This document shows, in pieces, positions 1-37,658 of a DNA stretch of 37,658 nucleotides. The notes under the pieces were generated by a model that searched no databases, had not been told where the DNA came from, and worked only from the letters and a program-made list of their open reading frames with translations. The DNA lies in the NCBI GenBank assembly GCA_913009315.1, contig CAJVZA010000010.1, positions 1 through 37,658 on the forward strand. The letters are read 5' to 3'. The stretch comes from an uncultured Hippea sp. Its GTDB lineage: Bacteria > Campylobacterota_A > Desulfurellia > JAADFJ01. The position numbers were made by a program, and so were the translations under genes. Position 1 is the stretch's first letter. Each line of letters starts with the position of its first letter.

Positions 1-92
1 CTGTTTCCACCTCGTAGGTGGAAACAGAGGCCGCTGCGAGCGAAGCGCAGCAATCTCAGTTTCTTTAATGTATCACAGGCATCCTGCCTGTG
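1..92. repeat. Cluster of three short perfect hairpins (REP-like)
   Basis: CTGTTTCCACCT-cgt-AGGTGGAAACAG (1-27); GCTGCG-agcgaag-CGCAGC (33-51); CACAGGC-atcct-GCCTGTG (74-92). The middle one contains the GCGAGCGAAGCGCAGCAATCTC string typical of dispersed REP-like palindromes. Confidence 0.7.
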
Positions 93-133
93 TTCTCTTT
101 CTTTTGTCATACATATGACTTTCAGAGGTAATT

Positions 134-559
134 TTACTTATCGCAGCAATTCGGACAGCTTCCGTAAAAATAGATTTCGCATCCGGCAGGGCTATAGCCT
201 TTGCTCCTGATTTGTCTGAGGAGATCTTCTGAGCTCAGATACAGATCCGATATTTGTCCGCAAATCGTACAGACATAGTGAGCGTGAGGTTCTTTCTTCA
301 GTTCGTATCTTCTTTTCCCTGCAGTGATGCGAATCTCTTTGAGAATATGCTTATCCAAGAATATATCTATTATTTTGTAAATCGTTGCAGCGGAAATTGA
401 CGGAAACTCATTCTTCATCTTCTTATAAATCTGATCGGTAGAAATATGTCCGGCATTGGAAATTTCAGTTATCAATGCTATCCGCTGAGGAGTTACCTTC
501 AAAGCTTTTGCTCTCAAAATATCCATGGCTGCCTTTTTATGGTCTATTGTTTTCATCAT
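134..559 (-). CDS. Fur-family transcriptional regulator, PerR-like
   Basis: VTPQRIALITEI winged-helix region, HAHYVCTICG metal motif, C-terminal CPNC zinc motif; divergent from katA. Confidence 0.88.
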   Translation of the reverse strand: MMKTIDHKKAAMDILRAKALKVTPQRIALITEISNAGHISTDQIYKKMKNEFPSISAATIYKIIDIFLDKHILKEIRITAGKRRYELKKEPHAHYVCTICGQISDLYLSSEDLLRQIRSKGYSPAGCEIYFYGSCPNCCDK

Positions 560-611
560 ACTTTAAATATAGCATAAAGCATCTGAAATATCAAATAATA
601 ATTTTTATCCC

Positions 612-658
612 TTGATATTTCTACCACTTATATTATATTCTAAAGAGAATAGAATATA
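612..658 (+). promoter_or_regulatory. Putative katA promoter with overlapping inverted-repeat operator
   Basis: TTGATA (612-617) - 16 bp - TATATT (634-639); nested inverted repeats TATTCT-aaag-AGAATA (636-651) and TATATTC...GAATATA (634-640/652-658); RBS aggaggg follows. Confidence 0.5.
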
Positions 659-668
659 GGAGGGAATT

Positions 669-2135
669 ATGAAAGACGAAAAGAAAAAGTTGACCACCAA
701 TGCCGGAGCTCCCGTACCTGATAATCAGAATGTGATGACTGCAGGACCTCGCGGCCCGCAGTTGCTGCAGGATGTCTGGTTCCTGGAAAAACTCGCCCAG
801 TTCGATCGTGAGGTCATTCCCGAAAGGCGTATGCATGCCAAAGGATCCGGGGCATATGGAACTTTCACCGTTACCCATAATATCACCCGTTACACCAAGG
901 CCGATATTTTTTCAGAGATAGGCAAAAAGACCGAACTTTTTGCACGTTTTTCAACCGTGGCAGGTGAGCGCGGTGCGGCAGATGCGGAGCGTGACATCCG
1001 TGGATTTGCTGTTAAATTTTATACCGAAGAGGGCAATTGGGATCTGGTTGGAAACAATACTCCAGTCTTTTTCCTGCGTGATCCACTCAAGTTTCCCGAC
1101 CTTAATCACGCAGTGAAGCGAGATCCCAGGACAAATATGCGCAATGCCCGCAACAACTGGGACTTCTGGACATCACTTCCGGAGGCACTGCACCAAGTCA
1201 CAATAACTATGAGCGATCGCGGCATTCCTTCTTCCTATCGCCATATGCACGGCTTCGGCAGTCATACCTTCAGCCTCATCAATGCTCAAAATCAACGACA
1301 TTGGGTCAAATTCCATTGGATCTGCCAACAGGGTATCAAGAATCTTACAGATGCCGAGGCTGAGGCAATCATCGGCAAGAACCGCGAAAGCCATCAGCAC
1401 GACCTCTATGAAAGTATCGAGAAAAAAGAGTTTCCGAAGTGGAAGCTTTTCATCCAGGTCATGACTGAAAAGGAAGCTGCCGACTGCCCGTACAATCCGT
1501 TTGACCTGACAAAGGTGTGGCTTCACAAAGACTATCCGCTGATTGAGGTTGGTATTATGGAACTGAATCGCAATCCGGAAAATTATTTTGCCGAGGTCGA
1601 GCAGTCCGCCTTTAATCCTGCCAATATTGTGCCAGGTATTGGTTTTTCACCTGATAAAATGCTGCAGGGCCGTCTGTTTTCATACGGCGATGCTCAGCGT
1701 TATCGGCTTGGTGTTAACCATCACCTGATTCCGGTCAACGCCTCGCGCTGCTCATTCCACAGTTACCACCGTGATGGTGCCATGCGGGTTGACGGCAACT
1801 ACGGCAGCACTCTCGCCTATGAGCCTAACAGCTATGGTGAATGGGGACAGCAGCCAGAGTTCTCGGAACCGCCTCTCAGTCTGGACGGTGCCGCCGATCA
1901 TTGGAACCATCGTAATGACAACGATTACTATACCCAGCCAGGCTTACTTTTCCGGCTGATGAGTCCTGTGCAGCAGAAAGTACTTTTTGCCAATACTGCC
2001 CGCGCTATGGGCGATGCTCCTGAGGCGATTAAGCTCCGCCATATCGGCAACTGTCTGAAAGCCGATCCGGCTTATGGTAAAGGCGTAGCCGACGCTTTGG
2101 GTATTTCACTTTATGATGTGCCCGGCGGTGTATGA
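669..2135 (+). CDS. katA: Catalase (heme monofunctional)
   Basis: Full-length 488 aa with [47 protein letters not shown] and the heme-ligand region [17 protein letters not shown]. Confidence 0.97.
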
Positions 2136-2153
2136 AGTAAGCAGCTAACAATT

Positions 2154-2191
2154 GGTTTCAGCGGACGGCATCATCTCGCCGCCGCTGAACC
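2154..2191 (+). terminator. Possible terminator hairpin downstream of katA
   Basis: GGTTTCAGCGG ... CCGCTGAACC imperfect stem; no strong T-tract. Confidence 0.4.
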
Positions 2192-2353
2192 ATACAACTC
2201 CAAAAAATAATTCTCTGCTAAACTGCAGCCCAATAATGAAATTGCCGCACAATAAACAATTACGGTTTCATAACAAAAATTAACAATATTACTATACGTC
2301 TATTCGCAGCAAGATCCGGCTGAAGTCATTCTGCAGGATATCAATGAATATGG

Positions 2354-3574
2354 TTAAAAAAGGGAGCTGATTGCAGCATATATTCCAAAAATGCTTGTCG
2401 TTGCTACTACCACACCTACCACCACAGAGTAACCTCCATGAAGGCGATACGGTTCGGGCAGGGCTTTCAGCGCAAGCAAATATAAAAATCCTAACACAAT
2501 CGGCAGCAATGCTGCATTCATCACTTGTACAGCCACACTCAGGTCAACGAGGTTAATACCAGAAATTACCATTGCGCCTCCTGCTACCAGCATAACGATA
2601 TAAACTGCGTAAAACCATGGGGCGCTGTGCGGCTGATGTTCAAGAGATCGTTGATAGCCGCTCACCTCGCCCAATCCCCAGGCGGCTGCAAGCGAAACCA
2701 CGATTGCCGCTACCAATGACGCTCCAACCATGCCCAGGGCAAAGAAGATTGTCCCCACGGTTTTACCTAAAAAAGGAGTTAGCGCATCCGCTATTTGCTG
2801 CACCGTGTTCAGGGATTCACCGGGATGATATACACCAATGGTTGCGGCGACCGCCACCAGTATCGCTATCATGATAAGCTGCGTGATGACCGCACCTATG
2901 GCGGTGTCCTGGCGGGCTGTCCGCAGATCTTTGGTTGTCATTCCTCTATCTACAACCGCAGATTGATGATAAAATACCATCCATGGCATAATCACCGCTC
3001 CGACATTGGCCACAGCCAGATACATATACCCGGGTTCACGCCATGGAATCTGGGTTAAGCCGTTCAGCATAGCCGCAGGACTTGGATGTGCCCACCAGGC
3101 CACCACCAGAAATACCAATTCAAAGCTGCCGATCAGGATGGCAATACGTTCAACCGAGAGATATGAACCGGTCCATGCCACAATAGAGAGAAACAGCACA
3201 GTCATGCTCACGCTAATCCATGTCGGTATCCCAAAAAGCAAACCGGCACCTGCCACTCCGGCAAACTCGGTAACCAAAGCTCCGAGGCAGGCAACTATCA
3301 GAGTGGAAACCGAAAGCCATGCCCATCCTTTACCGAAGTGTTCACGGATAAGCTCACCATGCCCTTTGCCGGTTACCAGCCCCAGCCGTACCGCAAGCTC
3401 CTGTACCATGTAAACAACAGGGATAAGTACAAGCTGCAGCAAAAGCAGTCTGTATCCCCACACTGCTCCGCTTTGTGCAGCTGTAATTACGCTCCCCGCA
3501 TCGGTATCGGCAAACATCACTACCAGCCCCGGTCCAAATATTGTAAAAAGGCTTCGTATATTAAGACGTTTCAT
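2354..3574 (-). CDS. Nramp (SLC11)-related divalent metal transporter, non-canonical
   Basis: Multi-TM protein; TM1 GPGLVVMFADTDAGS replaces the canonical DPGN; TM6 MPWMVFYHQSAVVDRG. Start taken as MKRLNIRSLF; the ORF can extend to 3610. Confidence 0.85.
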   Translation of the reverse strand: MKRLNIRSLFTIFGPGLVVMFADTDAGSVITAAQSGAVWGYRLLLLQLVLIPVVYMVQELAVRLGLVTGKGHGELIREHFGKGWAWLSVSTLIVACLGALVTEFAGVAGAGLLFGIPTWISVSMTVLFLSIVAWTGSYLSVERIAILIGSFELVFLVVAWWAHPSPAAMLNGLTQIPWREPGYMYLAVANVGAVIMPWMVFYHQSAVVDRGMTTKDLRTARQDTAIGAVITQLIMIAILVAVAATIGVYHPGESLNTVQQIADALTPFLGKTVGTIFFALGMVGASLVAAIVVSLAAAWGLGEVSGYQRSLEHQPHSAPWFYAVYIVMLVAGGAMVISGINLVDLSVAVQVMNAALLPIVLGFLYLLALKALPEPYRLHGGYSVVVGVVVATTSIFGIYAAISSLF

Positions 3575-3893
3575 AGCTGCTTCGCTCTGAGAAGCTCCGC
3601 CTCTATGCACGGCAAGCTCGAACAGAGCGTCCCTTTAAGACTCTTTACATTGGCAGCTTGAATAATCAAATTACGAAACAATGCCGAAACCATCGTAATA
3701 TGGTGAAACGCCATCATGGTGTACCAAAAAAACAAGAGTTTGTCGGTAAACGTCCTTCTTTGTTGTATATATTTTTTATCTTATAAGAAGCATATATGCC
3801 CAATATCATCCGGATACCTTTTGAAACGCCCAAAACAACATAAATCCACATTATTTCATACCTCGTATTTACCTTGATATTAAGTTTAAGGGC

Positions 3894-4084
3894 TGACTGT
3901 TTTTGAAACATATTTATGCCAGCCGCTTCTGTAACAATCAACCCAATACCTGCGTTGCCGATCTGTCCGGAATTTGCTCATACAAAATCGTATCCGTAAT
4001 GACAAATGAAATAAAACCGGCACTGAACCAAACGGCGTACGCAATTTCAGCAAGTATTGCTCCTACTAAACATATATAGGCCAT
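3894..4084 (-). pseudogene. Remnant of a small multidrug resistance (SMR/EmrE-like) gene
   Basis: MAYICLVGAILAEI fused directly to AYAVWFSAGF..., then a frameshift into IGNAGIGLIVTEAAGINMFQKQS; matches SMR N- and C-terminal segments with the middle missing. Confidence 0.55.
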
Positions 4085-4339
4085 CTATTATTTTCTTTAA
4101 AAACTAAAATCTCCCTGCTGTAATCCTGTCTCAAAGTTGTCTCATTTTATGATACACATATCAACAGCAGCAAGCTGTTTGTATGGATAGAATATTGGAT
4201 TTTTGAGATGCCGGTCTCATATTTCATCAGACATACCGATCACTTCTATCAATTCGCAGAATTGCAATTATTAACCTGCATTGCACACCAAACAGCGATT
4301 TAACAAAATTAAAAAGCGCACAAGAGAAATTATAAATAG

Positions 4340-4984
4340 TTATAAGAAGTGTTCCTTGAACGGGTTGTGCACACGCTCATGTTTAATAGTGGTTTTGCTT
4401 CCATGTCCGGTAAAAATCGTTACATCATCGGGCAGCTTCATCAGTTTGCGCAAGCTCTCCTTTGTCTTTTTAAAATCACCTCCGGGTAGATCAAACCTTC
4501 CTATGCCTTCATAAAATATTAAATCGCCGGCAAATAAAAATTTTAAGTCCTCTTCATAAAAAGCTATCAATCCCGGAGTATGGCCCGGATATTCAATAAC
4601 TCTAAGGCAATAACTTCCTACCTTTATCGTGTCACCTTCGACAAGAAGTCTGTCCGCCGGAGGCGAAGCAGCCGCTTGTATGCCGAACAGTTCTGCCGAT
4701 CTGTATGATTCGGTTAGAGCCGGAGCATCTTTTCTGCCGATCAGAATGGGTGCCGAAAATCGTTCTTTTAAAACCTTATTTCCTTCGACATGATCAAAAT
4801 GCATATGCGTGCAGCAGATTGCAGCAAGCCTTCCTCCGAAATTATCTATCTCTTCAACTATCTGTTTGCTGTTTCCGGGATCAACCGCAACGAGAACCCT
4901 GTCTTTTTTGTCTCCGAAAAGCCAGCAGTTCTCCTCTATGGGAGGACTTACAATCTGTTTGATAAATGGTTCTGTTTTTATCAT
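4340..4984 (-). CDS. MBL-fold metallo-hydrolase (glyoxalase II-like)
   Basis: CTHMHFDHVEGNK motif, YPGHTPGLIAF, FAGDLIF, FTGHGSKT. Confidence 0.9.
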   Translation of the reverse strand: MIKTEPFIKQIVSPPIEENCWLFGDKKDRVLVAVDPGNSKQIVEEIDNFGGRLAAICCTHMHFDHVEGNKVLKERFSAPILIGRKDAPALTESYRSAELFGIQAAASPPADRLLVEGDTIKVGSYCLRVIEYPGHTPGLIAFYEEDLKFLFAGDLIFYEGIGRFDLPGGDFKKTKESLRKLMKLPDDVTIFTGHGSKTTIKHERVHNPFKEHFL

Positions 4985-5808
4985 AGCGTATAAGCGTCTG
5001 CCATCAGATATCCTCTGTATGAAACAGATGCTTCTCCCTCCATCGATACCGAGCTGAATTTTTTGCCGTCATATTCAAAATCTATTATGAGCTCTTTATC
5101 GGTAATTGTGTGAACCTTTACCGGACGCTCAACTAATCCATGCGCAAATGCAATCAGCGCAGAAGCAACTGCACCTGTTCCGCAGGCAAGTGTTTCGCCC
5201 TCAACGCCTCTTTCGTATGTTCTCATTTTTATATTATGTCTGTCCGGAATCTCTATAAAATCTACATTGGTTCCATTAGGACCAAAAAAGCTGTGATAGC
5301 GGGTTTTGACACCGATGCCCATCAGATCGCATTGCGCAACGTTTTCCACCGGATAAACCATATGCGGAACTCCTGAATCGACAAAACCGCCCTTCGGCAT
5401 TCCCTCCGGCGACACAACACTCTTGAGATTTTTTGGATCAATCATATGAACCTTTACTCTGTCTCTGTCAAGAATTTCTGCTTTTATTATTCCGGCTTTT
5501 GTTCTGAATGCAGGCTTTTTTCCGGTAATACCGAGTTCGTAAGCTATTCTTGAAACACATCTTGCCCCATTTCCGCACATCTCAGCTTCCGATCCATCGG
5601 AATTGTAAAATTTCCATCTAAAATCGACATCGTCACATGAGTCATTCTGTATAAGAATTACTCCATCGGCTCCTACGGAAAATCTGCGTTCGCATATTTT
5701 TTCGACCCATTTGCTTATATTTTTAAATTCGTTTTCTATCTTTTTGTCCCTGTCATCAATTATTATAAAATCGTTTCCCGCACCGTTTGCCTTATAAAAT
5801 TCTATCAT
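4981..5808 (-). CDS. dapF: Diaminopimelate epimerase
   Basis: FYKANGAGNDFIIID, AEMCGNGARCV, ERGVEGETLACGTGAVAS. Confidence 0.97.
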   Translation of the reverse strand: MIEFYKANGAGNDFIIIDDRDKKIENEFKNISKWVEKICERRFSVGADGVILIQNDSCDDVDFRWKFYNSDGSEAEMCGNGARCVSRIAYELGITGKKPAFRTKAGIIKAEILDRDRVKVHMIDPKNLKSVVSPEGMPKGGFVDSGVPHMVYPVENVAQCDLMGIGVKTRYHSFFGPNGTNVDFIEIPDRHNIKMRTYERGVEGETLACGTGAVASALIAFAHGLVERPVKVHTITDKELIIDFEYDGKKFSSVSMEGEASVSYRGYLMADAYTL

Positions 5809-5812
5809 ACTT

Positions 5813-7063
5813 TCATACCTCGGCTTTTATCAAATCTTTATATGTTTCCGGCCTTCTAATCACGGAAAACTGATCCTTATCAACGAGAACCTCAGCTATA
5901 TTGGGTCTCGCATTATAATGGCTCGACATACTGAATCCGTACGCTCCGGCACTCATTACAGCTATCAAGTTGCCTTCGGCCATTCGGTCGATGCTTATAT
6001 TTTTAGCCAGAAAATCACCGCTTTCGCATACCGGACCAACTACATCAACCGTGACCTTTCCGCTTCCATTTTTTAAGGTTACGGGAATAATCTTATGTTC
6101 CGCATGATAAAGTGTCGGTCTTATAAGATCCGTCATTGCCGCATCAACAATATAAAACAACTTTTCGCCATTGTCTTTTATATAAAGAATCTTTGTAACG
6201 AGAGCACCTCCTTCTCCAACCATAAACCTGCCCGGTTCGCATATAAGCAGAGCTTCCGGATACACAGAGACAATTCTCTTTGCAATCTCGGCATAGCTAT
6301 CTAAATTAATCACCTCATCATTAAGGTATTTTATACCTATGCCTCCGCCTATATCTATTGTCTCAAGCATTATGCCTGACAATTTAAGCTTTTTCAAAAA
6401 CTCAACAATAATTTTTGCAGCATCATTAAATACGGACAGATCGGTTAGCTGAGAACCGATATGAAAGTGTATCCCTTTGATTCTGATACCTTTCATTGAT
6501 TCTGCGTCTTTGTATAGCTCGAATGCCTGCTCAAGCGGTATTCCGAATTTATATTTTTTCATTCCCGTCGAAATATACGGATGAGTTTTCGGGTCAACAT
6601 TCGGGTTGACTCTTATTGCAATCGAAGCAGTCATACCTTGTGATGCTGCTATATTGTTAATCTTTTTCAGCTCGCTTCGTGATTCTACATTAAATTGGCC
6701 TATGCCGCTTTTCAGAGCATATTTTATCTCTTCTGCAGTTTTTCCGACACCTGCATAAACCATTTTAGACGGTTTGATTCCTCCTGCCAGCGCCTTGTAG
6801 ATTTCGCCGCCGGATACAACATCAGCTCCTGCGCCAAGTTTTGCAAAAATGTTTATAATCGAAAGATTACTGTTTGCCTTGACGGCGTAGGCAATCAGAT
6901 GCCTTATTTTTTCCTTACTTAAAACGTTGTCCAGGCGGTTATAATGCGCCTCAAAACTGCTTTTACTATATAGATAGAGCGGACTGCCGACTTTTTCTAT
7001 TATCGCTTTTATATCGGTATTTTCACAGTGCAGTGTACCTGCTATATAATTAAACGATTCCAA
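5813..7063 (-). CDS. lysA: Diaminopimelate decarboxylase
   Basis: AYAVKANSNLSI (PLP Lys), HFHIGSQL, ICEPGRFMVGEGG, GPVCESGDFLA. Confidence 0.97.
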   Translation of the reverse strand: MESFNYIAGTLHCENTDIKAIIEKVGSPLYLYSKSSFEAHYNRLDNVLSKEKIRHLIAYAVKANSNLSIINIFAKLGAGADVVSGGEIYKALAGGIKPSKMVYAGVGKTAEEIKYALKSGIGQFNVESRSELKKINNIAASQGMTASIAIRVNPNVDPKTHPYISTGMKKYKFGIPLEQAFELYKDAESMKGIRIKGIHFHIGSQLTDLSVFNDAAKIIVEFLKKLKLSGIMLETIDIGGGIGIKYLNDEVINLDSYAEIAKRIVSVYPEALLICEPGRFMVGEGGALVTKILYIKDNGEKLFYIVDAAMTDLIRPTLYHAEHKIIPVTLKNGSGKVTVDVVGPVCESGDFLAKNISIDRMAEGNLIAVMSAGAYGFSMSSHYNARPNIAEVLVDKDQFSVIRRPETYKDLIKAEV

Positions 7064-7071
7064 ATTTCCTC

Positions 7072-7782
7072 CTATAATCCAAAAATCAGATATACAATAT
7101 AAGTAACACTAATGCCTAAAAAGCTTCCTACAACTATTTCCGATATTGTGTGTATCCCAAGAGATAATCTACTCTCCGCAACTAATAATGCAACTATAAG
7201 CATTGAAAAATCAACAATTAAGCTGCTGTTTTTTACAACAACCAGTGCCCACAGCGAAAATGCAATGGCGGAGTGACCGCTCGGCATTCCGCCATATAGC
7301 GGCGGTACCTCAGGTGAAACAACAGATTTGATCAGTACAACCAGAAAAAGGGTTATGATCAGGCTTATCAAAACAATAACATGATATGGGAGAATAATTT
7401 TTTGGCGGCTGTTCCATAACATGCTCATGTGCGGATAAAAGACAATATAACCTATTACAAGCGCGCTGATTACAGCTATAAGAACCATTCCTGCAGATAT
7501 ATCTTTAATCTTCTGTATCCTTATATCGTGTATCGATGTTATTACATTACATAGTCTTTCGACTAAACTGTTCACAAATTCTGCAAGAATTACTATAGTG
7601 ACAGCAAACACAATTGCAAACCATTCGGCTTTGTTCAATCCGAAAACAAACGATGCTATAATCACGATTAGGGCAGCAGCAAAATGAAATTTTAGATGCG
7701 GCTCTTCTCTCAAGGCATCAACTATTCCCTTGATTGCCCAATTAAAACTTGAAAATGGAAGTTTTTCGAATTTCTTTTTCAC
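7072..7782 (-). CDS. Diacylglycerol kinase-like (DgkA) / PAP2 phosphatase fusion
   Basis: N-terminal DgkA-like EEPHLKFHFAAALIVI...EFVNSLVERLCN...KDISAGMVLI; C-terminal PAP2 GGMPSGHSAIAFSLWA and SRLSLGIHTISEIVVG. Confidence 0.9.
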   Translation of the reverse strand: MKKKFEKLPFSSFNWAIKGIVDALREEPHLKFHFAAALIVIIASFVFGLNKAEWFAIVFAVTIVILAEFVNSLVERLCNVITSIHDIRIQKIKDISAGMVLIAVISALVIGYIVFYPHMSMLWNSRQKIILPYHVIVLISLIITLFLVVLIKSVVSPEVPPLYGGMPSGHSAIAFSLWALVVVKNSSLIVDFSMLIVALLVAESRLSLGIHTISEIVVGSFLGISVTYIVYLIFGL

Positions 7783-8828
7783 AAATGAAATGCTTTTGCG
7801 ATCGCCTTGTAATCAGAAGGCATGCTTATCGGAGGTACGCTGGATTCAATGGCGTTATCGGGATCTTTTAACCCGTTTCCCGTAAGAGTGCAGACGATAA
7901 TATCGGTTGATTTAAAAAATGAGTTCCCTGATAATTTAAGAAGTCCGGCAACGGAAGCGGCGGATGCAGGCTCGCAAAAAATTCCTTCATGATCGGCCAA
8001 AAGTTTATATGCAGTCAGAATTTCATCATCAGTTACGGAATCTATCAATCCTCCCGATTCATTCTTTGCACTAAGAGCATTTTCCCATGAAGCCGGATTG
8101 CCTATTCTGATAGCTGTAGCTACGGTTTCAGGATGCAGTACTTTATGTCCCAAAACAATCGGTGCAGCTCCGGCAGCCTGAAATCCAAGCATAGCAGGAA
8201 GGCTTTCAGTCTTGCCTATTTTATAATATTCCTTATAGCCTTTCCAGTAAGCAGTTATATTACCCGCATTACCCACAGGAAGAATGTGATAAGTCGGGCT
8301 ATCGGAAAGATCATCAACAATCTCAAAAGAGGCGCTTTTCTGACCTTCGATTCGGTAAGGATTGACGGAATTTACAAGCGCAACATGATATTCGTTCGCT
8401 ATATTTCTGACAATATTCAACGCATCATCGAAATTTCCATCGATTTGAACAACAGAAGCCCCGTAAAGCATAGCCTGGGAGAGTTTGCCGAGTGCAATTT
8501 TTCCTTTAGGTATTATAACAACCGCCTTCATGCCTGCTCTTGCCGCATAAGCAGCGGCCGAAGCAGATGTATTTCCCGTAGATGCGCAGACAACCGAATC
8601 ATATCCTTCCGATTTTGCTTTGCTTACAGCTACAGTCATTCCTCTGTCTTTGAATGATCCTGTAGGATTGGATCCTTCGTATTTAAAAAACAGCGCTGCA
8701 TTGCCTGTCATGGTCTCTATATATGCACTTCTAATAAGCGGAGTATTGCCTTCATTTAATGTTATTATATGATCACTATCGCCTATAGGCATTAACGGCC
8801 TGTAGCGATCAATTATTCCATTATACAA
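7779..8828 (-). CDS. thrC: Threonine synthase
   Basis: EGNTPLIRS, FKYEGSNPTGSFKDRGMTVAVSKA, CASTGNTSASAAAYAARAG, LPVGNAGNITAYW. Confidence 0.96.
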   Translation of the reverse strand: MYNGIIDRYRPLMPIGDSDHIITLNEGNTPLIRSAYIETMTGNAALFFKYEGSNPTGSFKDRGMTVAVSKAKSEGYDSVVCASTGNTSASAAAYAARAGMKAVVIIPKGKIALGKLSQAMLYGASVVQIDGNFDDALNIVRNIANEYHVALVNSVNPYRIEGQKSASFEIVDDLSDSPTYHILPVGNAGNITAYWKGYKEYYKIGKTESLPAMLGFQAAGAAPIVLGHKVLHPETVATAIRIGNPASWENALSAKNESGGLIDSVTDDEILTAYKLLADHEGIFCEPASAASVAGLLKLSGNSFFKSTDIIVCTLTGNGLKDPDNAIESSVPPISMPSDYKAIAKAFHL

Positions 8829-9675
8829 TCTTCTCCTCCCGAAAATTAATTTTTGTTTTTACCATATCATTCAAAATCTCTCTGTTTCTCGCCGCAATAA
8901 ACGGACTGCCTTTCTTTAAATTAACATCAGCATCAAAAGGTTCTCCGTTTTGATTACTTAAGCAGCCGCCCGCTTCCTCAAGAATAAGTTTTCCTGCTGC
9001 ATAATCAAAAGTTCTGCTGTCAAGCGGATGCACGAATCCATCTGCGGCCGAATCGGCAAGATAGCTCAAATCAAGCGCTACCGATCCAAAAACTCTTATT
9101 TTGTTAAACATTTTTCTATAAATTAAAAATTCCTTTAAAACGGCATCCTCGTAAATTCCCTCGGTAATCAGAATTTCCTTTTTGGCATCTCCGTTGGTTT
9201 TGATCTGTCCGGCTGCTTTTCCGTGTCTTGTTAGAAAATAGTTATCTTTGAATGCGCCCCTATCCTTTATTGCATAAAATCGATCTCCATTCGAAAGATT
9301 CATGACAACGGAAACGGTTGTCGAACTAATCATTTTCTCTGTTTTGGCAATAGCAATAGAATAAAAAGGCAATCCTCTTTTTGCATTTATGCTTCCATCT
9401 ATAGGATCGATAAGAACAATCGGGCTGGTATCATCTCCGCCGTTTACAAAAATTTTTCCGGCCTCTTCAGATATAATAACCGCCGAAATATTAAATGATT
9501 CAAATTTTTCAATAAAAATATCTTCTGCCGACCGGTCAATTTGTATAGTTGTATCGCCTCCGGCTCCTTTTCCAATTGAAGCAGCCATTTCTTCGGAACC
9601 GGCTTTTCCATACAAATTTTTAAAAATAGCTTCGCTTATATCAAGAAAAGCAGAAAGCCAACTATAATCTTTCAT
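8821..9675 (-). CDS. Inositol monophosphatase / FBPase-like phosphatase
   Basis: IISEEAG, IDPIDGSINAKRGLPFYSIAIA, LDSRTFDYAAGKLILEEAGG. Confidence 0.92.
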   Translation of the reverse strand: MKDYSWLSAFLDISEAIFKNLYGKAGSEEMAASIGKGAGGDTTIQIDRSAEDIFIEKFESFNISAVIISEEAGKIFVNGGDDTSPIVLIDPIDGSINAKRGLPFYSIAIAKTEKMISSTTVSVVMNLSNGDRFYAIKDRGAFKDNYFLTRHGKAAGQIKTNGDAKKEILITEGIYEDAVLKEFLIYRKMFNKIRVFGSVALDLSYLADSAADGFVHPLDSRTFDYAAGKLILEEAGGCLSNQNGEPFDADVNLKKGSPFIAARNREILNDMVKTKINFREEKIV

Positions 9676-9886
9676 AAATTTAATTCCTTAATTTTATTTT
9701 TTTCATACGGTAAATTATTATATACGATTAACCTTTTAATTCCAGAAAAGGTCTGAACATTCAGCAAATTTTTCTTAATTTATACGGACGGGATCAGGCA
9801 TGGGATTTCTATTGATTATAAGCTGCCGTCTTTTTATAATATTACAATTTAACTTAATACTGCTATATTGAATCGAAGGAGGCGGA

Positions 9887-10504
9887 ATGCATTTTCTACA
9901 CTTTGTTTTATACAATACTATAAGCCTGATTACAGTTTTAAATCCTCTTGCCGCTGCAGCAGTGATGCTTTCATTGGTGGAACCCGAGGAAGTTAAGAGT
10001 ATTTCCAAAGCAGCTTCGTTTACTGTTTTTATAGCATCCATAACAACTATGCTGTTAGGCGGGATTATTTTAAAGTTATTCGGAATAGATCTGCCTTCTA
10101 TGGAAGCTATTGGCGGTGTAGTATTGCTTATCGTTTCAATAAACATGATTCAGGGCAAAGAGATTATTCCAACAAAACATACAGCAGAAGAAGATAGCGC
10201 TGCCGCCCATAAAGATAATGTTGCCATTATCCCTCTTGCAATTCCTATCATATTCGGACCTGGAGCCATAACTACTATAATTGTTTTGAATACCAACGCC
10301 GGTTTATCAACAGGAAAAATTGCCCTTTTTATTTCTATCATAATCTCCTATATTATAATCTTTCTTACACTGAGGTACGCAAGGTATATATCAAATCTTC
10401 TTGGCATACATGGTTTAAAGATTGCGACAAGAATTATCGGTATCATAATTGGAGCGATAGCTATGAAATTTTTGGTTGAAGGAGTAAAAGGAATATGGAT
10501 GTAA
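9887..10504 (+). CDS. MarC family integral membrane protein
   Basis: Hydrophobic 205 aa with LNPLAAAAV near the N-terminus and IPLAIPIIFGPGAITTIIV repeat half. Confidence 0.88.
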   Translation: MHFLHFVLYNTISLITVLNPLAAAAVMLSLVEPEEVKSISKAASFTVFIASITTMLLGGIILKLFGIDLPSMEAIGGVVLLIVSINMIQGKEIIPTKHTAEEDSAAAHKDNVAIIPLAIPIIFGPGAITTIIVLNTNAGLSTGKIALFISIIISYIIIFLTLRYARYISNLLGIHGLKIATRIIGIIIGAIAMKFLVEGVKGIWM

Positions 10505-11230
10505 CTATTTGTTTGATTTTTTACCTAAATACGCCTCTTGCACTTTAGTCGAAGAGAGCAGATCTTTCGTACTTCCGCTTATAGCTATTTTGCCGACCTC
10601 AAGCACATAAGCCCTGTCGGCAAGCTGCAAGGCTAATCTGGCGTTTTGTTCCACAAGCAGCACGCTTACACCTGCTTTATTTATCTCTTTTATTACATTG
10701 AAAATTGTTTTTACGAGTATTGGTGCAAGTCCCAAACTGGGCTCATCGAGAAGAAGCATTTCCGGTTTACTCATTAGTGCCCTTGCTATGGCAAGCATCT
10801 GCTGCTCTCCGCCGGACAATGTCCCGGCAAGTTGATTTTGCCGCTCCTGCAATATTGGAAATAATGAATAAACCCACTGCAGGCGTTCATCATCAATAGA
10901 TTGCATCGTATAGGCTCCAAGAAGAATATTTTCCTTTACATTCAATGTTCCGAAAATTCTCCTTCCTTCGGGTGCATGACTGATGCCGATCGATACAATT
11001 TTATAAGCCGGTACGGACGTTATCTCAAAACTCTTATATCTTATGCTTCCTTTTCCTATTTTATGTAAACCGCTTATAGCCCTCAATGTTGTTGTTTTTC
11101 CGGCACCGTTGGCTCCCAGAATAGCAACAATTTCACCTTTACGAACATCAAAAGAAATTCCTTTTACGGCTTGTATGTTGCCGTATGAAACCTCTATGTC
11201 TTCCGCAATAAGCAGTCTGTCATTATCCAA
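10505..11230 (-). CDS. livF: Branched-chain amino acid ABC transporter ATP-binding protein LivF
   Basis: Walker A GANGAGKTT, signature LSGGEQQML, LLLDEPSLGLAP; TTG start at 11230 (LDNDRLLIAEDIEVSYG) overlapping the livG stop; the longer ORF to 11299 is probably not real. Confidence 0.93.
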   Translation of the reverse strand: MDNDRLLIAEDIEVSYGNIQAVKGISFDVRKGEIVAILGANGAGKTTTLRAISGLHKIGKGSIRYKSFEITSVPAYKIVSIGISHAPEGRRIFGTLNVKENILLGAYTMQSIDDERLQWVYSLFPILQERQNQLAGTLSGGEQQMLAIARALMSKPEMLLLDEPSLGLAPILVKTIFNVIKEINKAGVSVLLVEQNARLALQLADRAYVLEVGKIAISGSTKDLLSSTKVQEAYLGKKSNK

Positions 11231-11975
11231 GATACGCCTCAATAACCTTAGGATTATTTTGAATCGCTTCCGGTGTTCCTTCGGCAATTTTCCTGCCAAA
11301 GTTTATTACGCACAGCTCTTCGGTTGTATTCATTACCAAATCCATGTCATGCTCGATGAGCAAAACAGTGATACCCCTGTCCCTGATCTTAAATATCATA
11401 CCGGAAAGTTCTTCGGTTTCCTTATCGTTGAGGCCCGCTGCAGGCTCATCAAGTATCAATAATTTCGGCTCCGTTGCAAGCGCTCTTGCCATCTCTACCT
11501 TTCGCTGAATTCCGTATGGAAGGCTGCCGGCCTCGTTTGCTGCATAATCTGCAAGATCAAAAAAGTCAATCTGCTCGAGCGCTTTAAACCAGTTTTCTTT
11601 CTCATCCTTTTTGTAGAACGGTGTGTGAATCATTCCGCTCAGCCATGATTGGCGTGATTTATTATGACGTCCCGACATTATGTTCTCTGCAACACTCATA
11701 TGAGAAAAAAGACGGATTGTTTGAAATGTTCTTACAATACCGGATTTAGCTATAAGATGAGGTGATTTACCTGTTATATTTTTTCCCTGCCAGATAATTT
11801 CTCCGGTTCCAGGTGTATAAATGCCTGAGATACAGTTGAAAACCGTCGTTTTTCCGGCTCCGTTGGGTCCTATTATTCCAAAAATCTGCCCTTCTTTTAT
11901 CTGAAAACTAAGATTATCTATTGCAATAAGGCCGCCGAATCGCATTGTTAAATTTTTGACCTCCAGAAAATACAT
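11223..11975 (-). CDS. livG: Branched-chain amino acid ABC transporter ATP-binding protein LivG
   Basis: GPNGAGKTTVFNCISG, SLPYGIQRKVEMARALATEPKLLILDEPAAGLN, EHDMDLVM. Confidence 0.95.
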   Translation of the reverse strand: MYFLEVKNLTMRFGGLIAIDNLSFQIKEGQIFGIIGPNGAGKTTVFNCISGIYTPGTGEIIWQGKNITGKSPHLIAKSGIVRTFQTIRLFSHMSVAENIMSGRHNKSRQSWLSGMIHTPFYKKDEKENWFKALEQIDFFDLADYAANEAGSLPYGIQRKVEMARALATEPKLLILDEPAAGLNDKETEELSGMIFKIRDRGITVLLIEHDMDLVMNTTEELCVINFGRKIAEGTPEAIQNNPKVIEAYLG

Positions 11976-11976
11976 A

Positions 11977-12912
11977 TCAATGCCTGATATATTTTGGTAT
12001 TCTGCCGAATTTCACCGGCCAGATTCCTTTTGGTCTCAGTATCATAGTAAGTATCATTGCTATTCCGAAAACAAAGTATCGTGCAGTTGCAAATTCTCTA
12101 AATATTTCAGGAACCACAAACATAAGAAATGTACCTATTAACACTCCCGGTATTGAAGATTGACCGCCCACAATTACGATGGTAAAGAATAGCACTGATT
12201 GAATAAAGCTAAATGCCTCAGGACTAACTGTTGAATATTGAACCGCAAATGCAACACCTGCAAGTCCTGAAAGTGCGGCACTTACTGCAAAGGCAAAAAT
12301 TTTATAAAACCGTGTGTTGATTCCGATAGTTTCAGATGCAAGCGAGTCTTCATTTATATAATGCAGTGCTCTTCCGGTTTTGCTTGCTTCAAGATTGTTC
12401 ATAATCACAAGGGTTAAAAAAAGAAAGAAGAGAGAAAAATAGTAGATTGAAGCTTGACTCGAAAACTCGATTCCAAAAATAGAGGGTACTCCTACGCCGA
12501 AAATACCGTTTGGTCCTCCGGTGATTCCGAACAGATTATTTTTCAATGCCTGCTCAAAAACAATATTGAATCCAAGTGTTGCCACAAGCAGATAATCACC
12601 CTTCAGATGCACTATCGGAGCGGCAAGCAAAACAGCAAAGATTACCGGTATTATAACCGCAAACGGTATAGTCAGCAGTACCGGAACACCATATGTACTG
12701 TTTAATATTGCTGTTGTGTACGCACCCATTCCAAAATAGATTGCATGGCCCATATCAAACATCCCGGCTCTGCCCAATACAATATCCTGACTCAACGATA
12801 CAATCGAATAGATGACAAATGTCGTTCCTATGGTAATCCAGCTTGAGTTTGAAAATAATGGAAATAATACGGAAAGTATCAATAAGACAGAGGTGAGGGT
12901 TTTCTTCTTCAT
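11977..12912 (-). CDS. livM: Branched-chain amino acid ABC transporter permease LivM
   Basis: LGRAGMFDMGHAIYFGMGAYTTAIL; GITGGPNGIFGV; ATG overlaps livH stop. Confidence 0.95.
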   Translation of the reverse strand: MKKKTLTSVLLILSVLFPLFSNSSWITIGTTFVIYSIVSLSQDIVLGRAGMFDMGHAIYFGMGAYTTAILNSTYGVPVLLTIPFAVIIPVIFAVLLAAPIVHLKGDYLLVATLGFNIVFEQALKNNLFGITGGPNGIFGVGVPSIFGIEFSSQASIYYFSLFFLFLTLVIMNNLEASKTGRALHYINEDSLASETIGINTRFYKIFAFAVSAALSGLAGVAFAVQYSTVSPEAFSFIQSVLFFTIVIVGGQSSIPGVLIGTFLMFVVPEIFREFATARYFVFGIAMILTMILRPKGIWPVKFGRIPKYIRH

Positions 12913-13814
12913 ACCTTCTCCGCCACCCTTTCGCCAAGAATGCCGGTAGGCCTAAATATAAGTATGCCGATTAGAAGAATAAAGGTAAAAGCCTCCGACC
13001 ACGAGCTTGAAACATATCCTGCTATGAATGCATTGAATACTCCAAGCAGTATTCCGCCGAGCATCGCTCCCGGAATATTACCGATTCCGCCTACGATTGC
13101 CGCTACAAACGCATTGAGACCATAAAGCCATCCCATGTTAAAATAGACTTCACGATAATAGATACCGACAAAGATTCCTCCTATTGCAGCCAAACCGGAT
13201 CCAAGCACAAAAATTGTTACAATAACCCTGTTAACATTAATGCCCATCAGCTGAGCCGCTTCCTGATCTATAGCTGCCGCTCTTATAGCGGTTCCTAATT
13301 TGGTTTTATTGATAAACAGATGAAGAAGCAGCATAAATACGAACGACGACACAATAATAAAAAGCTGAGCCGAACTGACTATAACACTGCCTATCGACCA
13401 TGATGTAGATGGCAGAATATTGGAAGGAAAAATCTTAAGATTGGGTCCCCAGAGAAGCATCATTCCGTTTTCAAAAACCATACTTGCACCCAACGCCGAA
13501 ACAACTGCGCTGAGCCTCGGAGCATTGGCGTTTCTTAACGGCCTGTAAGCAATCATTTCAAGCATCATTCCTGCAAAAACGATAACCATAATAGTGCCGA
13601 TTAGTACAATCAACAGAATGGAAAGGCCGGAAGACGATGTTCCGACCTTCATAAATATTGTTAATCCTATATAAGCGGCAAGTGCAACCAGATCTCCATG
13701 CGCGAAGTTTATAAGCTTCATAACGCCGTAAACCATTGTATATCCCAGCGCTATCAGAGCATAAATTCCTCCTATGGTCAATCCGTTGACAAGCTGCTGA
13801 AAGAATATGTTCAT
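12909..13814 (-). CDS. livH: Branched-chain amino acid ABC transporter permease LivH
   Basis: NGLTIGGIYALIALGYTMVYGVMKLINFAHGD; GGIGNIPGAMLGGILLG. Confidence 0.95.
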   Translation of the reverse strand: MNIFFQQLVNGLTIGGIYALIALGYTMVYGVMKLINFAHGDLVALAAYIGLTIFMKVGTSSSGLSILLIVLIGTIMVIVFAGMMLEMIAYRPLRNANAPRLSAVVSALGASMVFENGMMLLWGPNLKIFPSNILPSTSWSIGSVIVSSAQLFIIVSSFVFMLLLHLFINKTKLGTAIRAAAIDQEAAQLMGINVNRVIVTIFVLGSGLAAIGGIFVGIYYREVYFNMGWLYGLNAFVAAIVGGIGNIPGAMLGGILLGVFNAFIAGYVSSSWSEAFTFILLIGILIFRPTGILGERVAEKV

Positions 13815-13820
13815 GAATGT

Positions 13821-14951
13821 TTATTTTTCTTTATAAACTATCTTCTTGCTCCCATCTTTTTGAACTTCGTATGTCATATAAACACTTCCGGTTCGCTCTC
13901 CACTCTTGAGAAAAGTAACCGGACCTGTGATGCCTGGAAAATCTTTCAGATTATGAAGATATTTTGCCAATTTTACGGTGTTCGTAGTTCCGGTCTTTTT
14001 TATTGCAAACAAAATTGCACGCAGACCGTCTGTGTTGAGAAGTGTCCAGATGCTTGGAGGCATCATATGATATCGTGCCTTGTACGCCTTTAGAAAGTTT
14101 TTAGCTAACGGATATGGAAGAACAGAAGGAGTAGGAACATTTATTAAATAGGTTCCCTTTGCGCTGCTTCCTGCAAGTTTGAGAAAATCGGGATTATCGA
14201 CAGAATCTCCGCCTACAAAGTCAGCCTTAATTCTAAGCTCTACCTGCTGAGCTCTGATAAGTCCTCCGTCTGTATAATAGCCGCCGAAATAGATTACATC
14301 AGGGTTCATCGATTTTATCTTGGTCAATACCGGAGTAAAATTTTGAGCTCCCGATGTAATTCTTCCGCGATAAATAACCGTACCGCCTGCCTTTTTGATG
14401 GCTTTTGCTACAGCATTAGACAGACCATTTGAATAACTTGAATGATCGGAAAGTACAACAATCCTTTTGTAATGCTTCTTATTTACAAGATATTGAGCTG
14501 TGAATGCCGCCTCTGCGCTGTTGGGAAACGAGTTTCTAAAAAATGTCCAGTATCCATGTTTTGTCAGTCTGTCGCTGGTTCCGTCGCTTGTCTGAAGAAC
14601 CTTTGCCCTGTAATATGTAGCCTCAGCCGCTTCTGTTGATGTTGATGTATATGAACCTATTACAGCTATGACGCCCTTGTTGACCAGGTCACGTGCGCAT
14701 ATAGCAGCCTGAACCGCTGTTCCTTCATCGTCGCACACAACTACCTTTATCTTTTTACCCAAAATTCCGCCTTCTGCATTCTGCTGGCTGACTATGAGTT
14801 TCACAGCTTGCGCTATACCCTGACCCTCATTGGCGTATTTTCCTGTTATTGGAGCCTGCACACCAATAAGTATATATGATGATGCCATAGCTTCGGATGA
14901 TAACGATATTGTGATAGCCAATACAAGAAATAAACCCCACAATTTTTTCAT
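13821..14951 (-). CDS. LivK-like periplasmic substrate-binding protein
   Basis: Signal peptide; GVQAPITGKYANEGQGIAQAVKLIVSQQNAEGGILGKKIKVVVCDDEGT. Confidence 0.94.
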   Translation of the reverse strand: MKKLWGLFLVLAITISLSSEAMASSYILIGVQAPITGKYANEGQGIAQAVKLIVSQQNAEGGILGKKIKVVVCDDEGTAVQAAICARDLVNKGVIAVIGSYTSTSTEAAEATYYRAKVLQTSDGTSDRLTKHGYWTFFRNSFPNSAEAAFTAQYLVNKKHYKRIVVLSDHSSYSNGLSNAVAKAIKKAGGTVIYRGRITSGAQNFTPVLTKIKSMNPDVIYFGGYYTDGGLIRAQQVELRIKADFVGGDSVDNPDFLKLAGSSAKGTYLINVPTPSVLPYPLAKNFLKAYKARYHMMPPSIWTLLNTDGLRAILFAIKKTGTTNTVKLAKYLHNLKDFPGITGPVTFLKSGERTGSVYMTYEVQKDGSKKIVYKEK

Positions 14952-15093
14952 AAGTACCCCCTAGATTTGTTTATCTTCTATGTTAGACAAATTTTATAAA
15001 TCGTCAATAATAAATGTTTGATGTAATTGACACTTAAGTTCAGGAGATTAAACTGTGAATAAAGAAGTCAAAGTAAAAAACGGGAGGAGCAAA

Positions 15094-18000
15094 ATGGAAA
15101 CTATCAATGAACAGCTTATCGCCTATTATTCAAAATCGGATCAATCTCTTGAAGCCGCAACAAAAAAAACAGGAAGAGATCTTTTGAGTAAACTTGGCGA
15201 TTCAAAAAGTTCAATGTTCAGCAAAAAATTCTGGGAAGGGAGAATTACCGATTGGCTTTTAAAAAATGAAGATTTTAAGATCGGAATGTTTCGATTTATA
15301 GATGTTCTTCCGACATTGAATTCTCAGGATGAACTTTCAGCACACATAAAAGCGTATTTTGGAGATACCGAGCTTAACAGCACAATAAAAAATCTTCTTG
15401 GCTTTGCCGGCGGGAAAGGAATAGCGGCAAAACTTGCCGCGGGAGCACTCAAAAAGAATATAGCAAAGATGGCAAACGGTTTCATTGTAGGTGAAGATCT
15501 TGATAAATCGATGAACAGGCTTCTTAAACTTAGAAAGAAGGGAATCGGTTTTACGATGGATCTTTTGGGTGAAGCTTCGGTAAGCGAGAAAGAAGCCGAT
15601 CTGTATCTTGCCCGCTATGTCTCTCTTATAAAAAGACTTTCGGAACTTCAGAATCAGTTTGAGAACAATTCAGTTGAAGCAGGTGTGCCTATAAATCAGC
15701 CGAAGATAAATCTTTCTTTGAAATTGACATCGCTGTACAGCCAGATTGACCCTGTAGATACAAACGGCAGTATCAATGCACTCAAAAAAAGACTTTTTCC
15801 GCTGTTTGAGCTGGCAATGAAAAACAAGATATTTATAACTATCGATATGGAAAGCTATTATTACAAAGATCTGACATTAAGGCTTTTCAGGGAAATCATG
15901 CTGGATAAACAGTTTGAATCATATCCGTACTTCGGCATAGTTATACAGTCATATCTGAAAGATTCATTGGATGATACCGAATCAATATTGAAATGGGCCG
16001 GACAACGAAAAGCCGTCACCAATATCCGCCTTGTAAAAGGTGCTTATTGGGATTATGAAAATGTTATAAGCTGTCAAAAAGGCTGGCCTGTTCCGGTTTT
16101 TAATAATAAATCACAGACGGACGCAATGTATGAGAGAATCAGTGATCTGCTTCTAAGAAACATCGATACTGTAAGGCCGGCATTTGCCGGACACAATATA
16201 AGAACAATATCTAAATCAATCGCTCTTGCTGAATCTTTAAATATCAATAAAAGGGCGTTTGAATTTCAGGTGCTTTACGGAATGGGAGAACCGATCGCTG
16301 AAATACTCTCATCGATAGGATATATGACGCGTGTTTATGCACCTGTAGGAGAACTTCTGCCGGGAGTCGCATATCTGATAAGAAGGCTGCTTGAGAATAC
16401 ATCAAATCAGTCTTGGTTACTGCAAAGTCAGACTAATCTGACATCCGGGGAACTTCTTGCGAATCCATTTAAAAATCTATCCATCGAAAAAGAAAAGGAG
16501 GCAGCCGAAAAGAAGCTCTTTGAAAATGAACCACCTCTTGATTTTTCAAAAACTGATGTAAGAAATAAATTTTCAGACGCGTTGAAAGAGATTGAGGCAA
16601 AATTTCCCTTTGATGTATACCCTATCATAAATGATAAAAAGCTGAGAAACGGGCAGCAAGCTCAATCGGTTAACCCGGCAAACCCGGAGCATTTAATAGG
16701 AAACTTTTATAAAGCAGATACAGCCGATTGCGAAACGGCAATAAAAACAGGGTGGGAGAATTTTGATAAATGGAGCGCTATGTCTGTTGAAAAAAGAGCG
16801 GATATTCTTTTTAAGGCTGCTGCAATTATGCGAAAGAAGCGATACGAGCTTGCAGCAATTCAGGTCTACGAAGCGGCAAAACCTTGGAAAGAGGCTGAGG
16901 GGGATGTTACCGAGGCAATAGATTATCTTGAATATTACGGCAGAGAAGCAATAAGATTGCTTACTCCCAAAAAAATGATGGATATTCCAGGTGAAAACAA
17001 CAGCTATTTCTATAGACCAAGAGGTCTTGGAGCAGTTATTTCTCCCTGGAACTTTCCGCTTGCAATCTCTGTCGGAATGATCTCCGCTGCGCTTGTTACA
17101 GGAAACTGCGTAATATATAAACCGTCATCCGAAACACCTGTAGTCGGAAGTTATATTGTCAATATATTTAAAGAATCAGGAATACCTAACGGTGTTTTAT
17201 CCTTTTTGCCGGGCGATGGGTCTGCGATAGGCAATTATCTTATAACTCACAAACGTGTTCATTTTGTTGTGTTTACCGGCTCAAAATCGGTTGGACTTAA
17301 TATTGTTGAAAAAGCCGGCATAACTACGCCCGATCAATGGGAAGTCAAAAAAACCATAACAGAGATGGGTGGTAAAAACGCCGTAATTGTTGATAATGAT
17401 GCCGATTTAGATGAAGCGGTAAAAGGTGTTGTGCAATCGGCTTTCGGTTACTCGGGACAAAAATGCTCTGCCTGCAGCAGAGTTATTGTTCTCGAGGATG
17501 CATACGACAATTTTGTAAACCGTCTCAAAGAGGCTGTTTTAAGTCTAAAAATAGGAAACCCATCTGATCCTGCCACAAAAATTAGTCCTGTCATAGATGC
17601 AAAAGCAAAAGAAAAAATCAACAGTTATATAGAAACAGGTAAAAAAGAAGCAACTCTCTATTTTCAGGGAAAGGCTCCCGAAAAGGGTTATTTTGTCCCG
17701 CCTACAATATTTACAGATGTTTCGGCTGATGCAACCATAGCCTGCGAAGAAATATTTGGTCCTGTACTTGCAGTCATAAAAGCCAAATCGTTTGATGAGG
17801 CAATTTCAATAGCAAATGGCGTGGTCTATGGGCTTACCGGCGGAGTATATTCAAGAAATCCCGTTAATTTAACTAAGGCAAGAGAACGGTTTGCAGTCGG
17901 TAATCTTTATCTTAATCGTTCTATAACCGGGGCGATAGTCGGCCGTCAACCGTTTGGAGGGTTTAAAATGTCCGGTGTCGGTTCAAAAGCCGGCGGCCCG

Positions 18001-18111
18001 GATTATCTGCTTCAGTTTGTAAAGCCGGTTGTCGTAACGGAAAACAGTACAAGAAGAGGCTTTACTCCCGAATTTGATAGAAAGATAAGCGGAGCATATC
18101 GGAATGAATAG
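15094..18111 (+). CDS. putA: Bifunctional proline dehydrogenase / delta-1-pyrroline-5-carboxylate dehydrogenase
   Basis: PRODH segment (SLKLTSLYSQIDP, IRLVKGAYWDYE, AGHNIRTI), ALDH segment (GLGAVISPWNFPLAI, ITEMGGKNAVIVD, GYSGQKCSACSRVIV). Start chosen at ATG 15094 with RBS gggaggag; ORF opens at GTG 15055. Confidence 0.96.
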   Translation: METINEQLIAYYSKSDQSLEAATKKTGRDLLSKLGDSKSSMFSKKFWEGRITDWLLKNEDFKIGMFRFIDVLPTLNSQDELSAHIKAYFGDTELNSTIKNLLGFAGGKGIAAKLAAGALKKNIAKMANGFIVGEDLDKSMNRLLKLRKKGIGFTMDLLGEASVSEKEADLYLARYVSLIKRLSELQNQFENNSVEAGVPINQPKINLSLKLTSLYSQIDPVDTNGSINALKKRLFPLFELAMKNKIFITIDMESYYYKDLTLRLFREIMLDKQFESYPYFGIVIQSYLKDSLDDTESILKWAGQRKAVTNIRLVKGAYWDYENVISCQKGWPVPVFNNKSQTDAMYERISDLLLRNIDTVRPAFAGHNIRTISKSIALAESLNINKRAFEFQVLYGMGEPIAEILSSIGYMTRVYAPVGELLPGVAYLIRRLLENTSNQSWLLQSQTNLTSGELLANPFKNLSIEKEKEAAEKKLFENEPPLDFSKTDVRNKFSDALKEIEAKFPFDVYPIINDKKLRNGQQAQSVNPANPEHLIGNFYKADTADCETAIKTGWENFDKWSAMSVEKRADILFKAAAIMRKKRYELAAIQVYEAAKPWKEAEGDVTEAIDYLEYYGREAIRLLTPKKMMDIPGENNSYFYRPRGLGAVISPWNFPLAISVGMISAALVTGNCVIYKPSSETPVVGSYIVNIFKESGIPNGVLSFLPGDGSAIGNYLITHKRVHFVVFTGSKSVGLNIVEKAGITTPDQWEVKKTITEMGGKNAVIVDNDADLDEAVKGVVQSAFGYSGQKCSACSRVIVLEDAYDNFVNRLKEAVLSLKIGNPSDPATKISPVIDAKAKEKINSYIETGKKEATLYFQGKAPEKGYFVPPTIFTDVSADATIACEEIFGPVLAVIKAKSFDEAISIANGVVYGLTGGVYSRNPVNLTKARERFAVGNLYLNRSITGAIVGRQPFGGFKMSGVGSKAGGPDYLLQFVKPVVVTENSTRRGFTPEFDRKISGAYRNE

Positions 18112-18219
18112 ACTATAATCCCCTAAGAAATTTATACAACAAAAATGTAATTCTTATTCCAAAATGCTGCAGCAAATCAAGAGGTGGAATGAGTCTGAAA
18201 AACAGCTGCACAAGGCAAG

Positions 18220-19509
18220 CTATAACCGTTTTTCTATAATGATCAGCTGCTTCTCTCTTATGAGGCTTCCCTTTATTCTGTTAACCGTCCTTATGGATGC
18301 AAGGGTTACACCGAATCTGTGTGCTATTTTCAATAACGAATCTCCCCGTTTTACATAATATTTTTCATATCTTATCGGCAGGCTTTTTTTATAGAGCATC
18401 GCAATTCTTTTTTGAGTAACATACCATGGAATTTTAATTATCATTCCCGCCGAAAGATGTTTAACTTTGCGTTTTAAGCTGTTTTCCGTCGATTTTCTCA
18501 GCCAGAAAAATCTTGCTATTTTATTCCAGCGATCATTCTTTTTAACTCTATATAGCAGCACCTTTCTCGGATTCGGCTTCATAAGTTCGTTATAATTCTT
18601 TTTAAAAATAGTGTAACTGGATTTAGGTATTATAATTTCAGCCGATTTATGATCAGGCGGAAGCACTCTGCGTTTGATAAATCTGTTAAGTTTGAATAGA
18701 GAATTCGTTGAAATTCCCATAAGCCTGGACAAAAAGTATAGCGGGATATGAGTTTTTATCTTTACTAATCTATATTTTTCATATGGGCTGTAGTGCAGAA
18801 CACCGTTATAAATTGCCAATTCAAAGGCGAAAAATTTTGCAATATAAAGCTGCGTTTCCCTGGGAAGCAAATTATCTTTTATAACATCATAAAAGCTGTG
18901 TCTTTTAAGCAGATGTTTTATTGCTCCCGGACCTGCGTTGTATGCCGCAATTGAAACGATCCACGAGCCGAATATTTTATGCAGCTGCTTCAGGTAATTT
19001 ATTGCAGCATCAGTTGATAAATACGGGTTCAGCCTCTCGTCAGTAAAAAAATCGACATTTATATCAGATTCTGCTGCGGCTTCCAGTTTCATCTGCCACA
19101 TACCTACTGCACCGCTGCGAGATCTTGCATACGGCTGGAAGTGACTCTCGATAAGTGCAAGTTCCGCTATTCTCGAAGGTATATTGTTTTGTTTCAGTTT
19201 GCTGCGAATTAAACCAATCCATTTCGATCCGCGAAAAAAAACCTTTTCATAAAAAAGTTTATGTTTTAATATAGAGTCGTACTTTTTTGAAATATCTCTC
19301 ACAAGGTTTTTCGGTATCTTAAAGTGCCGATATTTATAGTTATATTCCTCAAGCCCATCCAGATTATTGAGATCCGCGGCATTGTCAAAGCTATACATGA
19401 TATACATAAGATTGGGTTTGATCTCATCTGCATAAGCCGAGCTGCCGACAATAATAAGAAAAAAAAGTATGAATATCTTTTTTAAATGTTTACCGGTAAG
19501 TTCAATCAC
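18220..19509 (-). CDS. Membrane-bound lytic transglycosylase, SLT domain + LysM (MltD-like)
   Basis: ALIESHFQPYARSRSGAVGMWQ, SIAAYNAGPGAI, C-terminal LysM YYVKRGDSLLKIAHRFGVTLASIRTVNRI. Confidence 0.9.
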   Translation of the reverse strand: MIELTGKHLKKIFILFFLIIVGSSAYADEIKPNLMYIMYSFDNAADLNNLDGLEEYNYKYRHFKIPKNLVRDISKKYDSILKHKLFYEKVFFRGSKWIGLIRSKLKQNNIPSRIAELALIESHFQPYARSRSGAVGMWQMKLEAAAESDINVDFFTDERLNPYLSTDAAINYLKQLHKIFGSWIVSIAAYNAGPGAIKHLLKRHSFYDVIKDNLLPRETQLYIAKFFAFELAIYNGVLHYSPYEKYRLVKIKTHIPLYFLSRLMGISTNSLFKLNRFIKRRVLPPDHKSAEIIIPKSSYTIFKKNYNELMKPNPRKVLLYRVKKNDRWNKIARFFWLRKSTENSLKRKVKHLSAGMIIKIPWYVTQKRIAMLYKKSLPIRYEKYYVKRGDSLLKIAHRFGVTLASIRTVNRIKGSLIREKQLIIIEKRL

Positions 19510-20897
19510 TTAAATTTCAATGGTGCCTGACCTGCCAGATATTTGAGATCTTCATCAGAAAACGTTATACCGAATCCGGCATACGGAGATCTTGCGTCGG
19601 CATTAAGCAGATCTTCGACTCCTCCGGTCAGATAGAAATAGTGGTAGAATTTGTATGAAAAGCCTGCATTCATGTGAAAATGCGAATCTCTGACATCATT
19701 ATTTTTGCCAAAATCATACAGATCGGTTACAATTTTCAGATGGTTGTTTACATAGTAATCGGCTCCCACTCCAAATGTAGATTCAGTGATTCCTCCGCGT
19801 ATAACAAAATTGTCATATCTTTTGCCAATTTGAACCGTAAGTCTATTTTTGTTATTGCTGCGTCTTGGCGGAGTTGCACTATTTTTGTAGTCTCGCATTG
19901 CAGTCACGCCAATTCTGTAAAACCTGTCCGGCGAAGTATTGATTTTTATCCCCGCATACCCCTTAAAATCGCTTTCTCGAGGCAGCATTCTTGCTTCTGT
20001 TTCAACATTAACCTTCAGCTGGTCAAATCTTGTGAATGTTTTTTTGACTGATTTCAGTGTTGAGCTGAGATTGTTGTAAGCAGAATCATCTGTAATCAAT
20101 TTTCCTATCGTTCCCTTGCCCGATTCGACCCCTTTTACCATGCTGTCGATTAATTCGCTTGTTTGAGCAAACTTGTCAGCAGCATTTTTGATGCTTGCAA
20201 CCGTTTGTTTGATGCTCTCTTTATTATTACCGGATATCTCTTTTAGATTTTTTGAAAATTCTGCTAATCTGTCCAAGATAACAGGCGTTTTATCTTTCAG
20301 TTCTTGACTCAATATTTTTAAATTTCCGGTTATTTCATTGACATTGTTTCGGTTGGAAAGAATAATTCGGTTTGTATTTTCCGCAAGTTTCTCGAAGCTT
20401 GCAATCGCACTATTGATTTTTTTATAATCTATGGCATTAGTCAGTTTTTTTAATCCATCGGCTGCTTCTTTAATGCTTATAAATGCATTCTGCAAATCCG
20501 CTGCCATTATCTGCTTGGTAAGTACTCCCCCTTCGGCAAGATATTTTTTGCTTTCTCCTGAAACAATCTCCAGATAATGTTCGCCTATGGCTCCGGCAGT
20601 CTTGATTTTTACAGCAGAATCAACGGGAATCTTGATTCCTTTATCAATTATCATACCAATTTCGGCTTTTTTACCTTTGAGTACAAGACTGTCAACTCTT
20701 CCAACCGTTATTCCGGCAATGACCACTTTGGCTTTTTCTTTTAAACCGCCGGCAGAATTTATCACTGCGTATATGTGATACCCATTAACAGATCTAAATG
20801 AAAAAACACCGAATTTTGTAGTCAGAGCAAAAAGAGCAGCAAACGAGACTATAACGAATAATCCCACAACCGCTTCAAATTTTCGTTTCGATTCCAT
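19506..20897 (-). CDS. MCE/MlaD-family lipid transport protein with C-terminal barrel-like region
   Basis: Single N-terminal TM then MCE domain (INSAGGLKEKAKVVIAGITVGRVDSL...GAIGEHYLEIVSG), helical region, C-terminal alternating aromatic/polar strands (RFYRIGVTAMRDY..., NHLKIVTDLYDFG, YKFYHYFYLTGGVED). Confidence 0.88.
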   Translation of the reverse strand: MESKRKFEAVVGLFVIVSFAALFALTTKFGVFSFRSVNGYHIYAVINSAGGLKEKAKVVIAGITVGRVDSLVLKGKKAEIGMIIDKGIKIPVDSAVKIKTAGAIGEHYLEIVSGESKKYLAEGGVLTKQIMAADLQNAFISIKEAADGLKKLTNAIDYKKINSAIASFEKLAENTNRIILSNRNNVNEITGNLKILSQELKDKTPVILDRLAEFSKNLKEISGNNKESIKQTVASIKNAADKFAQTSELIDSMVKGVESGKGTIGKLITDDSAYNNLSSTLKSVKKTFTRFDQLKVNVETEARMLPRESDFKGYAGIKINTSPDRFYRIGVTAMRDYKNSATPPRRSNNKNRLTVQIGKRYDNFVIRGGITESTFGVGADYYVNNHLKIVTDLYDFGKNNDVRDSHFHMNAGFSYKFYHYFYLTGGVEDLLNADARSPYAGFGITFSDEDLKYLAGQAPLKFK

Positions 20898-21650
20898 TTA
20901 ATCTCCCATATTCAGCCCTATGGGGCCGTGCGCTCTTCCGCTTATAAATTGCTGCACAATCGGATTTTCACTTGTGAAAAATTTGTCCGGTATATTATAT
21001 TCAATTATTTGTCCTCTGCAAATCATTGCTATAAAATCGGCAATTCTTGATACCGCCTGAAGATTGTGACTTATCATCAGCACGGTTATACCTTTTGTAG
21101 AAATTTTATCTATCATATCATATATGATTTTGGCCATTACCGGATCTAATCCTGTTGCAGGCTCGTCCAGAAGCAGACAGTCGGGATTGAGTATAAGAGC
21201 TCTTGCAAGTGCGGCACGCTTATTCATTCCACCCGAAAGCTCGGAGGGGAGCTTGTTTACCGAATCGGCAAGACCGACTTCCTGCAGCTCATGCATAACT
21301 TTCGATTCTATCTCTTTTTTAGAAAGTTTAGTGTGTTCTCTGAGGGGAAATGCAACATTATCAAATACAGACAATGAGTCAAAGAGTGCTCCCCCCTGAA
21401 ATAAAAACCCTATTTTTTTTCTAAAGTTTATCAGTTTGGCGCCTCTTAAGGTAGAGATATCTTCTCCGTCAACTATAACCTTTCCGCTATCAGGTTTTAC
21501 AAGGCCGACAATAGTTTTCAAAAGAATGGATTTGCCGCTTCCAGAAAGTCCCGTTATGACTGTTATTTTGCCTTTTTGAACATGTAGATTTAATCCGTTC
21601 AGAACGATCTTTTTCTCTATTTTTTTATACAGATTTATAACTTTTATCAT
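20898..21650 (-). CDS. ABC transporter ATP-binding protein, MlaF-like
   Basis: GLSGSGKSILLKTIVGL, ELSGGMNKRAALARAL, LLLDEPATGLDPV; adjacent MlaE/MlaD. Confidence 0.94.
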   Translation of the reverse strand: MIKVINLYKKIEKKIVLNGLNLHVQKGKITVITGLSGSGKSILLKTIVGLVKPDSGKVIVDGEDISTLRGAKLINFRKKIGFLFQGGALFDSLSVFDNVAFPLREHTKLSKKEIESKVMHELQEVGLADSVNKLPSELSGGMNKRAALARALILNPDCLLLDEPATGLDPVMAKIIYDMIDKISTKGITVLMISHNLQAVSRIADFIAMICRGQIIEYNIPDKFFTSENPIVQQFISGRAHGPIGLNMGD

Positions 21651-21651
21651 T

Positions 21652-22419
21652 TTAGTAAAAAAATGCTGTCAAAAAATAGTCGGAAACAAGAACAATAACA
21701 CTCGAAAGTACCACGGCAGATGTTGTAGAGCGGCCTACGCCTTGAGTGCCTCCTTTTGTCGTGATACCGTAATAGCAGCCGATAGTAGTAATCAGTATTC
21801 CAAAAATAGCCGCTTTCAGCAAACCGTATGATATATCTGAAGTATCCAGAAATGTTCTTATATTGTCTATGTAGCTGCCCTCGCCCACACCCAGCGAGTA
21901 GATGCTGATTATATATGAACCGATATTACCTGCAACATTTGACAAAATTGTCAAAAGCGGGAGTGCGAACAGCCCGGCAACAAGTCTTGGGGTCACAAGA
22001 TATTGAATCGGATTTATTCCTATAATGCTCAGTGCGTCTACCTGTTCTGTCACCTTCATTGAACCAATCTCTGCGCTCATTGATGAAACTGATCTTGCTA
22101 TAACCATCAAAGCCGTAAAAACGGGAGCAATTTCTCTTCCGAAAGAGATTGCCACGGTATAACCTATCATTGATGTTGCACCAAATTTGTTGAATCCATG
22201 ATATGTTTCCAGTGCTGTAACCATTCCCGTAAAAAAGGATGTTAGAATAACGATTCCGGTTGAAGTAGCACCAATCTTGTAGAATTCTTCGATTGTTCTG
22301 GAAATTCTCAGCGGACGATGAAAAAGCCATCCGAATGAATAAAACAGCAATCGGACAATTGATCCGGTAGAAACAACCATATCGACAAAATAATTACCTA
22401 TAGATGCAAAAAAATTCAT
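21652..22419 (-). CDS. MlaE-family permease
   Basis: FGREIAPVFTALMVIARSVSSMSAEIGSMKVTEQVDALSIIGINPIQYLVTPRLVAGLFALPLLT. Confidence 0.95.
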   Translation of the reverse strand: MNFFASIGNYFVDMVVSTGSIVRLLFYSFGWLFHRPLRISRTIEEFYKIGATSTGIVILTSFFTGMVTALETYHGFNKFGATSMIGYTVAISFGREIAPVFTALMVIARSVSSMSAEIGSMKVTEQVDALSIIGINPIQYLVTPRLVAGLFALPLLTILSNVAGNIGSYIISIYSLGVGEGSYIDNIRTFLDTSDISYGLLKAAIFGILITTIGCYYGITTKGGTQGVGRSTTSAVVLSSVIVLVSDYFLTAFFY

Positions 22420-22420
22420 A

Positions 22421-23521
22421 TCATATATAGATACGCTCTGCCCTGTTTCCTATTCCGGTCATTATTTCATAGGGAATTGTTCCGGCAAGTTTTGCAAGAT
22501 TCCACGCTGTTATAGATTTTTCGCCATTTCTGCCGATTATGGTAACTTTATCGTAAAGTTCTGCATCTATTCCATTTATATTAACGATTATGGCATCCAT
22601 TGATACGGTACCTACCAGAAATGCGCGTTTTTGATTGATCAGCACGCTGGATTTGTTTGAGAGCGTACGCATTATGCCGTCTTCGTATCCAATAGGGATA
22701 ATTGCAACAGTCGTATCTACCGGAGCGCTCCAGGTGCCGTTATATCCGACTGTTTCACCTTTTTTGATATGTTTAATCATAAGTATATAGGAGGTAAACT
22801 CAAATGACGGCTCAAGTTTTAAGGATAAGTCAAAAGGATCGATGCCGTAAAGGGCAAGTCCTATTCTGATATCGGTAGCATATTCAGATTTTAGCCCCTG
22901 CATAACTGTACTGCTTGATGAAATATGCACCATCTCCGGATCAATATTGTTTTCTTTCAGCTTTTCAATTACTCTGTCGAATCTGTCGATCTGAAACGGC
23001 GCGCTGTTTTTATCGGAAATATGCGAATAAAACCCTTTGATATTTACGTTGCTTACCTGTTTATAAAAATTTATAAATTCGTCCAGCTCTTCTAATTTTA
23101 TACCCCATCGGTTCATTCCGGTATCAATTTTGAGGTGAACATCTGCAGCTTTGCCGGCAGCGATCAGGAAGCTGGAAATATCTTTTAAATTTTCTATGCT
23201 ATGAATAGATGGTGTTATGTCGTTTTCGATTACCTCTTTTATTCTGTTCGGCAAAATCGGCAAAAGAATCAAAATCGGCTTTTTTATTCCGGCTCTTCTA
23301 AGTTCCAATGCTTCATCAGCCGTTGTAACCGCGAAGGCCGAAAGTTTTTCTTCTGCTTCTATGGCTTTAGATACTCCGACCGCGCCCAACCCGTATGCAT
23401 TTGCCTTAACCACGGCAATCAGACTGCAATCATATGATAGATCCGTAAGCGTTTTTAGATTATGACGTAATTTTTCTTTATATACATAAACTGTTGCGTG
23501 CATCTGCCTTATATTAAACAA
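22421..23521 (-). CDS. alr: Alanine racemase
   Basis: IAVVKANAYGLGAV (PLP Lys), HLKIDTGMNRWGI, IRIGLALYGIDP, VSMDAIIVNI. Confidence 0.96.
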   Translation of the reverse strand: MFNIRQMHATVYVYKEKLRHNLKTLTDLSYDCSLIAVVKANAYGLGAVGVSKAIEAEEKLSAFAVTTADEALELRRAGIKKPILILLPILPNRIKEVIENDITPSIHSIENLKDISSFLIAAGKAADVHLKIDTGMNRWGIKLEELDEFINFYKQVSNVNIKGFYSHISDKNSAPFQIDRFDRVIEKLKENNIDPEMVHISSSSTVMQGLKSEYATDIRIGLALYGIDPFDLSLKLEPSFEFTSYILMIKHIKKGETVGYNGTWSAPVDTTVAIIPIGYEDGIMRTLSNKSSVLINQKRAFLVGTVSMDAIIVNINGIDAELYDKVTIIGRNGEKSITAWNLAKLAGTIPYEIMTGIGNRAERIYI

Positions 23522-23552
23522 ATAACGCCGAATGTCAATTATGACAAGATGC

Positions 23553-23580
23553 TTGATATTTTTTACGGTTTAATTATACT
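23553..23580 (+). promoter_or_regulatory. Putative sigma70-type promoter upstream of the 25-aa membrane microprotein
   Basis: TTGATA (23553-23558) - 16 bp - TATACT (23575-23580). Confidence 0.5.
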
Positions 23581-23637
23581 TACGAATGCTCGTTGAAATT
23601 AACAATCAAATATAAAATAAGATTTCGGAGGTACAAG

Positions 23638-23715
23638 ATGTCTTTACCTGTTATAGCTGTTCTTGTCTTTTTTGTTATATTTTTCATTGTCATCATACTG
23701 GCAAACGAAAGCTGA
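23638..23715 (+). CDS. Putative 25-aa single-TM microprotein MSLPVIAVLVFFVIFFIVIILANES
   Basis: RBS GGAGGT (23627-23632) 5 nt before ATG; promoter upstream; hydrophobic core; TGA TAA double stop. Absent from the ORF track because of its length. Confidence 0.5.
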   Translation: MSLPVIAVLVFFVIFFIVIILANES

Positions 23716-23880
23716 TAAAATGCCGCAGAATTTGACTCGTCAAGACAACCGCCTTACTATTTGTTTTACGAGAATGCTTTATTTTTTGCAAAAGGCAGCT
23801 TTGATGCTCAGAGCATCATCTAATGTGCAAAATATGTTTACAAGACCTAATTTGAACGCTTAGAATTAATAAGTAAACTC

Positions 23881-24621
23881 TTAAGTACCCTGATCCGTGG
23901 GTATAACAAGAATTTCCGCAACATCTACATAATCGGGCTGAGTCACCGCATATAAAATCGATCTTGCTATATCGCCTGACTGAAGCTGTCTCATGGAAAC
24001 AGTGCGTTCGGCAAACTGCCCTTTTATTTCCATATCGGTTATACTGTCGGCAAGTTCCGTTTTTACAATTCCGGGCTCTATTGTTGTTATCCTGATCTTA
24101 TTTTCGGCAGTAAGTTCGGCTCTTAATCCGTCGCTAAACGCCCTTACGGCATATTTGGTTGCACAATAAACGGCACCCGCAGGAAAAACTCTTCTTCCGG
24201 CAACTGATGAAATATTTACTATATGCCCCGAGCATTGTTTCAGCATATACGGCAGGACGGCTGCCGTCATATACAGAACCCCTTTTATATTTACATCAAC
24301 CATTTTATCCCATTCGTCAATATGCAGATTTTTTATAAAAGAGAGCGGCATCAGACCGGCGTTATTCACTAAAATATCGATATGCTGCCAGCTGTGAGTT
24401 ATCTGCGCTACGGCATTTGCTACATCTTCTCTTTTCGTTATATCGCCTTTTAAAACGAGAGCGCTGCCTCCTTCGGATTCAATATCTTTTGCCAGTGCCG
24501 TTAAACGCTCTTCTCTTCGTGCAAACAGGCCGACACTGACGCCATTTTGGGCGAGCATTTTTGCAGTCGCACTGCCGATTCCTGAACTTGCACCTGTAAT
24601 TAGCGCTACTTTGCCGTTCAT
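23881..24621 (-). CDS. Short-chain dehydrogenase/reductase (SDR)
   Basis: ALITGASSGIGSATA, NNAGLMPLS, ISSVAGRRVFPAGAVYCATKYAV. Confidence 0.93.
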   Translation of the reverse strand: MNGKVALITGASSGIGSATAKMLAQNGVSVGLFARREERLTALAKDIESEGGSALVLKGDITKREDVANAVAQITHSWQHIDILVNNAGLMPLSFIKNLHIDEWDKMVDVNIKGVLYMTAAVLPYMLKQCSGHIVNISSVAGRRVFPAGAVYCATKYAVRAFSDGLRAELTAENKIRITTIEPGIVKTELADSITDMEIKGQFAERTVSMRQLQSGDIARSILYAVTQPDYVDVAEILVIPTDQGT

Positions 24622-24696
24622 ACAAAACCTCCTTGAAAACAGCTCAAACCAGGATAATTGAAACGGATAGCATGCAATAGATGCCGTACCGTCAAA

Positions 24697-26160
24697 TTAA
24701 TCTTTGAATCCATAAAGCAACCTGCTTCTTATAGGACCCTTGAGCTTTTCTATAGCTTTTACCTCTATCTGCCTGATCCGTTCTCTCGTTACATTAAAAA
24801 CCTTTCCAACCGCCTCAAGTGTGTAGTTCTTATCTTCACCTATACCGAAACGCATTCTGAGTATCTTTTCTTCTCTTGAACTCAATGTAGCCAAAGCTTC
24901 TTCGATGCTATTTTTCAGATCACTGAATTCTGCCACCTCAACAGGCGATTTTGCAGTTTTGTCTTCGATGAAATCTTCAAGATGACTTTCATTATCATCG
25001 TCACCTATAGGAGTTTCCAGCGAAACGGGAGGTCTGGCAATCTGAACTATAGATTTAATCTTATTTACAGGAGTATCGAGAGTGCTGGATACTTCCTCAA
25101 GCGTGGGCCTATATTTCTTTTCCTGAAGATAGCGATTAATCGTTTTGTTTATTTTATTTATTGTTTCAATCATATGAACAGGTATTCTTATGGTTCTTGA
25201 CTGATCTGCAATAGATCTTGATATGGATTGCCTTATCCACCATGTTGCATAGGTAGAAAATTTAAAACCCCGCGTATAATCAAACTTCTCAACAGCCTTC
25301 ATAAGTCCGATGTTTCCTTCCTGAATCAGATCAAGAAACGGCATTCCGCGATTAGCATATTTCTTTGCTATACTTATAACAAGTCTTAGATTTGCTTTTA
25401 CCATCTGCTGTTTGAGGTCATCGAGGCCTCTCAAATAGATCAATGCCTCGTTATTCAGATCGGCATATCGTTTGTTCAACTCCTCATCATTTGCCAATTG
25501 ATCCATAAAGAATCTGATATAGCGTTCCGAGATTGTCAGATTGCAGGCAGACTGTTTTAGTTTTTCGAGTGTTTCCTGTCTGCATTTTTCATCCGAATAC
25601 TTAAAATTGAGATAATTTGTTGAAAACTCGCCAACCTTTTGAATAAATTCATCGCATTTTATCTGTTCGATATCGTTTTGATTTTCTATTGCGGTTTTGA
25701 ATTCGGATTCTCTCAGAATATCGCGTATTTTGTAAGGTTTATCGCCGATTTTTTCTTTGAATGAGACTATCTGATCTACAACTTCCTCAATTTGACACAA
25801 AATTCCAATAATTGAATCTTTCTTGCTCTCGATTTTTTTTGCTAACTCAATCTCATCGCTTCTGGTAAAAAGAGAAATATTGCCCATCTCTTTAAGATAT
25901 GTTCTAATTGAAGTCGTTATAATATTTGACAAGCTGTCTAATTCTTTTTTTTCAATAACAGGTGTCTGCTTTGTAAGAAGAGCTTCAGCTTCCTTCTTAT
26001 TTTCAACTATCAGCACATCTTCATTACTGAGTTTGAGCATAGTCTCATCAATATCTTCCACACTGAACTCATCGGGTATGACATTGTTAAGCTGGTCAAA
26101 CGTTACATAACCTCTTTTTTTCCCGTCATTAACTAATTCTTCATAGATCTTTTCTTTCAT
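24697..26160 (-). CDS. rpoD: RNA polymerase primary sigma factor
   Basis: LVISIAKKYANRGMPFLDLIQEGNIGLMKAVEKFDYTRGFKFSTYATWWIRQSISRSIADQSRTIRIPVHM; region 4 EKILRMRFGIGEDKNYTLEAVGKVFNVTRERIRQIE. Confidence 0.96.
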   Translation of the reverse strand: MKEKIYEELVNDGKKRGYVTFDQLNNVIPDEFSVEDIDETMLKLSNEDVLIVENKKEAEALLTKQTPVIEKKELDSLSNIITTSIRTYLKEMGNISLFTRSDEIELAKKIESKKDSIIGILCQIEEVVDQIVSFKEKIGDKPYKIRDILRESEFKTAIENQNDIEQIKCDEFIQKVGEFSTNYLNFKYSDEKCRQETLEKLKQSACNLTISERYIRFFMDQLANDEELNKRYADLNNEALIYLRGLDDLKQQMVKANLRLVISIAKKYANRGMPFLDLIQEGNIGLMKAVEKFDYTRGFKFSTYATWWIRQSISRSIADQSRTIRIPVHMIETINKINKTINRYLQEKKYRPTLEEVSSTLDTPVNKIKSIVQIARPPVSLETPIGDDDNESHLEDFIEDKTAKSPVEVAEFSDLKNSIEEALATLSSREEKILRMRFGIGEDKNYTLEAVGKVFNVTRERIRQIEVKAIEKLKGPIRSRLLYGFKD

Positions 26161-26168
26161 AAATGCTC

Positions 26169-27470
26169 CTACCTTCCTATTGCAAAATATTTAAATCCGG
26201 CATCGGTAACTTTATTTTTGGGGTAGACATTTCTAAAATCAAAAAATAGATCACCATCCATAATTCTTTTTATATGAGGCAAGTCGAGATGCCTGAATTG
26301 ATTCCATTCTGTAGCTAATATTATTGCGTCGGCATGCATAGCTGCATCGTAAACATTTTCAGCTGTTTGGGCAGCTGCCAGATCATTTTTGGCATTCTCC
26401 AGAGCTTTAGGATCATATACTTTTATTTTTGCACCTTTTTCTATTAAAGATTTCGCCAGATAAATTGCAGGAGATTCGCGTACATCATCTGTTTCAGGCT
26501 TGAATGATATACCTAAAAATGCAATGGTTTTATTATTTATATCATTATCAAAAGCAGCTGAAATTTTATTAAATGCATACTTAACCTGATTGCTGTTAAC
26601 GGATAAAACAGCTTTGCCGATTTGAAAATCATATCCCATATTTTCAGACTGACGAACAAGCGATCTGACATCTTTGGGAAAACATGAGCCTCCAAATCCG
26701 ATGCCGGCATGCAGAAACTTATTTCCTATCCTTCCGTCTAATCCCAAAGCCTTCGAAAGATCGGTAACATTGGCACCCGTTTTATCGCAGATATTTGCCA
26801 TTTCATTGATGAAACTTATCTTGGCTGCAAGAAAACTGTTTGCCGCATATTTAATGAGTTCCGCTGTTCGAACTGTAGTTTTTATAAACGGTGTTTCAAT
26901 AAGATATAAGGGCCTATATATATCCATCAGGATCGACAGAGCCCGCTCGCTGTCGGTTCCAAGAACAATCCTGTCAGGATGAAAAAAATCTCTTACAGCC
27001 GCACCTTCTCTCAAAAATTCGGGGTTGCTTGCAACATCAACAAAATAATCTTTGTTTGAATGCCGCTCTATAATTTTTTTGATATGCCCCGCTGTCCCGA
27101 CAGGAACAGTTGACTTGTTCACGACAAGCTTATCGGCGTTCAGATTTTCTCCTATTGTTCTGGCAACATTTTCCACATAAGACAAATTTGTCGATCCGTC
27201 ACCATTTGGAGGTGTCCCGACTGCAATGAAAATAACATCGTTTTTTTTAATTGCACCTATTATATCGCTGCTGAATTTTAATCTTCCATCTCTTACATTA
27301 TTTTTTACGAGATCATTGAGCTGAGGTTCATAAATAGGCAACCGTCCCGAGTTGAGAAGGCCTATCTTATCCTTATTGATATCAACACAGGTTACATTAA
27401 GACCAAACGAAGAGAGACCGGTTCCGGCAACAAGCCCCACATAACCCGTTCCAACTACAGCAATATTCAT
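26169..27470 (-). CDS. ugd: UDP-glucose/GDP-mannose dehydrogenase family protein (UDP-glucose 6-dehydrogenase)
   Basis: MNIAVVGTGYVGLVAGTGLSSFG, NKSTVPVGTAG, NPEFLREGAAV, GIGFGGSCFPKDVRSL. Confidence 0.95.
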   Translation of the reverse strand: MNIAVVGTGYVGLVAGTGLSSFGLNVTCVDINKDKIGLLNSGRLPIYEPQLNDLVKNNVRDGRLKFSSDIIGAIKKNDVIFIAVGTPPNGDGSTNLSYVENVARTIGENLNADKLVVNKSTVPVGTAGHIKKIIERHSNKDYFVDVASNPEFLREGAAVRDFFHPDRIVLGTDSERALSILMDIYRPLYLIETPFIKTTVRTAELIKYAANSFLAAKISFINEMANICDKTGANVTDLSKALGLDGRIGNKFLHAGIGFGGSCFPKDVRSLVRQSENMGYDFQIGKAVLSVNSNQVKYAFNKISAAFDNDINNKTIAFLGISFKPETDDVRESPAIYLAKSLIEKGAKIKVYDPKALENAKNDLAAAQTAENVYDAAMHADAIILATEWNQFRHLDLPHIKRIMDGDLFFDFRNVYPKNKVTDAGFKYFAIGR

Positions 27471-27806
27471 ATTCCTTCCTTGCAAAGATGATTTTCTCAA
27501 GTTTCATTTATTAATAAACTATTAAACCATTAAAATAAACCTGTATTTCCTATTGTCAAATATATAACGATATTTGCAATGCCTATTTGTTTTCTATCTG
27601 CTATCTTGCATGGATAGACAACCTTATGGAAAACAGCTTATAATTACCCTTTTCAACTAAATATAACATTAAAAAATGGAAAATTCGAATAAGTAGTATA
27701 TATTATAGGGCAGCTTTGTCAATTATCGGTATTCTATATTCTCAATTTGAAACGCTTGGAGTTAATAGAGTTGCTCTATAGAAAACCTTATAAAAGCTGT
27801 TAGTAT

Positions 27807-27829
27807 GTTTATTGCGCAGTGGTCGCATA
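27807..27829. repeat. Solo copy of the TGAGACC..CAATAA repeat family (copy A)
   Basis: GTTTATTGCGCAGTGGTCGCATA; reverse complement TATGCGACCACTGCGCAATAAAC. Confidence 0.55.
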
Positions 27830-27908
27830 GTATGCCATTGAAACATTGAAAAAAATAATACAATCATTGCTGAAATATACGAATCGCTATGGAATAACAG
27901 GAGAAAAT

Positions 27909-28838
27909 ATGCAGATTCATCTACTCTATTCGCTGGGATGCCCCAAGTGGGGAGAAGCCTTAGAAAGATTAAAGGAAATATTGGTAGAAAACGGAATTAC
28001 ACGAACAATAATTATTACGCGTATACAAAACAGTGAGGATGCGAAAAAATTTAATGCCCACGGCACTCCTTCCATTCTTATTAACGGAAAAGATATCGAT
28101 AAAAGTGTGAGGGGCAAGCCTTGCACATACAGCTGCAGATTTTACATAGACGACGGAAAACTATCAAGAATTCCACCTGAAAAACTGATCAGAGAGGCCG
28201 TAGATGAGGCTTTGAAGAATGAAGGCAGAACTGCAGCACGAAGACTTTTCGCATTAACCGGCGGCATAGCTACAGGTAAATCTACAGTTTTAACAATGTT
28301 CAAAGATATGGGTGCCTATATTATTGATGCAGATAAACTTTCGCATGAAACACTATATAAAAGTGCAGTTGTACATAAAAAAATCGTTGACAGTTTTGGA
28401 AAAGAAGTATTAGACAAAAACGGGATTATTGATCGCAGTAAACTCGGCAAAATAGTTTGGAAAGATGACGACAAAAGGCAACTCCTGGAATATATTCTGC
28501 ACCCTATAATAATCAGCTTCGGTGAAAAAATTATATCGGACATATTGAAACAAAACCCCAATGCTACAATAATTTATGATATTCCGGTGCTGTATGAAGG
28601 AAACTATCAGAACCGATTCAAAAAAACAATATTAGTATATGCAGATTATGAAATTCAGAAAAAAAGACTCATACAGCGCAACAAGATATCGGAAGAAATG
28701 GCGCAGCTGCTTATCTCGAAACAGATTCGTATAGAAAAAAAGTTAGAATTAGCCGATTATATAATAGATAACAGCGGAACAATGGCGCAAACTAAAAAGC
28801 AGGTTGAGCAGGTTTGGGAAGAAATAAGCAATATATAA
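27909..28838 (+). CDS. Thioredoxin-like domain fused to dephospho-CoA kinase (CoaE)
   Basis: N-term MQIHLLYSLGCPKWGEALERLKEIL...HGTPSILINGKDI...PCTYSCRFY; C-term LTGGIATGKSTVLTMFKDMGAYIIDADKLSHE, IYDIPVLYE. ATG 27909 with RBS aggag; in frame with ORF start 27846. Confidence 0.88.
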   Translation: MQIHLLYSLGCPKWGEALERLKEILVENGITRTIIITRIQNSEDAKKFNAHGTPSILINGKDIDKSVRGKPCTYSCRFYIDDGKLSRIPPEKLIREAVDEALKNEGRTAARRLFALTGGIATGKSTVLTMFKDMGAYIIDADKLSHETLYKSAVVHKKIVDSFGKEVLDKNGIIDRSKLGKIVWKDDDKRQLLEYILHPIIISFGEKIISDILKQNPNATIIYDIPVLYEGNYQNRFKKTILVYADYEIQKKRLIQRNKISEEMAQLLISKQIRIEKKLELADYIIDNSGTMAQTKKQVEQVWEEISNI

Positions 28839-28847
28839 AAATATAGC

Positions 28848-29303
28848 TTATTTGGATGCTGGCTTTACCACGAGAACAGATTTGGTTGAGCGCTTTACAA
28901 TGCTTTCTGCGACACTTCCGATTAACAGCTTTTCCAATGCTCCCTTGCCGGTTGTGGAAACTATTATCAGATCGATATCGTTTTTTTCTGCAAACTCTGC
29001 AATCTCACTTGCAGGATTACCTTTTAAAATTACAGTCTCAACATCAAGATCTTTTGAAAAGCTTCTCAATTCTATGTTTTTGAGCTGCTTAGCAACGTTT
29101 TTTCTCATTTCATCTTCTATTTCGGATAAGGGTATGCTTGGTATATAACCTATAGCAGTGCCTATATCGGTCAGAACATGTATAAGATAGATTTTAGCAC
29201 CGCAGCCTTCAGCAATATTATTAGCGTATGCTAATGCACCTAATGAATTTTCTGAAAGATCCGTCGTAACAGCTATTTTTTTCACATCATATCCGTATCC
29301 CAC
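28848..29303 (-). CDS. Universal stress protein (UspA family)
   Basis: KKIAVTTDLSENSLGALAYA, STTGKGALEKLLIGSVAESIVKRSTKSVLVVKP. Confidence 0.94.
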   Translation of the reverse strand: MGYGYDVKKIAVTTDLSENSLGALAYANNIAEGCGAKIYLIHVLTDIGTAIGYIPSIPLSEIEDEMRKNVAKQLKNIELRSFSKDLDVETVILKGNPASEIAEFAEKNDIDLIIVSTTGKGALEKLLIGSVAESIVKRSTKSVLVVKPASK

Positions 29304-29398
29304 AATCGCCTCCCCTATTTTTGATAGTATTATATAATCACCTTACATAATAATACTATAGGAATGAAAAGCTTTCAAGTGGTGTTTGACGCGACAGT

Positions 29399-29887
29399 TT
29401 ACTTTATTTTTACGAATTCTCCTATTTTTTTATTTTTACGAACGTTATCCCAATCGAAATATTTTCCGTTCATAGAAATATAGACACCTGCCGGTAAAGT
29501 CTGAACGAAAGCAAGTGAACTTCCTAAGTTGAAAAGTCCGTCGGAACTGCCGAATTTATAGGGAATCATTGCACCGGTCAATACAATAGTTTTGTTCTTG
29601 ACTCTTTCAGCAAGTACTCGAGCGGTTTTAACCATTGTGTCGGTGCCATGAGTAATAAGAATTTTGTCCGCATCCGTTTTAAGACAATTTTGCGCCACTG
29701 CCTCTCGATCTTCGTCAGTCATATCTAAACTATCAACCATCATTAAAGTTTTAATATCCACTTCTACGCGAGACCGCCCGAGAGCGAGCATTTCAGGCAG
29801 ATGCGTATTTTTAAAAAAGAGTGTTCCGTTAAGTTCGTTGTATTCTTTATCAAAAGTCCCGCCTGTCAAAAAGATTTTAATAGTCAT
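29399..29887 (-). CDS. Single-domain asparaginase-like protein
   Basis: IFLTGGTFDKEY, ILITHGTDTMVKTARVL, IVLTGAMIPYKFGSSDGLFNLGSSL; no C-terminal asparaginase domain. Confidence 0.88.
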   Translation of the reverse strand: MTIKIFLTGGTFDKEYNELNGTLFFKNTHLPEMLALGRSRVEVDIKTLMMVDSLDMTDEDREAVAQNCLKTDADKILITHGTDTMVKTARVLAERVKNKTIVLTGAMIPYKFGSSDGLFNLGSSLAFVQTLPAGVYISMNGKYFDWDNVRKNKKIGEFVKIK

Positions 29888-29915
29888 AATATTATTAACT
29901 CACCTTACGCACTAA

Positions 29916-29980
29916 ACATATATGAGACCACTGCACAGTAAGCTGTGAATTTGCTTACTGTGCAGTGGTCTCATATATGT
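29916..29980. repeat. Perfect 28-bp inverted repeat with 9-nt loop (copy B of the repeat family)
   Basis: ACATATATGAGACCACTGCACAGTAAGC (29916-29943) - TGTGAATTT - GCTTACTGTGCAGTGGTCTCATATATGT (29953-29980). Confidence 0.95.
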
Positions 29981-30086
29981 GATCATAAATTGAATCTTTC
30001 CTAATCTCCTCAAATTCTATTTCCTCCCGATATCCGAATTTCCAGTAAATGATTGATGCGGTTAGCATAAAATTGCATTCCCTCAT
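29955..30086 (-). CDS. Possible 43-aa ORF MRECNFMLTASIIYWKFGYREEIEFEEIRKDSIYDHIYETTAQ
   Basis: ATG at 30086; stop codon lies inside the 28-bp palindrome; below the ORF-track size cut-off. Confidence 0.3.
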   Translation of the reverse strand: MRECNFMLTASIIYWKFGYREEIEFEEIRKDSIYDHIYETTAQ

Positions 30087-30201
30087 TAATCTTCTTTATT
30101 TATAGATGATAATTTAAATTTTCTAATATGCTTTACGGCACTCGTCCCATTTTACTTTACAAAAAAACTTCTTCTATTTCGGAGTTATTATAGGTAAGAA
30201 A

Positions 30202-31329
30202 TTATTCACTTATGCAACCGCCCTGAACATATTTAGTTCCGCGTTTGATTGATAGCTCAGCCTCCGCCAATTCTTTGCCAAGATAAGCGGCATGATCCAA
30301 TTGCGTAACCCATCCGTTTTCGATGATTGTCCCGTAAATACTTCGAGCATTTTTACCCTCAATTGTTCGCTGCATTGCATTGTCGTAAGTATAATGCTCC
30401 ACAACGATAGTCCGCCTTTCCGATTGCGGAAGAATTACAAAATAACCCGCCTTGTCCATCTCAACTCTATCGGATTCTTTCGCATAAATAATAGGTACTT
30501 CTGAAATTCTGACAGATTTTTTCATTTCGCAAAATTTTTCACAACTACAGGAAGAGGCAATTTTTTGAGAAAGCTCCTTAAGTTTTTCAATAATTTTCTC
30601 TTCATCTTCACAACCAATCATATCTGTGACCTGAACCTGTTTTCTAAAAGCTTCAACTTCTTCATAAGTAACATTTCTCAAAATAGGATGTTTGCCGGGA
30701 GAACCGATTATTCTTCCATTTTCATCTACACCATTTTTCAACACCGAAAGAAGAGTTCTGCCGCTTTGATGTCCTTTCGAATCTTTTCCGGCAACGAGAA
30801 GAAAACGGATCGTTGGATTTGTAATGATATTTTTAATGATTTTACTAATGCCAATATTTTCCGTCTCGGTTTTACCGATAATACAAAGTTCTATAGGCCT
30901 GATGTTAGCAAGCCTTTCAGCAAGATCTACGCTGGCAAGCGTTGAAACAGCAACAGGGCATCCATGACCATCGCAGAATGCATAATATTCTCCGGCGACA
31001 ACAGGCCACTTATGTTCGCCCGCTTCAAAGACATCATACGGCGCTTGAGATTCGCCGGCCTCGGGAAGGGCTTTATAAAAAAAATTCATTGCCTCTGCCG
31101 GAAAACAGTAATCACAACCGAGACAGGCATACTTGATCGGCTTCATCTGCTCCAGCCAATGCCTGATATTTGCAAGTAAGTCCGAGGAAGTTTCTACTTG
31201 CAGAGATGAAGGCAAAGTTCGCAAATTCTCCAAACTCTCTTTCATGCATCCGCATTTTCGACATTTCGGAAGACGCATACCCTCCCGCAGTTCCAATCGT
31301 ATCTTACTTATCAGATCAAACTTGGTCAT
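30202..31329 (-). CDS. MtrA-like (tetrahydromethanopterin S-methyltransferase subunit A-like) / DUF4346 protein with N-terminal Cys domain
   Basis: N-term CRKCGCMKESLENL and CLGCDYCFP; MtrA-like WPVVAGEYYAFCDGHGCPVAVSTL, IGKTETENIGISKIIKNIITNPTIRFLLVAGKDSKGHQSG, GRIIGSPGKHPILRN; C-terminal extension. Confidence 0.82.
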   Translation of the reverse strand: MTKFDLISKIRLELREGMRLPKCRKCGCMKESLENLRTLPSSLQVETSSDLLANIRHWLEQMKPIKYACLGCDYCFPAEAMNFFYKALPEAGESQAPYDVFEAGEHKWPVVAGEYYAFCDGHGCPVAVSTLASVDLAERLANIRPIELCIIGKTETENIGISKIIKNIITNPTIRFLLVAGKDSKGHQSGRTLLSVLKNGVDENGRIIGSPGKHPILRNVTYEEVEAFRKQVQVTDMIGCEDEEKIIEKLKELSQKIASSCSCEKFCEMKKSVRISEVPIIYAKESDRVEMDKAGYFVILPQSERRTIVVEHYTYDNAMQRTIEGKNARSIYGTIIENGWVTQLDHAAYLGKELAEAELSIKRGTKYVQGGCISE

Positions 31330-31445
31330 GTGCCCATTTCTCCTGACAATAATGTCGTCTTACGACTAAGTTTATCTAACAATAAAAGCGGACCGAACAT
31401 AGAAGCTGTACCTTTAACAATCCAATGAAACAATTTGTTAGTCAT
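31326..31445 (-). CDS. Putative 39-aa protein MTNKLFHWIVKGTASMFGPLLLLDKLSRKTTLLSGEMGT
   Basis: RBS AGGAG in the end of the upstream methyltransferase; start 2 nt after its stop; ATGA overlap with the MtrA-like start codon. Confidence 0.65.
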   Translation of the reverse strand: MTNKLFHWIVKGTASMFGPLLLLDKLSRKTTLLSGEMGT

Positions 31446-31447
31446 TT

Positions 31448-32068
31448 TTAATCTCCTCTTTTATAAAGGACATAAATATACGGTCTTGGATCACCAACCG
31501 GATTTATATATGTATAATCAAAATGTGACACAATCCTAAACGATGGGCCAAGATATTCGGATATTTCTTCAATGGAATATCTATGAAGCGTTAAACCGGC
31601 ACATTTGAGTGCGCCTGTTTTTGAAAATTCGGCAAATATAGCGTGACCGCCTAATTTTAATATTGATTTCATGTTCTCGAAATATGCTTTTATGTCATCT
31701 TCATCGGTTAAAAAATGCAAAACCGCCCTGTCAATCCATATATCAACATCCGGTATTGAATTTTGAATTGGTTGAGCGATGTCCTGACAAAGCCAATTAA
31801 TTTCTTCGTATTTATCGCCCAGCCTGTTTTTGACTCGGTTTAGAGCCTTGATACTAATATCATTAAGAACTAATTTTACGCCTTCATTCAAAAGTTCTTC
31901 TATCAGAATCGAGGTTCCTGCCCCCGGGAGAAATACCGTAGAATCTCTCCATTTTGGAATATGATCCAACAATTCCAATGTTTTGGATGCATTCTTTTCG
32001 AACCATCCCAATCTTGAATCTTCCGTACCTGAAAAAATTGCATCCCAATGCTTACCGCTTGATTTCAT
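31448..32068 (-). CDS. Class I SAM-dependent methyltransferase
   Basis: HWDAIFSG...LGWFE start, VFLPGAGTSILIEELL (motif I), DIWIDRAVLHFLTDEDD (motif IV). Confidence 0.88.
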   Translation of the reverse strand: MKSSGKHWDAIFSGTEDSRLGWFEKNASKTLELLDHIPKWRDSTVFLPGAGTSILIEELLNEGVKLVLNDISIKALNRVKNRLGDKYEEINWLCQDIAQPIQNSIPDVDIWIDRAVLHFLTDEDDIKAYFENMKSILKLGGHAIFAEFSKTGALKCAGLTLHRYSIEEISEYLGPSFRIVSHFDYTYINPVGDPRPYIYVLYKRGD

Positions 32069-32145
32069 CGTTTCTCCATTTATTCCTTTTTGACGCCCGT
32101 CGAATGCGATTGCCTGGCATTATTTTCTCTCAATACCGAATATAA

Positions 32146-32309
32146 TGAGACCGCTGCGCAATAAGAGCGTATCCGCAGAATCAAAAGAAAGAGCGATATA
32201 TATCGAAATCTATGTTCCGGACTCTGTTTGTCAATAAAGAGACCACTGCACGCCGTAAATTTGTTTATTGTGCAGTGGTCTCACAGCGGTCTCACAGCGG
32301 TCTCACGGT
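32146..32309. repeat. Compound repeat region with the same family of ends (copies C1, C2) plus 11-bp tandem repeats
   Basis: TGAGACCGCTGCGCAATAAG (from 32146); GAGACCACTGCAC (32239-32251) / GTGCAGTGGTCTC (32270-32282); tandem GGTCTCACAGC x ~2.8 (32277-32309). Confidence 0.85.
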
Positions 32310-32424
32310 ATGCTGAAGTCGCACGGAAATAGGTCCGGGAACAGAGAAATTCCCGACTTTTAAACAGGAAGTTTTTTGTATCTACAAAAAAATACGAGGT
32401 ATTTGAATTATATGAGTATCTTAC

Positions 32425-33741
32425 TTAATCAGCTATTTGCTCTGTTTCTTTTGTTAAATCCGGAATTTCCTCTACATTTCTCAATTTGCGGCTAATTGCT
32501 CTGCTGCGAACCTCGGCATCATTGATCGTGTTAGAAGCTTCCTGAATTTTTTTCTGCGTTTTCTGCAAAATAAGTCCGAATTTGGTAAATTCTGCCTTTA
32601 CTCCGCTCAGAATTTTCCATACATTACTTGATCTTTTTTCAATTGATAAAGTCCTGAAGCCCATTTGAAGACTGGATAGAATAGCTGAAATTGTAGTTGG
32701 ACCGGCCACGATCACTCTATATTTTGTCTGAAGCACTTCAAAAAGTCCTGTGTTTCTCAAAATCTCAGCATAAAGGCCTTCAATCGGTAAAAACATAATT
32801 GAGAAATCGGTTGTATTCGGGGGATCAATATATTTATCCTGAATCTCTTTTGCAAATAATTTGATATCCCTTGACAGCTGATTTCTGAAATTCTCAATTT
32901 TTATCTTATCTGCTTCTTCGTATGCATCCAGCAATCGCTGATATATTTCAATTTGAAATTTTGAATCAATCGGCAGCCAGACCACATCTCCGTCATCTTT
33001 GCCGGGCAGCTTAACAGCATATTCAACAAACGCCCTGCTCTCTTTTTTCGTTGCAACGTTTTTTTCATATTGAGCTGGAGTTAGAATCTGCTCCAATATG
33101 TTTGCAAGCTGATATTCTCCCATAACACCGCGTGTTTTGACATTTGACAATACACGTTTTAAATCACCTACTCCGTTTGCCAGATGCTGCATCTCTCCTA
33201 ATCCTTTGTAAACCTGCTCCAAACGCTCGCTTACCATCTTGAATGAGAATCCGATCCGTTCAGTTAACGTTTTCTCGAGTTTTTGATCAACCGTCATACG
33301 CATCTGCTCAAGTTTTTTTTCATTACCATCCATTATTGCATCAAGACGCGACTGAATTATTGCTGAAATATTATTAAACTTTTTCTCATTCATATTTGTT
33401 AGCTGAGACAGTTGATTTGAAAAAGTTTCAAGCTGATTTTTCTGCATTCCGGCTATCTCGCTCATCCTTTTAAGGGTAAATTCTCCAAACTCTTTAAGCG
33501 ATTTGGAAAACTCTTCTCTGCTTTCTTTCGAACTTTTAGAGTGTTCTATTCTTGAGGAAGAAAACTCTTCTCTGATAAGCTTCTCAAATCTAAGATTATC
33601 TTTTTCGATGGTATCAAATTTTTCTGTAAGCACTTTAATATCATTTCTTAGGCTGTCGCCGGAATGTTTAATTAGATACAGCAGCCAGAATAAAATTACT
33701 GCTGCGACCGAAAATACAATATAATCTATCGCAGCATACAT
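32425..33741 (-). CDS. rmuC: DNA recombination protein RmuC
   Basis: N-term TM + coiled coil, LKRVLSNVKTRGVMGEYQLANILEQIL, WLPIDSKFQIEIYQRLLDA, FLPIEGLYAEILRN, VAGPTTISAILSSLQMGFRTL. Confidence 0.95.
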   Translation of the reverse strand: MYAAIDYIVFSVAAVILFWLLYLIKHSGDSLRNDIKVLTEKFDTIEKDNLRFEKLIREEFSSSRIEHSKSSKESREEFSKSLKEFGEFTLKRMSEIAGMQKNQLETFSNQLSQLTNMNEKKFNNISAIIQSRLDAIMDGNEKKLEQMRMTVDQKLEKTLTERIGFSFKMVSERLEQVYKGLGEMQHLANGVGDLKRVLSNVKTRGVMGEYQLANILEQILTPAQYEKNVATKKESRAFVEYAVKLPGKDDGDVVWLPIDSKFQIEIYQRLLDAYEEADKIKIENFRNQLSRDIKLFAKEIQDKYIDPPNTTDFSIMFLPIEGLYAEILRNTGLFEVLQTKYRVIVAGPTTISAILSSLQMGFRTLSIEKRSSNVWKILSGVKAEFTKFGLILQKTQKKIQEASNTINDAEVRSRAISRKLRNVEEIPDLTKETEQIAD

Positions 33742-34272
33742 CTATCTAAACAATCCGAATATTGCAGCTATGAGGATAACAACTGCAAGCTGAGCAAACC
33801 AGCCAACCAAAACAACTCCTACAGCTCTCATAATATTTGTATAATCAAGTGCTGATTTTACCGCCTTTATCATAGCTACAATCATCCATATGGATGAAAT
33901 TAAAACTATAAGATTGCCAATTTGCGGCAAAAAGCCGAAAAGCCGAAAAATACCCGGTGCCGAAGAGAAACCTATTGTTCTGAGCAGTTCACCGGGATTA
34001 GATTCGGTGTTGGGCTCCGGCATAAGTTTTACACCTATAAAATAAACCACATACGCCCAGATATACCATGCCGCAAGAGCAACTGCCGTACTGAGAAATA
34101 CCCCGGCTATCCCGGCCTTGTGCATAGTGCCGACTCCGGCAGCAACACTTGATATCACCACAACGAGTGCAGCCTGAAGTGTAGCACTCTCATCATGCTC
34201 AACCTCTTCGAATAATCTATCATCAAGCTTTATTGCCCTAATCATACGTTCAGAAATTTGATTGAAATCCAT
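33742..34272 (-). CDS. Yip1-domain membrane protein
   Basis: Four to five TM segments, LLRTIGFSSAPGIFRLFGFLPQIGNLIVLISSIWMIVAMIKAVKSALDY; start MDFNQIS with RBS ggaggt. Confidence 0.82.
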   Translation of the reverse strand: MDFNQISERMIRAIKLDDRLFEEVEHDESATLQAALVVVISSVAAGVGTMHKAGIAGVFLSTAVALAAWYIWAYVVYFIGVKLMPEPNTESNPGELLRTIGFSSAPGIFRLFGFLPQIGNLIVLISSIWMIVAMIKAVKSALDYTNIMRAVGVVLVGWFAQLAVVILIAAIFGLFR

Positions 34273-34566
34273 ACTACCTCCGTGTTTCCTGTGCCTCGGT
34301 AAAACCAACTGCAGCTGCCATTATAACTTTTAAGTTAGATATTGTCTATAAAATGCGGCATCAAAAAGCTGCCGGATCAAAATAAGCTGAGAATTGCTTC
34401 TGCTGCATAATAGTTTATTATTAAGGCGGCTATATTATAATCGAGACATTCGGTTGAGAGTTCGAATAGCCGGTAATATACAAATTGCATGCAGTATGGC
34501 ATTGCCGGAATGAGCTTTACGGATTAATAAAGGTGCGCCGTATAGATAAAGTACAAGGAGGTTTGT

Positions 34567-35589
34567 ATGATTAGCGATGCATGGCTATCCAAAAAGGTCG
34601 GCAGCAAAATATTGTGCCAGGCATGCTCCCATTTGTGCAGATTGCAGGAAAATGAATACGGAATCTGCGGAGTTCGGAAGGTCGAAAACGGCACATTAAA
34701 GCTGACGGTATATGCAAACGCAGCAGCCCTTAACCTTGACCCGATTGAAAAAAAGCCTCTTTTCCATTTTTTGCCCGGATCAACAGCTCTTTCAATAGGA
34801 ACCGTAGGCTGTAATTTTGCATGCTCCTTCTGTCAAAATTATGAAATGTCGCAATTTTCAAAAGATCAAAAAGGCGCTGTGTTCGGAAAAAAGGTTTTGC
34901 CCGATGAAGTTGTTCGATTAGCAAAGACTTATGGAGCAAAATCAATTGCCTATACATACAATGAACCGGTTGTTTTTTTTGAATATGCTTATGATTGTGC
35001 TGTAGCTGCTAAAAAAAACGGCCTAAAAAATATTTTTGTCACAAGCGGATATGAAACCCATCTGGCAATCGATACAATAAATCCTTATCTGGACGCTCTC
35101 AATATTGATCTAAAATCATTTTCCGATAAGTTTTATCAAAAATTATGTAAGGCGCGGCTTGCTCCGGTGCTGGATTGCATTAAATATGCGTACGGCAAAG
35201 GACTCTGGATTGAACTTACGACACTTCTTATACCCGAAGAAAATGATTCAGATGAAGAAATTCGATCAATTGCACAATTTATAGCAGGCATTGATCCTTT
35301 GATACCGTGGCACTTATCAGCCTTTTTCCCTACTTACAAGCTGACAAACAGACCTCCTACGCCCATTGAAACAATGTTGAGAGGCTACCGCATAGCCAAA
35401 GAAGAAGGACTCAAGAATGTTTATGTTGGAAATCTGAATGACAGTCCGCATGAATCGACATATTGTCCGATATGCGGCAGAGTAGTTATTAAACGAAACG
35501 GGCACATTGGAAGCAATGTCAATAATATGCTGCAGAACGGCAAATGCCCGTTTTGTGGAAATATGATCTCCGGAATATGGCAGAACTAA
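34567..35589 (+). CDS. AmmeMemoRadiSam system radical SAM enzyme (AmrS-like)
   Basis: GTVGCNFACSFCQNYEMSQ (CX3CX2C), YTYNEPVVFFEYAYD, N-terminal CQACSHLCRL, C-terminal CPICG/CPFCG. Confidence 0.93.
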   Translation: MISDAWLSKKVGSKILCQACSHLCRLQENEYGICGVRKVENGTLKLTVYANAAALNLDPIEKKPLFHFLPGSTALSIGTVGCNFACSFCQNYEMSQFSKDQKGAVFGKKVLPDEVVRLAKTYGAKSIAYTYNEPVVFFEYAYDCAVAAKKNGLKNIFVTSGYETHLAIDTINPYLDALNIDLKSFSDKFYQKLCKARLAPVLDCIKYAYGKGLWIELTTLLIPEENDSDEEIRSIAQFIAGIDPLIPWHLSAFFPTYKLTNRPPTPIETMLRGYRIAKEEGLKNVYVGNLNDSPHESTYCPICGRVVIKRNGHIGSNVNNMLQNGKCPFCGNMISGIWQN

Positions 35590-35858
35590 TACATATATCG
35601 GCAATTTTAGATGATTTAAGCAAAACTCCTCAGATAAAAAAAGTTTGGGATTTCAAGAGAATTGCAGATTCGTGGAAAACGATAGGATCGCCTATGAGTA
35701 GCTGTTCATCACCAAAAAGGTTTGAAAACGGCATACTATATATAAAATGTAAAGATGGTATATGGGCTCAGGAACTCTCGATGATAAAGGAAAAAATATT
35801 AGCCAAACTCAACGGGCTGCAGGAAATAAAAATCAAAGAGATAAGATTTTATATATAA
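35577..35858 (+). CDS. DUF721 (DciA-like) protein
   Basis: 94 aa, IADSWKTIGSPMSSCSSPKRFENGILYIKCKDGIWAQELSMIKEKILAKLN; start overlaps the upstream stop. Confidence 0.75.
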   Translation: MAELIHISAILDDLSKTPQIKKVWDFKRIADSWKTIGSPMSSCSSPKRFENGILYIKCKDGIWAQELSMIKEKILAKLNGLQEIKIKEIRFYI

Positions 35859-37147
35859 CCCGCGAGCTCATCTAAAAATTTTATTTTATGCAAAAAAACA
35901 TCCGTTTTCAGATTTGCCTGAGGTACGAAAATATCAGTAAAACCAAGTCTTGCCGCTGATGCTATTCTTCGTTCCATCGATTTTACCAGTCTTACCTCTC
36001 CGGCCAATCCGACCTCTCCAATAAAAGCATAATTCATATTAATGGGCTCATTTCGTATTGCTGAGATAATTGAAGCACATACTGCAAGATCAACCGCAGT
36101 CTCATCAACGGAAACGCCGCCCGTAATATTTAGATAGAGATCATTACCTAAAATTTTCATTTTCAGCTGTTTTTCGATAATGGCTGACAACATAATCAGT
36201 CTGTTGGTGTCAAACCCGATTGCTGTGCTTTTACCTATTCCATAAGGTGAAACAAGTGATTCAATCTCTATTGCCAGCGGCTGATTGCCTTTGATTGTTA
36301 TGCTTCTTGCAATTCCGGGCGCATCAATGGCATCGCCCAGGAATATTCCTTCGGGAGAATCGAGCACAATCAGGCCATTTTCCGTCATCTGCATTATTGC
36401 CGTCTGATCGATTGCTCCGAATCTGTTTTTAATCGCTCTTAAAATTTTATATCCGCCCGTTTCTTCTACAATCAAAACGGCATCAACCATATGTTCAAGC
36501 AGCTTTGGTCCGGCAATAAGACCGCCTTTGGTCACATGACCTACAATCATAACAGGTATATTGTTCTTTTTTGCCGTTTCCAGAAACCGGTTCGTGCTAT
36601 ACCGCAGCTGATTAACTGATCCGGTTACAGCAGAGATATTGGCACTTGAAACAGTCTGGATGGAATCAACTATTGCAGCAAGAGGCCTTTTTGATTCGAT
36701 AACCGATGCGATATAATCGGTATCATGTGCATCTGAAATAATTAGATTATTCTCGTCTATGTTCAATCTATCTGCTCTCAGCTTAATCTGTCCCAAAGAT
36801 TCTTCCGCGCTGAAATAGATAACTTTCCCGCCATCGGCAATAGATTTTGCTATCTGGAGAAGCATGGTAGACTTTCCAATTCCCGGAGCTCCCGCCACAA
36901 GAGAAAGCGATCCGGGGACAATTCCTCCGCCAAAAACTTCATCAATAGAGTTTTCACCTGTTTTTATGCGAACCTGATCACTAACGGTAATTTCTGAAAT
37001 AGGCTGCATATTTACGGAAACATCGATTTTGACTGTCTTTTTCTCATTGATTTCTTCAATAGTACCGTACGAACCGCATGAGATGCATTTTCCAAACCAT
37101 TTAGGTGTCTTGTAACCGCACTCCACACAAACGAATTTCTGTTTCAT
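35849..37147 (-). CDS. radA: DNA repair protein RadA
   Basis: CVECGYKTPKWFGKCISCGSYG zinc motif, GAPGIGKSTMLLQIA, KNRFGAIDQTAIMQM (KNRFG), GGVSVDETAVDLAVCASIISA. Confidence 0.97.
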   Translation of the reverse strand: MKQKFVCVECGYKTPKWFGKCISCGSYGTIEEINEKKTVKIDVSVNMQPISEITVSDQVRIKTGENSIDEVFGGGIVPGSLSLVAGAPGIGKSTMLLQIAKSIADGGKVIYFSAEESLGQIKLRADRLNIDENNLIISDAHDTDYIASVIESKRPLAAIVDSIQTVSSANISAVTGSVNQLRYSTNRFLETAKKNNIPVMIVGHVTKGGLIAGPKLLEHMVDAVLIVEETGGYKILRAIKNRFGAIDQTAIMQMTENGLIVLDSPEGIFLGDAIDAPGIARSITIKGNQPLAIEIESLVSPYGIGKSTAIGFDTNRLIMLSAIIEKQLKMKILGNDLYLNITGGVSVDETAVDLAVCASIISAIRNEPINMNYAFIGEVGLAGEVRLVKSMERRIASAARLGFTDIFVPQANLKTDVFLHKIKFLDELAGYI

Positions 37148-37273
37148 ATTGTCTTTATAGTTGCAGATTTAAACCGATTTGTCAAAAAAAATTCTATCTC
37201 GCTATCTCGGGGTCGTGTCTTTAGAGGCTGTTGAAAAACTCCTATTCTATTGTATTTAATCACTTAAAGTGGT

Positions 37274-37313
37274 ATAATAATAACGGTTTCAGTTATGAAA
37301 CCGTTATTATTAT
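37274..37313 (+). promoter_or_regulatory. 18-bp perfect hairpin in the IS leader, upstream of the transposase
   Basis: ATAATAATAACGGTTTCA-GTTA-TGAAACCGTTATTATTAT. Confidence 0.7.
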
Positions 37314-37333
37314 CTTTAAGGAGTTATCTTACA

Positions 37334-37658
37334 ATGATGGGAAAAAAGACAAAACAATCTCCTCTGTTTTACTATATCAATATAGGAGATATGATACCGG
37401 AGAATCATATCCTGCGATTGATCAATAAATATATTGATCTCTCTTTCATACGCAAACAGACAAAGCATCTATACAGCAATACAGGCAGACCATCTGTAGA
37501 TCCGGAGGTTCTGCTGAGAATGCTTCTTGTGGGTTATCTGTATGGCATTACCTCGGAAAGAAGACTATGCGAAGAGGTAAGTATGCATCTGGGATACAGA
37601 TGGTTTACAGGTTTAAGTTTAGATGATAAGGTACCCGATCATTCTACTTTCTCCAAAA
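37334..37658 (+). CDS. IS1182-family transposase, N-terminal part (runs off the window)
   Basis: MMGKKTKQSPLFYYINIGDMIPENHILRLINKYIDLSFI...GRPSVDPEVLLRMLLVGYLYGITSERRLCEEVSMHLGYRWFTGLSLDDKVPDHSTFSK. Confidence 0.88.
   Translation, partial: MMGKKTKQSPLFYYINIGDMIPENHILRLINKYIDLSFIRKQTKHLYSNTGRPSVDPEVLLRMLLVGYLYGITSERRLCEEVSMHLGYRWFTGLSLDDKVPDHSTFSK

Follow-up and report, generated by a model that had tools for sequence, protein, structure and literature searches.

The window, a stretch of 37,658 nucleotides analysed as a whole, encodes a 375-aa protein in which an MtrA-like corrinoid domain is combined with a cysteine-rich N-terminus and a DUF4346 C-terminus. We tentatively read this protein as a soluble corrinoid methyl carrier that belongs to the gene pool of soft-metal, notably mercury, resistance; we favour this reading while placing it somewhat short of an even chance. 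It draws on the fold, the pocket residues, the Cys motif, the metal-operon contexts and the presence of MerA in the genome.

The corrinoid protein and its locus

The relevant features, all on the minus strand, are as follows.

31448 to 32068, minus: class I SAM-dependent methyltransferase, 206 aa (Pfam Methyltransf_12/25/11)
31326 to 31445, minus: 39-aa ORF, probably no conserved gene and at most a coupling leader (no homologue; start and frame lost in sister species G001)
30202 to 31329, minus: MtrA-DUF4346 protein, 375 aa (Pfam PF04208 and PF14251; NCBIfam NF002128; 41 relatives by tblastn)
31246 to 31263, minus: CRKCGC motif, aa 23-28, with C23, C26 and C28 invariant (36/36 family members)
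31105 to 31125, minus: CLGCDYC motif, aa 69-75, with C69, C72 and C75 invariant (36/36 family members)
30550 to 31014, minus: MtrA corrinoid-binding domain (Pfam; AlphaFold match to 5LAA)
30856 to 30864, minus: Thr156-Glu157-Asn158, equivalent to Thr53-Glu54-Asn55 of M. fervidus MtrA (contacts from PMC4915002)
30769 to 30771, minus: His187, equivalent to MtrA His84, the lower axial cobalt ligand (alignment with 5LAA and family alignment)
30223 to 30459, minus: DUF4346 (PterinBD-DUF4346) domain, aa 291-369 (Pfam)

An MtrA-like core and a DUF4346-type C-terminus had been proposed from the sequence, and both are borne out by Pfam: PF04208 (MtrA) matches aa 106-260 (1.5e-38; 132.6 bits against a cut-off of 25) and PF14251 (DUF4346) matches aa 291-369 (7.6e-23). 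NF002128 (PRK00964.1-6) covers aa 7-371 at 1.3e-120, with 403 bits under its cut-off of 568. This end-to-end match means that the architecture is familiar to annotators as 'tetrahydromethanopterin S-methyltransferase subunit A', with no function outside methanogenesis. The threshold of TIGR01111, the equivalog for methanogen Mtr subunit A, was missed (123.5 bits vs 249.15). The protein was expected to be soluble, and a membrane anchor is indeed absent from its 375 residues. Other Mtr subunits are, as proposed, absent from the window; MtrH was not found in the window's own genome (G000) and is absent at the family cut-off in 41 of 43 genomes. The window's genome contains a single PF04208 protein.

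Relatives of the 375-aa protein in the PDB are MtrA structures only. The AlphaFold model of the full protein, built on a 33-row alignment, has a mean pLDDT of 75.6 and a pTM of 0.62, and it matches cobalamin-bound 5LAA with E 1.5e-12 and a TM-score of 0.77 on the target. In a structure search with the full model the MtrA domain alone matched anything, so that the N-terminal and DUF4346 parts are without structural relative.

In MtrA, His84 lies under the cobalt, Glu54 relays to His84 and Asn55 contacts the ring; Thr53, Gly57 and Asn64 contact the nucleotide tail and Tyr18 stacks on the base (PMC4915002). All seven of these 5LAA residues are kept in the window protein and in 36/36 canonical family members. 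Cobalt ligand and relay (His187 and Glu157) are likewise kept in all 36; of 37 alignment rows, 36 keep Thr156-Glu157-Asn158, and only the divergent L048 does not. The position of MtrA Val61 is occupied by Ile, Val or Leu across the family. The KDSKGHQSG stretch, in which the sequence-only reading had seen the cobalt-ligating His, aligns with the His84 segment of 5LAA, and the His is kept. Because the pocket contacts are kept throughout the canonical family, corrinoid binding is very likely and, as judged from its sequence, the 375-aa protein is very probably a corrinoid protein. Other B12-binding domains are present in 43 of 43 genomes searched, indicating that corrinoids are in use there; in G000 one such domain lies in an open frame of 815 aa whose make-up agrees with MetH.

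The two N-terminal Cys pairs were also located correctly (CRKCGC at aa 23-28, CLGCDYC at aa 69-75). Their six cysteines (C23, C26, C28, C69, C72 and C75) are invariant in 36/36 canonical members and likely form a binding site, either for an Fe-S cluster or for a soft metal. The Planococcus copy carries additional CGC repeats. The divergent L048 row has neither the Cys motifs nor several of the corrinoid contacts; its protein (L048 6280-7824) consists of an MtrA-like domain, a thymidylate-synthase-like stretch recognized by eye, and DUF4346.

The three-gene layout is exact. The methyltransferase runs from 32068 to 31448 and ends with TAA, the ATG of the 39-aa ORF follows 2 nt later at 31445, and its TGA overlaps the start codon of the 375-aa gene, which begins at 31329 (ATGA). 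GGAG stands shortly 5' of both the 39-aa ORF and the 375-aa gene starts. The 375-aa protein and the methyltransferase are certainly genuine genes, beyond chance. The 39-aa ORF fared differently: the corrinoid-protein part of the sequence-only reading stands, whereas its conserved tether or subunit was rejected. No homologue of this ORF lies beside any of 41 homologous mtrA-DUF4346 genes, and the matching segment in sister species G001 is degraded, with ATA instead of ATG and a stop 18 codons on. When the sequence of the 118-nt gap is Markov-shuffled, 2.4% of the shuffles contain an ORF as long on that strand, a figure that stands before any correction for this ORF having been singled out; the ORF is not clearly above chance. 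Probably it is at most a coupling leader, and a conserved gene is unlikely.

G001, a species of the same genus, is collinear with the window (DNA identity 93% and 92% on the two flanks). It retains the methyltransferase and has lost the mtrA-like gene apart from a 97-nt remnant of the DUF4346 region, found 3' of the methyltransferase (alignment score 43.5 vs a maximum of 22 in 200 shuffles). The methyltransferase followed by the mtrA-like gene is thus the ancestral order in these two species, and the 39-aa ORF was not maintained. In G002, the mtrA-like gene (63%) lies on one contig, identical with that of locus L010, and a distant methyltransferase (39%) on another.

Several other features of this region were recorded. 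A palindromic GAGACCACTGCACA...TGTGCAGTGGTCTC element flanks the methyltransferase/mtrA-like block on both sides (29926-29970 and about 32269), and a related palindrome piece occurs in G001 near L058 6443-6472, within the region of mtrA-like loss. Where the mtrA-like gene was deleted, G001 has phnX-phnW-like genes (2-aminoethylphosphonate breakdown, by eye; L058 6695-8666). At 27846-28838 of the window, a single frame joins dephospho-CoA kinase to a thioredoxin-like domain at its N-terminus, of the 'DF family (seleno)protein' kind (78 bits against a cut-off of 70); this long frame recurs in G001 (L058 10126-11097). The L-asparaginase frame at 29399-29887 covers no more than the N-terminal half of the enzyme (162 aa) and is short in G001 too.

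Metal-resistance genes around the relatives

Relatives of the mtrA-like gene, 41 in all by tblastn, are scattered over many phyla of bacteria and archaea. Of 25 genomes from the window's own phylum two have the gene, as do 4 of 61 relatives; in Bacteroidota it is rare, with 2 clear matches in 396 genomes. Four plasmids carry a copy, three from Planococcus and one from Paraburkholderia. A search of viral contigs gave 159 pattern matches and no relatives. Such a rare, patchy and plasmid-borne occurrence is what one expects of accessory genes that spread horizontally.

Metal genes surround several of these relatives. In the archaeon BMS3Abin16 (L036/L081) arsR, a gene for a MerB-family lyase, the mtrA-like gene and genes for cytochrome-b5-like and CcdA/DsbD-like proteins are followed by those for a lipoprotein, a NifS-like protein, MerA, ArsR and a heavy-metal P-ATPase, the whole set in one direction (genes without a family match were named by eye). 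The best NCBIfam match of the lyase is SaoL, a MerB-like organometallic lyase (3.2e-27), and MerA scores 561.7 bits against a cut-off of 454.45. In Nitrospira L009, arsR lies 52 nt 5' of the mtrA-like gene, which is followed by genes for an outer-membrane efflux protein (OEP), CusB and CusA; a merA/HMA/MerT/arsR set is found 8 kb off on the same contig. CusA/CusB also occur within 5 kb of the mtrA-like gene in L012 and L013. L029 shows a tightly spaced same-strand series of arsR, mtrA-like, a 173-aa 4TM protein, a Zn/Cd/Hg/Pb-type P-ATPase, SHOCT and a methyltransferase. In five Bacteroidota loci (L015, L017, L018, L020 and L021), genes for a CsoR-family repressor, a 127-aa protein and a 4TM protein precede the mtrA-like gene in this order; in L022 the 4TM protein is fused onto the mtrA-like N-terminus, and in G053/L047 arsR, mtrA-like and 4TM are adjacent. 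The Planococcus plasmids encode, in this order, ArsR/SmtB, an HMA 'cation transporter', a P-ATPase and the DUF4346 protein. A divergent MerR-family regulator stands beside the Paraburkholderia plasmid copy, with CadR-PbrR as its best model (148.5 bits vs a cut-off of 151.45). The metals differ among operons (Hg, Cd/Pb/Zn, Cu), a point against our reading, and the target is perhaps not mercury alone.

The 4TM family, whose motif is GCFLLGCCGSPxLAVY, gave no match in Pfam (one member tested) or in NCBIfam (three tested), and the AlphaFold model of a 4TM protein is poor (pLDDT 53). It was found in 7 of 80 genomes, every one with the mtrA-like gene and at least one copy adjacent to it, and in 0/36 controls. 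Plasmid pPRO1 of Pelobacter propionicus contains an unannotated 4TM copy between a DUF302 gene and that of a heavy-metal P-ATPase. Members of the family were placed at these positions:

L021 3236-3748: 4TM family member
L029 3447-3968: 4TM family member
L022 4494-4931: 4TM family member
L057 about 6001-6306: 4TM family member

Metal markers lie within 5 kb of 12 of the 41 loci, a count that leaves out the plasmid and G053 cases, vs 3 of 78 regions drawn at random from these genomes (Fisher p 1.6e-4); after removal of near-duplicates, 10 of 33 loci remain (p 2.5e-4), and both p-values are optimistic because the metal markers were picked after the loci had been viewed. The other 29 of the 41 loci have no metal marker within 5 kb, in particular those of a Nitrospirota-type clade, in which parA-parB lies 3' of the mtrA-like gene in nine to ten loci (e.g. 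L026 6233-7829). The parA-parB pair was rejected as a meaningful neighbour, being clade-specific, and was read as ordinary gene order. Going by the well-supported branches of the family tree, the metal context must have changed at least four times, once inside the window's own six-row clade, into which L009 falls (97/88 support). Two of the rows that stand for plasmids and G053 have long branches, and their position in the tree is unsure.

No metal marker gene was found in the window itself. The metal context of the family is visible only in relatives, and the window locus by itself would not reveal a metal link; the window's copy would be tied to metals only through its family branch and its genome content. 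As to the latter, MerA above the equivalog cut-off is encoded in G000 (on contig C22, not the window contig), G001 and G002. It occurs in 10/41 mtrA-like genomes vs 2/36 controls (p 0.02), and all ten belong to the window's 18-genome branch (10/18 vs 2/36, p 8e-5); within the window's own clade it is present in 5/6. Since genomes of this branch partly share metal-rich or thermal habitats, the co-occurrence could be ecological instead of functional. MerB was considered as a general partner and rejected: it was found in only 4/41 mtrA-like genomes vs 1/36 controls, which is not significant (p 0.22).

The mer locus of G000 (L179 7985-10831, on C22), conserved in G001 and G002, is unusual in composition: next to a redoxin gene it has one for a membrane protein of 171 aa, which bears a PFLCCTP motif, and one for a MerA-HMA fusion. 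The membrane protein has no Pfam match and was rejected as 4TM-like, as it has no significant match to the 4TM profile.

The methyltransferase also has relatives in metal islands. Its identity is 93% to G001, 76% to G069, and 65% and 62% to two copies in G085; at 60% identity or more, G069 and G085 are its only sources outside the genus, and both are mtrA-like genomes. In G069 its neighbours are P-II, SHOCT, arsR and an SBF/Acr3-type transporter gene. One of the G085 copies lies in the arsR-mtrA-4TM-P-ATPase-SHOCT operon and the other between a CsoR-type gene and that of a P-ATPase. One of five distant plasmid relatives examined adjoins a heavy-metal P-ATPase gene, with arsR nearby. The closest solved structures reach 1e-4 only. 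Because a 62%-identical methyltransferase is the last gene of the L029 operon containing the mtrA-like gene, and because of the ancestral order seen from the G001 remnant, the proposed partnership of the methyltransferase with the MtrA-like protein is plausible.

Possible functions of the protein

According to the reading that we favour, a single polypeptide would unite a Cys-rich N-terminal module (a likely site for Fe-S or a soft metal), an MtrA-fold domain whose corrinoid has His187 beneath its cobalt, and DUF4346, so that the corrinoid could be reduced or fed within the same polypeptide. The gene would belong to a mobile accessory resistance pool for Hg, Cd/Pb/Zn and Cu, with the window's branch concerned chiefly with mercury. 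Cobalt would exchange a methyl group with a soft metal or an organometal: Co(I) might, for example, take over the CH3 of CH3Hg+, the mercury being left for MerA and the methyl passed to a pterin or other acceptor. The DUF4346 end would face the C1-pterin, given its other partners, and the adjacent SAM methyltransferase would be a probable accessory of the same metal-stress island. We infer here that a corrinoid is bound, that a metal is the substrate, which way the methyl is transferred, and that the metal role extends to the window's copy. Demethylation would be preferred over methylation because the neighbours detoxify (MerB, MerA, efflux) and methylation would raise toxicity.

A more specific form of this proposal appears rather improbable to us: the protein would be the methyl acceptor in a MerB-independent, corrinoid/pterin-dependent demethylation of CH3Hg, delivering Hg to MerA and the methyl to C1 metabolism. 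Oxidative demethylation of methylmercury has long been measured in sediments; to our knowledge, no genes have so far been assigned to it.

The strongest competitor of our preferred reading, though itself unlikely, is that the neighbourhood arose by chance, with the 39-aa ORF being spurious and no functional link joining the methyltransferase to a lone mtrA-like gene. The unconserved ORF fits this, as do G001, which retains the methyltransferase and lost the mtrA-like gene, and G002, which carries both genes on different contigs. Yet methyltransferases of 62-76% identity recur in metal islands of two unrelated mtrA-like genomes, once in the same operon. It is less probable that the protein is a general anabolic corrinoid methyl carrier, for instance a donor to a core methionine synthase without folate domain, with the metal neighbours merely fellow accessory genes. 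Such donation has been proposed for methanogen MtrA and MesA. DUF4346 goes with C1-pterin enzymes (its Pfam name includes PterinBD, and there is a match to the dihydropteroate synthase-like TIGR00284), the by-eye thymidylate-synthase-like stretch of L048 is fused with it, and many mtrA-like copies stand alone. On the other hand, the MetH-like frame in G000 makes a methionine bypass unneeded, no methionine gene was seen adjoining the mtrA-like gene, and metalloregulators stand directly 5' of it in several phyla.

Two further explanations keep the metal and change the chemistry. The protein could serve protection or repair, either as a metal-tolerant spare methyl carrier or as a metal sink through its Cys motifs, on the premise that B12 and folate enzymes lose methyls to soft metals and have their thiols blocked by them. 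The six invariant cysteines, the extra CGC repeats of the Planococcus copy and contexts spanning several soft metals agree with this role, but the intact corrinoid pocket would, from its residues, favour catalysis over plain sequestration, and we regard the role as quite improbable. Least probable in our estimate is an HgcA-like methylation of soft metals or metalloids, Hg(II) among them, for export or volatilisation. Methyl-cobalt is known to react with Hg(II). The mtrA-like gene adjoins those of P-type ATPases, of Cus efflux and of the 4TM protein, a SAM methyltransferase is present in two clusters, and HgcA, itself a corrinoid protein (PMC8261052), would be a precedent. Against methylation, the gene is co-operonic in BMS3Abin16 with that of MerB, which would reverse the reaction; methylated mercury is of greater toxicity, and no HgcB-like ferredoxin was seen adjoining the mtrA-like gene.

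Relation to known corrinoid and metal systems

With MtrA of the methanogen Na+-pumping methyl-H4MPT:CoM methyltransferase (MtrA-H), the protein shares the fold, His84, the Glu54 relay and the tail-binding residues. It differs in having neither the TM anchor nor MtrB-H, and in its added Cys-rich N-terminus and DUF4346; moreover, the family described here is bacterial, mostly from non-methanogens, and has metal-operon contexts. Bacterial and cytoplasmic MtrA homologues with mostly conserved His84 were noted by Wagner et al. 2016 (PMC4915002). Soluble methanogen MtrA copies have solubility in common with the present protein, but are 170-180 aa long and without Cys or DUF4346 parts. Likeness to NF002128 is full-length, with the cut-off unreached. 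In Asgard archaea, MtrA-like proteins and MtrAH fusions occur outside methanogenesis, their methyl fate undefined (PMC11291895); these pair with MtrH, whereas MtrH is missing from nearly all genomes searched here.

HgcA and CFeSP are likewise corrinoid proteins with a possible Fe-S partner and a mercury link. Their corrinoid fold is different, however: the manner of cobalamin binding is peculiar to MtrA (PMC4915002), and no similarity to HgcA was found for the 375-aa protein. Regulators, transporters and lyase or reductase partners are common to mer and ArsR/CsoR/CadR operons and to several relatives. We know of no corrinoid protein among mer components. A survey of mer uses 'corrinoid' for HgcA only (PMC8261052). 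In openly searchable literature, we found no MtrA-metal link, no paper combining MtrA, corrinoid and mercury, and no mention of DUF4346. What seems to be new is the association with operons for metal and mercury resistance, along with the coupled 4TM protein and the invariant Cys module.

The operon contexts of the relatives suggest an unrecognised B12-dependent step in metal detoxification. Together with the fully kept corrinoid pocket, the recurrence in mercury, cadmium/lead and copper operons would give bacterial MtrA homologues, previously without a role, a first concrete and testable function, in which vitamin B12 takes part in detoxifying metals. Should a methyl group prove to be transferred to or from mercury, this would bear on which sediment genes beyond hgcAB and merB control methylmercury.
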